A stretch of 64,000 nucleotides of DNA from assembly GCA_022448315.1 (NCBI GenBank), contig JAKVCA010000015.1, positions 56,837-120,836 of the forward strand. Reading direction: 5' to 3'. Below the pieces are notes generated by a model that was not told the origin of the DNA, made no database searches, and saw only the letters and a program-made list of their open reading frames with translations. Of this stretch, positions 1 to 64,000 are shown piece after piece (the first letter of the stretch is position 1; every line of letters starts with the position of its first letter). The position numbers and the translations under genes were made by a program. Origin of the DNA: Pirellulaceae bacterium (GTDB lineage Bacteria > Planctomycetota > Planctomycetia > Pirellulales > Pirellulaceae).

Positions 1-1335
1 ATCAATCTTCCAAGTGGAAAGCTGAACGTGAATCGGCGTGCGTTCCTGTTGCCAGAATCTGCTGTGGAAACGGACGAGACGATCCAAGCACGCTTGACTC
101 TCGTTTTTGGATCACAACCCCCCAAATACAACCTCGGTCGCTTTCGAATATCGCTGACTCAGGCCGCCGTCGAACAACTCGGGATCCCTGATCCTGCTCG
201 TCTCCGTCTGGACAAAGAAATCAATCGACTGAATCAGGAACGGAACGAGTTAGAGAAGTCCTTCCCGTCCACCATGGTGATGAGGGAGACACCAAAGCCG
301 AGAGATTCATTCGTTCTGATTCGGGGTGATTTTTTGCGGCGCGGTGAGCCGGTTGTTCCCGGAACGCCCGCATTCCTTCCTGACATGGCCGCCTTTGAAA
401 CTCGAGCAACGCGATTGGATCTCGCTCGTTGGTTGGTAGAACCAGAACAGCCTTTGACGCCAAGGGTGAGCGTGAACCGAATCTGGATGAGGCTGATGGG
501 ACGAGGGCTGGTTGAGACGGAGAACGATTTTGGATCTCAGGGGACCCTGCCTACGCATCCGGAGTTACTCGATTGGCTTGGAAGAACCTGGATCAAGGAT
601 GGGTGGTCGAGGAAATCGATACTAAGGAAAATTCTGAACAGTCAGACTTACCAACAAAGTTCCGTGGTGGATCGTGACGCGTTATCCGCGGATCCCAAAA
701 ACCAATGGTGGGCAAGGCAATCGAGAATTCGCGTTGAAGCAGAGGTGGTGCGCGACCTCGCATTGTCCGCAAGTGGATTGCTTGACCACCGTATCGGCGG
801 CCCTGGCGTTTATCCACCTCAACCTTCCGGTGTCTACGCCTTCACTCAGCGACGCGCCTCGTGGCCGACCAGCGAGGGGGCGGATCGCTATCGTCGCGGG
901 ATGTATACCTTCTTCATGCGAAGTGCACCGCATCCCATGCTGACCACCTTTGACTCACCACGATTCAACACCACTTGTACACGGCGGGATCGTTCCAACA
1001 CCCCTTTGCAGTCCCTCACGTTGTCGAATGACCAGTCCATCGTGGAGTTCGCGAGAGGATTTGCAGCACGGATCATGGCGTCGTCTGAAGACGCCTACGA
1101 AAATCGCTTGGCGATGGCTTTCAATATTGCGATGAGTCGGGCACCTTCATTACTCGAGATGGAGAGACTGACGGCTTACTTGGACAAGGTGCTCGACGAC
1201 TTTCGTCAAAAACCTGATGCGGCGAAGGCATTGCTGGGCGTTGACGAGTCGACCGAGAATCTTGAAGAATACGCGGCGTGGACGGCCATCTGTCGCGTGC
1301 TTTTGAACCTCGACGAGTTCATCACAAGAGAGTAG
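1..1335 (+). CDS. DUF1549/DUF1553 (PSD1) cytochrome-type protein, 5' end outside window
   Basis: The frame is open from the left edge to TAG at 1333-1335, so only the C-terminal 444 residues are seen. They match the DUF1553 (PSD1) module that ends large secreted planctomycete proteins. Recognisable segments are PLTPRVSVNRIWMRLMGRG, then THPELLDWL, the core RSNTPLQSLTLSND and the ending LNLDEFITRE. The complete paralogues in this window carry an N-terminal PSCyt1 haem domain and a DUF1549 domain; those must lie upstream here. The next gene, a DUF1501 protein, starts 2 bases after the stop, the usual operon order for this pair. The molecular function is not established. Family assignment is firm; function is unknown. 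Confidence 0.9.
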   Translation: MNLPSGKLNVNRRAFLLPESAVETDETIQARLTLVFGSQPPKYNLGRFRISLTQAAVEQLGIPDPARLRLDKEINRLNQERNELEKSFPSTMVMRETPKPRDSFVLIRGDFLRRGEPVVPGTPAFLPDMAAFETRATRLDLARWLVEPEQPLTPRVSVNRIWMRLMGRGLVETENDFGSQGTLPTHPELLDWLGRTWIKDGWSRKSILRKILNSQTYQQSSVVDRDALSADPKNQWWARQSRIRVEAEVVRDLALSASGLLDHRIGGPGVYPPQPSGVYAFTQRRASWPTSEGADRYRRGMYTFFMRSAPHPMLTTFDSPRFNTTCTRRDRSNTPLQSLTLSNDQSIVEFARGFAARIMASSEDAYENRLAMAFNIAMSRAPSLLEMERLTAYLDKVLDDFRQKPDAAKALLGVDESTENLEEYAAWTAICRVLLNLDEFITRE

Positions 1336-1337
1336 CG

Positions 1338-2822
1338 ATGCAAGACGAACAACGTTTCGGCCCGATTGAAAGTCTGGCCGACGACGCTTCAAACCATAAC
1401 GCTTTGGGTTGGGCCCAACAGCGGCGAAACTTGTTGAAGTCCGCGGGGGTTGGGGTGGGCAGCATGGCCCTCGCCACGTTGCTGGGTCGCGATTCTCTGG
1501 GGGCTGATGAAGCGAATCCCCGGGAAGCGGCGGGGACCGGGCGGCACTTTCCTGCCAAAGCGAAATCGGTCATCTTCCTGTTCATGGCGGGAGGGCCGAG
1601 TCAGTTGGACTTGTTCACAGAAAAAACCGAATTGGCACGGTTGCATGGCGAACCACCGCCAGACAGTTTCCTGGAGGGGAAACGTTTTGCGTTTTTGAAG
1701 GGGACCGAAACTCTGCTTGGAAGTCCCCAGAAATTTCAACGGCATGGAGGTTGTGGCCAGGAGATTAGCCATCTGTTACCCCATCACCGACGAATTGTGG
1801 ACGACGTCTGCTGGTTGCATGGCATGACCACCGATGTCTTCAATCATGGTCCCGCCAAGATTTTTGTGAACACCGGTTCGCCGCAACCCGGCAGGCCCAG
1901 CATGGGGTCTTGGGTCAACTATGGCCTCGGCAGTGAATCGTCCGATCTGCCCGGTTTTGTGGTCCTGCAATCGGGTCCTCGAGGGCCACGGGGCGGCGCG
2001 AGTCTGTGGTCGAGCGGATTTTTACCAACGACCTATCAGGGGGTTCCGTTTCGAAGCGGAAAAGAGCCCATTTTGAACCTGAGCAGTCCTGCGGGAATGG
2101 ATCGTCATCGGGAGGGAGAATTTGTCGATGCGGTTGCCGATCTTAATGAGCTTCGTTTTCAGACGGTTGGCGACCCGGAAATCCAGACGCGAATCGCCGC
2201 TTACGAAATGGCGTACCGCATGCAGGCGAGTGCACCTCAGTTGATGGACTTGTCGCGGGAATCCCAAGAGACGTTGGATGCATATGGTGCTGATCCTTCC
2301 AAGCCCTCCTTCGCGAACAACTGTCTCCTTGCCCGTCGCATGGTGGAATCGGGAGTCCGATTCATTCAGCTCTACCATACGAACTGGGATCATCATGGGG
2401 GTCCCACGGAGAATCTGGAAAAGCACCTTCCTGAAATATGTCGAGAAGTGGATCAGCCGTCAGCCGCGCTGGTTCTCGACTTGAAGCAACGGGGTCTGCT
2501 GGACGACACCATCGTGGTGTGGGGCGGAGAGTTTGGTCGCACCCCGATGGGAGAGGTTCGTCAAACGACCGGACGCGATCACCATATTGATGCGTACACC
2601 ATGTGGGTCGCGGGGGGCGGTTTTCGATCGGGGTTCATTCACGGAAAAACGGATGAGCTGGGCTTGGCACCCATCGAAGATCCCAAGCATGTTCATGATC
2701 TTCAGGCAACTCTCCTGCATCAGCTTGGCTTGGATCATGAACGTCTGACTTATCGATTTCAGGGAAGAGATTTTCGCCTCACCGATGTCCACGGACATGT
2801 ACTCCACGATCTGCTGACTTGA
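1338..2822 (+). CDS. Tat-exported DUF1501 protein
   Basis: A 494-residue DUF1501 protein. A twin-arginine signal lies at residues 29-30 (QQRRNLLK followed by a small hydrophobic stretch), so export of a folded, probably metal-bound protein is expected. DUF1501 is grouped with the alkaline phosphatase/sulfatase fold. Family hallmarks seen are FLFMAGGPSQLDLF near the N-terminus, [17 protein letters not shown] and the ending [16 protein letters not shown]. The ATG at 1338 is chosen over upstream in-frame codons because those lie inside the preceding gene and the Tat signal follows soon after it. It sits 2 bases behind the DUF1553 gene and is surely co-transcribed with it. The substrate is unknown. 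Confidence 0.92.
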   Translation: MQDEQRFGPIESLADDASNHNALGWAQQRRNLLKSAGVGVGSMALATLLGRDSLGADEANPREAAGTGRHFPAKAKSVIFLFMAGGPSQLDLFTEKTELARLHGEPPPDSFLEGKRFAFLKGTETLLGSPQKFQRHGGCGQEISHLLPHHRRIVDDVCWLHGMTTDVFNHGPAKIFVNTGSPQPGRPSMGSWVNYGLGSESSDLPGFVVLQSGPRGPRGGASLWSSGFLPTTYQGVPFRSGKEPILNLSSPAGMDRHREGEFVDAVADLNELRFQTVGDPEIQTRIAAYEMAYRMQASAPQLMDLSRESQETLDAYGADPSKPSFANNCLLARRMVESGVRFIQLYHTNWDHHGGPTENLEKHLPEICREVDQPSAALVLDLKQRGLLDDTIVVWGGEFGRTPMGEVRQTTGRDHHIDAYTMWVAGGGFRSGFIHGKTDELGLAPIEDPKHVHDLQATLLHQLGLDHERLTYRFQGRDFRLTDVHGHVLHDLLT

Positions 2823-2838
2823 TGCAGGCGATTGGGGC

Positions 2839-2895
2839 ACGTGGCAAGCATGCCACGTTGCGAGCCTGCCTTGTCGCGAGCATAGCTTGTCGCGA
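2839..2895. repeat. Hairpin and degenerate 16-bp tandem repeat between convergent genes
   Basis: A perfect 8-bp inverted repeat (ACGTGGCA, loop AGCA, TGCCACGT) occupies 2839-2858 between the ends of two convergent DUF1501 genes. It overlaps three degenerate 16-base units at 2844-2859, 2860-2875 and 2876-2891; the last two agree at 13 of 16 positions. The ten-base word CTTGTCGCGA occurs at 2870 and 2886. No T-run follows on either strand, so a classical terminator is not obvious. It may still end transcription from both sides, or belong to a dispersed intergenic repeat family. Confidence 0.55.
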
Positions 2896-2930
2896 TTTTC
2901 GAGGTCCGATGCCATCCGCCGGGCGAGTGA

Positions 2931-4370
2931 TCAGGTGAGTCCTGAGATCGGCTTGTCGTGGTACACCGGCATGGGGCGGTCGAGTAGATCCGCCCAGGTG
3001 GACTGTGGAGGAATCCCCAGGGACCGATAGATCGTGGCGGCCAGATTTTCGGGTGTAACGGGCTGGTCGACTGGACTGCCGCCAAGGGCATCCGTGCTAC
3101 CGATGACGCGGCCACCCTGAATTCCACCGCCAGCAAGCAGAATCGATTGAACCTCTCCCCAGTGGTCCCTGCCCGGAAGTGCATAATGCTGAGGCAGATG
3201 GGAAATCGTGGGCGTTCTTCCAAATTCACCCGCCATGACGACTAAAGTGTCGTCGAGTAATCCTCGGTCGGTCAGATCATCCAGAAGTGCGGAAACCGAC
3301 TGGTCCATGGGGGGGAGCAGATAGTTTTTGAGGTTCGGAAACGCGTTCCCATGAGTGTCCCAGGTTTCATTATTGCCAAGATTGACCTGAACCAGACCCA
3401 CGCCTGCTTCGACAAGGCGACGTGCCAGAAGGAGCGACCAACCGAAGGTGTGGTGACCGTACCGTTCCAGCGTTTTTTCATCTGCTTCGGTCACATTGAA
3501 CAGCTGACCCATTTCAGTGTCCGCCAGCATCGAAAGGGCTCGCTGTTGGAAACGATCAAAGCTGTCGACTTCCGCAAGTTTTTCAAGATCAACTTGCTGC
3601 TGTTGGATCTGTTCAAGAAGTTTGCTTCGATCCGAAAAATGATCTTGCGAGATCGCTTCAGGGAGTTGCAGGCTTGGGAGTTGGAAGCGAAGCGAGTCCG
3701 GATTCTCCTCGCCTCGCTGGTGATGGAATCCGTATTCTGGCCAAGCTCCATAAGTGGCCGCATTAAATCGGCAACACTCAAGGAAGTAGGGATCTCGTTG
3801 CGGCCCCATGGTCCCTGCGAATTGCCCAGGGATCACCCGCCCCGTCCGATGGATCAATTTTTCTGGAAGGACAATGGCGGGGGGAAGATTGTTCTTAGGC
3901 GCGGTCGCATCACTCGCAATCGCGGCGATCGAGGGATGGTCCGTGGGCTTCGGCGCCTGTGGGTTGAATCCCGTAGGCATCTCGGTTCGTCCCGAGAGAA
4001 TGGCCATATGGCCCTGAGAATGCTCATTGTAAGGGTGGGTCAAACTTCGGACGACCGACCAGCGATCACTTCTTTGAGCCAGTTGGGGAAGGTGCTCACA
4101 AATGCGATAACCCGGCGTCCGCGTTGCGATCGTGCCAAACTCACCACGTATATCCGAGGAGGCCAGCGGTTTGGGATCGAAACTCTCGTGCTGCGCCAGT
4201 CCCCCTGACAGGAAGATGAAAATCACGCTTTTGCCAGTCGATTCGGTTTCCGCTCGCAATCGATCGAGTTGCGGCATACCTAAACCAAGCAGGCTGACTG
4301 CACCCGCCTGAATCCACTGTCGGCGACTCAAGGAAGGGTGAGAAAAACTGGGTGAAGCTTGGGGACGCAT
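2931..4370 (-). CDS. Tat-exported DUF1501 protein, unpaired
   Basis: A 479-residue DUF1501 protein of the subgroup with FLSGGLAQHESFDPK instead of the GGPSQ form. The start at 4370 is preferred to 4400 because GGGAG lies 8 bases before it and it places SRRQWIQAG, a Tat motif, at residues 15-23. C-terminal hallmarks include MAGEFGRTPT, GRDHWG and an ending that covers the NLAATIYRSLGI segment. Unlike the other four DUF1501 genes here it has no cytochrome (PSCyt/DUF1553) partner beside it. It is a single gene facing the previous DUF1501 gene. Fold and export are well supported; the reaction is unknown. Confidence 0.9.
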   Translation of the reverse strand: MRPQASPSFSHPSLSRRQWIQAGAVSLLGLGMPQLDRLRAETESTGKSVIFIFLSGGLAQHESFDPKPLASSDIRGEFGTIATRTPGYRICEHLPQLAQRSDRWSVVRSLTHPYNEHSQGHMAILSGRTEMPTGFNPQAPKPTDHPSIAAIASDATAPKNNLPPAIVLPEKLIHRTGRVIPGQFAGTMGPQRDPYFLECCRFNAATYGAWPEYGFHHQRGEENPDSLRFQLPSLQLPEAISQDHFSDRSKLLEQIQQQQVDLEKLAEVDSFDRFQQRALSMLADTEMGQLFNVTEADEKTLERYGHHTFGWSLLLARRLVEAGVGLVQVNLGNNETWDTHGNAFPNLKNYLLPPMDQSVSALLDDLTDRGLLDDTLVVMAGEFGRTPTISHLPQHYALPGRDHWGEVQSILLAGGGIQGGRVIGSTDALGGSPVDQPVTPENLAATIYRSLGIPPQSTWADLLDRPMPVYHDKPISGLT

Positions 4371-4641
4371 CGCCTTGTCTCCCGCTTTGAGGGCGGACAC
4401 CGTTCGTCAGAAGGAACTTCCTACTGCAGGCCAATTTGTCGAGCCTCGAAACCTCATGGCTCGTCATTCCTCTCCGGATCGTACCGGACCATCTTCGTAG
4501 TATCGGCGAAACCAAGGCGCGTCGCAAACTAAAATCAGCGATGAGTGCGGAGGATGCCGCCGAAGACGGGTTCTTCACGTGAGATCGTCATCCAGTTGAG
4601 CCGTTCATCCCTCCCGCTCTGGAGCCAAGCGACCTCTTGAA

Positions 4642-5163
4642 TCAGGCTGCGGCCAGTCCCATGACCCTCCGCCATGCACTCAATTGGCCCAAGTGAATCA
4701 TGCAGTGGCCCCCGACATAAAACGCGGTCATGGACCCTAGCGTGGGGAATAATTCGCGAAGCCGACCGGGGGTCGGATTGTCTCTTGCGAGGACGGTATC
4801 TGACGCGTTCCGGATGTCTTCAAGGACCTGACGGTATCCGCCGAAAAATGCGTCCACAATGACGTCGCGAGATGGATAGAGGGTTTGTTCGGGATCGTCA
4901 ACGCACTGGGCATCTTTTGAAAAGAGGTTTTCGAAACCCTCGGGAAGGTCCATCGGGTCACCGCCAAGGTTGGCGATGATCTTGGGGGCGTACAGGCTAA
5001 GGTGCCCGTAAATGAACGCTGGGTGGTTCGACTGAATCACCTGTTCCCCGACGTAAGGCAACCTCCCAAACTGATCGTTGTCGATGCCTGCGAGGAGTCG
5101 CTCTGCGTAACCGATGCTCAACGAGAGAGAATCACCAATGACATTTCCAAGCGTGTTGTCCAT
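4642..5163 (-). CDS. DinB-like helical-bundle protein
   Basis: A 173-residue cytoplasmic protein of the DinB/YfiT four-helix-bundle superfamily. The histidine pattern of the family is visible: one in SNHPAFIYGHLS near residues 47-54, and a pair in GGHCMIHLGQLSAWRR near the C-terminus, together a likely divalent metal site. DinB-like proteins include thiol-dependent transferases and many members without a known role. An AGGAAG Shine-Dalgarno lies about 10 bases before the ATG. It is followed by a membrane-protein gene on the same strand further upstream (5239-6147), but no common function is evident. Confidence 0.75.
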   Translation of the reverse strand: MDNTLGNVIGDSLSLSIGYAERLLAGIDNDQFGRLPYVGEQVIQSNHPAFIYGHLSLYAPKIIANLGGDPMDLPEGFENLFSKDAQCVDDPEQTLYPSRDVIVDAFFGGYRQVLEDIRNASDTVLARDNPTPGRLRELFPTLGSMTAFYVGGHCMIHLGQLSAWRRVMGLAAA

Positions 5164-5238
5164 TCAATTTTCTTCCTGCTGTCGTCGTTCAGTCCCTCTC
5201 CGCAAATCTGCTTTCACGATTCGTCGATGAGGCAAAGC

Positions 5239-6147
5239 CTACTCGTCATCATCGGCGCCGGCAAACTGATCGTCAAACGCGTCTCCCATGATTTCCACTT
5301 CCTGCGCATTCAGCAGGTTCGTGGCGATCTGTTCAACGACGGGACCACCAGGCATGTTCGGGAATTCGTGGGATGCAATCCGGTTACTTTTGGAGTTGAG
5401 ATTCAGTCGGCAGGCAAAACCAAGAATCGCCTCATTGAGGTCATCAAAGTCAGGCACCACACTGAAACTGGCCCGCGTATCTTTGGGGCTGCGGGAGGCA
5501 AAGTTCCAGACCTGAACGTAGTTCCCCTCGATCTTCAACACATGATGCAGGTTCATGCGAATCCAAACGATGAGATAGACCACAAGAATGCCAATGCTCA
5601 TGGCAAAGACAAACTGCCGGGGGAAAGTTTTCAAATCAAAGAAGGCGAAGAAACTGCCAAGAACACTCAGGAAGGGAATGTCCTGTTTGTCGACCGCCCA
5701 ACCCAGCATGGCGAGAAGCGCGAAGATAACGACGATGACGCCGAACCAAGCTCCCCCTTTGAAGTCGAGTCCCACAGTGACGAACGTGAACAAGAGCAGG
5801 CCTATATACAGCCATGCCATCGGTGGTGAGGAATGACCGGCTTGTTCCAAGAAGTAATCGATTACGCTGAAAAGCAGACCCCAGATGCCCGCCATGTAAA
5901 AGTAGATGAACTCCGGCCCGGAAATGACTCGGAGTCGCCCCGTCTTTTCGGCTCGAACGCAGGCTGCGAGGTTCTGAACCATCGCCGGTGAGTATAGAAT
6001 GCCAAAAGCCATGAAGACGATCTTCATCGGTAGAGGCAGCTTGAGATAGAAGCTCAGAAATAAACCCAACATGCGATGACGTCGTTTTTGTTCTTCACGT
6101 GCAAGTGCATGCTCTTTAGCAAGATTTGAACTTTTCTCGTCACTCAT
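5239..6147 (-). CDS. Hypothetical multi-span membrane protein
   Basis: A 302-residue protein I do not recognise. A charged N-terminus (AREEQKRRHR) is followed by about five or six hydrophobic spans between residues 28 and 200, for example KIVFMAFGILYSPAMV, WLYIGLLLFTFVTVGL and FAMSIGILVVYLIVWI. A soluble acidic C-terminal domain of about 100 residues follows, ending GADDDE. Start choice is firm: GGGAGGAG lies 6 bases before the ATG. The C-terminal domain probably faces the cytoplasm, but that is inference. Confidence 0.75.
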   Translation of the reverse strand: MSDEKSSNLAKEHALAREEQKRRHRMLGLFLSFYLKLPLPMKIVFMAFGILYSPAMVQNLAACVRAEKTGRLRVISGPEFIYFYMAGIWGLLFSVIDYFLEQAGHSSPPMAWLYIGLLLFTFVTVGLDFKGGAWFGVIVVIFALLAMLGWAVDKQDIPFLSVLGSFFAFFDLKTFPRQFVFAMSIGILVVYLIVWIRMNLHHVLKIEGNYVQVWNFASRSPKDTRASFSVVPDFDDLNEAILGFACRLNLNSKSNRIASHEFPNMPGGPVVEQIATNLLNAQEVEIMGDAFDDQFAGADDDE

Positions 6148-6334
6148 CGAAGGCTCCTCCCATCAAGGATTGATCGAACCTCCGCATGTTAACCCGTGGA
6201 ATACGCTGCGTAAATTGTGGACTAGGGAAAATAGGGTAGTACGAACGTGGCTCGATGGAATCCAGATCCAAAGGATCCAAATCCGCCCACATCGGAGGCA
6301 TAACCCCACGGTTGCAAATTGGGGGGAGGCCCAT
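6140..6334 (-). CDS. Possible small protein overlapping the next gene
   Basis: A 64-codon frame whose stop overlaps the start of the membrane-protein gene by 8 bases, a spacing seen in coupled genes. The second half (WADLDPLDLDSIEPRSYY and after) has a plausible amino-acid composition. Its start is unclear: ATG at 6334, or the later methionines 12 and 15. No strong ribosome site precedes any of them. It could be a real small gene coupled to its neighbour, or chance. I give it low weight. Confidence 0.25.
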   Translation of the reverse strand: MGLPPICNRGVMPPMWADLDPLDLDSIEPRSYYPIFPSPQFTQRIPRVNMRRFDQSLMGGAFDE

Positions 6335-6434
6335 GAGAAACGAGCCAGCGAGATGAACTTGCTGGCCCGTTCTTCAAAGTTTGAGTTCTTTCACCGAGGG
6401 ACTCAGAGGCCTTCGAGATCACATTTTTCGCGAA

Positions 6435-8903
6435 TCACGGCGCTGTGGATTTCGGCGAGTTGTTGGGATCAAGCACGATTTTGATTGCTTGGGTGAGCTC
6501 TGCAAGGTGAGCCTGAGTCACCGCGTCCGAACCCGGCTTTTTGTTGAGCATTCGCAAAATTTTCTTAAGTTGAACCATGCAGAGGCCCGGTACATCCGAA
6601 GCGGCTGAGGACTGCTCAACTTTATCGGCCAGCATTTCCACATGCGTTCGTTGCAGGTTGCGGCGATAGAGGTCAACGGATACCTCTTCGGCCTTCAGCT
6701 CCGACCAGATTCCATGGGTCAGGTCGTTCAGAAGTTGCTCCGGACGATAGACGGTTTCTTCGCCTTCGGAGTCGGCAACCCGCTGGACCTGTTCGGCCAT
6801 CCGATCCAGCCGGCTGGTCCGCATCAACGACGAGAGGATGGAGCGTTGGCTGGAAAGGATTCGATCCGCCGCTCCACTGGTTTCCAGTCGAAGGGTGATC
6901 TGGGGCGAAATCAGTTTGGGATTGGTCTTGAAAGTCTGCTGGATCAGGAACTGGACCGCCTCTTTTTGTCGACCTGCGGCAATGGGGTAGTAGATCTGAT
7001 CCGCATCCCCGTAGAACAGATTGATTTCTTCGTAGCCGCCCACAATCGCGGTCACGTGCATCAGCTCACGGGTTCTCTGAGACAACAGCTGGCTGTACAT
7101 GTTGTTCAGCAGATCGTAATCTTCGCCCTTCCGCGCGCAAGCCTCAACCAGATAATTAGCGACTCGATCGATGTTTTTCATGCCAAGGACTGTGGCCGCC
7201 AGAGAGTCACTGCCGAGATCTTCCGTTTGGCGCGTCGGATCCTCGCTGGGGTCTGCATTTCCAAATCGCAATACCGGATTTTCCTTTTGCTCCGCCACCA
7301 GTGCTGCCTGACCTTCTTTCTCCTTTTCGGCGGAAACGTACTGGCCGTAGCCCCATTTCACTGCAAAGAAGTCATAGGGACCTACCACGGGAATCAATGT
7401 GGCACCATCGCCGGGTTGTGCCACATAGTTGAAGCGTCCGTAATCCATGATCGAAGCTTCTGTTCCATACTTCTTTGTGAATTCTGCACTGCGTAGCTCA
7501 TCGACCGTGTAGTGAGATGATGCTTTCATGTTGTGGGGAAACCCGATGGAGTGTCCGACTTCATGTGCCACGATGTAGGCCAACAACTCGCCTATCAATT
7601 CGTCCGGCATTGGAAGTTTTTGGGCGCGAGGGTCGTTGGGAGATGCCTGGACGAAATACCAGTCTCGGGCCAGTTTCATGACGTTGTGGTAGATGCGTAC
7701 ATCCGCTTCCAAAATCTCTCCCGTCCGTGGGTCGTGAACGTGGGGCCCAAACGCGTTTTCGGTCATGGATGGAAGCCAGCGAATGGTCGAGATGCGGGAG
7801 TCTTCTGGGTCCCAATCAGGATCTTCGTTTGCCGAAGGTGCGAGTTTGCCAATGATGGCATTTTTGAACCCCGCCTCTTCAAAGGCGGGTTGCCACATTT
7901 CAATTCCTTTTTTTACATACGGTTTCCATTTCTCGGGCACACCTCGACCCACGTAGAAAACGATGGGTTTCACGACTTCAGAAACTTCAGCCTCAGGATC
8001 TGATTTCTCAACTCGCCAACGGGTGATGTAGCGAACCGATTCAACTTGGTGGTCGGAGTCGTCTGCAAAATCCTGGAAACCCACAGTGAAGAACCCGACT
8101 CTCGGATCGAAAACACGTGGGGTCATGGGGTCTTCGGGAAGCTGCCGCATACTGTGGTGCAGCACCGCGGTGATCGAAGACTGGGTGGGATCTCGACGGA
8201 TGTCATTACCGCCCCGTCCTCCAAAGATCGAACTTGACGACGAACTCAATGAGTAGGTGGCGAGAACTTCGACATTGATGTTTTCAGGAAAGGATTTGAC
8301 TTCCTCGATGAAACTGCGATTGGTGTCCATGTTGCCCGCGCTGAGTAAGCGTTTGGCACTGAATTCTGTAACATCGGACTTGAACAGGCTGGTGACGTTG
8401 ATGACGGGGCGTTGATCCGGCCCCCAGGCATCCACCGAGAAAACTTTAACGATGGGCGCGACGCTCGTCGCTCGAACGGCGTCGGTGATTGGATCTTCAA
8501 TTTCGGCACGAATCGAATACTTGACGTCCCGGAGCAGTACTTTTTCGCCCCGAAGTTCCCAGCGAACGACGCGGTCTCCAACCGGCATGCCCGCGTAACT
8601 GAAGCCGGCTTGGGTTTGTTCCAGAGAGGTCACCCAAAGCATGTCTTTGTTTAACTTTTCGATGGGAATTTCATAAAAGACTTTGCCGTCAAGTTGGTGG
8701 ATAATAAACAGTCCGGCCTGTGTTTCCGCGTCTTCCGTGATCACCTCGTCGTATGGCTTGACCGAAGAATTGGAACTTTTCGAGGGGCCTGAATCAGCCT
8801 TGGAGGGTGCTCCGCCCCCTCGACGCTGAGCGAATGCGTCGTCGGGGAGCAATGCTCCAGTTGCGGTCAGCAATGCGATCGCGATCGAAAGTAAGCGTTT
8901 CAT
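6435..8903 (-). CDS. Secreted zinc metalloprotease (DUF5117/DUF5118 family)
   Basis: An 822-residue secreted protein with a Sec signal peptide (MKRLLSIAIALLTATGALL, cleavage probably after DAFA). The extended zinc motif HEVGHSIGFPH lies at residues 447-457, giving the H-E-x-x-H-x-x-G-x-x-H pattern of metzincin-like proteases. The flanks match the long bacterial family built from DUF5118, DUF5117 and a zincin (DUF4953-like) domain, with the C-terminal part helical. A basic, Gly/Ser-rich linker (QRRGGGAPSK) follows the signal. AGGAG precedes the ATG. It is a single gene. Likely role: extracytoplasmic protein or peptide hydrolysis; substrate unknown. Confidence 0.88.
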   Translation of the reverse strand: MKRLLSIAIALLTATGALLPDDAFAQRRGGGAPSKADSGPSKSSNSSVKPYDEVITEDAETQAGLFIIHQLDGKVFYEIPIEKLNKDMLWVTSLEQTQAGFSYAGMPVGDRVVRWELRGEKVLLRDVKYSIRAEIEDPITDAVRATSVAPIVKVFSVDAWGPDQRPVINVTSLFKSDVTEFSAKRLLSAGNMDTNRSFIEEVKSFPENINVEVLATYSLSSSSSSIFGGRGGNDIRRDPTQSSITAVLHHSMRQLPEDPMTPRVFDPRVGFFTVGFQDFADDSDHQVESVRYITRWRVEKSDPEAEVSEVVKPIVFYVGRGVPEKWKPYVKKGIEMWQPAFEEAGFKNAIIGKLAPSANEDPDWDPEDSRISTIRWLPSMTENAFGPHVHDPRTGEILEADVRIYHNVMKLARDWYFVQASPNDPRAQKLPMPDELIGELLAYIVAHEVGHSIGFPHNMKASSHYTVDELRSAEFTKKYGTEASIMDYGRFNYVAQPGDGATLIPVVGPYDFFAVKWGYGQYVSAEKEKEGQAALVAEQKENPVLRFGNADPSEDPTRQTEDLGSDSLAATVLGMKNIDRVANYLVEACARKGEDYDLLNNMYSQLLSQRTRELMHVTAIVGGYEEINLFYGDADQIYYPIAAGRQKEAVQFLIQQTFKTNPKLISPQITLRLETSGAADRILSSQRSILSSLMRTSRLDRMAEQVQRVADSEGEETVYRPEQLLNDLTHGIWSELKAEEVSVDLYRRNLQRTHVEMLADKVEQSSAASDVPGLCMVQLKKILRMLNKKPGSDAVTQAHLAELTQAIKIVLDPNNSPKSTAP

Positions 8904-9446
8904 CGGGTTACCGGCTCCTGGTTAAATACAGATTGAATGCAACCGCGGTGACGATTTGATCCCTTGGGATGCAAAATCGGCGATTCCATGATTAGATAGT
9001 CTAGCTCAACCTTTGAGGTTGGTACTCCGTCCGGGCGATGCCGGGCCGTCCGATTTTGAGACTTCGGCTGGCAATGCAAGGCATGTCGCCGCTTAAAAAC
9101 AAAGGCGTTACAAAACTGAGACGAAAGGTTGGGTTCGTCAGTCGAACTTCAAGGAACCCCCGCAAACCGAGCCATCCCATAAAATCAGCGTGATCTGAAC
9201 AACCGATTCATCGTTGACCGGATAACCGTCTCTTTGGATTGGTCGTCTTAGCAAGAGGCTCACCCCCGAAGTGGAATTTGCCCCGTTGATCTTGGGCCTC
9301 GCTCTTGGGTGTCAATGCTGGTGACTGCCCGGGTTTCACATTAAACTCGCAATGTGAAACGAGGATGCAGGTTTTGATTTCCGTCACCCAGCGTGAATCG
9401 TTGAAGGACCTTGGCCCATTTTCTAAAAGTTGCGGGGAGGCTCGGC
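8904..9446. other. Divergent intergenic region of 543 bases
   Basis: This stretch separates the metalloprotease (minus) from the amidohydrolase (plus) and should hold both promoters. I see no convincing reading frame. The one clear structure is the 10-bp inverted repeat at 9333-9360, listed separately. Confidence 0.6.
9333..9360 (+). promoter_or_regulatory. Perfect 10-bp inverted repeat upstream of the amidohydrolase gene
   Basis: GTTTCACATT (9333-9342), an 8-base loop, then AATGTGAAAC (9351-9360), with no mismatch. It ends 86 bases before the amidohydrolase start. No T-run follows, so it is more likely an operator or a 5' leader hairpin than a terminator. The half-site TTTCACA resembles common dimeric-regulator sites, but I cannot name the regulator. 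Confidence 0.55.
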
Positions 9447-10406
9447 ATGGATCGACGTGAATTCGTTCAGGCAGGTGGAGTCGTTGCGGCATCCATGGTC
9501 GCGGTCGGCGCTGGAGTGCATGTCGCAGACGCGGAGACACTCGAGACTCAGCGAGTCAAAGAGGGCTTTATTGACGCCCATTCGCACATCTGGGGGCGAA
9601 ACATCGACGAGTTTCCCTTGGCGAAAGGTCAGACGCTGGCGGACTTGAACCCCGCGAGTTTCAATGACCAAGAGCTGCTGGAGGCCTGTCGACCCTGGGG
9701 CGTCGAGCGAGTCGTGCTGATTCAGCATCACATCTACCACGGTTTTGATAATCAATATTTGGTGGATGCGGCAAAGCGGCATCCCGACCGTTTTCGCGTG
9801 GTTGGGATGGTCAACGATCTCACACCTGAACCCGGCAAGCAAATGAAGGCCTTGCATCAAAATCGAGTGACGGGGCTCAGGATTACGCCGTGGATTCGTG
9901 GGGCTGATGTTTGGCTGACGGGACCGGGAATGGCGGAAATGTGGGCGACCGGTGCCGAGACGGGACAGGCTATGTGCTGTCTGATTGATCCCTCTGATCT
10001 CTCTGCGGTCTCCAGAATGTGCGTCCGTTTTCCCAAAACGCCGGTGGTGATCGACCACTTTGCTCGAATCGGGGTTGATGGTTTGATTCGTGATGAAGAT
10101 CTCGGTCAACTCTGCAAACTCGCCAAGCATCCGCAAGTGAAAGTGAAAATCTCAGCGTATTATGCGTTGGGCAAAAAAAAGCCTCCCCATGATGAACTGG
10201 TTCCCATGATCCGGAAGTTGCTGGATGCGTATGGCCCGGAACGTCTGATGTGGGCAAGTGACGCGCCGTATCAGATGACCGAAGGGAATTCATACCAAGC
10301 TTCGATCGAGTTGATTACGGAAAGACTCGAATTTTTGACCGATTCGGATCGGGACTGGCTCTTGCGAAAAACAGCCGCCTCAACCTATGATTTCGAACTC
10401 GCATAG
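9447..10406 (+). CDS. Tat-exported amidohydrolase (amidohydrolase-2 family)
   Basis: A 319-residue TIM-barrel metal-dependent hydrolase. MDRREFVQAG at the extreme N-terminus is a Tat motif, and GGGGAGG just before the ATG at 9447 fixes the start over an upstream TTG. Metal ligands H45 and H47 sit in FIDAHSHIWG. Later histidine VVIDHFARIG and aspartate MWASDAPYQ complete the usual site. Family members hydrolyse or decarboxylate small ring compounds and lactones. An MFS transporter gene follows 200 bases downstream, so uptake of a product is conceivable. The substrate is not identifiable. Confidence 0.88.
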   Translation: MDRREFVQAGGVVAASMVAVGAGVHVADAETLETQRVKEGFIDAHSHIWGRNIDEFPLAKGQTLADLNPASFNDQELLEACRPWGVERVVLIQHHIYHGFDNQYLVDAAKRHPDRFRVVGMVNDLTPEPGKQMKALHQNRVTGLRITPWIRGADVWLTGPGMAEMWATGAETGQAMCCLIDPSDLSAVSRMCVRFPKTPVVIDHFARIGVDGLIRDEDLGQLCKLAKHPQVKVKISAYYALGKKKPPHDELVPMIRKLLDAYGPERLMWASDAPYQMTEGNSYQASIELITERLEFLTDSDRDWLLRKTAASTYDFELA

Positions 10407-10606
10407 TCGAGTTCAGTCTACTGCGGGTCAGCATGTTTTGTGTTGTCGGGGAAATGGAAACCCGGTCGCTTAGTATAGATTGCGCGTCTTAAGGCGTCCC
10501 ACTTTGTCGCTTGAGTCACGAAGCGAAACTTTAGCTGCGCGTAAATTTTTCTGGCCGAGACACTTGTTGATCCCGTTTCCGCGTTTTGCAACTGGAGCCT
10601 TTATTG

Positions 10607-11869
10607 GTGACTTCGCCGTCCCAGCCCTCCATGCGTCACTCCGTCTTTTACGGATGGTGGATGATACCCGTTGCGGTCTTGGGATTCGTAAGTACTGTTC
10701 CAGGGCAATCGGTGGGTGTTGCCGCCTTCAATGAAGTATGGCGCGAGGATTTGTCTCTCAGTTCGAGTCAGTTGTCGGGACTCTATGCACTGGGGACGAT
10801 CTTCGCGGCAGTCCTGCTTCCATTGACTGGAATTTCCATGGATCGATGGGGCATCAGGCGCACGATGACTATCGTGGTCCTCGGGCTTGCCATTGCTTGC
10901 GGGTGGATGAGCCTGGTGCAGGAATCGTGGTCGTTGTTGATTGCTTTTTTTCTGCTCCGTTTTCTCGGCCAGGGCTCCCTGTCTCTTCTCTCCACGAACA
11001 CTCTCGCCATGTGGTTTCATGACAGATTGGGAACCGTGGCGGGGTTTTCGAATCTGCTGGTGACGCTCATCATGGGTTTGGCACCATTGCTTCTGGGTTG
11101 GGGGATCAGTCATATGGGCTGGCGATTCACCTACCAGTTGATGGGAGTTGCGATTTTGTGCGTCATGCTCCCTCCTTTGCTGACTTGGTTTCGAAATCGG
11201 CCGGAAGACGTCGGTCAGCGTCCTGACGGCAAGTCGGGTTCAGAACTGGAACGTGGCGGTGCGTCCGAAGCCGGACTGCAGGGTTTCAGTTGGAAAGAGG
11301 CGGTTCTCACTCGTTCCTATTGGATTCTGATTTTGATCAAGACGAGTTGGGCGTTGATTGGCACTGGATTGATTTTTAATGTTCAGCCACTTTACGTCGA
11401 AAAGGCACAGGGTTATTTGAGTCCTGAATTCGCAGTCACCTGTTTTTTCACAACGGTCGCAATCTCGCAACTAGTAGGTGGCCTTCTTGCTGACCGCCTC
11501 CCTTTGCATCATTTGATTTTTGCCGCAACCATGGGCATGTGCAGTAGCCTAATTTTATTGTGGCTGTTCGTCGGAGTTCCTTTTTTCCTCGCCTATGCCC
11601 TTTACGGCGCGGTCCAAGGAATCATTCAAGCGGTAAGCAGCACCATATGGGTCAGGTATTTTGGCCGAAAGAATATTGGCAAGATTAAAAGTGGCGCGAT
11701 GGTGGCGATGGTGGCGGGGAGCAGCATCGGGCCGCTGGTGATGAGCCTTGCCAAAGATCTTGGTTGGACATTCAGCCTGTCCGTGTTGGCGTTTTTGATA
11801 CTGGCTGTCATCAATGGTCTCGCTGCGACGGTGCTCCGACCGCCCGAGGCGAAGGTCACCTGTGACTAG
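10607..11869 (+). CDS. MFS transporter
   Basis: A major facilitator protein of 420 residues with about 12 hydrophobic spans, in two six-helix halves joined by a loop around residue 200 (RPEDVGQRPDGKSGSELERG). MDRWGIRRT fits the loop 2-3 signature. The GTG at 10607 is chosen because GGAG lies 9 bases before it; the first ATG (10631) and an upstream TTG (10586) lack such a site. It resembles the monocarboxylate/oxalate-formate branch in general layout, but the substrate is unknown. It may serve the exported amidohydrolase encoded just upstream. Confidence 0.85.
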   Translation: MTSPSQPSMRHSVFYGWWMIPVAVLGFVSTVPGQSVGVAAFNEVWREDLSLSSSQLSGLYALGTIFAAVLLPLTGISMDRWGIRRTMTIVVLGLAIACGWMSLVQESWSLLIAFFLLRFLGQGSLSLLSTNTLAMWFHDRLGTVAGFSNLLVTLIMGLAPLLLGWGISHMGWRFTYQLMGVAILCVMLPPLLTWFRNRPEDVGQRPDGKSGSELERGGASEAGLQGFSWKEAVLTRSYWILILIKTSWALIGTGLIFNVQPLYVEKAQGYLSPEFAVTCFFTTVAISQLVGGLLADRLPLHHLIFAATMGMCSSLILLWLFVGVPFFLAYALYGAVQGIIQAVSSTIWVRYFGRKNIGKIKSGAMVAMVAGSSIGPLVMSLAKDLGWTFSLSVLAFLILAVINGLAATVLRPPEAKVTCD

Positions 11870-11957
11870 GAGATCGGGGGCAGGGATCGTCCTTTTGTTG
11901 CTCGCTCGATCAATTTAACTTATCTCGCAACACTCCCTTCTGGTCCAGCATTCAGGT

Positions 11958-13184
11958 TCACTGTGAGGAGTAGAACGTCGCTTGGATGGGTTGTGAGTAA
12001 TTCACCCAGTGTGTCTTCGCTGTCTCCGGTTGCATTTTGCCATCACTCAACACGAGTCGGATCTGACCTTTCAAAGAGGATTCGGGAGTGATGGCGAAGT
12101 CTCCCAGGACCATGGGAGCGAAGCAAAAATAGGGCATCTTTGGGTGCAAGCGAACCGGTTGTGGGTGTCGGAAATTTGACGGGTGCCCCATGGCCAGGCA
12201 AGAGGCAAATGCTCCCTCGACGGGTCCTGTCATCAGGACCCAATTCGGCCGCGTGTGATTTCCGCTCAAGCGGCCGTCACGACCACTTGTTTGAAATTCG
12301 AAATCAGAATCTGCATTCCAATCGCGGTGCCCGCGAAAGGCGAAGCCACCATAATGATACTCGAGGATCTCGAGGGGATTGGCGGTGGCCGCTTGCTGCT
12401 CGCTCACGATGTCGACGAGATAGGTGTTGTCGCACCGATGGGCGCGGACGTGCCATTGTTCTCTGAGAATGGTTAATGGCGGGCTGCCGGGCAGGGTTTG
12501 TTGGTGCTCGAGCTCTACAGAGAATTCCGCAAAAACAGGCCCACTCCTTATCTGTTCAATTTTCAGGTGTTTGACGTCTCCCGTGTTGCGATGTTGATTC
12601 CAGAAATCAACCTTCTTGCCCAAGTATTTTGTATTGACCCAAGCGCGGAAAACTCCATGTTGATGGGCATGGTCAGGTGGAAAATCGTCAGTCACGACAC
12701 GCCCACCGGGTGTCACCAACGGATGAATGAATCCACTTCTTTGATAAAGGGAGGGAATGCCTTCGGGCGGTGTCAGGACTTTATGGTGATAGGTCAGGAT
12801 CGGATTGTCGCCTGACGCGATGACGAGTTTGCCCCCTCGATTCTGACAGGTCATTTTCTCGGGAGATGCTTTTGATTTTTCGATCACCTCGTAGTCGCGA
12901 AAGGCGTTTGCCGCCAAAGGTTTTTCGAGGCACCAAAACAGTCGCTTGGGGGACTTGCTTGAGAGTTGTGTTGGAACTGCCTTTCCATCTTCCCCCCTGA
13001 TCAACCCATAAAACTCGGCCGGCGATAAGGCTTCAGGAAGAATGCACTCGATCATTCCGGATTGTCGACCTTGAGGGCCTGCCTGAATGCGGATGCGGCC
13101 GAGAGAGTCTTGTGCGTTGCCCCATTCAACGCCGTGGGCCATGGACATGAAAAAGACCCATGCGAAACAGATCGACCGTAGCAT
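11958..13184 (-). CDS. Secreted DUF6807 (PmoA-like) protein
   Basis: A protein of about 408 residues with a Sec signal (MLRSICFAWVFFMSMAHG). The start at 13184 is preferred to 13199 because GAGGG lies 8 bases before it. The body matches DUF6807, annotated as PmoA-like in many planctomycete and Bacteroidetes genomes although no oxygenase activity is shown. Typical segments are SGFIHPLVTPGGRVVTDDFP followed by DHAHQHGVFRAWV, EYHYGGFAFRG and NWVLMTGP. The histidine-rich DHAHQHG could bind metal; that is inference. It is transcribed downstream of the tsaC-like gene, 84 bases away. Confidence 0.8.
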   Translation of the reverse strand: MLRSICFAWVFFMSMAHGVEWGNAQDSLGRIRIQAGPQGRQSGMIECILPEALSPAEFYGLIRGEDGKAVPTQLSSKSPKRLFWCLEKPLAANAFRDYEVIEKSKASPEKMTCQNRGGKLVIASGDNPILTYHHKVLTPPEGIPSLYQRSGFIHPLVTPGGRVVTDDFPPDHAHQHGVFRAWVNTKYLGKKVDFWNQHRNTGDVKHLKIEQIRSGPVFAEFSVELEHQQTLPGSPPLTILREQWHVRAHRCDNTYLVDIVSEQQAATANPLEILEYHYGGFAFRGHRDWNADSDFEFQTSGRDGRLSGNHTRPNWVLMTGPVEGAFASCLAMGHPSNFRHPQPVRLHPKMPYFCFAPMVLGDFAITPESSLKGQIRLVLSDGKMQPETAKTHWVNYSQPIQATFYSSQ

Positions 13185-13268
13185 TTGGGAAGCCCTCATC
13201 CGCCAAGAGTGATCCGGTCGATCACTCGGGTTAAAGCCGTTTCAATCGTTTGGGAAAATCCCGATTTG

Positions 13269-14273
13269 CTAAACATCGCGTCGTGCGGACGCTCGTCGAA
13301 TGCGATCCATGATGGCGCGTCCCATGCCCTCTTCCTCACAAGTGTCAATGACGATCAGGTCGAGATCAAGCTGGTCAAGCTCTCGCAGAGTCGCGAAAAG
13401 TCTCCGGGCGATTTCTTTGAGGTCGCCATGGTTGCTGAGGATGCGGACGATGCTGGCCTCTGGACCTTCCGCCGACGTGTCGACGTGGAAACGAATCCAA
13501 CCTGCCCGTTCATCAGCCACCGGAATCCAGTCCGATTTGAGTCTGACCGGTGTGCGGGGTGAATAGTGAACCTTCATCTGCCCCGGTGCGCGATGTCCGG
13601 AGGGCGCGGTTTCGACCTCCTTGTCCGTCCCGCGAGTCAATACATCAACTGATAGATGGAGAGCTTTGGCAAGCGACTCTGCAGTGACTCCTCCGTGACG
13701 CAAGATTCTCGGAGGCGATTCGGTCAAGTCGAGAATGGTCGATTCCAGACCCAACTCGCTGGGGCCTCCGTCCAGGATGACGGCCACCTGCTCGCCCAAT
13801 TCGTCATCAACGTGCTGCGCGGTGGTCGGACTGACGGCCGTGGAGCGATTCGCACTGGGAGCGGCAACAGGGAAGTTGCAAGACTTCAGTAGTTTTCTGG
13901 CAACCGGGTGGCGTGGGACTCGGACGGCGACCGTTTCTCGTCCAGCCGTGACCAGTGAAGAGATTCGTTGAGACTTGGGCAAAATCAAAGTCAGTGGTCC
14001 CGGCCAGAATGCATCAAGCTGCTTCATGGCTTGATCGATTTCCGTTGCCAAGGGAACCTCGGCACATTGGTCCAGGAAGGTCCAATCATAAATATGGACG
14101 ATCAGTGGGTTGGTCGCGGGGCGTCCCTTGGCCTCAAAAATTTTTGAGACTGCCGTTTCATCCCAGGCATTCGCGGCTAAGCCGTAAACGGTCTCCGTAG
14201 GCATGGCGACCAGGTTGCCTGCGCGTAACTCGGCGGACGCTGCTTCAATTTGTCGGTCGGACGGATCGATCAT
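13269..14273 (-). CDS. tsaC: Threonylcarbamoyl-AMP synthase, Sua5 type
   Basis: A 334-residue cytoplasmic enzyme that makes threonylcarbamoyl-AMP from threonine, bicarbonate and ATP for the t6A modification of ANN-decoding tRNAs. The YrdC domain (about residues 1-200) shows PTETVYGLAANA, KGRPATNPLIVHIYD, VAVRVPRHP and APSANRS. The Sua5-type linker HRAPGQMKVHYSPRTP near residue 230 leads to the C-terminal Sua5 domain, so this is the long form rather than the short TsaC. The ATG at 14273 has no strong ribosome site. A 418-base gap separates it from deoC on the other strand. Confidence 0.93.
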   Translation of the reverse strand: MIDPSDRQIEAASAELRAGNLVAMPTETVYGLAANAWDETAVSKIFEAKGRPATNPLIVHIYDWTFLDQCAEVPLATEIDQAMKQLDAFWPGPLTLILPKSQRISSLVTAGRETVAVRVPRHPVARKLLKSCNFPVAAPSANRSTAVSPTTAQHVDDELGEQVAVILDGGPSELGLESTILDLTESPPRILRHGGVTAESLAKALHLSVDVLTRGTDKEVETAPSGHRAPGQMKVHYSPRTPVRLKSDWIPVADERAGWIRFHVDTSAEGPEASIVRILSNHGDLKEIARRLFATLRELDQLDLDLIVIDTCEEEGMGRAIMDRIRRASARRDV

Positions 14274-14593
14274 CTTTAAAAGTCGAACAGGACTCCGTGA
14301 AGGCGGAAATCAACCCACGATGTGCAGCGGGTGATCGTAGCACAGTTCCTGAAGATTGGCACTGGCGACCGGGAGTGGTTGTCCAAGACTGGCGACCGTT
14401 GTGGTTTTCCGAACGGTCGCCTCGCCGCAATTTCCATGATCGTAGGCGGTCTCACACCAAAAGTGAAATTGGGTCGCTCGGCTTCGCGGTTCTGGAATTC
14501 GGACAAAGTCGTGGATTTCGTTGCGATCCAAACCTGATAGCAAACGCTCCTCTCAACTGTTAGGTTGGCCCAGTGGGGGAGCGTCCTCGCCTC
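14274..14593. other. Intergenic stretch without visible gene
   Basis: This 320-base stretch lies between the divergent tsaC and deoC transcripts. Overlapping short frames on both strands lack consistent codon use or recognisable motifs. It presumably carries the two promoters; I could not single out a convincing -35/-10 pair. Confidence 0.5.
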
Positions 14594-14635
14594 TTGATGG
14601 GGGGAGCCTCATCAATCCTTGTTTTCCGACAAGGA
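14594..14635 (+). promoter_or_regulatory. Two hairpins in the deoC leader, second one covering a Shine-Dalgarno
   Basis: First hairpin: TTGATGGGG (14594-14602), loop GGAG, CCTCATCAA (14607-14615), nine pairs with one G-U. Second hairpin: TCCTTG (14616-14621), an 8-base loop, CAAGGA (14630-14635), six perfect pairs. The right arm of the second contains the start of AAGGAGGG (14631-14638), the ribosome site of the small frame at 14648. Folding would hide that site. The arrangement suggests RNA-level control, but no known riboswitch class is recognised. Confidence 0.5.
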
Positions 14636-14647
14636 GGGTCCATTACG

Positions 14648-14725
14648 ATGCCTGAAAATGCCGAGCACTCTGAGTTCTGGAGCGTCACCACATGGATTAC
14701 CAGTACGATGACATTGCCAAGATGA
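14648..14725 (+). CDS. 25-codon upstream reading frame overlapping deoC
   Basis: ATG at 14648 stands 9 bases after AAGGAGGG, a near-ideal ribosome site. The frame encodes 25 residues (starts MPENAEHSEFW, ends MTLPR) and stops at 14723-14725, so it overlaps the deoC start at 14692 in another frame. It could be a leader peptide that tunes deoC translation, since ribosomes on it would run through the deoC start site. The peptide itself has no recognisable features apart from two tryptophans. It is supported by signal placement only. Confidence 0.4.
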   Translation: MPENAEHSEFWSVTTWITSTMTLPR

Positions 14726-15417
14726 TTGATCACGCCCTGTTGGTACCCTCACTGACCGATCGCGAGCTCGAAGAAGGATGTCAATTGGCGCTTGAGTTTG
14801 ATGTCGCCAGCGTCTGCATCATGCCTTACTACACGGCCCGTTGTGCGGAAATCCTGAAGGGTAGCACCGTGTTGCCCAGCACCACCATCGGTTTTCCTCA
14901 CGGGGGGCATTCGGCGCCGACCAAACTCATGGAGGCAAAACGTGCCATTGAGGATGGCTGCCAAGAGCTGGATATGGTCGTCAACATCTCGCAAGTTCGA
15001 AGTGGTCGTTGGAGCGAAGTCGAGCAGGAGATCGGCAGCGTGGTGGAGGCCGCTCACTCAGCAGATCGCAAGGTCAAAGTGATCTTTGAAAACTGTTACC
15101 TAACGGATGAAGAAAAAATTCGCCTCTGTCAGATCTGTGGTGAAGTCAATGCCGATTGGGTGAAGACATCCACCGGGTTTGGCAGCGGGGGTGCAACTTT
15201 CGAGGATCTACGCCTCATGAGACACCATACGCCGCAGCACGTGCAGGTGAAGGCTGCAGGTGGAATTCGTGATATGGACGCTCTTCTAGAGGCACGAGCG
15301 ATCGGTGTGACCCGAATCGGATCGAGTCGGACGTCCGAAATTCTGAACGACTGTCGGCAGCGATTGGGGCTGGAACTCCTCGGAGACCCAGCCACCGACA
15401 CGGCCTCCGGTTATTGA
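14692..15417 (+). CDS. deoC: Deoxyribose-phosphate aldolase
   Basis: A 241-residue class I aldolase that cleaves 2-deoxyribose-5-phosphate into acetaldehyde and glyceraldehyde-3-phosphate in deoxynucleoside catabolism. Catalytic residues are in place: D94 in ELDMVVNIS, the Schiff-base lysine K158 in WVKTSTGFGSGG, and K187 in VKAAGGIR. Length fits the family. Its own ribosome site GGAG lies 9 bases before the ATG, but a stronger site upstream serves the overlapping small frame at 14648, so translation may be regulated. The next gene starts 61 bases downstream on the same strand. Family assignment is firm. Confidence 0.93.
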   Translation: MDYQYDDIAKMIDHALLVPSLTDRELEEGCQLALEFDVASVCIMPYYTARCAEILKGSTVLPSTTIGFPHGGHSAPTKLMEAKRAIEDGCQELDMVVNISQVRSGRWSEVEQEIGSVVEAAHSADRKVKVIFENCYLTDEEKIRLCQICGEVNADWVKTSTGFGSGGATFEDLRLMRHHTPQHVQVKAAGGIRDMDALLEARAIGVTRIGSSRTSEILNDCRQRLGLELLGDPATDTASGY

Positions 15418-15478
15418 GTTTGGAAAATCGTGAGCCCCGGGAGGCGCAAGTGCCCAGATTGGGGAGAAAGGCCATCCT

Positions 15479-16522
15479 TTGAATGCGTCAGACGAACGGC
15501 GAAAATTTCTTAAGGCTGCAGCAATGACGTCACTGGGAATCGGAGCCGCCAGCCAAGCAGGTGCAGTCGACTCGCCCTCACTTTCGAAGTTCTCCGAGGA
15601 ATCGCTTCAACAAAAACTCCTTCGGTGTCTCGGCGGCGAGTGGCCGGATCCATGCGAGCTTCGGCCTCGATCCGTTAAGTCCGAGCAGGCGGATGGTTAT
15701 CGATTGGAGTGGGTCGAATACGAAGTGGAAACCGATGACCCTGTTCCCGCCATTGTTCTCGTACCGGATGGGGTGTCCGCCCAGAATCCTGCTCCAGCGA
15801 TTGCGCTCTGGCACCAACACAATGGCCAATGGCATTTGGGGAAATCTGAACCTGCCGGACTGGCAGGTGATCCGATGCATCACACGGGAGTCGCTTTGGC
15901 CAAGCTGGGTTACGTCGTTCTGTGCCCGGATGCCCTCGGCTTTGAAGCTCGGCAGGATCCCGAAAAAAAATTAACGGGTGGCGCTTTTGAACGTTACGAG
16001 TTCCTGCGTTATCTGGTTTCGGGAAAGAATATGGCGTGGAAGAATATCCTCGACTGCCGGCGAGCGATTGATTATCTCGTTTCCCGCCCTGAAGTCCGAG
16101 CGGAAAAGATTGGATGTTACGGTCACTCGATGGGCTCCACTCACACTTGGCTGGTTGGACCGTGGGAGCCTCGACTCAAATGTCTGGTGGGCAATTGCTG
16201 TCTTCCCACTTATGCCGGCATTCATCGAACCAAACTGTTGCATTGCTTTCCGAATTTCATTCCGGGGTTTCTTCAGTATGGCGACACGCCGGATATCGTG
16301 GGTTTGATCGCACCTCGGGCGCTCCATTTGAACTTTGGTGAAATGGATCGAGGCTCGCCGATTGAAGAGGTTCGGGAGGGGATCAAAACCATTGCCGCGG
16401 CTTATCGGCAGGCGGGAGCCGAGGATCGTTTCAGTCATTACATCGAATCTGGAAGTAGCCACGTGCTTTCTGAAGAGATGTGGCGGAGAACACGTGAGTG
16501 TTTCAAACGCCATCTTCAATAG
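15479..16522 (+). CDS. Tat-exported alpha/beta hydrolase
   Basis: A 347-residue serine hydrolase of the acetyl-xylan-esterase/dienelactone-hydrolase type. A TTG start at 15479 is favoured: GGAGAAAGG lies shortly before it, and only this start includes ERRKFLKAA, a Tat motif; the first ATG is at codon 16, beyond the arginines. The nucleophile elbow GHSMGS places the serine at residue 217. Acid and histidine are probably in LNFGEMDRG and GSSHVLSEE near the C-terminus. Likely role: extracytoplasmic ester hydrolysis, perhaps on acylated polysaccharide; substrate unknown. It converges with the next gene, leaving 24 bases between stops. Confidence 0.85.
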   Translation: MNASDERRKFLKAAAMTSLGIGAASQAGAVDSPSLSKFSEESLQQKLLRCLGGEWPDPCELRPRSVKSEQADGYRLEWVEYEVETDDPVPAIVLVPDGVSAQNPAPAIALWHQHNGQWHLGKSEPAGLAGDPMHHTGVALAKLGYVVLCPDALGFEARQDPEKKLTGGAFERYEFLRYLVSGKNMAWKNILDCRRAIDYLVSRPEVRAEKIGCYGHSMGSTHTWLVGPWEPRLKCLVGNCCLPTYAGIHRTKLLHCFPNFIPGFLQYGDTPDIVGLIAPRALHLNFGEMDRGSPIEEVREGIKTIAAAYRQAGAEDRFSHYIESGSSHVLSEEMWRRTRECFKRHLQ

Positions 16523-16546
16523 CCAGGACAACTTACGGGGTTGGCC

Positions 16547-18277
16547 TTACAGGGATTCTTGCCTCTCGTCCAAATCAAGCAGCCGTTGCAATCCTGCCCG
16601 GACGGCCTGTCTTGTTGGTCCGGGCCGCAACGCCCAGTCATCGTCATGATTGATGTAGCCGGTTTCCATAAAGTGGAACGTGCCGTTTGGCTCGTTTGCC
16701 AAGAAGTTCATGGTTCCAGCCAACTGTCCTTTCTTTCCATTTCTGGATTCACTCAAGATCCACTGCGGTCGGCTTCCGAGTCGTTTCAATCTTTGCCGGG
16801 CGGCTTCGGTCGTGCTTGAGGGCATGGGCCATTTTCGCACGCCATCGTAATGGCTGAAACAGACAAATCCTTTCCAGAGTTTCGCCATTTCTTCGTTGTA
16901 AAGTCCCAGGTGATTGCAGGCGATCGCACCCCGAGAAAAGCCGATTAAAACCAATCGGTCCGGATCGCCATTGAATCTTTCACAGACGTCACGGATTGCT
17001 TTTTGGGCATACTTCAACGTCGCATCCGGTGTGTACTTGGGCGGCGTTCCCCACCACTGAGAAACATTTCGAGTGCCCTCGTCATTGAGGTACGGAAGAC
17101 AAATCCAGATGTAGCCGTCATTCCCTCCAAGTCCGAATCCGAGCACTCCGTCTTCAACACGTCCTGAATTTCGATCACCCAGTGGGCTTTGGTACGGGCC
17201 GTTACCTCCCCACTCAACAAGCACGGGAAACTTCATTGATTTGTTCCAATTGGTAGGAAGGTAGATTGAATGGTAGGTTTCAGGTGACGCGTCGGCCAGA
17301 GACGTGATCACGCGTTTACCGGGGCGAGCAGGCCCAACGCTGATGGCAGGTGGATCACAGTCCGGCGAGCTATGCGAAAGTCGTTGGGGAATCAGGGGAG
17401 ACGTTCCCGTGGGTACCAATCGGATTTGACGGATGTCCATGACCGCTTTTTTAGCCAGTTCCTTGCAGGAGACCTTGAGCGAGATCTCTTTTCCAGTCGG
17501 TAATTCGACCCGGCCTACATGTTTCCAACGAAAGTTCTGAAAGTGGCCCGTCTCAATAACGCGATGCTTGAGCCGCTTCGAACCAAAATCCAATTCAATA
17601 AGGCTTCCTCCCTGTCCCGATCCACATCCCTGTAAAATGTGCACTTCCCATTGCCGATGTCCGGTCGTCTTGAATTGCCACGTCACATAATCCTCGGGGT
17701 GAATCCAGTAGCCGACCGTGTTCTTATGCAGTAAGGGCTCGAATTGGAGTTTCTCACCGAAGACCCTTCCGTGACGTGCCGGAAGGACAAGGGTGCCATC
17801 CGGGTCTGCGGTACATGTCTGGCCGTTCGGCGCGTAAACGGCGGGGCTCGTGAGTTGGAGAATCACGGTCGCGGGGAACGCCATTGTGTCAGGCAAAGCA
17901 ATTCGCCACTCCGAAGGCGTTTGTGAGAAAGGGAGTTCTTGCGTCGGGTCTGGCAGTCGGGGTGCGAGGTACTCGCTGCCTGAGACGAGGGGTAGGGTCT
18001 CGCGATTCTCGGCATCCTGATTCCCAGTATCCTGATTCCCAGCGTCCTGCTTTGTCTTCAAGTAGGCTCGGCAGACATTGTTGTTGAGTCGAGGCAGACG
18101 AATTTCAGCTTCGAAAACTGGCTTTTCAAGACGAAAGTGAAGCTCGTTTTCTATCCTTTGAACACTCGCGTTTGCAGAATTGGGGATGGTTGCCAGCGAG
18201 CCAGCTTCTTGGGCAGAGACTGTCGGCAGAATCATGGCGACGAGAATGTACCCAACTACAGATGGGTCGCAATTCAT
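16547..18277 (-). CDS. Secreted sugar-binding/hydrolase fusion protein
   Basis: A 576-residue secreted protein with a Sec signal (start MNCDPSVVGYILVAMILP). The middle part, about residues 195-290 (YVTWQFKTTGHRQWEVHIL followed by GCGSGQGGS), resembles the C-terminal carbohydrate-binding sandwich seen on fucosidases and sulfatases. The C-terminal part is an alpha/beta hydrolase of the depolymerase-esterase kind, with LIGFSRGA placing the nucleophile at S448. A 15-base tandem repeat (18014-18043) encodes AGNQD-TGNQD near residue 82, in a linker. AAGG precedes the ATG. It is a single gene. Polymer-ester cleavage is plausible, not proven. Confidence 0.75.
   Translation of the reverse strand: MNCDPSVVGYILVAMILPTVSAQEAGSLATIPNSANASVQRIENELHFRLEKPVFEAEIRLPRLNNNVCRAYLKTKQDAGNQDTGNQDAENRETLPLVSGSEYLAPRLPDPTQELPFSQTPSEWRIALPDTMAFPATVILQLTSPAVYAPNGQTCTADPDGTLVLPARHGRVFGEKLQFEPLLHKNTVGYWIHPEDYVTWQFKTTGHRQWEVHILQGCGSGQGGSLIELDFGSKRLKHRVIETGHFQNFRWKHVGRVELPTGKEISLKVSCKELAKKAVMDIRQIRLVPTGTSPLIPQRLSHSSPDCDPPAISVGPARPGKRVITSLADASPETYHSIYLPTNWNKSMKFPVLVEWGGNGPYQSPLGDRNSGRVEDGVLGFGLGGNDGYIWICLPYLNDEGTRNVSQWWGTPPKYTPDATLKYAQKAIRDVCERFNGDPDRLVLIGFSRGAIACNHLGLYNEEMAKLWKGFVCFSHYDGVRKWPMPSSTTEAARQRLKRLGSRPQWILSESRNGKKGQLAGTMNFLANEPNGTFHFMETGYINHDDDWALRPGPTRQAVRAGLQRLLDLDERQESL
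18014..18043. repeat. 15-base in-frame tandem repeat
   Basis: Two adjacent near-identical 15-base units (ATCCTGATTCCCAGT and ATCCTGATTCCCAGC) with a partial third copy. In the minus-strand gene they encode repeated x-G-N-Q-D pentapeptides in a linker. A slippage-prone but frame-preserving repeat. Confidence 0.7.
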
Positions 18278-18363
18278 CAGAGAGACCTTCTAAATGGACA
18301 GAAGTAAGTGAGGGTTCACTGACGATACTCGATCGCACCGCGATTCACCGTGGATCGAGGATG

Positions 18364-19824
18364 TCAGGAGAGGATGCCGTGAATGACTTTTCCACCTACG
18401 TCCGTCAAGCTTTCCTTGCGACCCTGATGGAAATAGGTCAGGGCCTCGTGATCGAGACCCATCACATGCAAGATGGTTGCATGGATGTCGTGGAGGTGGA
18501 CGCGATCCTGGACCGCTTCGAAGCCAAATTCATCGGTCGCCCCGTAACGCATACCACCTTGGATACCCGCTCCCGCAAACCACATGGTAAATCCATAGGG
18601 ATTGTGGTTTCGCCCCGGCGCGTCTTTGCCTTCGCTGAAAGGCATTCGACCGAATTCGCCTCCCCAGACAATCAAGGTTGAATCGAGCAGGCCTCGTTCC
18701 TGCAGATCAGCAAGCAATGCCGCGATCGGTTGATCCACTTCAGCAGCGTGTTGACCATGATTTTTTTCGATACTTTCGTGCGCATCCCAGGTCTCTTCCA
18801 GATGACCGCCACCGGAGTAAAGTTGCACGAAACGCACGCCCCGCTCAAGTAGCCGCCGGCCAATCAGGCAATTGCGTCCGTACTCGTCCGTCGGTTGTTT
18901 GCCGACACCATAAGCTTCCAAAGTCGACTTGGATTCCTGACTCAGGTCGACCGCTTCAGGCGCCTCGGCTTGCATGCGAAATGCAAGTTCATAACTTTGA
19001 ATTCGGGTTGCAAGTTCGTCGTTACCCTGACGGGAACTCAAATGCTGTTCATTCAACTGCGCCAGCAGATCGAGTTGTGCACGTTGGCTGGCCCGATCCA
19101 TATGTTTTGCCCGCTCCAGATTGAGAATCGGATTCCCTGTTGGGCGAAACAGTGTCCCTTGGTGGGCTGCCGACATGAAACCGCTCGACCAGTTGGGCTG
19201 ACCGCTGATGGGGCCACCACGCTTGTCGAGAATCACGACATATCCAGGCAGGTTTTGATTCTCGGTTCCCAGGCCATACACGGCCCAACTGCCCAGTGAC
19301 GGCCGCCCGATAAATGTCTTGCCGGTATTCATGGCAACCAAAGCAGATCCGTGCGCATGACTGTCGGTATGACATGAATTCACGAGGGCGAGTTTGTCCG
19401 CATGTTTGCGAACCTCTGGAAAGTAGTCAGAGATCAGTAGCCCTGACTCGCCACCTGGTCGAAAGGGACGCCACTCGGGGGTCAGGTAACCGACTCGCCG
19501 TCCCCCAGAATTGATGTAATTCTTATCCGCTGGAAGCTCCTTGCCAGCGTACTTTTTCAATTCAGGCTTAAAGTCAAAAGTGTCGACCTGACTTGGGGCT
19601 CCATTCATCATCAAGAAGATGACCCTCTCTGCCTTTGGAGCGAAATGGGGTTGGGGGCGATTCTGTCTTTCGTCGGCGTTCGTTGCATTTGGAAAACCGC
19701 CTTGCGCAAGCATGGCGGCAAGTGCTGTGCCGGTGAAGCCACCGCCCATATTTCCGATCCACTCGCGTCGAGTCAGACCGCATGGAAAGCCGTTAGCTTG
19801 TTGGGAAGATGATCGAGGTTTCAT
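18364..19824 (-). CDS. DUF1501 protein, partner of the LamG-type cytochrome protein
   Basis: A 486-residue DUF1501 protein. Hallmarks are FLMMNGAPSQVDTFDFK, WGGEFGRMPFSEG, GRNHNPYGFTMW and the ending with SLTDVGGKVIHG. LTRREWIGNMGGG near residue 18 is a Tat motif. The ATG at 19824 follows the stop of the upstream cytochrome gene by 4 bases; an alternative ATG at 19839 would overlap that gene by 11 bases. Either way the two are co-transcribed. DUF1501 belongs with the alkaline phosphatase/sulfatase fold, but no reaction is known. Confidence 0.9.
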   Translation of the reverse strand: MKPRSSSQQANGFPCGLTRREWIGNMGGGFTGTALAAMLAQGGFPNATNADERQNRPQPHFAPKAERVIFLMMNGAPSQVDTFDFKPELKKYAGKELPADKNYINSGGRRVGYLTPEWRPFRPGGESGLLISDYFPEVRKHADKLALVNSCHTDSHAHGSALVAMNTGKTFIGRPSLGSWAVYGLGTENQNLPGYVVILDKRGGPISGQPNWSSGFMSAAHQGTLFRPTGNPILNLERAKHMDRASQRAQLDLLAQLNEQHLSSRQGNDELATRIQSYELAFRMQAEAPEAVDLSQESKSTLEAYGVGKQPTDEYGRNCLIGRRLLERGVRFVQLYSGGGHLEETWDAHESIEKNHGQHAAEVDQPIAALLADLQERGLLDSTLIVWGGEFGRMPFSEGKDAPGRNHNPYGFTMWFAGAGIQGGMRYGATDEFGFEAVQDRVHLHDIHATILHVMGLDHEALTYFHQGRKESLTDVGGKVIHGILS

Positions 19825-19828
19825 GGCG

Positions 19829-22801
19829 TCAGTCGACATAAATGAATTCGTTGCTGTTGAGTAACACGTGGCAAAGGGATTGGATTGCAAGAAAGTCAGG
19901 CTGTGGTCGCTCGGATTGTGTGGAAATCTTGAAACGCTCAGCGAGTCGAAGCGTGACCTGCTCACGTTCTTGATCGGTCAACGCGCGATCCCAGGCCAGA
20001 ACGGCAAGAATCTTGCCTCGCCAGAATTCTCCATTGATGTTGCCTTGCTGACCGATGACCCAATCCGTATCAAGGCGACGATCGGGCAGCGGACTGCCTC
20101 GCTCGGCGACAAGTTGCTCGTTGACCCACACCCGAGCATCGTTCGGGCCCGCGATGGCAGTCAGGACTGCTGGCTTCTGGCGATCTCCGATCCAGAATCC
20201 TCCAGCCAGCGCGTCGCTGAAACGGAATGTCTGCTCGTCTGTTATTCCGAGGAAAAGAGAGGTGACGGAATTGCCCGCACCGCCATTCCAATTCGAGATG
20301 ATCTCGCGATGTCCCGACTTTCCCGAGTCGGTAGCCACTGCGATCAACGTCGACTGTTGCCCTTCAATCAGCGAGCCGGCGACATTCAGATAACGAGATT
20401 GCCCATCAAAAATCAGACCTGTATCGGATTCTTCTTCCGGCAATTTCGGTCGGTGGACTTCCGAAGGCTGGGAGGCGTGATGGCCCTGACCTGATTGGTC
20501 TCTCCACATGCGGACTCGGGCCGCGTCATCCGATTCGACACCCTGATCCGCAAATAATGCCAGTTGCAACTCCGGCGGCCATTTTGCTTTTGGCGTTGAT
20601 GCGGAGTGGGAATTCGCGTCATCTGAAAATCGCTTTTTTTGGCCTCGAAGGTGGGCGAGCGCCAGTGCGAGTTCTGCGGCGGTCGGTTCCCGTCGGTAGA
20701 TGTATCGCCAGGCCCAAAGAGTCTGTTCCTCAGGGTGAGATGAGTGTTCGGTCACACGCTTCGCAATTTGCCCACTCATTAGATGGGCAAGAGATCCGTT
20801 CAGCAAGGCGAGTGCCTGAGGCGCAACTGTGCTGACGTCGCGTTCCGCACATGGCAGGGTCGTATCTGCCAAGTCAAAGGTGGCCAGGAATGGGTCGGGC
20901 AGGCTCCTCTGTGCGTACATGTACAAGCTGCGACGGTTTTGGTCGGCCAAGGGGCTCGGCTGCCAGGCGGAGCTTTTTCTGGATAGCCCTTCCAGAGCTT
21001 CCATGTCAATCGAAGCCTTGAAACTCTCTCCACCTAGTGTCGTTTCCAGAGTGCCCGCAGCCAAGAGCATGGCGTCTCGAAGCGTCTCAGCGTCAAGTCT
21101 GCGTCGCTCGGCTTTCCACCATAGGCGATTCCCCGGATCGGTTTTCATGTATTGGTCGTGAAGCTTCGGGTTGCTGCTTTGACGATAGGTCGCCGACATC
21201 ACGATCAGTTTATGGATGCGTTTCAGACTCCAGGGGGTTGAGTTCAACGGCCGCCCCGACGTGCGGTCTGCAAGTTCCTGTTGGGGATGGATCAGTTCGT
21301 GAGCCAGCCAGTCGAGTAGTTCAGGGTGCGTCGGTCGTTCGCCTGTAAATCCAAAATTGTTGGGAGACCGAACGAGTGCCAGGCCAAAATGATGTTGCCA
21401 AAGCCGATTGACGATGATGCGCGAGGTGATCGGATTGTTGGGATGGACCATCCATTCCGCAAGCTGAAGCCTTCGGAGTGAGGTTCGAGAATCCTTCTCG
21501 GGAGGATCAAGGGGATGGTCAAGGGCGGGCAGCAGGGAAAGAAAACCGGGGGAGATTGCTTCTCCCGGCGACTTTGGATCGCCATTTCGGAGCAGGTGCA
21601 GGGGGCTCGGATTCGCGGAAAGATCCGTCCACCCCAGAACCGTCGTGTAGCCAAGTTCTTCTGATGTGGGGCCGCCAAGATGGTCACTGGACCGAGGCTC
21701 GATCGGCCCGGCCCAGAATGCGGTTGCCATCCGGTAATAATCTGTTTGAGGGATCGGATCAAACTTGTGGTCATGACAACGGGCGCATTTGACGGTCAAC
21801 CCAAGAAAAGCCGAGGACGTCGCATGGACAAGGTCTTCCAGTCGTTCGTACTTGTAATCCTGAGGGTCATTTGGCTCATCATTCCAGGTTCCAAGACGTA
21901 AGAAACCGGTCGCGATTACCGAGTTTTCGTTCGCATCAGGGATCTCATCTCCGGCCAGCTGGTGGGTCAGAAACTGATCGTATGGGAGGTCCTCCGCAAT
22001 CGCCTGAACCACCCAGTCTCGATAACGCCACGCGTACGGTTTCACCTGGTCCCGTTCATAACCCGAGGTTTCCGCGAATCGGACAAGATCCAGCCAATAT
22101 CGTGCCCAACGCTCACCGAAATGTGGAGAAGCGAGCAAGTCGTCAACAACGGACTCATAGGCGTCTGGTGATTCATTTTTCAGAAAGCGTTGGATCTGCT
22201 CTTGAGTTGGGGGTAACCCGATGAGGTCCATGTACAGGCGACGGAGGAGAACCTCTTTGCCGGCCGGCAAGGCAGGCGTGAGTCCCGCGTCTTCCAGTGC
22301 GACGGCAATGAAGTGATCGATGGGATTACGTGCCCAACGATCAGTCAATGGGCTTTCCGGAACCGCCGGATGTCCAATGGATTGGAAACTCCACCAGTCC
22401 CGTCCGGCCCGATGGCTTGTCGTTTTCTCGAAAGGGTCCAGTTTTCGACCGTGAGGCCAATGCGATCCCTGCTTCACCCATGCCTCAAGAATCTCGATCT
22501 CCTGATCCGGCAATCGCTGGCTCACCCCTTTTTCTTCGGGCGGCATTTCGCCGGTTCGAATTCTCTCGAGCAAGTAGCTCTCGTCGGGCGTATTCGGATC
22601 GACTGCATCGCCACTGTCGCCACCCTTCAGGAACGCGGCGTTTGAAGTTAGATCCAACCCGCCAGATGCCTGTTTGGCGTGATGACACGTGACGCAACGT
22701 TCCAAAAGGACGTCCATGGCCGCATCGTTAGACTCCCCCGCAGTCAGATCGAGTCGGGGCAGAAGTCCAATCAGGAGCAGAAAACAGACACCAGCTTTCA
22801 C
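19829..22801 (-). CDS. PSCyt1/DUF1549/DUF1553 secreted cytochrome protein with LamG-like insertion
   Basis: A 990-residue protein started by GTG at 22801, with AGGAG about 10 bases before it and a Sec signal (MKAGVCFLLLIGLLP). The planctomycete cytochrome domain holds CVTCH at residues 36-40. DUF1549 follows and contains a second haem motif, CARCH at 339-343, in [16 protein letters not shown]1553 follows (HPELLDWLAHEL, TVAPQALALLNGS). About residues 742-960 form a concanavalin/LamG-like module (DQSGQGHHA, LIFDGQSRYLNV, DWVIGQQGN, LAWDRALT). It is inserted before the last DUF1553 helix, which ends NSNEFIYVD. Paralogues here lack that insertion. The DUF1501 partner follows within 4 bases. Probably a dihaem, sugar-binding extracytoplasmic protein; reaction unknown. 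Confidence 0.9.
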   Translation of the reverse strand: MKAGVCFLLLIGLLPRLDLTAGESNDAAMDVLLERCVTCHHAKQASGGLDLTSNAAFLKGGDSGDAVDPNTPDESYLLERIRTGEMPPEEKGVSQRLPDQEIEILEAWVKQGSHWPHGRKLDPFEKTTSHRAGRDWWSFQSIGHPAVPESPLTDRWARNPIDHFIAVALEDAGLTPALPAGKEVLLRRLYMDLIGLPPTQEQIQRFLKNESPDAYESVVDDLLASPHFGERWARYWLDLVRFAETSGYERDQVKPYAWRYRDWVVQAIAEDLPYDQFLTHQLAGDEIPDANENSVIATGFLRLGTWNDEPNDPQDYKYERLEDLVHATSSAFLGLTVKCARCHDHKFDPIPQTDYYRMATAFWAGPIEPRSSDHLGGPTSEELGYTTVLGWTDLSANPSPLHLLRNGDPKSPGEAISPGFLSLLPALDHPLDPPEKDSRTSLRRLQLAEWMVHPNNPITSRIIVNRLWQHHFGLALVRSPNNFGFTGERPTHPELLDWLAHELIHPQQELADRTSGRPLNSTPWSLKRIHKLIVMSATYRQSSNPKLHDQYMKTDPGNRLWWKAERRRLDAETLRDAMLLAAGTLETTLGGESFKASIDMEALEGLSRKSSAWQPSPLADQNRRSLYMYAQRSLPDPFLATFDLADTTLPCAERDVSTVAPQALALLNGSLAHLMSGQIAKRVTEHSSHPEEQTLWAWRYIYRREPTAAELALALAHLRGQKKRFSDDANSHSASTPKAKWPPELQLALFADQGVESDDAARVRMWRDQSGQGHHASQPSEVHRPKLPEEESDTGLIFDGQSRYLNVAGSLIEGQQSTLIAVATDSGKSGHREIISNWNGGAGNSVTSLFLGITDEQTFRFSDALAGGFWIGDRQKPAVLTAIAGPNDARVWVNEQLVAERGSPLPDRRLDTDWVIGQQGNINGEFWRGKILAVLAWDRALTDQEREQVTLRLAERFKISTQSERPQPDFLAIQSLCHVLLNSNEFIYVD

Positions 22802-23152
22802 GCAGATTTTCTCCTACGATAAGGTCATGGGATTCACCATCGTAAGAACCTTTTCAGCCAGATGCCAACTTGTTACCGCTGTCGCGCGGGAAACTTCCAA
22901 ACTTTGATGTGGGATTCCTTCGAATTCCCAGCTTCGCTTTCGATGGGTGAGCCACCCTTTCCCCGTGCCTGCGACGGTACGGTACCTGCTCGCTTGGCAA
23001 GGAATGCTGGAGTTTCACTCTTTATCTCCGTTATAATTCGATAACAGCGGCGTCGGTTGACCGCCGCGAGGAGTGAGTGATCGGCAGGCCTGCTAGGCAG
23101 TTCGACCGTTCCTCGGCGTTGCGAAGCATGGAAACCCTTGAAGCGTAAACCT
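22802..23152. other. Divergent promoter region between two cytochrome/DUF1501 operons
   Basis: This 351-base stretch holds no convincing gene. It must carry promoters for both operons. A GC-rich hairpin (GCGGCG at 23047-23052, loop of 9, CGCCGC at 23062-23067) lies in the leader of the plus-strand operon. Confidence 0.5.
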
Positions 23153-25603
23153 ATGAGATTCCACCTTCTTCTGATCCCACTCAGCCTCTTGATGATCGTG
23201 ATCTTGAAGTCGCAGGAGTTGTCGGCTCAGGACGACCCCAGGGCTTCGTTCTTTGAAAAAAAGATCAGGCCTCTACTCATCGAGCATTGCTACGGATGCC
23301 ATGCCCAGGAGAGCGAGGAACTGGGAGGCAATCTGAGGTTGGATCATCGCGAAGGCTGGGAGAGAGGTGGCGACTTGGGGCCGGCCGTGATTCCCGGCAA
23401 ATCGGATGAAAGTCTTGTAATTAAAGCCGTGCGGCGAGGGGACGATACGCTACAGATGCCGCCGGAAGATCAATTGACGCGACAGCAGATCGCGGATCTT
23501 GAACAGTGGATTGAAGATGGAGCCTTCGATCCTCGTGAGGGTTCGGTGGATGCCCCTGCGACCTCATCGATCGATATTGAAGAAGGAAGATTGTTTTGGG
23601 CCTTCGTTCCCTCTCGTTTTTCCGAGTTGGGGACGCCGCCGTTAGAAATGGAATCGATCCAAGGTTTCAGTCCCAATAACCCCATCGATGCCTTCATGAT
23701 GCGGCAATGGAAAGCGGAAGACGTGTCGCCGGTTTCGCGGGCGGATCGGAGAACCTTGCTGCGGCGAATGACGTTTAATCTCACCGGTCTTCCCCCCACG
23801 GTCGAGGATATGCAGTCCTTCCTCGAAGATGACTCGCCTGATGCGGTCGAACGTATCATGGATCGCTTGCTGGCTTCACCGGCTTACGGAGAGCGGTGGG
23901 GGCGGTATTGGTTGGGAGTCGCTAGGTATGCCGATTCTAACGGGATGGACGAGAATATTGCTCATGGAAATGCGTGGCGATATCGGGATTGGGTGATTCG
24001 GGCGTGGAACGAAGATTTGCCCTATGGCGAGTTTGTCACGAATCAATTGGCCGGAGATCTGTTGCCCGATTCCGGAGATGAGCAAATCGAAATTGATCGC
24101 ACCATTGCCACAGGGTTTTTGTCGCTTGGGCCGAAGGTCCTTGCGGAAGTGGATGAGACGAAGATGGAAATGGACATCATTGATGAGCAAGTGGAAACCG
24201 TCAGTCGCGCGTTCATGGGACTGACGATGGGGTGCGCTCGATGTCATGATCATAAATTTGACCCCATTCGCATCGACGATTACTACGCGGTCGCAGGGAT
24301 ATTCAAGTCCACAAAGACCATGGAGCATTTCACCAAGATTGCAAAATGGCACGAAGTTGATATCTCCACCGAGAAGCAGCGTCAATCGCACTCGCAAGCG
24401 GTCGCACGTGCTGAGGCGAAGCAACAGGAGATCGATGCATGGATCGCAAAGGCGAATGAAGACTTAAAGCGTCGTCTTGCTGAAGATGCGTCGCTTCCCG
24501 AAAAACTCGAAGAGCACTATCTGCCAGAGCAAAAGGAGAAGCTCGCGACGCTGCGAGGTGAATTGAGTGACCTGCAGGCCGCGACGCCAGTACTACCGAC
24601 GGCCATGTCTGTGGTCGATGAGGAAACACCGGTTGATCTGGCGGTTCATTTGCGTGGCAGCCATCTGACACTTGGTCAAAAGGTTTCGCGAGGCGTACCT
24701 GAGGTTCTGTTGTCAACGTCAAATTTGGTGACGATCGGAGAGGCAGCCAGCGGTCGTAGGGAGTTTGCCAACTGGTTGGTGGCTGACGAGCACCCGTTGA
24801 CGTGGCGGGTCATGGCCAATCGGATCTGGACATGGCACTTCGGCCAGGGTTTGGTGAATTCAACTGATAACTTCGGCGAACTTGGGGATCGACCGGTCAA
24901 CCTACCTCTGCTTGACTGGTTGGCTATGGAGTTTGCTTCGCGTGGTGGTTCCATCAAGAATCTCCATCGCAAGGTTTTGACCTCTTCGACCTATCAACTT
25001 GACAGTGTCGCAACTCCGGAGAATGGACAGCGAGATCCAGAGAATCGCTTCCTGTGGAGAGCCCAGTTGCGGCGACTCGGTGCTGAGTCCATTCGAGATT
25101 CACTTCTTTTTGTCGGTGGCGACTTGAATCGCAGAATGGGTGGGTCTCTTTTGCATGTCGGGAATCGAGAGTTCTTGTTTGACCACACGAGCAAAGATGA
25201 AACCAATTACGCGTCCAAACGGCGGGCGATCTACCTGCCGGTGATTCGAAACCATCTTTATGACCAGTTTGCGTTGTTTGATTTTTCCAATGCGAGTGTC
25301 GTCCAGAGTCGGCGTGCCGCGACCACTGTACCATCCCAGGCCCTTTTCATGTTGAATTCCGACCTCGTGATGGAAGCCGCGGTTGCGTTGGTGGATCGGC
25401 TGGAGCATTCCACCATCGACCCGCAGCGACGCGTGGAACTGTTGTATCAGTGGGTTCTTGGGCGTCTTCCCACCGAAAATGAAGAACGCATGCTGTTTTC
25501 ATTGTTGGAGCGTGGTCAGGCGTCTGCTGAAACTCAACGGTCACGTTGGCAGTTGTACGCGCACACACTTATGTCTTCAAACGAGTTTCTTTACCTTCGT
25601 TGA
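23153..25603 (+). CDS. PSCyt1/DUF1549/DUF1553 secreted cytochrome protein
   Basis: An 816-residue secreted protein (ATG at 23153; a TTG at 23138 would add five residues MKRKP). Sec signal [18 protein letters not shown]. The haem motif CYGCH lies at residues 46-50. A second one, CARCH in [13 protein letters not shown], lies near residue 360 inside DUF1549. A coiled-coil-like Glu/Lys/Ala-rich segment (about 405-480, including [18 protein letters not shown]) separates DUF1549 from DUF1553, which ends [10 protein letters not shown]. The DUF1501 partner starts 52 bases downstream. Dihaem electron carrier or enzyme is a reasonable guess; function is undescribed. Confidence 0.9.
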
Positions 25604-25655
25604 GCCACATCACATCGCATATGCCTCGGCGTGGTGTAAGAGGAATAATCCATTG

Positions 25656-27089
25656 ATGCGTCACTCAATCCCGAAGGTTCACCGACGTGCCATGCTCAAG
25701 AGAAGCGCCTTGGGTTTCGGTCATCTCGCAATGTCCGCCATGCTCGCCGACGAAGTGGCAGCAAGTGCTGATGAGGGCAACGCCCCCGGCAAGGACCCGC
25801 TGGCCCCGCAGAGCCCGCATTTTGTGCCCAGAGCAAAACGAGTCATATTCTTGTTCATGAAAGGAGGCCCATCCCACGTCGACACGTTTGATTACAAGCC
25901 TCAGTTGCAAAAGGATGACGGTAAAGAGTTGCCATTTGCCAAACCTCGGGTGCAGTTCGCAAAGACCAACAAACTGCTGAAGTCTCCCTGGAAATTCAAG
26001 CCTCGGGGGGAGTTGGGCATTCAGGTAAGTGAACTTTTCCCACACGTAAGCCAGTGCGTCGATGACCTTTGCTTTTTGCACTCGGTGCATGGAACGAATC
26101 CCGCACATGGCGGCGCGTTACTCAAGCTTCATACGGGAAGTGACAGTTTTGTGCGGCCGAGCATGGGAGCTTGGGTTACCTATGGATTGGGGACAGAAAA
26201 TCAGAACCTACCGGGCTTTGTGACCATCTGCCCAACCCTCGCCCATGGCGGCGTCAAGAACTGGGGCTCCGCTTTCTTGCCGGCCCATTATCAGGGGACT
26301 CCGTTGGGCAATGCGAGCCAGCCTTCGACTCAGGCCAAACTCAAGTACCTGCGTAATCAGAAGTTGACATCCGCCGATCAGCAGGTGCAGCTGCAGATGC
26401 TCCGACAACTGAACCAGCAGCATCTGCAGGACGTGGGAGGCAATCCGGATTTGGAGGCACGCATTCGCAGTTTTGAACTGGCGTTTCGAATGCAGACAGA
26501 GATGCCTTTGGTTGAAGATTTATCCGAGGAGTCCGAGGCAACCATGCGACTCTACGGCTTGGATGATCCCGCGACCGAGGATTTTGGTCGACAGTGTTTG
26601 CTGGCCCGCCGGTTCTCAGAACGCGGCGTGCGCTTTGTTCAGGTGACTCACAGTGATACCAAAGTTCAGTGGGATCAGCACGCAGATCTGCTCAATGGGC
26701 ATACCAAGAATGCCAAGGAAGTGGATCGTGGCATTGCAGGCCTGCTGAAGGACCTCAAACAGCGGGGCATGCTCGAAGAGACGCTGGTCATGTGGGGAGG
26801 TGAGTTTGGGCGAACGCCTGTCGCCGAGGGCAACAATGGTCGCGACCATAATCCTGAGGGCTTCACGATGTGGATGGCTGGTGGTGGAGTCAAAGCTGGA
26901 TTCCGTTATGGGGCGACTGACGAATACGGCTACTATGCGGTGGAAGATAAGATGCATGTGCACGATCTGCATGCCACTTTGCTCCATCTTCTTGGGTTGA
27001 ACCACGAGCGATTGACCTATCGGCATGCAGGGAGAGACTTTCGGCTGACGGACGTTGCCGGTCGCGTTGCGACAGGGATCCTGGCATGA
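25656..27089 (+). CDS. Tat-exported DUF1501 protein coupled to an M20 hydrolase
   Basis: A 477-residue DUF1501 protein. The ATG at 25656 is used: AGAGGA precedes it and codons further upstream lie inside the cytochrome gene. The signal is of the Tat type but weak ([16 protein letters not shown]). Hallmarks are [39 protein letters not shown] and [10 protein letters not shown]. The stop overlaps the start of the M20 gene by 4 bases (ATGA), so the exported protein and a cytoplasmic amidohydrolase share one operon and are probably translationally coupled. Confidence 0.9.
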
Positions 27090-28279
27090 CGCGGAATGTG
27101 GTGGAGATTGCACGGGAGCTGATCAAGATCCCCAGTGTGAATCCGATGGGGCACGAGGAAGATCGTTCCGTCGCTGTTGAGGAAGGGGTGACGCAGTACC
27201 TCATTGATTTTTTTGAAAGTCGCTCCATTCCCTACGAACTACAGAAGGTGCAACCGGGGCGAGAGAATCTGTTGGCGATGCTTTCTGGTGAGCCTGGACG
27301 ACCCATCATTCTGCTTGATGCACATCAGGATACCGTCCCGGTCGATCATATGACCGTGGAGCCATTTGGCGGGGAAGTGCGCGAAGGGCGAATTTGGGGG
27401 CGAGGAGCCTGTGATGTCAAAGGGGGGATGGCGGCCATCCTGATGGCGATTGACGCACTGAACCAATCGACGGATCGGCCGACGGTCTTGGCGAGTTTCA
27501 CCTGTGATGAAGAGCATCAGCAACTGGGAGCTCGACGTCTTGTCACCGATTGGGGGAACAAGCCACTTGCGGTACAAGACGAGACGGCCACCGCGTTTCC
27601 ACGACCGGATCTGGCGATCATCACCGAACCGACAGAACTGGATGTTGTGGTTGCCCACCGAGGTGTCATCCGATGGACACTGAGTACCGAAGGCAAAGCC
27701 TCGCATTCCTCCCGACCAGAGCTTGGAAACAATGCCATTTATCGAATGGCCAAAGTGATTGACGTTGTAAGAGCCATGGCGGACGAGTTGGGGAACACCA
27801 TTCCACCTCACCCTTTATGTGGACCCGCGACAATGAGTGTGGGTACCGTGCATGGTGGATCCAGTGTGAATGTTGTTCCTGATCACTGCGAGATTCAGAT
27901 TGATCGACGCTTATTGCCTGGCGAGGTCGCTTCCCACGTTCACGCTGAAATGAGTCAGCGTCTGGCGGAACAGCTTGATTTTTCAGTGACCGCCTCCGAA
28001 CCCTGGTGCCTCAGCGATCCGTTGGAAGATTCAAACAATGGGCCACTCGCGGAATCATTGGCCGCGGTCGCGCACGAGGTCGCGGGGGCTGGAAGACGCC
28101 TCGGCGTCTCCTATGGAACGCACGCGCCTCGTTTTGCTGCAGCTGGAATTCCCACCGTCGTTTTCGGTCCTGGGGATATTGCACAGGCTCACACAAAGGA
28201 TGAATGGATTGCCGTGGAAGCGTTGGGGCAGGCCGTTGATATTCTGGTCCGATTTTGCCAAAGTGTTTCCAGAATTTGA
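27086..28279 (+). CDS. M20 family amidohydrolase (ArgE/DapE/ACY1 type)
   Basis: A 397-residue cytoplasmic metallohydrolase. Metal and catalytic residues are visible: H80 and D82 in [12 protein letters not shown]110 in [11 protein letters not shown]142/E143 in [11 protein letters not shown], and a late histidine in [12 protein letters not shown]. The dimerisation lid domain lies about residues 190-310. Family members remove acyl groups from amino acids or cleave dipeptides; the sequence does not say which. It overlaps the DUF1501 stop by 4 bases, and kynureninase follows 102 bases later. A deacylation step before kynureninase is possible but speculative. Confidence 0.9.
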
Positions 28280-28381
28280 CGCAGTCAGGAGTCCGTGTCA
28301 GGGTCGACCCGGCTACGTGCCATAACCGGCCAAGATTCTACTCCGAGTTGAACTCCGGGGAGAGGTTTCAAGAGTCTGACC

Positions 28382-29614
28382 ATGTTGACCCAAGATGAGA
28401 TATTGCAATGGGATCGCGAAGACCCTCTCGCGCATCATCGTGACGCCTTTGTTTTGCCGGAAGGCGTGATCTATCTTGACGGAAACAGTCTGGGGCCCCT
28501 GCCCTGCCGAGCTCGAGACCGGATGAGCCAAGTGGTGGAACGGGAGTGGGGAGAAGGCCTCATTCGGAGCTGGAACGATGCGGGCTGGTATCCCGCGGCA
28601 ACTCGTTTAGGCGCGAAGGTGGCACCACTTGTTGGTGCGAATCCCGAAGAAGTCATTGTGACCGACAGCATGTCGGTCAATTTATACAAGCTTCTCGTGG
28701 GTTGGTTAGGGTCTCGATCTGGGAACCATGTCATTTTATGTGAACAAGACAGTTTTCCCACAGACCTCTATATCCTTGACAGCGTTGCCGAGTTTTTGCC
28801 GAACGTCCAGATTCAGAGGGCTTCCCGGGAAAGACTTCTCGAGCAACTGCAGCCGGGGATCTCAGTTGTTTTCCTGTCCCACGTCGATTATCGATCGGCC
28901 TATCTATGGGAGATGCACGAGGTTACCCGGAGAGCCCACGACGTCGGTGCCTGGACGGTCTGGAATCTCGCCCATAGCGCAGGAGCGATGCCATTGAGGC
29001 TAGGCCATTCGAAGGTCGACGCGGCTGTAGGATGTGGGTACAAGTACCTCAACGGCGGTCCAGGAGCACCTTCTTTTGTTTACGTTGCCCAGCGGCATCA
29101 GGAAAAGCTAGATCAACCGCTGAAAGGTTGGTTTGGTCATGCCGCGCCGTTTGAATTTTCAGCCGAGTATGAACCGGCAAAAGGCATCAGGAAAATGCTC
29201 TGTGGGACGCCCCCTGTGCTTTCCATGGCCGCTTTGGAGGCCAGCCTCGAGGATTGGCAAGCGGTGGACATGGAGGCGGTTCGAGTCAAATCCGTTCGTT
29301 TGAGTGAGTTGTTTCGACAACTGGTGCTTCAAGAGTGTGGAAGCGAAGCCCTGGAGCTGAGCTCACCGTTGGACCCTGATTGCCGTGGGAGCCACCTCGC
29401 ATTTCGGCACCCACAAGCCTATGGCGTCATACAGGCTTTGATTGCCGAAGGTGTGATTGGAGATTTTCGCGGTCCCGACTTGGTCCGGTTTGGGTTTGCC
29501 CCCCTTTACCTTCGCTATCAAGACATCTGGGAGGCGATCAAGGTACTGTCCCGGATTCTGAGTGAGCGACGTTACCTGCTCAAAGAGTTTCAGCAAAAGA
29601 AATCGGTGACCTAG
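28382..29614 (+). CDS. kynU: Kynureninase with Asn in place of the PLP-N1 aspartate
   Basis: A 410-residue fold-type-I PLP enzyme, expected to cleave kynurenine or 3-hydroxykynurenine to (hydroxy)anthranilate and alanine. Family motifs are LDGNSLGPLP, SFPTDLY, HVDYRSAYLW and YKYLNGGPGAP. K221 is the PLP lysine. The segment normally read as W-D-L-x-H-S-A-G is WNLAHSAG here: codon 195 is AAT at 28964-28966, 26 residues before the lysine, where the aspartate that contacts the pyridine nitrogen is expected. The second nearby aspartate, in FPTDLY, is kept. Activity may therefore be altered. It follows the M20 gene and shares a CTAG stop overlap with the next, convergent gene. Confidence 0.88.
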   Translation: MLTQDEILQWDREDPLAHHRDAFVLPEGVIYLDGNSLGPLPCRARDRMSQVVEREWGEGLIRSWNDAGWYPAATRLGAKVAPLVGANPEEVIVTDSMSVNLYKLLVGWLGSRSGNHVILCEQDSFPTDLYILDSVAEFLPNVQIQRASRERLLEQLQPGISVVFLSHVDYRSAYLWEMHEVTRRAHDVGAWTVWNLAHSAGAMPLRLGHSKVDAAVGCGYKYLNGGPGAPSFVYVAQRHQEKLDQPLKGWFGHAAPFEFSAEYEPAKGIRKMLCGTPPVLSMAALEASLEDWQAVDMEAVRVKSVRLSELFRQLVLQECGSEALELSSPLDPDCRGSHLAFRHPQAYGVIQALIAEGVIGDFRGPDLVRFGFAPLYLRYQDIWEAIKVLSRILSERRYLLKEFQQKKSVT

Positions 29615-30216
29615 GCCTCAAGTCTGCTTGTCAGGATGGGCCAAACGCGGTCGACCCATTGGCCGTAAAGCACCTTCGATGGATGAAGTCCATCCTCTGC
29701 GGTCAACTCGGGGCAATCTCTGGCCCTTCGCGTCAGGTCCGTGATGTCGACCCATGTGACGCCCGCCTGCTGACACCGATCTTTTTTTTCACGATTGTAC
29801 TCATCGATTTCAAGGCAAATCTTTGCTTGGTCTCGATCCTCGGCGAAAGGTGTGCAACCCCAGTCGGGGATAGATAACACGATGACACCTTCTTCTCTCG
29901 ATCCGGATAGCCGTACCGCGGTGGCGATTAACCGTTCCACCTGTTCGCCATATTCTTTGACGCATCGACCTTGATACTGATTGTTTACCCCGATGAGAAG
30001 TGAAACCAGATCGAAACTTTGACTCAGGTCGCGATTTTCCACAGCTTGCTGAAGTTCATCCGTTGTCCACCCGGTCTGCGCAATGATCTCGGGCGTCTCG
30101 GCCTCATAGCCAAAGTGTAAGATTCGATGGAACAGCTGGATTGGCCAGCGAGCGTCCGGCTCGACAGATTCGCCGATCGTGTAAGAGTCACCGAGTGCAA
30201 GGTAGGTCAATGGCAC
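29611..30216 (-). CDS. SGNH/GDSL hydrolase
   Basis: A 201-residue esterase/lipase-type hydrolase without a signal peptide. Block I is YLALGDSYTIGE (nucleophile S11), block III is LLIGVNNQYQG with the oxyanion asparagine, and block V is DGLHPSKVLY with catalytic Asp and His. The start is GTG at 30216; the GDS block begins at residue 9, so no later start fits. No Shine-Dalgarno is obvious. Its TAG stop shares the palindrome CTAG with the stop of kynureninase on the other strand. Probable cytoplasmic esterase or thioesterase; substrate unknown. Confidence 0.85.
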   Translation of the reverse strand: MPLTYLALGDSYTIGESVEPDARWPIQLFHRILHFGYEAETPEIIAQTGWTTDELQQAVENRDLSQSFDLVSLLIGVNNQYQGRCVKEYGEQVERLIATAVRLSGSREEGVIVLSIPDWGCTPFAEDRDQAKICLEIDEYNREKKDRCQQAGVTWVDITDLTRRARDCPELTAEDGLHPSKVLYGQWVDRVWPILTSRLEA

Positions 30217-30395
30217 GATTGGCAGGGCCCTTCAACAAAACGGTTGATGTCGAACAGTCGGCCGGTGGAGTGATCGCCTCACGATCCGAATTCAAGAAAT
30301 ATTCGGGGCTCCAATTTCGGGTTGCGCAGTGCCAGAGTACCGCCTCGGAAGTGGAAGATTTCGAAGCGGTCTTCTGGCTCACCTCCGCAAGCGGT

Positions 30396-31211
30396 TTACT
30401 CTTTTTCCAACTCCATGATCTCAATCGACTTGAAGTCGATCGGGTGGCTTTCGGATTGGACTGAAATTGAGCCGCCGGAGAGCTGGTGGGTTCCCAGTTT
30501 TTCGGCGAGTTCTTTTGCATGACCATCACGAATGTCCAACTGCGGCTGTTCGTAGGATAGGACCACTTCACCATCGAGGATGTGTTTGATGACTTGATTC
30601 CCACGGACTTCAATCTCAGCGGTCACCCATTGGTCGCCATGATAAGTCTTGGATTTTGAATTTGAGCAATGTCTTTTCACCAAGGCGTCTTCCATGACCA
30701 CGTTGGTTCCAGGCGTGCATAAGTTGGAGGTCGTGCGTTCACTCGTCCCGTTCCCGCCAAGAAGTTGCACTTCAATGGAGGTCGGGAAATCTTGCCCCTT
30801 CGCCATTGTTTTCGGGGACTCACCGTGAACCATGACGCCACTGTTTCGATACGCCCAACCTGGGCCACCTTTCGATTGCTCATCCACAAATCGATAAGTC
30901 ACCCGCAGACGGTAGTGGGAATATTCACGCTCGTAAAAAAGGTGTCCAAATCGTTCGTTAAACTGGTCGTAGGCATCGTAACGGACCTTAAGAAGGCCAT
31001 CTTCGACTCGGAATGTGTCGCCAAAATTTTCACCCAGATCGTAACCTCGAATTTTGGGAGTCCAGCCGTCCAAGTTCTTGCCATTGAACAACGGTTTCCA
31101 TTCCTGCGCCTCGGTCGTCTGAAAGGTCATCAGGAAAACAAAAAGGCCTGCCTGCAGGATCCGGAAACTGCAGAAGTTCAAGTTGGAAAATTTTTGGCGA
31201 ATGAAATTCAT
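30396..31211 (-). CDS. Secreted DUF1080 (3-keto-disaccharide hydrolase family) protein
   Basis: A 271-residue secreted protein with one DUF1080 domain (about 35-270), a concanavalin-like sandwich linked to 3-keto-glucoside hydrolysis in recent work. Typical features are EWKPLFNGKNLDGWT, WAYRNSGVMVHGE and the ending IDFKSIEIMELE. The ATG at 31211 follows AAGG by about 10 bases; a TTG one codon earlier is possible. The signal peptide lies around residues 15-35 (FCSFRILQAGLFVFLMTF). A 179-base gap separates it from the SGNH gene. A hairpin-rich leader precedes it. Confidence 0.85.
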   Translation of the reverse strand: MNFIRQKFSNLNFCSFRILQAGLFVFLMTFQTTEAQEWKPLFNGKNLDGWTPKIRGYDLGENFGDTFRVEDGLLKVRYDAYDQFNERFGHLFYEREYSHYRLRVTYRFVDEQSKGGPGWAYRNSGVMVHGESPKTMAKGQDFPTSIEVQLLGGNGTSERTTSNLCTPGTNVVMEDALVKRHCSNSKSKTYHGDQWVTAEIEVRGNQVIKHILDGEVVLSYEQPQLDIRDGHAKELAEKLGTHQLSGGSISVQSESHPIDFKSIEIMELEKE

Positions 31212-31245
31212 CAAAGGGGCGCCTTTCTAGCATAGGTGCGGGGTG

Positions 31246-31394
31246 CATTGGAGATTTGTCCTCCAATGTAATCGACTGATGATGTCGTTGCATGCATTTC
31301 AAAATTTGGGTCTGTGACCCCTGAGATATGGCGAAGATTTCCGGGGTTGGGTCGTCGCCCATGGATCGAGAAACATGGGCGTCGAATGACGCCC
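31246..31394 (-). promoter_or_regulatory. Hairpin-rich leader upstream of the DUF1080 gene
   Basis: Three perfect hairpins lie within 150 bases. CATTGGAG/CTCCAATG is at 31246-31268 (8 pairs, loop 7), GGGTC/GACCC at 31308-31320 (5 pairs, loop 3), and GGGCGTC/GACGCCC at 31377-31394 (7 pairs, loop GAAT). The first is 35 bases from the DUF1080 start. The rest of the 492-base gap to 31703 holds no recognisable gene. It could be a structured 5' leader, operators or a small RNA. Confidence 0.45.
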
Positions 31395-31703
31395 CCAATC
31401 CGATAGCAATGAAACAGGGATGGACTCGTGTTGTAACATGTCTTTGGATGTAATATTGCCTTGGGCCAGTGATTGGCGAAGGCCCGCGTTTTGAAATGAA
31501 ACGTGGCCGCGGTTCAGGTTCAGCGGGTTTTTGAATACGGGGCTTTCAGTGGCTCGCGAGGTAGAAGATTTCCAACCACTTGCATGGCGAGGTATCCTCA
31601 GTGTCGTTTGTCGGAATTGGACACCGCGATAGAAAATGGCTGAGCCCTGATTTTTTAATGCATATTAGGATCTGGAGTGAAGCTCAGGGCGAGGTAACAT
31701 CGA

Positions 31704-32180
31704 TTGCTGAATTTGACGGCGTATCACGAAGCGGGCCACGCAGTGATGGCCCGGTATCTTGGAGGCAAGGTCGGTCTGGTGACTCTCGAGCCCGGAATCG
31801 GATCGGGGCGATACGGATTGACCGAGGTGAGATGGCCTGGGGATTGGCTGGAAACACGACGAGGTCGTGAGCAGGCCGTGATGGTCGCTCTCGCTGGCCC
31901 CGCCGCGGAGATGATCCACCTTGGTGAGCCCTTTCATCCGGCTACCGTGCAGGAGTGGGCCGATGATTGGCGACAAGCCGACGAGGTTCTACGGTCGTTG
32001 ATCCCGCAGGAGCACACTCGCTTCATGGCACTCGAGAATCTGGCTCGCCTCGTGGTCAGCCACTTTTATCAAGATGCCGTATGGGCCGCGGTCTCCGCGC
32101 TTGCCGATGAGCTCGATGCTCATGAGACGTTGGAAGAAGAGAGTGTTGAGGAAGTGCTGTCCGTCTGGATGGATCACTGA
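31704..32180 (+). CDS. Stand-alone M41 (FtsH-type) peptidase-domain protein
   Basis: A 158-residue protein equivalent to the zinc peptidase domain of FtsH without its AAA ATPase or membrane part. AYHEAGHAVMARYLGG carries H8, E9 and H12. LAGPAAEMIHLGE matches the FtsH LAGRAAE helix. ADDWRQADEV supplies the aspartate third ligand (D87 or D88). The start is TTG at 31704: an in-frame stop lies just upstream, GAGG stands 8 bases before it, and the zinc motif begins at residue 8. A single gene in a 492-base and 283-base setting of non-coding DNA. The target is unknown. Confidence 0.75.
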   Translation: MLNLTAYHEAGHAVMARYLGGKVGLVTLEPGIGSGRYGLTEVRWPGDWLETRRGREQAVMVALAGPAAEMIHLGEPFHPATVQEWADDWRQADEVLRSLIPQEHTRFMALENLARLVVSHFYQDAVWAAVSALADELDAHETLEEESVEEVLSVWMDH

Positions 32181-32463
32181 TCCATCTTTATCCGAAACCT
32201 TGCCCGCTTCAGGGTTTTCATACAAGTTGGGGCGAGCGAGGTCAGACGGCGATGGAATTCGGAGAGGTTGATCGAACTGGCACGTGTCGGGCTTTTTGTT
32301 GAACCTGCCGGTTCCCTTGATGGAAAATTCGCGACATGTGAACACGGTGTTGTGGAGCGGATAGAAAAACTCCCACACGGTCAACCCTTGTTCGTGTGGC
32401 GATTACAATGATCAGCCGGGGGACGAGCAAGTCGTATCACGTCCGTCGATCAATTTCGGGACA

Positions 32464-34029
32464 ATGGCCTACTATTTGGACAGAGTGATGAATGTATTCA
32501 AGTTGCGTGAGTTGATTAAGGGTGTGCTGTTTGGCTTGGTGTGCTGGAGTATGGCTCCCACGCTTCAGGGCGCGGAGCGTCCAAATGTGGTCCTAATCTA
32601 CGCCGACGATCTGGGGTTTGGTGACGTGGGATGCTACGGTGCGACGTCTTTCCAGACGCCCAACGTGGATCGTCTCGCAAGAGAGGGCTTGAAGTTTACC
32701 GATGCACACGCCCCGGCAGCAACATGCACGCCTTCCCGCTACGCGATGCTCACCGGCGAGTACGCATGGCGACAAGAAGGAACCGGAATTCTACCTGGTG
32801 ATGCGACTCTGATTATTGAGCCGGGGCGTCCAACGCTGCCGGGCATGCTTCGGGACGCCGGCTACACCACAGGGGTCGTTGGTAAATGGCACCTCGGGCT
32901 GGGGCGGTCGGGGATGGATTGGAACGGCCCGATCAAACCTGGTCCGCTCGAAGTGGGATTTGACTACTGCTTTCTTGTACCCGCCACCGGAGACCGAGTT
33001 CCTTGCGTGTATGTGGAAAACCATCAAGTGGTTGGGTTGGATCCAGATGATCCTATCCAGGTTCGATTCGGTAAGCCGGTCGGAGAAGAGCCGACTGGAA
33101 AGGATCGTCCGGACCTGCTGAGAATTCACCCAAGTCATGGCCACAATCAGACCATCGTGAATGGGATCAGCCGAATCGGTTACATGACGGGCGGTCAGGC
33201 GGCTCGCTGGGTTGACGAGGATATGGCCGATACCATTGCGGGGAAGGCGGTGGACTTTATCGAAACCCACAAGGAAGAACCTTTCTTTCTCTTCTTCTCA
33301 CTCCATGACATTCACGTACCGCGAACACCGCATAGTCGTTTTGCGGGGAAGAGTGGGCTTGGTCCTCGGGGCGATGTCATTTTGCAACTGGATTGGTGCA
33401 CCGGAGAAATCTTGGATGCATTGGATCGATTCGGATTAGCCGAAGACACGCTGGTGATCTTTACCAGTGATAATGGCCCCGTCTTGGACGACGGCTACGT
33501 GGATCAAGCGGTTGAGTTGAACGGCAAGCATCAACCGGCTGGTCCTTATCGCGGTGGGAAGTACAGTGCCTTTGAGGCTGGGACACGGGTACCGATGATC
33601 GTGCGGTGGCCGGGAAAGGTGAAGCCGGGGCAGTCTTCCGCGTTGCTCTGTCAAATTGACTATTACGCGTCGCTCGCCAAGATGCAGGAGCAGAAACTGG
33701 CAGCCGAGGCGGCGCCCGACAGTCTCGATGTTCTGGCAGCGATGCTCGGCAAGAGCGAGCAGGGACGCCAAACGCTTGTCGAGCAAGCACGCGCCATCGC
33801 TTTGCGTGATGGAGACTGGAAATACATTGAACCTCGTCAGGGCCCGAAAGTCTTCGCCAACACTGGAATCGAGTCGGGTTTCCTCGGAAAGCCGCAGTTG
33901 TATCACCTGGGTGAAGACGAGGGTGAAAAGCAAAACCTGGCCGGCGAGAAGGTTGAGAGGCTCCGGAAGATGCAGGCGATGCTCAAGAAGATACGAGAGC
34001 AGGGGCGGACTCGTCCTGTAGGTGAGTAG
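32464..34029 (+). CDS. Secreted type I sulfatase
   Basis: A 521-residue arylsulfatase-family enzyme. C88-T-P-S-R in ATCTPSRYAMLTG is the site converted to formylglycine. The calcium aspartates D48-D49 are in VVLIYADDLGFGD. GKWHLGLG and FTSDNGP complete the core. The signal peptide is contained in residues 9-36. The ATG at 32464 is used; ATG at 32488 (MNVFKLREL) would give a more standard signal peptide and is a fair alternative. Expected role: removal of sulfate esters from polysaccharides outside the cytoplasm. No sulfatase-maturating enzyme is encoded in this window. Confidence 0.92.
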   Translation: MAYYLDRVMNVFKLRELIKGVLFGLVCWSMAPTLQGAERPNVVLIYADDLGFGDVGCYGATSFQTPNVDRLAREGLKFTDAHAPAATCTPSRYAMLTGEYAWRQEGTGILPGDATLIIEPGRPTLPGMLRDAGYTTGVVGKWHLGLGRSGMDWNGPIKPGPLEVGFDYCFLVPATGDRVPCVYVENHQVVGLDPDDPIQVRFGKPVGEEPTGKDRPDLLRIHPSHGHNQTIVNGISRIGYMTGGQAARWVDEDMADTIAGKAVDFIETHKEEPFFLFFSLHDIHVPRTPHSRFAGKSGLGPRGDVILQLDWCTGEILDALDRFGLAEDTLVIFTSDNGPVLDDGYVDQAVELNGKHQPAGPYRGGKYSAFEAGTRVPMIVRWPGKVKPGQSSALLCQIDYYASLAKMQEQKLAAEAAPDSLDVLAAMLGKSEQGRQTLVEQARAIALRDGDWKYIEPRQGPKVFANTGIESGFLGKPQLYHLGEDEGEKQNLAGEKVERLRKMQAMLKKIREQGRTRPVGE

Positions 34030-34108
34030 AGCGGCAGGAATATGATTTGATCGTCCGAGGGTGTTCCTCCCGGGTGTTCCGTTGCCGGTATGGATGAGGC
34101 GGGTATTC

Positions 34109-34567
34109 GTGGGTGAAAAAGATCGAACGGATTCGGATGATGAAAGTTCGTCTGGCGAAGCGAAGGCGATTCCGCAAGTCGATGTTCGTGAGTCAAGCAA
34201 GTCATTCGCCATCCTGCCCGTCATCCAACCTGAAAATTCAGGATTCTCCACGACCGATGCAACAGGGAGTGAACCTGCTGAACGGGGCGATGGGCCGCGG
34301 GTAGGCGACCCCGGCTGGATTCAGCCTGCGTGGTCCAGTGTCCTGCTGATCGTCGCTTTCGCGTGCTGGCTCTTGTCTCCGCGAGGATTCCTTGTTGGGC
34401 GATTTCTCAACGATGTTTTTCTCTGGCTCGCTGGGGTGTTTTTCTTTCTGGGGATCACGATTCTGGTGAGTGACTGGCTAGGCCCCAAACAACCGGCAGA
34501 GGGCGAGAACTTGATCGGCCACGATGCTGGCAGCTCGGAGGAACCTGATGGCGAAGACCTGGGATGA
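34109..34567 (+). CDS. Hypothetical small membrane protein
   Basis: A protein of about 152 residues that I do not recognise. The first 75 residues are acidic and Ser-rich (EKDRTDSDDESSSGEAK), probably disordered. Two adjacent hydrophobic spans follow (SSVLLIVAFACWLLSP and LWLAGVFFFLGITILV), then a short acidic tail. The GTG at 34109 is preferred because GAGG lies 9 bases before it; ATG codons at 34061 and 34094 are also in frame. Coding status rests on the membrane-like pattern and the gap filled between neighbours. Confidence 0.55.
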   Translation: MGEKDRTDSDDESSSGEAKAIPQVDVRESSKSFAILPVIQPENSGFSTTDATGSEPAERGDGPRVGDPGWIQPAWSSVLLIVAFACWLLSPRGFLVGRFLNDVFLWLAGVFFFLGITILVSDWLGPKQPAEGENLIGHDAGSSEEPDGEDLG

Positions 34568-34590
34568 TGACGAATCGATGCGTCGGACCG

Positions 34591-36348
34591 TTATAAGATT
34601 CGTAGAAGGATGGCCACCAGCAAAAGTCCAGCCGCGAGTCCATCCTGTTTATTCCAGAGATGTTTCCGTGTTGTGCGACGAAACAAACTGAGAATTTCAC
34701 CCGTGGGGCATCCGTACTTGCAATAAGCCATGGGGACCAAGCTGGATGCGATGAGACCTGTCGCAGCAATCCCGAGGCTGATGGGGCCTGTGATCCAGAA
34801 AACGAAGGCATCAAACGGTTCCAGAGACGCCAGGTTGATGGGCCAGTTCAGCATGGTTGAGGCAAGTGCTGTGAGCAGCAGGAAGTAGGGCAAGAAGCGG
34901 AGCAGTTTGTGGAGACGTCGGGGAAGGCGGACTTTCCAGCGGAGCTTTCCTTTGAGCAACTGTTGCGCTGCTCCAAAGGGGCAAATGTGGTGACAGTAGA
35001 GTTGGCGACGCGAGGTCGCCGGCACGATCAGCGTTGCGCATCCGAGCAACGCCATGCCGGGTGCGAGGTTCCACGCCATCCCGCTCTGTGACCAGCCTGC
35101 CAGTAATGCGATGGAGATCAGGTCGCCGTTCAGAAATCCGAAATAGAGGACGAGAAAAATTTGAAAAAGAACGCGACCGAACCGCCAACCTCGCAACTTT
35201 GAGAAACAGAATGTGAGGCCCAAACCGAGAACCAGGCAGGTTCCCAGATCACGCGAGGACGCATGCCATCGAATTCCATGGGAAGGCGTTTCTTTTGTTG
35301 GAATGGTCGCGGTGACGGCGATTGCTGCGGCCACCGCTTGGCTTGTCATCGTTGCACCGGACACCCCTTCGATTTCTTCGATGGACTCGACCCGCGAAGC
35401 GAGTTCGACCAAGGTCTGGCCCTGAAATTTCTCCTTGAAATAGGCGTCTTGGTCGACGTAGCCAACGTAGGGCTGATTGTCATAACTTTTTTGAATCCAT
35501 AGTCCGATCACTTTGCCAGTGACATCGATGGCGAGAACGGTTTCTGTTGGACCCTGATATCCGACCACCGAATCGGCGGCGGGTGAGGTTCCACGCAGTT
35601 GCCCAAGGCGATTTCCGCGACCATCCAGCACGTCAAAAACACCGCCGGTCTGCTTCGCCTCAATGCGATCGGCTGTGGGAAAGAAACTCTGTATCCGATC
35701 CATGTCCGGAGGATCCGGGAAACGCAAGTTGGGTTGAGGATCACCGAGTCGGGTCCGGATGGAGTCGACGATGGCCAGGCTTGTCAGAGTCGCGCCGCTC
35801 ACAGAATCCACTTCCAGTGACGGGGCTGTTTTCCAGGTTTGGTCGTGCCACTGAGAAAGAAACCAGGGTGAATCCTGAACGTCCCGAACATGGTCAGCAG
35901 TATCCCCGCTGTCCAAAATTTGCACCCCTGCAAGTCGGTTCTCATGATCGAAGACCAATAAACAGTTGGTCGTGCCACTGTAACCGATGACCGAATCGCT
36001 CTTCGGGGCCGTTTGGACAAACCAACCGAGGGTTTGCCCATTGGGACCCAAAACGGAGCGGGAGGCGTTGCTTGGTGAAACGGCACCAAGAGTTGTTGCC
36101 TGTGGAAGGAACGTTCGCACGTCTTCGGGCGTGACGCGTTCAGGCCCAGTTTCCGCGAGTTGTGCCTGCTGCCACCGGTATTCGCTGCGAATGACCAGCA
36201 CCAAGCCGGCCAATAGGGCCAACCGAACGAAGTATCCCGCCCCCCGCATAAACACGTTTGTCGCGGGGGTAGGTGACTCAAGGATGTTGAGTGGGATTTG
36301 TTTTGACGTTTCGTTATCAGGCGAGGTGGCAAACAAGGGAGGCTCCAT
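34591..36348 (-). CDS. NosR-like membrane flavoprotein with two FMN-binding domains and two CxxxCP motifs
   Basis: A 585-residue membrane protein. After an N-terminal span (37-53) come two FMN_bind domains with covalent-flavinylation motifs: DSVSGAT (T187) and EGVSGAT (T333), the second with Glu for the usual Asp. From residue 365 about five spans follow, carrying YCHHICPFGA (C452, C456) and AYCKYGCPTG (C543, C547), the CxxxCP motifs of the NosR/NapH membrane part. The C-terminal 4Fe-4S ferredoxin domain of NosR is absent. Such proteins carry electrons across the membrane to extracytoplasmic flavins. The start codon overlaps the stop of the upstream secreted FAD oxidoreductase (TGATG), implying coupled translation and a shared redox task. 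Confidence 0.85.
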   Translation of the reverse strand: MEPPLFATSPDNETSKQIPLNILESPTPATNVFMRGAGYFVRLALLAGLVLVIRSEYRWQQAQLAETGPERVTPEDVRTFLPQATTLGAVSPSNASRSVLGPNGQTLGWFVQTAPKSDSVIGYSGTTNCLLVFDHENRLAGVQILDSGDTADHVRDVQDSPWFLSQWHDQTWKTAPSLEVDSVSGATLTSLAIVDSIRTRLGDPQPNLRFPDPPDMDRIQSFFPTADRIEAKQTGGVFDVLDGRGNRLGQLRGTSPAADSVVGYQGPTETVLAIDVTGKVIGLWIQKSYDNQPYVGYVDQDAYFKEKFQGQTLVELASRVESIEEIEGVSGATMTSQAVAAAIAVTATIPTKETPSHGIRWHASSRDLGTCLVLGLGLTFCFSKLRGWRFGRVLFQIFLVLYFGFLNGDLISIALLAGWSQSGMAWNLAPGMALLGCATLIVPATSRRQLYCHHICPFGAAQQLLKGKLRWKVRLPRRLHKLLRFLPYFLLLTALASTMLNWPINLASLEPFDAFVFWITGPISLGIAATGLIASSLVPMAYCKYGCPTGEILSLFRRTTRKHLWNKQDGLAAGLLLVAILLRIL

Positions 36349-38621
36349 CAGTCCTTGACCGGCCGAAGCCAGACCGCGTCGGCATGCACATAACCTCCTG
36401 CCTTCTGGGTCGAGAGGCGAACCTGGCAGAGGTCACCCTCGTTCAGGTCGACAACTCCCAGTGAGGTGAATCCATCATCGATCGGTGGTTTCTGCGTCAT
36501 GTTGATGCGTCGTTCGTCGGTCTTACCCTTGGTGGTAAGTGTGACAAGGACCGTTTTTCCTCGGTTCTCGTGGGATTGATAAGCGAGCAGAACCTCGTAG
36601 CGCCCTTTTTTCTGGGTCGTCAGCTCAAAGTCAATCTGCGATTGTGAGTCTGCAGGAGCATAGATGTAGCCATAACCAATGTAGCCTTTCAACCCCGTTC
36701 CCTCGGTCCAACTACCTTGCTGCGTCGCGTCCCGGTCATCAAGGAGTTGTCCAGTAAAGGACTCGGGGTCTCGACCACTCGGCGGTCCTTCGGGTCGCGC
36801 GATTAGTAATTTTTCCGGCATTTCGATCGGGCTTGATACCGTCTTGCGGCGTGCTTTGCCCGGCAGTTGAAGGAGTCCTTGGAACTCTGCCAGATATTGT
36901 TCGTAGACGTCTCGGGGCAGGCAGTCACGAGCCACGCAGACTGAACTGGCTTTGCCCACGACTTCGCCCATCATTCCACAGGTCTTCATCACACGGGTTG
37001 TCCCGAGTGCTTCATGGGTCACGCTGATGCATCTTCCCGCCATGAAGAGGTTGGTGATGTTTCTCGAATAGAAACATCGATAGGGAATGGGGTATCCATA
37101 AGTTCGATCAATGCGACGGTCGTGCACCGCGATGGAAATAAAAGGATTCTCGGGAAACTTGATGGCGTACTGTTCTTTGGGGTAGTGCAAATCGATTGAC
37201 CATGTGCTGGGGACGCAGCCGTCGGGGAAGACCCTTTTGGAAACGATGTCTTCCTGGGTCAACACGATATCACCCATAAGTCGGCGGGATTCTCGAGGCC
37301 CACCGATGTAAGCCACCCACGTCAACTCGGCTTTGAGATGATCTGCTCGACCATCTCGGTTTTTCATTGCGTTGAAGGCGCCGTATACTGCTCGTAAATT
37401 CCAGTCCCTGATCGACTCCGCGTCTTTGATCGGATCCCGATCGAAACCACTTTCCCAGAACCATTGACCGTGAAAGTCTCTTGGGTAGGGAAAGTCTTTC
37501 ATGGTCAAGTCCAAAGCCCACGGCGTTTCGGGGAATTCCACAGCCTTGTCCCTTTCGGCCCAAGCCCACATGTTGCTCATCCCCATACGTCCACGCGGCG
37601 TCATGTCCCAGTCGGCTTCGGCGAGATAACCAATGGTTCCGTGCCCGGTGCAATCGGCAAATAATCTCCCCGTAAATCGGGAGTACTCACTGGTTCGGGT
37701 ATCGAAGGCGACCACCGCTTTGATCTTGTCGCCTTCCATTTCAACCTGATAGGCATGGTGGTTCAGGAAGAGATCGATGTTGGCTTCTGCACGGATAACC
37801 TGCTCCTTGAGAGCGTCACCAAATTCTTCCGCAAGTCCCGGAGACTTGGTCGCCTGATCGGCAAATTCTTCGATGATTTCTCCTATGCGGGGGTAAATAC
37901 CGCGTCGGATCAAACCCATCGCCCAAACACGCACTTCACTGGAACCATTTCCACCAAGGACAGGGCGATTCTGAATGAGTGCGACGCGGCAGCCCATGCG
38001 AGCCGCTGAAAGCGCAGCTCCCATGCCCGAGTAGCCTCCTCCCACGACGACCAAGTCATAATCGCCTCGTTCCGTTGGTTCTTCCGCAAGGCCAAGTTGT
38101 TCACGGCGCCACTGAGAAAGCACCGTGGAGCTGTTGGGAGGTTGGTTATCGATTTCGGTCGAAAGGTAGATGGCGTCACACCTTCCGTCGAATCCCGTGG
38201 AATCTCGAAGCGTCAAACGATGTTGGCCGGCGGTAAGTCGGGTTGTGCCTCCGTATTGCCAGGCCCATGTTTTGCTCTGACGCCCAAACGACGTGTTGAG
38301 TGGCTTACCATCAATGAGGATCTGGAACTGACCCGGCATCCCGCTGGCGTTAAACTTCGCCACCCAGTCAAGAGTGCGAACATGAACGCGATAAGTTCCT
38401 GCGACCGGTGCATGAAAAGAGGTGGTTGCATCTGCAACCGGTTTTCCAAGACCATGAGCCAGAAGGTAGGGGGATCCCATGGTGTCGATGAACTGGGTGT
38501 CGAGGACCCAGCCGCCTGTCTCTTCGAAACTTTCGGCTTCAATCAGGATGCCCTCTCCCCTGGCTGGCAAGGCAACGCACCAAGGCAGGACAATGAGGGC
38601 CATAAACGCAGGACGAAACAC
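36348..38621 (-). CDS. Secreted FAD-dependent oxidoreductase with flanking sandwich domains
   Basis: A 757-residue secreted flavoprotein. The GTG at 38621 is favoured: GAAGGAG lies 8 bases before it and a clean Sec signal follows (MFRPAFMALIVLPWCVALPA); upstream in-frame ATGs lack this. Residues 25-155 form a sugar-binding-like sandwich (ILIEAESFEETGGW to GRCDAIYLS). The FAD domain (about 187-600) opens with LVVVGGGYSGMGAA and belongs to the FAD_oxidored group. The C-terminal 130 residues resemble a golvesin-type sandwich (GRYEVLLAYQSHENRG, HADAVWLRP). No Tat motif is seen although a bound flavin is expected. The membrane flavoprotein gene overlaps its stop by one base. Substrate unknown, possibly a carbohydrate. 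Confidence 0.87.
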   Translation of the reverse strand: MFRPAFMALIVLPWCVALPARGEGILIEAESFEETGGWVLDTQFIDTMGSPYLLAHGLGKPVADATTSFHAPVAGTYRVHVRTLDWVAKFNASGMPGQFQILIDGKPLNTSFGRQSKTWAWQYGGTTRLTAGQHRLTLRDSTGFDGRCDAIYLSTEIDNQPPNSSTVLSQWRREQLGLAEEPTERGDYDLVVVGGGYSGMGAALSAARMGCRVALIQNRPVLGGNGSSEVRVWAMGLIRRGIYPRIGEIIEEFADQATKSPGLAEEFGDALKEQVIRAEANIDLFLNHHAYQVEMEGDKIKAVVAFDTRTSEYSRFTGRLFADCTGHGTIGYLAEADWDMTPRGRMGMSNMWAWAERDKAVEFPETPWALDLTMKDFPYPRDFHGQWFWESGFDRDPIKDAESIRDWNLRAVYGAFNAMKNRDGRADHLKAELTWVAYIGGPRESRRLMGDIVLTQEDIVSKRVFPDGCVPSTWSIDLHYPKEQYAIKFPENPFISIAVHDRRIDRTYGYPIPYRCFYSRNITNLFMAGRCISVTHEALGTTRVMKTCGMMGEVVGKASSVCVARDCLPRDVYEQYLAEFQGLLQLPGKARRKTVSSPIEMPEKLLIARPEGPPSGRDPESFTGQLLDDRDATQQGSWTEGTGLKGYIGYGYIYAPADSQSQIDFELTTQKKGRYEVLLAYQSHENRGKTVLVTLTTKGKTDERRINMTQKPPIDDGFTSLGVVDLNEGDLCQVRLSTQKAGGYVHADAVWLRPVKD

Positions 38622-38900
38622 GGGAGTTACTCCTTCAAAGCACATGGGGTTGAACAAGAATCTGTCCAAAGGTTCCCATTGTAGCCAAACGGTTCGGGAA
38701 GCCCACAACTCGCCGGCGTGACGGCCCGCTTTAACACGTTCGCAATAAATAGGTAAGGTGAGTAGATTCGTTACCAGATGACATGACCCGTCGCCAATCA
38801 TGATCCAGACCATGCCCCTTGGCGTGAAAGAGGCCAATCTCCGTTGGTGGTAGGTTCAGGCCAGCGCGGCGACGTTTGGTTAGCCATGTAACGATAACAT

Positions 38901-39341
38901 TCATGGACCAGTCCCATTTTTTCCAAGTGTCTTGGATCCTTGCTGTTGTGCCAGAGCCTCCAATTCCTCAAAAATACCGTCACCAAATTGACGTCGAATC
39001 TCTTTTTTCATTATCGCATTCCATGCTGCGACTTCTTCTCGGGTCTGTTTGGGATCGCCCGGGTAATCCGAAGGCAAGCTCTCCGACTCGACGCCGCAAC
39101 GTATTTTAAGGAGTCGGACGTAGACCTGCTGTCCCGGTGGATAGGGGAGCGGCGGATATTGTTTCAAAACCAACTTCCCGGTCAGAATCGCCTCCTCGGC
39201 CTCTCTTTCCCCTTTGGCTGTCGGCGACTCAGTAGTCGACCCGAGCTGCGACCCGCCAGTAGGGTTTCTCTCGCATCCGAGCCCGAAGAGGCAGAACGCG
39301 GAGATAACTAGAGCGTTGAAGTGCCGACATGATGGAGCCAT
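38901..39341 (-). CDS. Hypothetical lipoprotein
   Basis: A 146-residue protein I do not recognise. The N-terminus (SAFCLFGLGCERN) looks like a lipoprotein signal with the modified cysteine at residue 23, though the box is not a classical L-x-G-C. After a Ser/Thr/Glu-rich linker come a proline-rich stretch (YPPLPYPPG) and a helical C-terminus (EEVAAWNAIMKKEIRRQFG). A single gene between the FAD oxidoreductase leader and a membrane protein. Confidence 0.6.
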   Translation of the reverse strand: MAPSCRHFNALVISAFCLFGLGCERNPTGGSQLGSTTESPTAKGEREAEEAILTGKLVLKQYPPLPYPPGQQVYVRLLKIRCGVESESLPSDYPGDPKQTREEVAAWNAIMKKEIRRQFGDGIFEELEALAQQQGSKTLGKNGTGP

Positions 39342-39608
39342 TGATCGTCCAATCGATTAATACCGTCGCAAGCCGAAGTGAGTCGACGATCCAGACACAT
39401 GGCGAACACACATCCGCATCGGGATCTCTTTGACGTCTTATCCCCACTGAAGGACTTGGATGAACGGGACTCAAAAAAGTTCCTCAGCGGCATCTATTTC
39501 CGGGAAACTCACAAGGAAAATCAAGTCCTGTAGAAACAGGCATAAGGTTTCGTGGCGGTAGACCCGTTCATGACAGACAACTCCAAACGCAACCAGGTGC
39601 AGACGAGT

Positions 39609-40073
39609 TCACCGATTTGTTTCGTTCCGTGCCTTGACGGCCTGCGTGACAGACTCCACCACACGGTCCAATTTGGCTCGTCTCTCGCGTTTCATGGCAG
39701 AGGCCCCACGTACCCTCCTCCACGTGAAAGCAGACCAAATCATCGATAGAACGCCGAAACCGATGAAGCCCAAAAGCTCGCCTCGAACCATGTCGCCAAC
39801 GCACATCGCTATGCAGATGAAAGTGAGCAATGCGGGCTGACTGATCGAATGAGGGCCATCAAACTCGCCTCGGTAAAAGAACCAAGCATGAAGGGTTGCA
39901 AGAGAAAACAGTACCAGTTCGAGTCCGGGCAATTCTCTCGCGTAGGAATAGAGCCCAAGAGCGACGATGAATAGAATGAGCAATCCAAAGGTAAACACGT
40001 AAGGGCACCACGCAATCCAGAGCCGCATGCTCTTGGGTGCAATCGAGCCGTCTTCGGATAGAGTCTTTGTCAC
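39609..40073 (-). CDS. Hypothetical membrane protein next to tRNA-Arg
   Basis: A protein of about 154 residues with roughly four hydrophobic spans (VFTFGLLILFIVALGLYSY, LELVLFSLATLHAWFFY, ALLTFICIAMCVGDMV, GFIGFGVLSMIWSAF) and a basic C-terminal tail. The frame extends back to 40223, but that start lies inside the tRNA gene. GTG at 40073 has AGAAAGGG about 8 bases before it and is preferred. Family unknown. Confidence 0.65.
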   Translation of the reverse strand: MTKTLSEDGSIAPKSMRLWIAWCPYVFTFGLLILFIVALGLYSYARELPGLELVLFSLATLHAWFFYRGEFDGPHSISQPALLTFICIAMCVGDMVRGELLGFIGFGVLSMIWSAFTWRRVRGASAMKRERRAKLDRVVESVTQAVKARNETNR

Positions 40074-40220
40074 CGAAGCACCCTTTCTCGATGGCGAGGT
40101 TAGGCCCTTCCTCTCCAAAAGTTTCGAAAGCTTGATGGCCTGTTTGCCCGCAGTGAGCGAATATGGTTCAGGGCCGTGAGTCAAACCGGGAATAAGTTTT
40201 GACTCACTGACCCCGCCAAG

Positions 40221-40294
40221 CATCCCGGACAGGATTCGAACCTGTGACCTGCTGATTAGAAGTCAGCTGCTCTATCCAGCTGAGCTACCGGGAC
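40221..40294 (-). tRNA. tRNA-Arg (anticodon UCU)
   Basis: On the minus strand a complete cloverleaf is visible. The acceptor stem is GTCCCGG/CCGGGAT, the D arm is in GCTCAGCTGGATAGAGC, the anticodon stem GCTGA/TCAGC has loop CTTCTAA, and the T arm ACAGG-TTCGAAT-CCTGT is canonical. The anticodon TCT reads AGA. CCA is not encoded. It lies upstream of a membrane-protein gene on the same strand. Confidence 0.95.
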
Positions 40295-40728
40295 CGAAGG
40301 ATGTCAACGCCCACGAATTCCATGAAAACCCACAAACGCTCCCAGATATCACACCCGCTTTCGCCTGAATCGTCAAGTGACAGTCCCGTAGTTTTCCCAG
40401 CCACCCGACGGTATCTGTTTAAGTTGCTCGTAAGTTCCTTGTCCGATTTGGGGTGAATCTGGGTTTGGCGTAGCTGCTGGCTCGAATGATTTTCTCGGTC
40501 GAACTCAGTGTGTTGTCGAAGCGAGCGGCGATGTCGCTTCGAAAAGCGATTACCCTCACTCAGCAGCGGCTAACGCTTTGTCAGTATAAAAAGACAAAAA
40601 GTTCGCTGTGACGCGGCAATGGTTTCGCAAGATTGTCTATTCTTGGGTGAGCGGCGGACGGCAATCAATCGGCCCCCACCTGCCTTAATTCTTCCGTTCT
40701 AGAGCTTTCTGCGTCGTAAGGGACTCTA
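40295..40728. other. Intergenic region with a perfect hairpin
   Basis: This 434-base gap separates the tRNA (minus) from the LarA-like gene (plus). I see no gene. At 40516-40542, TCGAAGCGA, a 9-base loop and TCGCTTCGA form a perfect 9-bp hairpin without a T-run. AAGGGA lies 6 bases before the downstream ATG. Confidence 0.55.
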
Positions 40729-42012
40729 ATGTCGCACTGGCCCCGTTTTTTTCGAGTTCACCAGAAGTTCGATGCGCCTGTGGTCAATGATGTTGTCCGG
40801 GCAACCATCGAGACGTTGGGAAAGCTTGACTTACGACAAAGAGTAAAGCCCGGGGAATCGGTCGCGATCACCGCCGGAAGCCGTGGGATTGCCCATATCG
40901 CAGAGATCTTGAAAGCCGTCGTCGAGCATTTCAAACAACTCGACGCGCGCCCGTTTATTGTCCCGGCCATGGGCAGCCACGGAGGAGGGACAGCAGAGGG
41001 ACAGTTGAAGGTTCTTCGTGGGTATGGAATCACGCCTGAGTTTTGCGGCTGCGAAATTCGAGCCAGTATGGAAACGGTCGCTGTCTCTCAGGCGGCCGAG
41101 GGATTTGCCGTCCATTTCGACAAGCACGCCTTCGAGGCAGACCATGTGTTTGTCGCGGGTCGCATCAAGCCACATACCCGGTTCGCAGGTGAAATTGAAA
41201 GTGGTTTGATGAAAATGATGTTGATCGGCCTCGGTAAACACGAAGGCGCGAAGATTTATCATCGGGCGATCGTCAATCATAGCTTCGATCAGATTGTCCG
41301 AAGCGTTGCGCGGGAAGTGCTCGATCGATGTGCCGTATGCGGCGGTCTGGCGATCCTTGAAAACGCCTATGACCAAACTGCGAAGATTGAGGCGGTTGCT
41401 CCTGAATGCTTTGAGACGCGAGAGCCTGAGCTATTGATTCAGGCGAAGCGGTGGCTTGCCCGACTTCCGTTCGAACGGGCGGACATACTCTTCTTGGACC
41501 ATATTGGTAAGGAGATCAGCGGGGCGGGGATGGATACCAATGTTGTGGGTAGAAAGTGGAATGATCACGAGGCTTTAGAGCACGAAACTCCAAAAGTGAA
41601 ACGGATATGTGTGCGGGGACTGAGTCCAGCCACTCATGGGAATGCTATTGGTCTGGGTCTGGCTGAGTTTTGCCTGACGCGGGTGATCGACGCGATGGAT
41701 GTCAATGTCACTCGAATCAATTCGCTCACGGGGAGTCACCCCACGGCCGGGATGATCCCGTTTGACTATCCCAACGACGTGGAAATGTTGGAGGCGGCCG
41801 TTCAGACTGTAGGACTCGTGGAGCCTGATGGCCTTCGAATTCTTTGGTCACAGGATACGTTGCATCTCGGAGAGATTGAGTGTTCAGAAGCGTATTGGGA
41901 ACAGGCTCAGCAACGCGATGACCTCGAGGTACTGGTATCTCCTCGTTCGCTTCCATTAAGCGAGTCCGGCTTGCTTCCAGATTTTGTTGGGCTTTCGCCG
42001 AAGTCTCAATGA
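40729..42012 (+). CDS. LarA/DUF2088-like protein
   Basis: A 427-residue protein of the lactate-racemase (LarA, DUF2088) superfamily. Visible hallmarks are AITAGSRGIAH, FIVPAMGSHGGGTAEGQ, GRIKPHTRFAGEIESGLMK and GLGKHEGAKIYHR, which fit the substrate/cofactor-binding histidines of the family. LarA uses a nickel-pincer nucleotide; none of the larB/C/E maturation genes is in this window, so the cofactor is uncertain. Many relatives act on other 2-hydroxy acids. The start is well supported by AAGGGA. A convergent NfeD-like gene ends 9 bases away. Confidence 0.83.
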   Translation: MSHWPRFFRVHQKFDAPVVNDVVRATIETLGKLDLRQRVKPGESVAITAGSRGIAHIAEILKAVVEHFKQLDARPFIVPAMGSHGGGTAEGQLKVLRGYGITPEFCGCEIRASMETVAVSQAAEGFAVHFDKHAFEADHVFVAGRIKPHTRFAGEIESGLMKMMLIGLGKHEGAKIYHRAIVNHSFDQIVRSVAREVLDRCAVCGGLAILENAYDQTAKIEAVAPECFETREPELLIQAKRWLARLPFERADILFLDHIGKEISGAGMDTNVVGRKWNDHEALEHETPKVKRICVRGLSPATHGNAIGLGLAEFCLTRVIDAMDVNVTRINSLTGSHPTAGMIPFDYPNDVEMLEAAVQTVGLVEPDGLRILWSQDTLHLGEIECSEAYWEQAQQRDDLEVLVSPRSLPLSESGLLPDFVGLSPKSQ

Positions 42013-42021
42013 AACGGGTGA

Positions 42022-43623
42022 TCAGGTCGCATCACTGGAACCCTCTTCAGGCTCTGGACACACCAATACCCGGTTGCCCGAGATTTCCACGATCTGGATG
42101 GACGCACCTGATTCAACGTAGGCCCCATCGGAAACCACGTCGATGCTCCGGCCTTGAAACCTTGCTTTGCCTGCTGGCCGAAGCACTGATTCAGTGACCC
42201 CCCATTCTCCGACCTGAACCATCGGATGAGGCTTGCCACCCCGATGTTCCTGTGCGGAGTCGGTCGGAATTTCCGGTGGAGATAGGATCAATCGATTGAA
42301 CACGGGCAACATGCCCATCTTCCGGCTAATCAACCACGCGCAGAATAAGAAAGTTAAAAAACTGCCCATGACGATCGCGAGACTCTGAGAAAGTTGCCCC
42401 ACTTCGACCGAGTTTTGTGGAACCACAAAGGTCTGGCTCGCCATCACAATGCTGGCGATCATCAACAATGCGCCCAAAATTCCCGAAAGTCCAAAGCCGG
42501 GGATCACGAACAGTTCCATTAGTAAAAAAATGATGCCGGAGATGAAAAGAAGGATTTCGAGCAACCCTGCCGTACCCCCGAGAAACCGACTCCAAAAAAA
42601 CAGGACAAAACAAAGCCCTGAAACCAGCCCACCCACACTGATGCCGGGAGCACTGAACTCGAAATACAAGGCAACGAGTCCTACCACAATGAGCAGAAAA
42701 GTGACCGCAGGATAGTTCAGCCAGAAAATCACCGAGTCGGCTGTGGTTCTTCGCAATTGGAGCGGAGGTTCCAAAATTTGGAGCGTGCCCAAAAACTCGT
42801 CTAACGAAGGCGAGGTCTCTTCACATAGGCCAAGTGCGATCCCCTGCGCTGCATTGACTTCCAGAAAGCGATTTCCGCGAGTCTCAGGGACGATGATCCA
42901 GGGAGGTTCCCCGTCTGCGGCGGCAGGCGGTTCCGGTTCGATTTCCACTTCACCATCTTCGCCTTTTTCTGCGTACTGGATTTTGAATTCCCGCGACTCG
43001 CCATCCTCGGCGATGCGCTGGTAAACCACGGCCGATCGATCGACGAGGGCTTCCGCGAGATCTGGTGATCGACTCTTGGAAGTTGCCAGATCACGAACTT
43101 GTCGTACCACGTCGGTTAGCAGCTTGGCTTCGACGTACTGAAACAGGAAGTTCTCATTGAGTTCAATGACTCCGGCGTCACCCAACCTCGCGTTCTCTCC
43201 CATAACGATACGGTCGCAGCCCAGTGCAAAAATGGCCGCTCCACTGATAGCTTTTTGTGGGACGTACGCGATCGTTGTGGCCCAATCCACATCCCGAAGA
43301 CGCTCGCCTATCGAGAGGGATTGCTGCAACAGGCCCCCCGGGCTGTCGATCACGATGATGACCAGGTCCGAACTGCGACGCTCGGCAAGTTTGAGCTTTG
43401 ACTCAAAGAACTTAAACTGTTGCTGGGTGATTTCCCCCTCAAAGTGAATGATTGTCGCCCGTTCGAATTGGCGAGGGAATTCGTTGGCAAAGCCGGGTCT
43501 ATCAGGGAGCGAGCAGCAAAGCCAGGCAGCAAGCAATCCGAGTGCAAAGGGAATACTCCCGGTCACCGAATCTTGTTGATGAGGCAGTTTTTGACCGGGC
43601 GTGGAATGGAAAATCCGAATCAT
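42022..43623 (-). CDS. NfeD-type membrane serine protease
   Basis: A 533-residue protein. A signal/anchor (FALGLLAAWLCCSLP) leads to a ClpP-like serine protease domain (about 55-290). Its strand VIIVIDSPGGLLQQS and the following AISGAAIFALGCDRIVMGE correspond to the oxyanion and nucleophile regions of the NfeD/SppA clan. Four to five spans follow (about 310-450), then an OB-fold NfeD domain (GEWGVTESVLRPAGKARFQG). NfeD proteins work with stomatin-like proteins in membrane quality control, but no stomatin gene is nearby. The start overlaps the stop of the upstream DUF1080 gene by 4 bases. Confidence 0.88.
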   Translation of the reverse strand: MIRIFHSTPGQKLPHQQDSVTGSIPFALGLLAAWLCCSLPDRPGFANEFPRQFERATIIHFEGEITQQQFKFFESKLKLAERRSSDLVIIVIDSPGGLLQQSLSIGERLRDVDWATTIAYVPQKAISGAAIFALGCDRIVMGENARLGDAGVIELNENFLFQYVEAKLLTDVVRQVRDLATSKSRSPDLAEALVDRSAVVYQRIAEDGESREFKIQYAEKGEDGEVEIEPEPPAAADGEPPWIIVPETRGNRFLEVNAAQGIALGLCEETSPSLDEFLGTLQILEPPLQLRRTTADSVIFWLNYPAVTFLLIVVGLVALYFEFSAPGISVGGLVSGLCFVLFFWSRFLGGTAGLLEILLFISGIIFLLMELFVIPGFGLSGILGALLMIASIVMASQTFVVPQNSVEVGQLSQSLAIVMGSFLTFLFCAWLISRKMGMLPVFNRLILSPPEIPTDSAQEHRGGKPHPMVQVGEWGVTESVLRPAGKARFQGRSIDVVSDGAYVESGASIQIVEISGNRVLVCPEPEEGSSDAT

Positions 43624-44810
43624 GGCAAAGACGATTCAACGGGGTAACTGGGGGCAAGGCGAAGGCGTCTGAAAAGCACTTCTTCCGAATGGTTTTGGAG
43701 GCCAAGGTAACCTTCCAGCCGACGTTCCATCAGTTCTGGAAACTGCTTAGCCGTCGCGTTAATGACCTGCTGTCCGTTGTGCCACACGCGGTAATGGAAT
43801 GCACTCGCATCGATTTCCAGAGTGTTCCATTCTCCCACGTCTCGACCCACGCGAGGTTTGGCCGGCACAATCGCGTAAAGGCTGCACCCATACTGGTAAT
43901 CCTTGAGATTGCGGTGGCCTTTGTCTCGATCATCAAGGATCTGAACTTCGATGCCACTTCCTTTGCCGTGATGATTGCCATCCTCGGGAACACGGATATA
44001 AACGCCCGAGTTGCCGTGAGATTTCAGCAAGTATTGCAGCCTCAGATTGAAGTTTTTGTCGGGTTGGTCGAGCCTTAGCCAACTACCTTTCTTACCCGTG
44101 CAGACCAGTTGTCCATCACGGACTTCCCAAGATTGCACGTCACCGTTCCCGACGGGGGTCCAACCCGCGAGGCTCTGGCCGTTGAAAATTGAGTGGGTGT
44201 TGAATTCAGTTACCCTCATGTTTTTGAACTTGAAGGAACCGCCTAGCGGGACTTCACTCTGAATTCCCAGGTAACCCCAAGATGGCCCGATGCCTTCAAC
44301 CGTCCACGCCGGCTGGCCGTTGATGCGCAATGATGCGGTGCTGCCCATCGCTTTCAAGGTGAAGGTATTCCATTCACCCGGTTTGACCAGCCCCTGAGGA
44401 ACTTTGCCATCGGCAAACCCGATCAATGTTCCTTCCTGCTTTTCAAGCAGATTGATCTGATGTCGCTTGGGCCAAGGAGAATTACCGTCGGGTAACGTCG
44501 ACCGAAAATAGATCCCCGAATCCCAGCCCGCTGCTTGTTCAGGCTTGAAGCTGAAGGTGAACTCAAAATCTTGCAGTGCGTGGGCAAGGCGAACGAATCC
44601 ATCTCCACCGGCCAACCGTAAAACGCCCTCATGGATTTCAACTTCACAACCGGTGACCACCCAGTCGGTGAGAGTGTCTCCTTGAAGTGGGTCGTAACTG
44701 AACGTCGACTCCTGTCCTTCCGCGAGTTGCAGCAGCAACAACCAAGCGATCACCCACCGGATCGATCGGCCCCAGGACTTAAAACATCTGCGCGTCATCT
44801 TCAAACTCAT
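43620..44810 (-). CDS. Secreted double DUF1080 protein
   Basis: A 396-residue secreted protein with two DUF1080-like sandwich domains, about 38-205 (WDSGIYFRSTLPDGN) and 210-390 (SIFNGQSLAGWTPVGNGD, SGVYIRVPEDGNHHGKG, IEVQILDD). The signal sequence spans about residues 15-33 (SIRWVIAWLLLLQLAEG). DUF1080 proteins are linked to 3-keto-glycoside hydrolysis; two domains may bind or cut a longer glycan. The ATGA overlap with the NfeD-type protease gene downstream indicates translational coupling. No good ribosome site is seen before the ATG at 44810. Confidence 0.85.
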   Translation of the reverse strand: MSLKMTRRCFKSWGRSIRWVIAWLLLLQLAEGQESTFSYDPLQGDTLTDWVVTGCEVEIHEGVLRLAGGDGFVRLAHALQDFEFTFSFKPEQAAGWDSGIYFRSTLPDGNSPWPKRHQINLLEKQEGTLIGFADGKVPQGLVKPGEWNTFTLKAMGSTASLRINGQPAWTVEGIGPSWGYLGIQSEVPLGGSFKFKNMRVTEFNTHSIFNGQSLAGWTPVGNGDVQSWEVRDGQLVCTGKKGSWLRLDQPDKNFNLRLQYLLKSHGNSGVYIRVPEDGNHHGKGSGIEVQILDDRDKGHRNLKDYQYGCSLYAIVPAKPRVGRDVGEWNTLEIDASAFHYRVWHNGQQVINATAKQFPELMERRLEGYLGLQNHSEEVLFRRLRLAPSYPVESSLP

Positions 44811-44861
44811 GCAGCAAGGTTTGTGACATAAAGCGGGTGGGGTGAGGGAGATGAGAGATCA

Positions 44862-45287
44862 TTACGAAGTAGAAAATAACGCTTCGGGACGTTTGAAAGA
44901 CTTGAACTCAAGGCCGTTGCCACTCGGGTCTTCAATGAACATTGTGGCCTGTTCGCCCGGTTCCCCCTCGAAGCGAATGTAGGGTGCGATCAGAAAGTTC
45001 AGTTTTGCAACTTTCAGTCGCTTCGCCAGCTCGTGCCATGCCTCCCAGTCAAGGACACAACCGAAGTGACTCGAGGGAACCTGCTTTCCATCGACTGGAT
45101 TTGTTGCAACGTCTGGCATTTGCTCCACGAGGTGTGCCGTCACCTGATGCCCCCAGAAATCAAAGTCGATCCATCGATCAGACTCACGTCCTAGTTGGCA
45201 CCCTAGTATTTTTGTGTAGAACTCACGTGTTGCCTGTAGGTCGGAAATCGGAAACGCGAGGTGGAATGGTGGCGACTTGGCATTCAT
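44862..45287 (-). CDS. VOC (glyoxalase-like) protein
   Basis: A 141-residue protein with two beta-alpha-beta-beta-beta modules of the vicinal oxygen chelate superfamily. Possible metal ligands are the histidine in [10 protein letters not shown], the histidine in SHFGCVLDW and the glutamate in GNGLEFKSF. The ATG at 45287 with GAAGAG upstream is used; upstream in-frame codons have no homologous content. Members include dioxygenases, glyoxalases and resistance proteins; this one cannot be assigned further. Confidence 0.82.
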
Positions 45288-45397
45288 GAAATGGCTCTTC
45301 AACCTCGAAGATCGGGCGGCGTCAAAAACGACGGAAGTCACCGGGCAGGCCCTGAAAACTTCCGACCAGCAGTCCACATATGAAGTTGACTGAGTGA

Positions 45398-46408
45398 CTA
45401 TCCGGCGGCGTTGGTTTCCACATCGGCACTTGAGGCCACATTGACCCACACGTGGACATGGGGAGAACCCCGGAAATACCAGACAAATGACGGACCTTCA
45501 AGACGCCAGTTGTCCCATACTTTATCCCCACCAATATCCCGATCGGTGTAGAACGCAAGACTGCATGCATCCAGTCCCCCCTGTGCGGACAGGCTCTTCT
45601 GGACTTCGTTTTGATCGGACTGGCGATACATCTCCAGAAGTTTGCCAAGCACTTTCTGGACATGTTCTTTCTGATCCGAACTCAATTCGGTCACGGGGAT
45701 TCCTGGGCGATCCTCCTCTTTGCCTCGGAAGCTGACGGCGGACTCTTTGGGGACCTTCGCGACCTCAGCGAGTCGGCGTTGCTTGCCATCGAGCATGTCA
45801 TAAACTTTGTTCGCCACCAAGGCTTGCTCCCAGAAGACATTGCCCGGGTGATCCGGTTTTTCATTAAAGGCTTGACCCGCGTGGCCATAAAACAGCGGGC
45901 CACCAAACGCCACGTGATCGGCGGAGTCCCCATCACATCGAAGCGTCATGTGCCGCCCCGTCATCACGAATTCAAATTTCCCGGAACCGGGGGTCCCGAA
46001 AATCGCGATATTCTGGTCGTTACCGAAGCCGCCCGCATCGTCTTTGAGTTGTTGGTCATAACGACCATGCCATTCGGGGGCGATGATCCCTTCGAAAATC
46101 TTTCGAACAAGATGTTTCTGCTCAGCATTGAAAAACTCACTGTTGATCACAGGAGATGTGATATGCCAGTTGTTACTCACATGGGTTCGAAGGAGCCCTC
46201 GATTGCCATCCTGATGATCCCAGTCAAAACAGACCGCTTTTTTCTGACGTTCATTCAACGACTCGAACAGCACTTTGACGAGCGATTCAGGTTGGGAGTT
46301 TGAGGTTTCGTCTCCTGCAACCTGTCCCGCCCCAAGCGCCAAAGAAGTGGAAACGCCAGCGGCCGTGGTTTTCAGAAAGTCGCGTCGGCCAAATTCGTGG
46401 TGAGACAT
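45398..46408 (-). CDS. Tat-exported DUF3500 protein
   Basis: A 336-residue protein with a clear Tat motif at the N-terminus ([12 protein letters not shown]) and AAGGA 9 bases before the ATG. The body matches DUF3500: [40 protein letters not shown], and the end [18 protein letters not shown]. The repeated histidines (GRHMTLR, SPHVHVW) may bind a metal that would explain Tat export; this is inference. Function is unknown. A VOC-protein gene lies downstream on the same strand. Confidence 0.87.
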
Positions 46409-46921
46409 GGAGGTGGGTCCTTCGCTCTAGGGTCTGTCAAAGTCATGAGGTTTCCGTGTCTGGAAAACCAGTCACGCTCGCCAATATTAGAATCCAAGCC
46501 TGTCCCCGGGGCAATCAATCGCACCGAAGTCGAGCATATTAAATCCGCAGGTTCACCACTGTTTTTCCAGCGGGTTTTCTGACAATGATGTGCGACCTGC
46601 CAGATCACTCAGGCATCAACTCTGCCAAGTTGTATTTACGGAACCTCCTTGGTTGCTGAAATCAGATCGGTTGACCTGTAAATTGTGCGTCCGGTGTTGA
46701 CGTCGCATCATGGGGTCGCCACGCTGGCGATAGGGGAGTCACGCAGAGCTTCCCCTTCAATTTATCCGTTTTGCGACGACCGTGATCTTCGACGCTGGAG
46801 GTGGCGAAAAGTACCATCGACGATCTTCGGGGCTGCATCGGGATTTTTGCAAAGTCGCTTCGTATTTGTGTTATGAGATGTGTGTTGTTCCCAGAATTCG
46901 GGACCTTGTGGAGAGTCGTTG
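46409..46921. other. Divergent intergenic region of 513 bases
   Basis: No convincing gene. It separates the DUF3500 gene from the acyltransferase gene and must hold both promoters. A small hairpin, TCGCCA-CGC-TGGCGA, lies at 46716-46730. Nothing else stands out. Confidence 0.5.
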
Positions 46922-48139
46922 ATGCAGGAAATCTTTTTCGAACGTCCCTACGAGTTTATCCCACCTTATCGGGGAAAGTTCCTTCCTCGTTTGCTCCGCA
47001 ACATGGAGATGTTCCGACCTCACTTGAGAAAGCACGAGGGAGTCGAGAGTTATGAAATCCGCAACGCCGATCGACTGAATAAATCGGTGGATGATGGGTG
47101 CGGTGTCCTTCTGACTCCGAACCACCCACGCACGGCTGATCCTGTCGCGCTCGGGTGGCTCGCAAAACAGACGAACCTGCTTTTCTATGGAATGGCGAGT
47201 GCTCATCTGTTTCACCGCGGTTGGCTGCAAAGCAAGCTGATGCAGATTATGGGGGCCTACAGCGTTTACCGTGAAGGAACGGATCGGCAAGCCATCAATG
47301 TCGCGATTGATGCCATGGCGACCACCGAGAGGCCGATGGTTATTTTTGGCGAGGGAACAGCCACTGGCAGTAATGATAAACTCACGGAATTGATGGACGG
47401 GCTGAGTTTCATTGCGCGGGCGGCGGCAAAAAAAAGAGAAAAAACGGATCAGGGCAAGATCGTCATTCACCCGGTCACGTTCAAGTACATCTTCAAAGGG
47501 GACCTCGTTGCGACGGCGGAGCCGATTCTCAGTGACATTGAGGATCGTCTGACTTTCCGACGTCTTCCAGGAGCTTCACTGCTGGATCGAATCGATCGAG
47601 TCGGCCATGCGTTGCTTAGTCTCAAGGAATTGGAATATTTTGGCGAGGTGCGGACAGGTTCCTATGTCGAACGTCAAAAGCACCTCGTCGAACACTTGAT
47701 GCGACCGATCGAAGAAGAATGGTTGGGAAAAGTTCAGACGGATGGCATCGTGATGAGGGTCAAAGACGTTCGGATGCGCATCTTTCCCGATATTGCCCAC
47801 GGAAAAGTGGACGCCGAGGAAAAGAAGAGACGCTACCGCCAGCTGGAGGATACCTACTTGGCCCAGCAGGTGACTTTTCATCATCCCAACTATCTAACCG
47901 AAGAGCCGACCTGGGAGCGGATCCTGGAAACTATCCGGCGCTTTGATGAAGATCTGACGGATCACGCTCGTGTCATGCGGCCGTGGCATGTCATCATTGA
48001 TGTTGGGGAGCCCATTGAGGTGAGTTCGAAACGTGACAAGTCCCTCGACCATGATCCAATCACTCGCGAAATTCAGACGGTTTTGAATACCCGCCTGACC
48101 GAGTTGAGTCGTGAAGGGACGCCGTATCGGGGCGAATGA
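46922..48139 (+). CDS. PlsC-like acyltransferase
   Basis: A 405-residue protein whose first 230 residues carry acyltransferase motifs: NHPRTAD (the H-x4-D catalytic pair) in LLTPNHPRTADPVALG and FGEGTA, a variant of the substrate-binding F-P-E-G-T. The C-terminal 170 residues are helical and charged and are not part of classical PlsC. ATG at 46922 follows GGAGAG; an ATG at 46880 is less likely. It may acylate glycerophosphate or another lipid at the membrane, though no transmembrane span is evident. It converges with the exonuclease gene. Confidence 0.78.
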   Translation: MQEIFFERPYEFIPPYRGKFLPRLLRNMEMFRPHLRKHEGVESYEIRNADRLNKSVDDGCGVLLTPNHPRTADPVALGWLAKQTNLLFYGMASAHLFHRGWLQSKLMQIMGAYSVYREGTDRQAINVAIDAMATTERPMVIFGEGTATGSNDKLTELMDGLSFIARAAAKKREKTDQGKIVIHPVTFKYIFKGDLVATAEPILSDIEDRLTFRRLPGASLLDRIDRVGHALLSLKELEYFGEVRTGSYVERQKHLVEHLMRPIEEEWLGKVQTDGIVMRVKDVRMRIFPDIAHGKVDAEEKKRRYRQLEDTYLAQQVTFHHPNYLTEEPTWERILETIRRFDEDLTDHARVMRPWHVIIDVGEPIEVSSKRDKSLDHDPITREIQTVLNTRLTELSREGTPYRGE

Positions 48140-48147
48140 GGTGTGAC

Positions 48148-48984
48148 TCAGCGGGGTGGGGCGTCAGTCACCGTCCAAGGGTTCGGCCAATTTCCCCATT
48201 CGCGAAGATAAGTCTGGAACGCAGAACTGCTGGCCGATCGTTCTTCAAGCCATTTGCGCGTTTCCTCGACGCGAGAATGTTCTTCATCCAAGGATAGTTG
48301 GCCCCTCATGACCGCCGCCCTAAGAAGGACAAAATAGGTGTCCAGCACGTCGCACTGGCAGTAGTCATTGATCGCTTCAAGTTTCCCTGCATCGAAGAGA
48401 TCTTGAACCATGTTGCCCTGCACTTCGATTTTGCCGGGTTTCCCAAGCAGGTTTGCTGCGAGGTTCAGGCCTCCATTGAACCTTGAAGCCCCGTAGTTGG
48501 TCAGGAGATCATAGAGATCAAGATGGGCCTGGTGATTGTAGCGATTTCGATTTTGCTCCCAAGATTTCGCATCCACGTTGAACCAGTCTGGAACGCTGAC
48601 CCCGTACCGAAACGCGGCGAGTTCCAGAAGAGGCACATCAAAGGTCCTGCCATTGAAAGTGACAAGGGTGGGACGTTGGTAGGCTTTCCAACCGGCCCAG
48701 AACAAACGGGTGATCTCGTGAGGTCGAAAATTGGGTGCGTCCAGAGAAACCAGATCGATCAATCGAAATTCGTTACTCACCTTGGCGATCACGATCGATG
48801 TGGGTATCTGAAAGGTGTAGGGGATGAAGTCGCTCCCCGACTTTTCCATCAACTCGGCCCGATACCTTGATACGGCGGTGGCTGAATCCAGCTCTTCGCC
48901 GGGAAACCGAACTTTCCGAATCAACTCCCCGTCCGCAACACTCTCGATGTCAAAGACAAAGTACTGGATCGACTCTCCCGTCAT
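48148..48984 (-). CDS. Predicted 3'-5' exonuclease (PolB-exonuclease-like, DEDD)
   Basis: A 278-residue DnaQ-fold nuclease of the PolB-like exonuclease-2 group. Exo I is FVFDIESV with D12 and E14, exo II is VTFNGRTFDVPLLE, and exo III is YCQCDVLDTYFVLL. The ATG at 48984 follows GAAGG by 8 bases; a GTG at 48993 overlaps that site and is less likely. It would trim single-stranded DNA or RNA 3' ends; a specific pathway is not indicated by its neighbours. Confidence 0.85.
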   Translation of the reverse strand: MTGESIQYFVFDIESVADGELIRKVRFPGEELDSATAVSRYRAELMEKSGSDFIPYTFQIPTSIVIAKVSNEFRLIDLVSLDAPNFRPHEITRLFWAGWKAYQRPTLVTFNGRTFDVPLLELAAFRYGVSVPDWFNVDAKSWEQNRNRYNHQAHLDLYDLLTNYGASRFNGGLNLAANLLGKPGKIEVQGNMVQDLFDAGKLEAINDYCQCDVLDTYFVLLRAAVMRGQLSLDEEHSRVEETRKWLEERSASSSAFQTYLREWGNWPNPWTVTDAPPR

Positions 48985-49170
48985 GGATTGCACCTTCGAA
49001 TAGAACCCGGACTACGAAGATCAATGGTCTTCTGAGTGTTTGGATGCGGCGGTCGACCATTACGCAGCTTGCCTCGCCACGGGGCGTATCTTCGGCAACA
49101 CGCCGCCGAGTACCCATCCAATCACACCGCGAAGCACCCAGTGTAACGCCTGTGTGAAACGCGTGGGATT

Positions 49171-50016
49171 TCAACCTCCAAATCCGCTGTATCGTCGGAC
49201 GCCCCGGGCCCACAGGATTCGGCTCAGCAAAATGAAAAAGAGCAGCCAGACCGCTTCAATGGCAAGCTGGACGGCAAGTTGGTCGCGAGGGATCTTCTCG
49301 AGAAAAATCGCGGCAGGAAAATAGGCGAGATACTTTAATGGAATGGCTTCGACGAAGACGCGTAAATCAACCGACTCCGTCGTGAGTAGATCCAAGGGGA
49401 ACATGTGGCCTGACAGGAAGAAATTCAACAACATGTAGACAAAGGCCAGTGAAGTGATTTCCAGAAACCAGAAGCCGACCAGGCCGATACAGGCTTCGAT
49501 AAAGAAACCCATCAGGAAGGCCATGACCAGCGAAAGCACAAAAGCCACCAGCACCTCCATCGGTGGCCAGCCTCGGGTGAAGAAATCTCGACAAAGGTAG
49601 AACACCAAAGCGAAGGGAATTGCAGCGATGACGTAGTACACCAGTTTGTGTGCGGTACGTTGAAGCAGCAGGCACCCCAGCATGTCGATGGGTTGTATCA
49701 GGAACTTTTTGATTTCGCCCGTCTGAATCTGCAACGCGATCCCACCGGTCAGTCCGGGCATGCTCGAGAATGCCCGGCTCACCATCGCCAGGAGATAATA
49801 GGCGATCATGTCCTCCCGGGTGTACCCTGCGATGGTGGCCTTGGATGAGGATGAAATCGACTCAAAGATGGCCCACCACAGAAAAATCTGGGTCACGATT
49901 GGGAGGAACCTCATGAGGGTTCCAAGCATGAAGTCGCCGCGGTAGACCAAGCGTTCTTCCAGCGAAATTCGGAAGAACGTCCATCCGCTCATCAGCCGCG
50001 CCCGGATCGCACTCAT
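49171..50016 (-). CDS. ABC-2 type transporter permease
   Basis: A 281-residue membrane protein of the ABC-2 family (DUF990-like), with about six spans. Landmarks are GDFMLGTLMRFLPIVTQIF, EIKKFLIQPIDMLG between spans 2 and 3, and FFLSGHMFPLDLL. It overlaps the ATPase gene by 4 bases. Related systems often have two different permease genes; only one is present here, so a homodimer is likely, or a second permease lies elsewhere. Substrate unknown. Confidence 0.88.
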   Translation of the reverse strand: MSAIRARLMSGWTFFRISLEERLVYRGDFMLGTLMRFLPIVTQIFLWWAIFESISSSSKATIAGYTREDMIAYYLLAMVSRAFSSMPGLTGGIALQIQTGEIKKFLIQPIDMLGCLLLQRTAHKLVYYVIAAIPFALVFYLCRDFFTRGWPPMEVLVAFVLSLVMAFLMGFFIEACIGLVGFWFLEITSLAFVYMLLNFFLSGHMFPLDLLTTESVDLRVFVEAIPLKYLAYFPAAIFLEKIPRDQLAVQLAIEAVWLLFFILLSRILWARGVRRYSGFGG

Positions 50017-51041
50017 GTTGACTCCGACCTCGGGTATGAGGGCGCGGGGTTCGACATCGAGTCCCCCGAGGTTTCGGCGAACAGGGAAGCGATGACTTCT
50101 TCCAGAGGAGGGTCCTCGACCATGATGTCTTCGACAACATGGTGATCCAGAAATTGACTAAGCAAGCTCGGAACCTGTTGCCGGGGGACGCGAAGTTTTA
50201 TTTTTGGTGGTTCAATCTTCAATACCTCTCCCAGCTGTTCAGGGTGGTCCACCTTTTCGTTTTCCGGGAGTTGTAAAGTCACAATCTTTGAGCCGCTGAA
50301 CCGATCCAAAATGCCACTCAAGGAGCCGTCGTACTTGATTTGGCCCTGCGTGATGATCACAACCCGTTTGCACAATGCCGCAACGTCCTTCATGTAGTGG
50401 CTTGTGAGCAAGATCGTGATGCGTCGTTTTTCCTGATAGTAATTCAGAAATTGCTGGATGTTGTGCTGGGCCACGACATCCAGGCCGATGGTCGGCTCGT
50501 CCAGAAAAAGGACTTCGGGAGAATGGAGCAACGCCGCTGTCAGTTCCATTTTCATCCGTTCGCCTAACGAGAGTTCCCGAACCGGTTGGGAAAGAAGCCG
50601 CCCGATATCCAGCAGGTCGGTCAATTCGTCGAGGGTCCGCTGAAAGGCCTTGGGGTCAATTCGATAAATGTGCTGATGGAGACGAAACGATTCTTGAGCG
50701 GGGAGGTCCCACCAGAGCTGATTTTTTTGTCCCATCACCAACGCGAATCGTCGTCGGTAAGCGTTTTCCCGTCGCCACGGGATATGTCCCATCACTCGAC
50801 ATACGCCCGCTGTCGGGTTGATCACACCGGAGAGCAGTTTCAATGTGGTGGTTTTGCCTGCGCCGTTGGGGCCAAGGAAGGCGACGAATTCACCTTGGTC
50901 CACGGTCAGGTCGATACCTCGCACGGCATTGACCTCACGATATTCTCGACGAAACAGCCCTTTGATCGAGGCCGCGAGCCCTTCCCGCTTCTGATAGACG
51001 CGGTAGGACTTCACGAGGTTTTCAATTTCGATGACGGGCAT
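50013..51041 (-). CDS. ABC transporter ATP-binding protein
   Basis: A 342-residue ATPase of the ABC-2 exporter type. Walker A is GPNGAGKTTTLKLL, the signature is LSLGERMKME, Walker B is VLFLDEPTIGLD, and SHYMKD holds the switch histidine. The long C-terminal extension (about 240-342) resembles NatA-like subunits. ATG at 51041 begins MPVIEIENLVKSYR, the usual start of such domains; an upstream extension has no homologous content. The permease follows with a 4-base overlap. Confidence 0.93.
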   Translation of the reverse strand: MPVIEIENLVKSYRVYQKREGLAASIKGLFRREYREVNAVRGIDLTVDQGEFVAFLGPNGAGKTTTLKLLSGVINPTAGVCRVMGHIPWRRENAYRRRFALVMGQKNQLWWDLPAQESFRLHQHIYRIDPKAFQRTLDELTDLLDIGRLLSQPVRELSLGERMKMELTAALLHSPEVLFLDEPTIGLDVVAQHNIQQFLNYYQEKRRITILLTSHYMKDVAALCKRVVIITQGQIKYDGSLSGILDRFSGSKIVTLQLPENEKVDHPEQLGEVLKIEPPKIKLRVPRQQVPSLLSQFLDHHVVEDIMVEDPPLEEVIASLFAETSGDSMSNPAPSYPRSEST

Positions 51042-51298
51042 GGGCGTGAGCAACCTGATAGAGATGGCGGAAGCTTGGGCACGAGATGACCATCGTTGCT
51101 CCAAAATCCCCAGCGAATGCCCCATTATGGCCAGAATCGTCCTCGGGCGAAGGTCCCTTTCGGCGACGATTTCCGCTTGCAATCACCTTTTTGAGAGGAT
51201 TCCAGAGGCCTTGGGGTTCGCGTTGTCCAAAAAACAGGGATTCTTTATAATCCGGGAGCTTTGGGGGTTCCTCGCGAAACACCGAATTTGAGGCAAGG

Positions 51299-51811
51299 AT
51301 GCAGCCAGCCGATTTGAGAATCGGGATCGGTCACGATACTCACCGATTGGGTGAGGGCGGACCGTTGCTGATTGGTGGAGTCACAATCGATTTTGACCGA
51401 CATCTGATCGGCCACAGTGATGCCGATGTTCTGATGCACGCAGTCACGGACGCGCTGTTAGGTGCCGCTGCTCTTGGCGATATTGGCGAACTTTATCCCA
51501 ACACCGACGCGGAGAATGCGGGTCGGGATTCGGGAGAGATGCTTTCAGGAGCCATGCAGCGAGTTGTCGAAGCCGGATTTCACTTGATCAATCTGGACTG
51601 CATCGTATTTGCTCAGGAACCCAAACTCGGAGCCTTCAAACGGCCGATTGCTGAGAAGTTGGCTTCGCTTCTGAAGGTTCAGCCAGATCAGATTGGCGTG
51701 AAGGCCAAGACCGGAGAACGCGTTGGGCCGGTCGGCCGTCAGGAGGCGATCATGGCCGAGTGTGTCGCCTTGCTGTGTCGCGTTGCCCCCGATTCTGGAG
51801 GTTCGTGCTGA
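51299..51811 (+). CDS. ispF: 2-C-methyl-D-erythritol 2,4-cyclodiphosphate synthase
   Basis: A 170-residue enzyme of the methylerythritol phosphate pathway that closes the cyclodiphosphate ring with release of CMP. Zinc ligands are D13 and H15 in IGHDTHRLG and H47 in VLMHAVTDALLGA; the GHSDADV loop is intact. KAKTGERVGPVGRQE near the C-terminus fits the CDP site. Length is normal. cysS starts 102 bases downstream; ispF-cysS adjacency is common in bacteria. Confidence 0.95.
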   Translation: MQPADLRIGIGHDTHRLGEGGPLLIGGVTIDFDRHLIGHSDADVLMHAVTDALLGAAALGDIGELYPNTDAENAGRDSGEMLSGAMQRVVEAGFHLINLDCIVFAQEPKLGAFKRPIAEKLASLLKVQPDQIGVKAKTGERVGPVGRQEAIMAECVALLCRVAPDSGGSC

Positions 51812-51912
51812 CGCCGCAACTCGAGCTCTGAGCCATCGCTTTCTAACCTGAACTGAAGTGACCTTTTTTTCGTTTGATTCAAACTCACACTTTTTTTGGA
51901 CACGTTCCTCTC

Positions 51913-53538
51913 ATGTCGACGCCCCCCCCTGCCCCCATGTCATCCGTCTTGAAAATGCCCGTAGAGTCGATCCGAATTTACAACACGCTGAGTCGGACCA
52001 AGGAGGCATTCGTGCCTGTGGAGCCCGGCAAAGTGGGCATCTATCTGTGTGGGCCAACCGTTTACAAAGAAGCACACATTGGTCACATGGTGGGGCCGGT
52101 AATCTTCGATACCGTCGCACGATATCTGACCTACTGTGGGTTTGAGGTCAAATGGGTCGTCAATATCACCGACGTTGATGACAAGTTGATTGCTCAGGCA
52201 GAGCAGCGGCAGATCCCAATGGCTCAGGTTGCCACGCAAATGACTGCGGATTACTGCGCCAATCTGCTTGAAATGGGCGTGGACCAGATCACCGAGATGC
52301 CGCGTGCGACTGAGAACATGAATGAAATCATCGAGTTCATCGGTCAACTCATCGATCGCGAGTTTGCGTACTCGGCGGACGGTGATGTCTTTTTCGATGT
52401 TGTTCGTAATTCGGAATACGGAAAACTCACCAATCGGAGTCCGGACGATCAACAGGGAGAGGGCGGTAAGGCAGCGTCGAAGAAGAGATCACCGGGAGAC
52501 TTTGCACTATGGAAAGCCGCGCGGCCCGGTGAGCCGAGTTGGGAGAGCCCTTGGGGGCAAGGAAGGCCGGGGTGGCATATTGAATGCTCGGCCATGAGTC
52601 GACGCTTCCTCGGTGAAACCTTTGACATCCACGGGGGTGGACTCGACTTGACCTTTCCCCACCATGAAAACGAAATTGCGCAGAGTGAGTGTTGCCATGG
52701 GCAACCGATGGCCAAGTATTGGATGCACAATGGTTTGATGAGGGCTTCGACTGCGACCGGGAAGGTCGGCGGACGAAGTGAGCGGGAGACCGATGCGGAC
52801 GGCGACACGGCAGAGGCCTCAGAAGAGACAAAGATCAGCCGGTCGAAGGGTGCGGGAGGTTTGCGAACGCTGCTTGCGGAGCACGGCGGCGAGTTGATCC
52901 GATACTTCCTCCTGAGAACGCATTATCGGAGCACGATCGTCTTTGGCCCTGAAGGCCTTGAAGAAGCCGGTACGGCACTCGACAAGTTCTACACGTTCTT
53001 TGATCGATACACGCGTGTGACCGGCAAGAGTTTTTATCTGACCGAGTCAGACGAGGAAGACCGCTCAGTGATTCAAAGGCGTGACGCGGGTGAACTCGCT
53101 TCCGACAGTGAGGGCCTTCTGAGCGAAGTCGCCGACTTGCGGCAGAGCTTTTTGACCAAAATGGATGACGATTTCAATACGGGTGGCGCGACCAGCGATC
53201 TGTTCTTGATACTGAACGTTCTGAATCGATACGTCGAGCAAAATCGACTCGAGGAAAACAAGGCAGATCCTGATCACGTCGCGCAATTTTCTCGAGCCGT
53301 CGAGACTTTCCGGGAGCTTGCCGCTTTACTCGGTCTTTTTCTCAAACCTCAAAGTCGTGCCGGGGGCGGTGCATCGGAGGAAGTGCTGGACAAAGTCCTG
53401 CAATTGATGATCCAGATGCGGACGGATGCCCGAGCCAACAAGGACTTTGCCACTTCGGACCGGATTCGAGATGAATTGGCTGAGGTGGGTGTGACGCTGG
53501 AAGATCGAAAGGAAGGCACCGTTTGGCGTCTCGGTTGA
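51913..53538 (+). CDS. cysS: Cysteinyl-tRNA synthetase
   Basis: A class I aminoacyl-tRNA synthetase of about 541 residues. Zinc ligands C46, C225, H250 and E254 are in [21 protein letters not shown] and TFPHHENE. The HIGH motif is exact. The KMSKS loop reads KISRS (307-311), preceded by an acidic insertion of about 29 residues (278-306) where most bacterial enzymes pass directly from the M-H-N-G strand. The start is uncertain: ATG 51913, 51937 and 51955 are in frame, and none has a strong ribosome site. ispF lies upstream and ruvC downstream. Confidence 0.95.
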
Positions 53539-53575
53539 TGACCAAGTGTCAGTCGGACCAAAGACTTTCAGGCAC

Positions 53576-53599
53576 GGAGATTTAAGGAGATTTAAGGAG
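53576..53599 (+). promoter_or_regulatory. Triplicated ribosome-binding site before ruvC
   Basis: The decamer GGAGATTTAA is present twice in tandem (53576-53585, 53586-53595) followed by GGAGAG at 53596, so three GGAG sites lie 28, 18 and 8 bases ahead of the ruvC ATG (53604). The last one is at usable spacing. The duplication looks like replication slippage kept or tolerated in the leader. Confidence 0.8.
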
Positions 53600-53603
53600 A
53601 GTT

Positions 53604-54104
53604 ATGGCGAACCCCAGCTCCGGATTTCGAATTCTGGGAATTGATCCCGGACTGAACATCACCGGTTACGGTGTTCTCGAAGTCGGTGGAGGTCGTATTC
53701 GATTGGTGGAAGCAGGTGTGATTCGAGGCCAGGATCGATCTTCACTTCCATCCCGATTGGTGAACCTCCACGAGGGGATGGTCGAGGTGATCGAGGCGTG
53801 TGATCCTCATTGTCTCGCGATCGAGCAACTCTATTCCCATTACGAGCGTCCGCAGACGGCGATTCTGATGGGCCATGCTCGGGGGGTTCTCTGTCTCGCC
53901 GCCGCGCAAGCCAATCTTCCTGTGCATGATTATGCCGCGACACAAATCAAGAAGATCTTGACCGGTAATGGGCGAGCGCCAAAAACGCAAATGCAGTCCG
54001 CGGTTTGTCATCAACTCAAGTTGAGTGAGCCTCCGCAGCCTGCTGATGTTGCGGATGCGCTTGCCATTGCACTTACTCATCATTACCTCGGTCGGGTTCA
54101 CTGA
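53604..54104 (+). CDS. ruvC: Holliday junction resolvase RuvC
   Basis: A 166-residue endonuclease that cuts Holliday junctions after RuvAB branch migration. The acidic tetrad is intact: D14 in ILGIDPGLN, E74 in LAIEQLY, and D148 and D151 in PADVADALAIA. Length is normal. ruvA follows 50 bases downstream in the same direction; ruvB is not in the window. Three Shine-Dalgarno copies precede the start. Confidence 0.95.
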   Translation: MANPSSGFRILGIDPGLNITGYGVLEVGGGRIRLVEAGVIRGQDRSSLPSRLVNLHEGMVEVIEACDPHCLAIEQLYSHYERPQTAILMGHARGVLCLAAAQANLPVHDYAATQIKKILTGNGRAPKTQMQSAVCHQLKLSEPPQPADVADALAIALTHHYLGRVH

Positions 54105-54154
54105 GGTCACGCGTTCATGAAACTCTCGTACTGCTCGAAATCGGAGAGGTCACG

Positions 54155-54784
54155 TTGATCACCAAACTCACCGCCCAACTTGTTCGCTTGGACGAGTCAG
54201 CGGCATTTTTCGATGTCCCTCCATTCGAGTATGAAGTTTTGGTGCCTGACTTCACCCGGAGGCAGTTGCAACTTCAAGTTGGCAAGCAAGTTCAGTTATT
54301 CACCATTGATTACATTGACGGCAATCCAACTCAGGGTGGGCGAATGGTCCCACGTTTGATTGGTTTTACCCACGTCATCGAACGAGAATTTTTCGAGCTG
54401 TTTTGCTCGGTGGACGGTGTGGGTGCCAAAAAGGCACTCCGAGCCATGGTGCGGCCGGTGCAGGAGGTTGCCTCTTTGATTGAGAATCAGGATGCGAAAG
54501 CACTGGCGACCCTTCCCGGGATTGGTCCCGCAACGGCCGAACGAGTAATCGCCAAGTTGCGTCGCAAGATGCCTAAATTTGCCCTTCTGATTCAAGAGGA
54601 AATGGGCGGCGGAAAAGCTTCGGATCGCAACCTTGTCGAAGAGACACACGAGTTGCTCGTGTCGCTTGGGCACTCGGATTCCGACGCGCGGCAGCTACTC
54701 GATCAAACGCTTGAAAAGGGCAAAAAATACAAGGACGTCGAGAGTCTTCTGCAAGCCGTGTATCAGTTGCAGCGTGGCGGATAG
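54155..54784 (+). CDS. ruvA: Holliday junction branch migration protein RuvA
   Basis: A 209-residue protein with the OB fold at residues 1-65, two helix-hairpin-helix motifs ([13 protein letters not shown] and [16 protein letters not shown]) and a C-terminal domain that contacts RuvB ([18 protein letters not shown]). It starts at TTG (54155), with GGAGAGG 5 bases before it. The resulting MITKLTAQ matches the usual RuvA N-terminus. It follows ruvC and faces nfo. Confidence 0.94.
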
Positions 54785-55146
54785 TCATTTGGATGCATGG
54801 CGGTAATCAGCCTTTGGCGTCGTCATTCGCCATCCATAGGTGGAGCGTTTTGAAAAGAGATGATAGCGATGCTGTCTGCGGTGACGAGGACCGAGAGTAA
54901 CGCGGGCGCATTGTAGGACGGGCTTATTGTCGATCTTGAGTCGACGGCGCCCTCAAGATTTCCGTGTCGGGTATGTGGAACACCCATCGATGGCGGGGAA
55001 AACTTTTGCGCGGCTAGTGGTGCTGCCAACACGCTGGAGACGTCACCCCGAACGGTAGCAGTACTGAAGTCGATTCATGTGCAAACGATCTTGCGTCCAT
55101 CATCGTCATGAACTTGCACAAATGGCTTTTTTCTTGGGCCTCACCC
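54785..55146. other. Convergent intergenic region with a terminator-like hairpin
   Basis: This 362-base gap lies between the ends of ruvA and nfo and holds no convincing gene. A perfect 8-bp hairpin, ATCTTGAG (54933-54940), loop of 11, CTCAAGAT (54952-54959), may end transcription. The T-tract after it is poor. A second, imperfect stem (GGATGCATGGCG with CGCCATCC) lies just after ruvA. Confidence 0.5.
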
Positions 55147-56010
55147 TCAATGCTTATCGCCAACAAGATCCCGGAGGGTGGCGAGGTTGATCGCATCGTG
55201 GTCCTTCCCTGCTCTTTCGCCTTTGGGAGTTTCAAGGTACATGGGAATGGATTGAAATCTCGGATCGTTGAGAAGGTTCCGAAAGGGCTCAAGCCCCATC
55301 TCCCCTTCACCGATCATCTCGTGACGATCCTTGCGAGAACCGAACGCCCCCTTGCTGTCGTTGAGGTGGAAAGCGAGAACCTTTTCAAGGCCGACCGCTT
55401 CATTCAGCTTTTCCATCGTCACTTCATATTTTTCAGGCTCTGCGAGTTCGTAGCCTGCAGCGAACGCATGGCAGGTGTCGATGCAGATTCCGATGCGTTC
55501 GGGTACCTTTACCCCGGACAGAATCGCACCCAATTGGGCAAAATCCCACCCGAGGTTTGATCCCTGCCCCGCGGTATTTTCCAAAAGTAACATGGCTCCC
55601 GAAGGGTCCGTGTCCTCGTGGATTTTATCGAGTGCACGACTGATACGAGTTAAGCCTTCCGCTTCACTGGATGTGGTGAAAGAGCCGGGATGAAAGACCA
55701 CGTGAGGGATGCCCAGTTGTGTCGCACGTTTCACTTCGACTGTCAGGGCGTCAATTGATTTTTCCCAAAGCTCGTCTTTGGGGCTGCCCAGATTGATCAG
55801 GTAGGAGGCATGGGACAGGGTTCCTTGTAATCCCAAGGCACTCACCGTTGATCGGAATCGATCAGCGTCGTCTTCCGTAATGGGCTTGGCCCGCCACTGA
55901 TTGTTATTTTTTGTGAATAGTTGAACACAGTCACATTGGACGGCCGCCGCTTGTTCTGCGGAGCGGTAATAACCCCCTGCGATCGACATGTGGGCTCCGA
56001 GGATAGGCAT
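55147..56010 (-). CDS. nfo: Endonuclease IV (AP endonuclease)
   Basis: A 287-residue TIM-barrel enzyme that cleaves 5' of abasic sites in base-excision repair. Conserved parts include MPILGAHMSIAGGYYR, CVQLFTKNNNQW, VVFHPGSF, LLLENTAGQG, GICIDTCHAFAAGYEL and HLNDSKGAFGSRKDRH, which hold the trinuclear zinc ligands. AAGGAAG precedes the ATG at 56010. The upstream extension of the frame has no homology and is left out. A small FwdD-like gene is divergent from it. Confidence 0.95.
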   Translation of the reverse strand: MPILGAHMSIAGGYYRSAEQAAAVQCDCVQLFTKNNNQWRAKPITEDDADRFRSTVSALGLQGTLSHASYLINLGSPKDELWEKSIDALTVEVKRATQLGIPHVVFHPGSFTTSSEAEGLTRISRALDKIHEDTDPSGAMLLLENTAGQGSNLGWDFAQLGAILSGVKVPERIGICIDTCHAFAAGYELAEPEKYEVTMEKLNEAVGLEKVLAFHLNDSKGAFGSRKDRHEMIGEGEMGLEPFRNLLNDPRFQSIPMYLETPKGERAGKDHDAINLATLRDLVGDKH

Positions 56011-56211
56011 GGGGAAAACTTCCTTAGGTTTCGATGAATGGGGCAACAGGATGAGCTGGATGATCAGGATCGGAGAATCGAGATTGCTGCTCCAGTGTAG
56101 TCGGTCGTTCGGTGAGACTCGCTGCAAGGCGGCTGGGATGGTTGCGACAGCTTCGCAGAAGTTCGATACTGGGGGCCTTTGAAATCGCCGCCAATTCACG
56201 CAAGGCTTTTC

Positions 56212-56562
56212 ATGTCTGATACCTTTATTCTTGTGCCCGGACGAACCAGCAAGCAGGGGACGGGGATCAGCGAGGGTAAATTCAAAGAGAACTACCAAGA
56301 GCAGATCCACACTCTACAGATGTGTCCGGAAGATATGCAACGGTTGGGGCTGGAAACTCCTGCGCGTGTTCGAGTGACGAGTGAGTGGGGGCAAATTGAG
56401 GTCAACGCAGTGGCGGCAAAAGCCGATGAGCTTCCTCCCGGTCTTCTTTTTATGGCCTATGGAGACCCCTCGAGTCGGCTGATGGGCGGAGATACTCACG
56501 GCTCCGGGATGCCGACCAGCAAAGGCTTGGATGTTACCGTGGAGCCAATCGAGGAGCCCTGA
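56212..56562 (+). CDS. FwdD/FmdD-like molybdopterin-dinucleotide-binding domain protein
   Basis: A 116-residue protein corresponding to the small D subunit of formylmethanofuran dehydrogenase, a double-psi barrel that binds the pterin cofactor. Features are FILVPGRTSKQGTGISEGK, MCPEDMQRLGLETPARVRV, LPPGLLFMAYGDPSSRLMGG and TSKGLDVTVEP. Planctomycetes possess H4MPT-linked C1 genes, but no other subunit lies nearby. ATG at 56212 is chosen; 56179 would add 11 residues without homology. It stands alone between nfo and a DUF1501 gene. Confidence 0.78.
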   Translation: MSDTFILVPGRTSKQGTGISEGKFKENYQEQIHTLQMCPEDMQRLGLETPARVRVTSEWGQIEVNAVAAKADELPPGLLFMAYGDPSSRLMGGDTHGSGMPTSKGLDVTVEPIEEP

Positions 56563-56619
56563 AACGGGTTCCGGAATGGCGACCTTGGGAGAAAGCCCCG
56601 AGAAACTCTTCGCGAAAAC

Positions 56620-58047
56620 CTAGGCCAGCGCCTTCTCGATGACCGTGCCGTGAACGTCGGTGAGTCGAAAATCCCGTCCCTGGTATTTGTAGGTCAACTC
56701 CGTGTGGTCCAGTCCCAGTAAGTGGAGCAAAGTCGCCTGAAGATCATGCACGCTGAGAGGGTCCTCAACGGGAAAATATCCGAGGTCATCGGTTTTACCA
56801 ATCACGGTGCCTTTTCGGCTTCCGCCTCCCGCAAACCACGCGCAAAACGCATCCTTGTGGTGATCGCGTCCTGCTCCTGCGGGACGATCACCCTGAAGCA
56901 TGGGGGTCCGCCCGAATTCCGACGCCCAGACCACGAGCGTATCGTCAAGTAGTCCTCGCTGTTTCAGGTCAGTGAGCAGGGCGGCAATGGGTCGGTCCAC
57001 TTGCTGGCACTTGTTTCGCAAACTCTTGAACACCGATCCGTGATGGTCCCAGCCCTGATCGAAGAGTTGAACGAAGCGAACACCACGTTCTACAAGTCGT
57101 CTCGCGAGCAGGCAGTTGTTCGCAAAGCTCGCTTTGCCCGGTTCGGTCCCGTAAAGCTGGTGAGTGGCATCGGTCTCATCGGAGAGATCCATCAACTCCG
57201 GAACGCTACTCTGCATGCGAAATGCCATTTCATATTGTGAGATTCTGGTCGAGATTTCTGGATCGCCAACGGAATCAAGGCGTTTCCGATTGAGAAGTTC
57301 AATCGTATCCATCATGTTTCGCCGATTGTCGCGGGCAATTCCCTGCGGGTTGGAGAGAAACAGGACGGGATCCCCCTTGCTGCGAAATTCAATGCCCTGA
57401 TGGGCCGTTGGTAAAAAGCCACTTCCCCAAAGGCTGTTGCCCGCGCCCGCGACCTGACCTGTGATCATGACCACATAGGCGGGCAGGTTTGAGTTTTCAC
57501 TTCCCAGACCGTAAGAGATCCAAGAACCCATCGAGGGGCGGCCAAATCGAGGGAATCCTGTCTGAAGAAACAGTTGGGCTGGGGCGTGATTGAATTGCTC
57601 AGTTTGGATCGTCTTGAAAAGACAGAGCTCCTCGCCCACCTGCTGCAAATGGGGCATCAGTTCCGACATCATCAAGCCCCCCTCATTCGCCTGCTGAAAC
57701 TTGAACTGGCTTCCAAGGAGTTTGGGTGTTCCTCGAAGAAATGCAAATCGTTGTCCTTCAAGCAGCTCCGCAGGGCAATCTTTGCCACTGTTTTTCACGA
57801 GTTCCGGTTTCGGTTCAAAAAGATCCAATTGGGATGGGGCACCCACAAAATGTAGGAAGATGACGTTTTTCGCACGCGGCCGATGGTGTCCCTTCTTCGA
57901 CATGGCGTTGCCGTCATCAGCCAAAAGTGAACTCAGGGCGACACTCCCAAGTCCCAGACCGGAATGTTGAAGCAGTTCGCGCCGGGTCCGTGTCCCCAGA
58001 GAATTGGGTTCGGCCTGGCGGGTTTTGTTTGACGAAGGAAGAGTCAT
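56620..58047 (-). CDS. Tat-exported DUF1501 protein
   Basis: A 475-residue DUF1501 protein. [16 protein letters not shown] near residue 22 is a Tat motif. Hallmarks are [40 protein letters not shown] and [15 protein letters not shown]; it is close in layout to the gene at 1338. ATG at 58047 lies 42 bases after the stop of the cytochrome partner; the frame extends further upstream only by running into that gene. No strong ribosome site is visible. Reaction unknown. Confidence 0.9.
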
Positions 58048-58088
58048 GAGAGTCAGGGTCCGAGGCAGAAAAATTGCGGAATCAGGGG

Positions 58089-60737
58089 TTAGTCTCGGCA
58101 AATGGTCTCGTCGAGATTCATGAGCGTTGAAGCGACAACCGTCCAGGCGGCGAACTCGACCGCGGAGCCTGTCTTCTGTTGCTGGTGCGTCGCGAGCCTT
58201 TTGGCCTGTTGAGGCTGGTTCGAATAAAAGTCCCGTTGGGCTTTGAGATGTTCGATCAATATCGCTAGTTCCGCTTCTGTGGGTTGTCGAGACACACACT
58301 GTCGGAAGGCATGCTTCAGGCGAGCGGCATCTTCAGCCATGGGGAGCTGATGCAAAATCCGGTTTGCGAGATGCCCTGCCAACTCCAGATAGGCGACGTC
58401 GTTGAGAAGAGTCAACGCTTGCAGGGGCGTGTTGGTGCGATCGCGTTTCACGGTGCAGGAAGCCCGATCCGGAGCGTCGAAATTCACAAAGCTGGGATAG
58501 GGCGCGCTTCGCCGCCAAAACACGTAGAGGCCCCGGCGATACCGATCCGCGCCCTGACTCGTTTTGTAAACCGGTGCATTGCGGCCGACGTGTCGCCAGA
58601 CATTCGCTGGTTGAGGTGGGTAGACAGGAGGCCCTCCTTGATGGGATGTCAAAACGCCTGCGACAGCCAAGGCGTTATCTCGAAGGGTTTCGGCCGAAAG
58701 TCGGTATCGATTGGCCCTCGAAAGCCATCGGTTGGTGGGGTCGGTCCTGTCGTGCTGCGGGTGGGTGATCGAGGATTGTCGGTAGGTGGCCGAAAGAAGT
58801 AATTGTCGATGGATGGACTTCATTGACCATTGGTTTCGTTGCAATTCCAAGGCCATCCAATCCAATATTTCTGGGTGAGATGAGGGTTCTCCCTGGGTGC
58901 CGAAATCTTCGGCGGTGACCGCCAGTGGTTGACCAAAAATCTCGCCCCACCATCGATTCACGGTGACACGAGCGGTAAGTGGATTCTGAGGATCCACGAT
59001 CCATTGGGCAAGGCCCAGACGGTTCGCAGGTCGAGATTTCTGCTGGGGGTGAAGGATTCGAGGGGTGCCCGGCTGAACTGGTTCGCCTGGATTTAAAAAT
59101 TCGCCACGTTTGAAAACTCGGGTTTCGCGAGCCATCGGCTGCTCGATCATGACCAGCGTGGTGTTGGGATCCAGAGCATTGAATTCATTCTCTGCCTGAT
59201 TCAGGGAATCGACTTTTGTTTTGTAATCCGCGTGGCGGGACGTCAAGAAGGATTTGACTTTTTTCTGTTGCGCGGCATTGAGTTTTTCATAGGGTTTGGC
59301 AATGAGCGGTTGCAGTTCTTCTGGAACCTCGATCTTCGGTTCGTTTCTCTCCGTGGATTCTGTCGGAGAAGATTCCGTCGAGTCGGACGCGGGAGCGAGT
59401 TGCTCACCCTCTTCGGCTTGCTTTTGGACTTTGGTCTGGCTTGCCGAGTCACGGTAATGGATCAGCAATGTCTTTCGCTGATTTTTGATTTCGGAGCTCA
59501 GTAGAGCCACGTTCGTCTTCAAGGCGGAGCGGCGTTTTTGTGTTTCATCGGGTAGAGGCAGGTCCATTTTTGGGCCGATGAACTCGTATTGAATATTATT
59601 GCCGCTGTCTTTGACCTCGAGCGGCGTGTTGTTGAAGTAAGCAAAGAGCTGGTAGTACTCCTTTTGACTGAACGGATCATATTTGTGGCTGTGGCATTGG
59701 CAGCATTCGAGCGTACTTCCCAGCCAGACCGTTGCTGTTGTGTTGACTCGATCCAGCACTTGATTGACCCGATTCTCTTCGGGGTCAACACCCGCCTCCA
59801 CATTACAAGTGGTGAGTCGATGAAAGCCTGTGGCAACGCGTTGATCGACCGTCGAGTCGGGTAGCAGGTCTCCCGCGAGTTGTTCGATGGTGAATTGATC
59901 GAAAGGCATATCCGCGTTGAAAGCACTCACGACCCAGTCACGATAAGACCAGACCTCTCGATATTGATCCGCCTGATACCCGTTGCTATCCGCATATCTC
60001 GCCATGTCCAACCAGGGTCTTGCCCAACGCTGCCCGTAATGGGGTGAGGCCAAGAGTCGATCGAGTTCACGTTCCACTGCGTCTGGGCGTGTGTCGGCAA
60101 TAAACTCATCCACATGCTCTGGTGTCGGAGGCAGGCCAAGTAGGTCCAGATGCATGCGACGGAGGAGTTTGTCTTTCGACGCGACCGGGTTTGGCTCGAG
60201 TTGGTGGTTGACCATTCCCTCCAGCGCCCACGCGTCAATGGCATGATTTGCCCAAGCGTTGGTTACTGAAATAGGAGGTGTGGCGCGTTGAGGGGCAATA
60301 TAGGCCCAGTGTTTCGCGTGGGGTTTGATCTGAACGCCTACATTGTCAGGCCACTGGGCTCCTGCTTCGATCCACTTTTTGATGGAGTGGATCGCATCCT
60401 CGTCGAGGGCTGGAGCGTCGAGCGGCATTCGGTCCGCATCTCCGTGACCTCGCAGGCGGTGAATCAGAAGGCTGTCTTCCGGGCGTTGGACGTCGACCAA
60501 CTGGCCGCTCACGCCGCCCTCAAAAAAGGCGGACTTTGCATCCAGTCGCAACTGGCCTTCTGCCGTGCCACTCCCGTGACAATCGATGCAATGGGTTTGA
60601 AAAATGGGCCAGACCTTCCGCTCGAAATGATTCGCCGAGATTCCTTCCTGTGCGTAACAGGCGACTGCAGGAAATCCCACCAGCACCGTGAGACTCCAAA
60701 TCAAAGGGAGATTTGTCCACGAAAGGTTTCGCGACAT
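58089..60737 (-). CDS. PSCyt1/DUF1549/DUF1553 secreted cytochrome protein
   Basis: An 882-residue secreted protein with a Sec signal ending near CYAQEG. The PSCyt1 haem motif is CIDCH at residues 50-54. A second motif, CCQCH in [14 protein letters not shown], lies inside DUF1549. A long charged segment (about 395-530, Glu/Lys/Gln/Ser rich) separates the halves. DUF1553 then shows [12 protein letters not shown] and [14 protein letters not shown], and ends [14 protein letters not shown] precedes the ATG. The DUF1501 partner is immediately downstream and a Gfo/Idh/MocA gene lies upstream, so a sugar-related task is possible. Confidence 0.92.
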
Positions 60738-60814
60738 TTCGGATTCCTGGTTCAGCGGAAAAAATAATTCAGGGCGCGAGAGTCTTCTGCCAGGCGATGG
60801 CCATGGAACGAGCT

Positions 60815-61888
60815 TCAGTTGGCCAGTCCCGCCTGTACCTTTGCTTGGGTCAAGACTTCTTGAATCGTTACGCTTTCTCCACCCCGACGTTTGCTTTCTT
60901 CGGCGGCTTCCATGAACGCGTAGAGTTCCAGCGTTTCTTTAGGGTCGATGGGAGATTTTCGAGTTCGAAAAAAATTGACGATTTCGACAACGAGAGGGCG
61001 ATAGCCTTCGTATCCGCCAAGAGGCTGAATGGCTTTGCTGCCGTAAGCGACCCCGCCGTAACCGGATTTCCCGGAACGGAGACCACGAAACGTCCCGATC
61101 CGATTGCCGGTCCACGTTCCAACCACATGGTCCACCCCATCGTGGTGATGCCGTGTGACGCTTTGGCATCCCGAGCCCATCGCCGTAAAGAGTAATTCAA
61201 CACCGTGAATGCCATACCAAAAAAGGTCAGGGTGAGTGGATTCCAGGTGGCACGGGCTGTAAGCATCGCAGCCAATGACTTCGCCGGCAGCGCCTTGCCG
61301 AATCGCCTGAACACCCGAGGAGAATCGAAGGGACGAAGAAGAAAACACGGGAACCCCTGCCTTCTCGGCCATGGCGTAGATTTTGACGCAATCGGCAAGA
61401 GAGCCAGCGAGAGGTTTGTCAATAAAACATGGCTTGCCGGCCTGTAAGACCGGTAGATACTGTTCCAAATGGGGGCGGCCGTCATTGGATTCAAGTAGCA
61501 CGCAATCGCAGCGTTCCAGCAGCGCGTCGATCGAGTCGACGATTTCAACACCCATATCTTTCATTTGTTCCGTATAGGCCGGGACTCGACTGGTGCTGGA
61601 TTCAATGTCTGGACTGCCTTTAGGGTAAGCACAAACCACTTTGCAATTGGCGACGTCTTCCTCGGCGTCGGGAGCATTCAGAACCTTGGTAAAAGCGATG
61701 CTATGGCTCGTGTCCAAACCAATGATCCCAACCTTGATGACACCCTCAGGTTGCTGGGCGGTCACAGAATGATGGAGGAGGCCGAGCCATCCGATGAGCA
61801 GGAGTAAGGTCGGTTTGAAGACCCTCGAAGCTTTGGAGGCCAGTCTTTTTTGTAATGCCATTTTGGAGAGTGTCTTTGAGAGTTTCAT
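60815..61888 (-). CDS. Exported Gfo/Idh/MocA family oxidoreductase
   Basis: A protein of about 357 residues with an N-terminal hydrophobic segment (TLLLLIGWLGLLHHSV) followed by a Rossmann domain (VIKVGIIGLDTSHSIAF) and the family segment CFIDKPLAGSLADC with the catalytic lysine. Exported members of this family are frequent in planctomycetes, although the NAD(P) they need is cytoplasmic; some relatives carry a tightly bound cofactor. Start choice is uncertain between ATG 61948, 61888 and 61861. Likely substrate: a sugar or inositol derivative, unproven. Confidence 0.8.
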   Translation of the reverse strand: MKLSKTLSKMALQKRLASKASRVFKPTLLLLIGWLGLLHHSVTAQQPEGVIKVGIIGLDTSHSIAFTKVLNAPDAEEDVANCKVVCAYPKGSPDIESSTSRVPAYTEQMKDMGVEIVDSIDALLERCDCVLLESNDGRPHLEQYLPVLQAGKPCFIDKPLAGSLADCVKIYAMAEKAGVPVFSSSSLRFSSGVQAIRQGAAGEVIGCDAYSPCHLESTHPDLFWYGIHGVELLFTAMGSGCQSVTRHHHDGVDHVVGTWTGNRIGTFRGLRSGKSGYGGVAYGSKAIQPLGGYEGYRPLVVEIVNFFRTRKSPIDPKETLELYAFMEAAEESKRRGGESVTIQEVLTQAKVQAGLAN

Positions 61889-62066
61889 TGCGGTTGCTAA
61901 ATCGGAAGTTGCGGGAAGGTGCCTCAGCGTGCATGAGGTTTCCGTCATGGAGCTAGAAGTGTCACGCCGACACCTCTTCCCCCACTACCAGTATAATGAC
62001 CTAACGCTTTCCGCGGCAATTTTCCCTTCGCCAAACTCTCGCCTTAGGGCTGATGCCAAGCATGTC

Positions 62067-62115
62067 AGGCCAAGGATACGTATTCGATCAAAACGAGGTC
62101 GGGCTTCTTCCTTCG
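62067..62115 (-). repeat. 49-bp exact inverted copy of a glycosyltransferase segment
   Basis: The minus strand here is identical over 49 bases to 63011-63059 inside the glycosyltransferase gene. It encodes RRKKPDLVLIEYVSLA, then stops. Immediately before it the frame reads YFEKVA where the gene reads RFQKVV, so similarity extends at the protein level with different codons. It is best read as a fragment of a paralogous glycosyltransferase gene or a rearranged copy. Confidence 0.8.
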
Positions 62116-62129
62116 TGCAACCTTTTCGA

Positions 62130-62333
62130 AATATTGGACTTTGGCACAGTATGGAAGATCTTGTTCGTTGGGATTTTACTTTCGACAAAGCAACTGATTT
62201 TCGGATTCGGGTTCATTATGCGTGTCATTCATCCTCAGCGGGCAATCGGATGGTGCTGGCAGTTGGCGAGCATCTCGCGGAACGGAGGTTCCTTCAACCG
62301 GGGGTTGGGATCAATATTGAATACTTGAACTGA
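62130..62333 (+). pseudogene. Truncated carbohydrate-binding-type domain fragment
   Basis: The plus frame reads NIGLWHSMEDLVRWDFTFD and goes on with FRIRVHYACHSSSAGNRMVL, then stops at 62331-62333. The pattern (W-H-x-x-E-D-x-V-x-W-x-F, then Y-A-C, then S-A-G-N/S) is that of the C-terminal sandwich found on fucosidases and some sulfatases. No start or catalytic part is present: the sequence before it belongs to the inverted glycosyltransferase piece. It is probably the leftover 3' end of a lost gene. Confidence 0.5.
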
Positions 62334-62380
62334 GGAAGGTTTAACTCCCTGCAGGGGCCCATCAACTATCGCTTTTTGCT

Positions 62381-62404
62381 CAAGGTGCCTTTCGGGGCGC
62401 CTTG
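62381..62404 (+). terminator. Stable hairpin after the domain fragment
   Basis: CAAGGTGCC, a 6-base loop and GGCGCCTTG form nine pairs with one G-U, 48 bases after the stop of the truncated domain. It is followed by CTCGATTT, only a weak T-tract. It may be the old terminator of the lost gene. Confidence 0.4.
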
Positions 62405-62644
62405 CTCGATTTAAAGTCGATTGAACTGATGTCTGTGACCGAAAACTGAGAATGAGGTTGTCGGGGCGTCACCAAGCGTTGAGAAGCTGAACGCCAGAAA
62501 GTGATGGTTTCGTCCGGCTCAGGACGGGGGCAGCGTTTGACCGTGGAGTGATTGTCAAGCAAAGACTCGACAGAAGAAGGTCCGGCAAGAACAGGGTTCC
62601 TCCACCTCGCAGGTTGAGGATGACGGTGACGGAGAGACGAACCG

Positions 62645-63865
62645 GTGGAAGCGACGCCTAAAAAAGTACTCATGGCGACTGACGTTCCATTCTGGGAACT
62701 TCGAAACGGTTCTCATTGGCGCATCCACTCGCTCCTCCTGGCAATGCGACGGCATGGATATGAGGTTTCCCTCTTTCACCTGGCGGCTGCAGGAGTTCGG
62801 GAACGCAGGCAGGTCCGCTCCGACTATCCGGATTTGCATTTTCACTTCATGACGATCCCAATTCTGGATGACCTCGGGAATCGCTGGAACGTTTTCGATC
62901 GCCAAGCCCGGCAGAATCTGCAATCGACATGGCCGACCTATTTGTCGGAGGGCCAAAGTCTGGAAGAGTTCGCCGAGCCGACAATCGCGAGTCGATTTCA
63001 AAAGGTGGTTCGAAGGAAGAAGCCCGACCTCGTTTTGATCGAATACGTATCCTTGGCCTATCTTGCGAAGACTGTGCATGCTCTACCCGAGCGTCCCCGC
63101 GTGATGATTGATACCCACGATGTGCAGTCGTTGCGTTGCGAGTACTTTCAAAACCAGGGTTGGCCATGTTGGCTTCGTGTGAATTCCGAAGAAGAGCGCG
63201 AGGCATTGAGTCTTGCGGACGGCGTCATCGCGATTCAATCCGAAGACGCCCGTCTTTTTCAGTCATGGCTCCCAGAAACCCGTGTCCTTGTCGCAGGGCA
63301 CGCTTGGGCTGGCCCTATGAACGAGGTGAGCGAAGCCGACCGGGAATTCCCGACCGCGGGTCTGATCGCCTCCTCCGGGCGTTCGAATCTTGAGGGTGTA
63401 AGCTGGTTCTTTGAGAAAGTCTGGCCCCTGGTGGTCAGGCGATTTCCCAAGGCGAAATTCAAGCTTGCCGGGACGATTGGGGAGCTTCCTCAGGTCGAAG
63501 ATTGGCAGAAGGTTCCGGGGATTGAAGTACTTGGACGCATCGAAAGGCCGATCGATTTTTACCGCCAGATCGACGTCGCCATCAACCCAACCCACGTTCC
63601 CTCTGGCTTGAAAATCAAAAGCGTTGAGGCGATTGGAGCCGGCTGCTGCCTGGTCACCAACAGTGTTGGTGCGGCGGGCCTTGAGTCCTTGGTGGATCGA
63701 TCGATTCGCGTTGCGGACGACGCGAACGGGTTTGCGAACCATCTCAAGACCTGGTTTTCTGACCCGGCGTCGAGAGTGCAGGCGGCTCAGTACGCCCTGG
63801 AATATGCCAGAGAGTTTCTCGCAGAGCAGCGAGTTTACCGCGAGCTCTTTGATTGGATGGGTTAA
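62645..63865 (+). CDS. GT4-type glycosyltransferase
   Basis: A 406-residue protein with the two Rossmann domains of GT-B enzymes. N-terminal features are KVLMATDVPFWELRNGSHWR and PDLVLIEYVSLAYL. The C-terminal donor-sugar part has FKLAGTIGELPQ, VLGRIERPIDFYRQIDVAINP, and SGLKIKSVEAIGAGCCLVTN, where E of the E-x7-E motif begins. The start is GTG at 62645 with GGAGAG 8 bases before it. Residues 123-139 are encoded by the 49 bp that recur inverted at 62067. It probably builds surface polysaccharide; donor and acceptor unknown. Confidence 0.88.
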   Translation: MEATPKKVLMATDVPFWELRNGSHWRIHSLLLAMRRHGYEVSLFHLAAAGVRERRQVRSDYPDLHFHFMTIPILDDLGNRWNVFDRQARQNLQSTWPTYLSEGQSLEEFAEPTIASRFQKVVRRKKPDLVLIEYVSLAYLAKTVHALPERPRVMIDTHDVQSLRCEYFQNQGWPCWLRVNSEEEREALSLADGVIAIQSEDARLFQSWLPETRVLVAGHAWAGPMNEVSEADREFPTAGLIASSGRSNLEGVSWFFEKVWPLVVRRFPKAKFKLAGTIGELPQVEDWQKVPGIEVLGRIERPIDFYRQIDVAINPTHVPSGLKIKSVEAIGAGCCLVTNSVGAAGLESLVDRSIRVADDANGFANHLKTWFSDPASRVQAAQYALEYAREFLAEQRVYRELFDWMG

Positions 63866-63866
63866 T

Positions 63867-63939
63867 TTGGGAGGCATGGGTTGTTGGGGTGTTTTTTGCA
63901 GAAGGGGCTCGTCTTGAAGTCTCCCAATTCCTGCAAAAA
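63867..63939 (+). other. Interleaved inverted repeats after the glycosyltransferase gene
   Basis: Two pairs of complementary arms alternate: TTGGGAG (63867-63873) with CTCCCAA (63921-63927), and TTTTTGCAG (63893-63901) with CTGCAAAAA (63931-63939). The order A-B-A'-B' allows a pseudoknot or two competing hairpins. It lies directly behind the stop codon. The window ends 61 bases later without a visible gene. Confidence 0.45.
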
Positions 63940-64000
63940 GGCATCAACTTCTTTTCAGGCCTTGTCCGAAAAGTTCTTTGATGGTTCTCGCCTGAAGAAC

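Follow-up and report, generated by a model that had tools for sequence, protein, structure and literature searches.

A predicted Pirellulaceae kynureninase with asparagine in place of the aspartate expected at the PLP ring nitrogen

Introduction

PLP enzymes of fold type I usually have an aspartate 20–50 residues before the lysine, touching the ring nitrogen (N1) of the cofactor, according to the excerpt of PMC6411801. A kynureninase-like gene in the 64,000-nucleotide stretch of Pirellulaceae DNA analysed here (the window) encodes asparagine at this place. Is the substitution shared by a clade, is it tolerated by a working enzyme, has it impaired the enzyme or changed its chemistry, or is the base simply wrong? 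Should the base prove real and the enzyme active, the gene would be a natural experiment on the dependence of a fold-type-I PLP enzyme on its N1 aspartate. With a real base but a dead enzyme, we would be looking at a module, otherwise kept in the family, that has begun to lose one of its steps. If the base is an error, the case is an ordinary one. Until the base is confirmed we regard the enzyme as of modest interest. The asparagine, which is private to this sequence, probably reflects either a crippling change of recent date or an error in the sequence.

Results and discussion

Identity and predicted fold

The gene and its cofactor lysine are located as follows.

28382..29614, + strand: kynureninase (kynU-like), 410 amino acids, ATG start and TAG stop, assigned by family score and structure match
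29042..29044, + strand: Lys221, the PLP Schiff-base lysine (Lys227 of the Pseudomonas fluorescens enzyme), codon AAG, assigned by alignment with 1qz9

The translated product scores 284.7 bits against TIGR01814, the NCBIfam kynureninase equivalog (cut-off 246.4), and also matches KYNU_C and Aminotran_5 of Pfam. By homology and family score it is a kynureninase, with predicted activity only. The nearest solved relative by sequence is the P. fluorescens kynureninase 1qz9 (45% identity over the full length), and the nearest family members (G598 and G599, about 51% identity) are likewise of the P. fluorescens type. An AlphaFold2 model built from a 32-sequence alignment has a mean pLDDT of 95.0. Foldseek places 1qz9 first for this model (TM 0.95, rmsd 1.4), followed by 2hzp, 3e9k and 7s3v; all four are kynureninases of fold type I. 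The latter three are human chains, which share the fold and the motif spacing with the window enzyme but only 25–26% identity in the structural match.

The motifs Y220-K221-Y222, H198, FPTD (125–128) and R369 are all present and conserved. We assume catalytic roles for the YKY lysine, the histidine of DLxH, the FP[ST]D motif and the arginine near the C-terminus, and we take Asp132, Asp201 and His204 of the P. fluorescens enzyme to be PLP-contact residues. The window enzyme has the same lysine as 1qz9, together with His198, Tyr220, FPTD and the C-terminal RFGFxPLY; it differs in having Asn195 where 1qz9 has Asp201. The human enzyme has aspartate (FDLAH) and leucine where the window enzyme has Asn195 and Met97. 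No second kynureninase copy was found in the organism's own genome, whose sole other match is a distant homolog of 24% identity.

Residue 195 and the second aspartate

Two positions of the cofactor pocket have to be considered together.

28964..28966, + strand: Asn195, codon AAT, in place of the aspartate expected at the PLP ring nitrogen (P. fluorescens Asp201), from direct reading and alignment
28763..28765, + strand: Asp128 of FPTD (P. fluorescens Asp132), second carboxylate of the cofactor pocket, kept, codon GAC; read from the sequence, its contact role being presumed

Direct reading of the codon bears out the preliminary description, which had reported AAT and hence asparagine; the local peptide is W194-N195-L-A-H198. 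The same description had compared the spacing with that of Asp201 and Lys227 in the P. fluorescens enzyme, and the alignment with 1qz9 agrees: N195 pairs with D201, K221 pairs with K227 and the stretch from one to the other is ungapped, so that N195 sits 26 residues ahead of the PLP lysine.

Homologous positions were collected at several depths. In the family search (E ≤ 1e-25) 55 of 241 genomes matched, at 56 places that were all fetched; 54 of these were readable at position 195, with aspartate in 53 and asparagine in one. In the phylum search (E ≤ 1e-30) 123 of 392 genomes matched, and all 123 were readable (122 Asp, 1 Asn). A search of genome contigs with the single protein as query gave no match; with an alignment as query, aspartate was found in 80 of 80 loci, these being the best 80 of at least 595 confirmed candidates and hence a sample biased to close relatives. 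Matches in plasmid records numbered 123, from which only L084 and L085 entered the tally; both have aspartate, as does the additional locus L005. A first set of 142 loci contained 141 aspartates and one asparagine. The final tally, in which the family, phylum and genome-contig sets overlap, is 257 aspartates and one asparagine among 258 aligned places, the asparagine being that of the window gene; lysine occupies position 221 in all 258. This tally leaves out three fragments that do not span position 195 (L175 and L292 of the family set, and L008), five longer copies of loci already included (L169–L173, excluded as duplicates) and more distant matches, which, judging by their low identity, are mostly other class-V PLP enzymes.

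Restricting the comparison to kynureninases with the H198, Y/F220 and K221 signature leaves 183 sequences, of which 182 have aspartate at position 195 and one, the window gene, asparagine. Even 75 distant kynureninase-like proteins lacking the full H198 and Y-K signature have aspartate there, in 75 of 75. The near-invariance asserted in the preliminary description is thus evident in 257 of 258 places. It had also proposed aligning planctomycete kynureninases to see whether asparagine is clade-wide. Aspartate in all 53 readable family relatives indicates a private change, and with aspartate in the 122 other phylum matches as well, clade-wide asparagine is ruled out. On these alignments the asparagine exceeds chance variation. 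Kynureninases have long been known, and a natural asparagine at position 195 is absent from the other 257 places compared here; a search of the open-licence literature found no report of a natural asparagine at the N1 site of a kynureninase.

The codons for the homologous aspartate in 100 other sequences of the P. fluorescens type are GAC (63) and GAT (37). With GAT used in 37 of 101 sequences, AAT lies one base away from a codon in use.

The more distant kynureninase-like proteins include a subfamily (L207 and most of L218–L290) that is frequent in the phylum sample and has D-x-[YF]-Q and KW[LV] motifs instead of DLxH and YKYLN.

The aspartate of FPTDLY is retained, as had been noted at the outset, and we presume that its P. 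fluorescens counterpart, Asp132, contacts N1 of PLP. Position 128 is less constant than position 195: among the 183 signature-bearing kynureninases it is aspartate in 178 and asparagine in four, with one unaligned. In the 75 distant proteins, whose loose alignment makes the counts indicative, it is V 33, P 15, I 8, L 8, N 7, D 2, C 1 and G 1. The four carriers of FPTN for FPTD (L002, L088, L094 and L124) come from a genome of the same family (G026), an unclassified proteobacterial assembly, Paraburkholderia haematera and Paracoccus aminovorans. All four retain D195, which suggests that loss of one carboxylate or the other can be tolerated. None of the 183 signature-bearing kynureninases lacks both carboxylates (one is unreadable at position 128), so compensation between the two is possible. 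The constancy of position 195 beside a variable position 128 nevertheless argues that residue 195 does the main work.

Condition of the gene and its hydrolase partner

Conservation in the rest of the protein was judged from 100 sequences of at least 38% identity (own included), with columns assessed leave-one-out. N195 is the sole departure of the window enzyme at columns conserved to 100% (22 columns), 98% (34) and 95% (57). At the 77 columns conserved to 90% it is joined by the mild changes A161S, D177E and A231S, making four departures; 26 of the 100 sequences have four or more. The enzyme has 14 private residues, a number exceeded in seven of 101 sequences and equalled in three others. T97M and L191W are among them and presumably lie close to the cofactor region, to judge by nearness in sequence. 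The reading frame contains no frameshift or stop. GC, GC3 and codon choice are near those of the neighbouring genes, the codon score being the lowest of 14 genes by a small margin. General decay of the gene is ruled out by the single departure at the 57 most conserved columns and the ordinary count of private residues.

The kynureninase lies between the following two genes.

29611..30216, − strand: SGNH/GDSL acylhydrolase, tail-to-tail with the kynureninase, stop codons overlapping; conserved family partner
27086..28279, + strand: M20 peptidase or ArgE-DapE-like deacylase, upstream of the kynureninase; not a conserved neighbour

Convergent arrangement with the same GDSL hydrolase is also seen for other kynureninases of the family. 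Of 18 family loci, that of the window among them, 13 have a hydrolase homolog (E ≤ 1e-6) next to the kynureninase; at L069 a weak hydrolase trace beside the kynureninase reaches the contig edge, and none was found in the available stretch of L064, L066, L031 and the contig-end locus L072. When the hydrolase was searched for on its own (E ≤ 1e-20) it was found in 18 of 241 family genomes, and all 18 have a kynureninase of the P. fluorescens type. Kynureninase occurs without the hydrolase in G410 and, as a fragment, in G514. A Fisher test on the resulting table (18/2/0/221) gives p of about 3e-25, uncorrected for shared ancestry. By coordinates the two genes are within about 200 bp of each other in 14 of the 18 genomes, about 3 kb apart in one and on separate contigs in three; adjoining pairs run in tandem or convergent order. 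Of the 46 columns invariant across 12 other loci, the window hydrolase keeps 45, and the module thus seems to be maintained.

The hydrolase may provide the deacylation or formamidase step, as an N-formyl- or N-acyl-kynurenine hydrolase. In G410, one of the two genomes without it, a KynB-like stretch lies directly beside the kynureninase; it is below cut-off and contains one stop. Against such a role, the genomes G531–G533, which possess tryptophan 2,3-dioxygenase (TDO), have both the hydrolase and a KynB-like match below cut-off.

The M20 deacylase falls below the cut-off of all 25 NCBIfam families among the matches listed. No M20 match (E ≤ 1e-6) was seen beside the kynureninase in any of the 17 family relatives listed, within flanks that extend at most about 1.5 kb. 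A functional link to this gene was set aside, the neighbourhood not being conserved in these relatives.

Interpretation of Asn195

We rank recent impairment first, followed by an error in the base, an active enzyme that compensates for the change, and changed chemistry. The first reading, to which we give about an even chance, is that a kynureninase of the P. fluorescens type has undergone a recent one-base change, confined to this lineage, that strongly reduces its activity. The change would most simply be GAT to AAT, exchanging the aspartate that holds the proton on the PLP ring nitrogen. PLP would presumably still bind to Lys221, and the asparagine could interact with the ring nitrogen only as a hydrogen-bond donor, the nitrogen being unprotonated. 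Such a donor would make the cofactor a weaker electron sink for the quinonoid and ketimine steps, which would precede the hydrolytic Cβ–Cγ cleavage of kynurenine to anthranilate and alanine. For the P. fluorescens kynureninase, transient intermediates of both kinds are reported in the title of a 1998 paper by Phillips that PMC6424897 cites. Activity should fall by orders of magnitude, the limit being set by how far Asp128 can substitute. By analogy with human AGT, described next, we would expect an enzyme that is folded, PLP-bound and much slower, encoded by a gene that would be freshly impaired and perhaps under relaxed selection; the genome gave no match to TDO, nor to a KynB-type formamidase at E ≤ 0.001.

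A close parallel is the D183N variant of human alanine:glyoxylate aminotransferase (AGT), also of fold type I and with crystal structures, which has the same Asp-to-Asn swap at N1; it differs in being an aminotransferase and a pathogenic disease allele. According to the excerpt of PMC5601474, the catalytic efficiency of this variant is down by about 2.3 × 10^4-fold and its PLP affinity is almost unaltered, with the asparagine hydrogen bonded (about 3.0 Å) to the deprotonated N1. Asp168 mutants of an aldolase, on the other hand, gave synthesis yields similar to wild type, which counts against a large rate loss. The constancy of residue 195 points to impairment, if the base is real. Against it, a long period of relaxed selection would leave more damage than is seen, the partner hydrolase being intact too; Asp128 is present and could compensate; and the change is a single base in a draft assembly of 126 contigs. 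The intact module somewhat favours error or compensation.

Rather less probable, though second in our ranking, is that the organism has Asp195 and that the A of the codon, in place of G, is a consensus or assembly error or a minor allele. Asparagine in this sequence alone among 258 places is consistent with an error, as are the other columns of at least 95% conservation, all intact, the intact conserved partner and the fragmented source assembly. No genome of the same genus is among the 59 relatives listed, and a close second copy for comparison is therefore lacking. The open reading frame, free of frameshift and stop, argues the other way, as does codon usage near that of the neighbours, although the kynureninase scores lowest among the 14 genes compared. 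Consensus base errors that strike one given catalytic residue are moreover rare.

We think it unlikely that the enzyme is active because Asp128, near the ring nitrogen, acts as counter-ion, the carboxylate being in effect shifted from position 195 to position 128. Retention of Asp128, the mirror state in the four Asn128/Asp195 sequences, the lack of any signature-bearing kynureninase without both carboxylates and a protein otherwise free of signs of decay would all fit. However, it is position 128 that varies, position 195 being aspartate in every other sequence and seemingly indispensable, and the contact between Asp132 and N1 is a presumed one. An equally doubtful form of this idea is an active natural kynureninase with asparagine at the N1 site, in which the carboxylate is supplied by Asp128 or by post-translational deamidation of Asn195 itself. 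Were the base real and the enzyme active, the share of the work that falls to each carboxylate could be tested on the two kinds of natural variant, N195/D128 and D195/N128.

It is very improbable that the enzyme has taken up another substrate or another reaction, such as retro-aldol cleavage, elimination or transamination carried out with the ring nitrogen neutral: excerpts of PMC6424897 and PMC6411801 describe PLP enzymes of other folds that operate with a neutral ring nitrogen, and T97M and L191W are also private, but every other column of at least 95% conservation is retained, 14 private residues is an ordinary count and the partner gene is the same as in Asp-bearing relatives. The suggestion of other specificity or chemistry in the preliminary description finds no pointer in a one-base private variant with its other conserved columns unaltered.

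Kynurenine pathway context

TDO (PF03301) matched in two of 14 control genomes but not in the organism's own, the completeness of which is 96.95%. Among 18 family genomes with a kynureninase of the P. fluorescens type, some of them only 73–86% complete, TDO was found in three and gave no match in 15, own included. TDO-less relatives keep Asp195, so lack of TDO alone does not amount to relaxed selection. The formamidase of KynB type (TIGR03035) gave no match in the own genome at E ≤ 0.001. Its cut-off was passed by none of 19 genomes, nor by any of the 14 controls, with matches below cut-off in 10 of the 19 genomes and seven of the 14 controls. Indoleamine dioxygenase (IDO, PF01231) matched in none of 15 genomes and in none of the control genomes; 3-HAO likewise gave no match in the own genome or in the controls. 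With silent controls, these two negative results do not establish absence.

A conserved pair of kynureninase and GDSL hydrolase, usually in genomes where TDO is not detected, suggests a separate route feeding kynurenine or acylated kynurenine into these bacteria, and this pair may matter more than Asn195. Elsewhere in the window, a nickel pincer cofactor-dependent isomerase of group 22 is encoded at 40729–42012 (+ strand; NF052515, 498 bits, cut-off 400).
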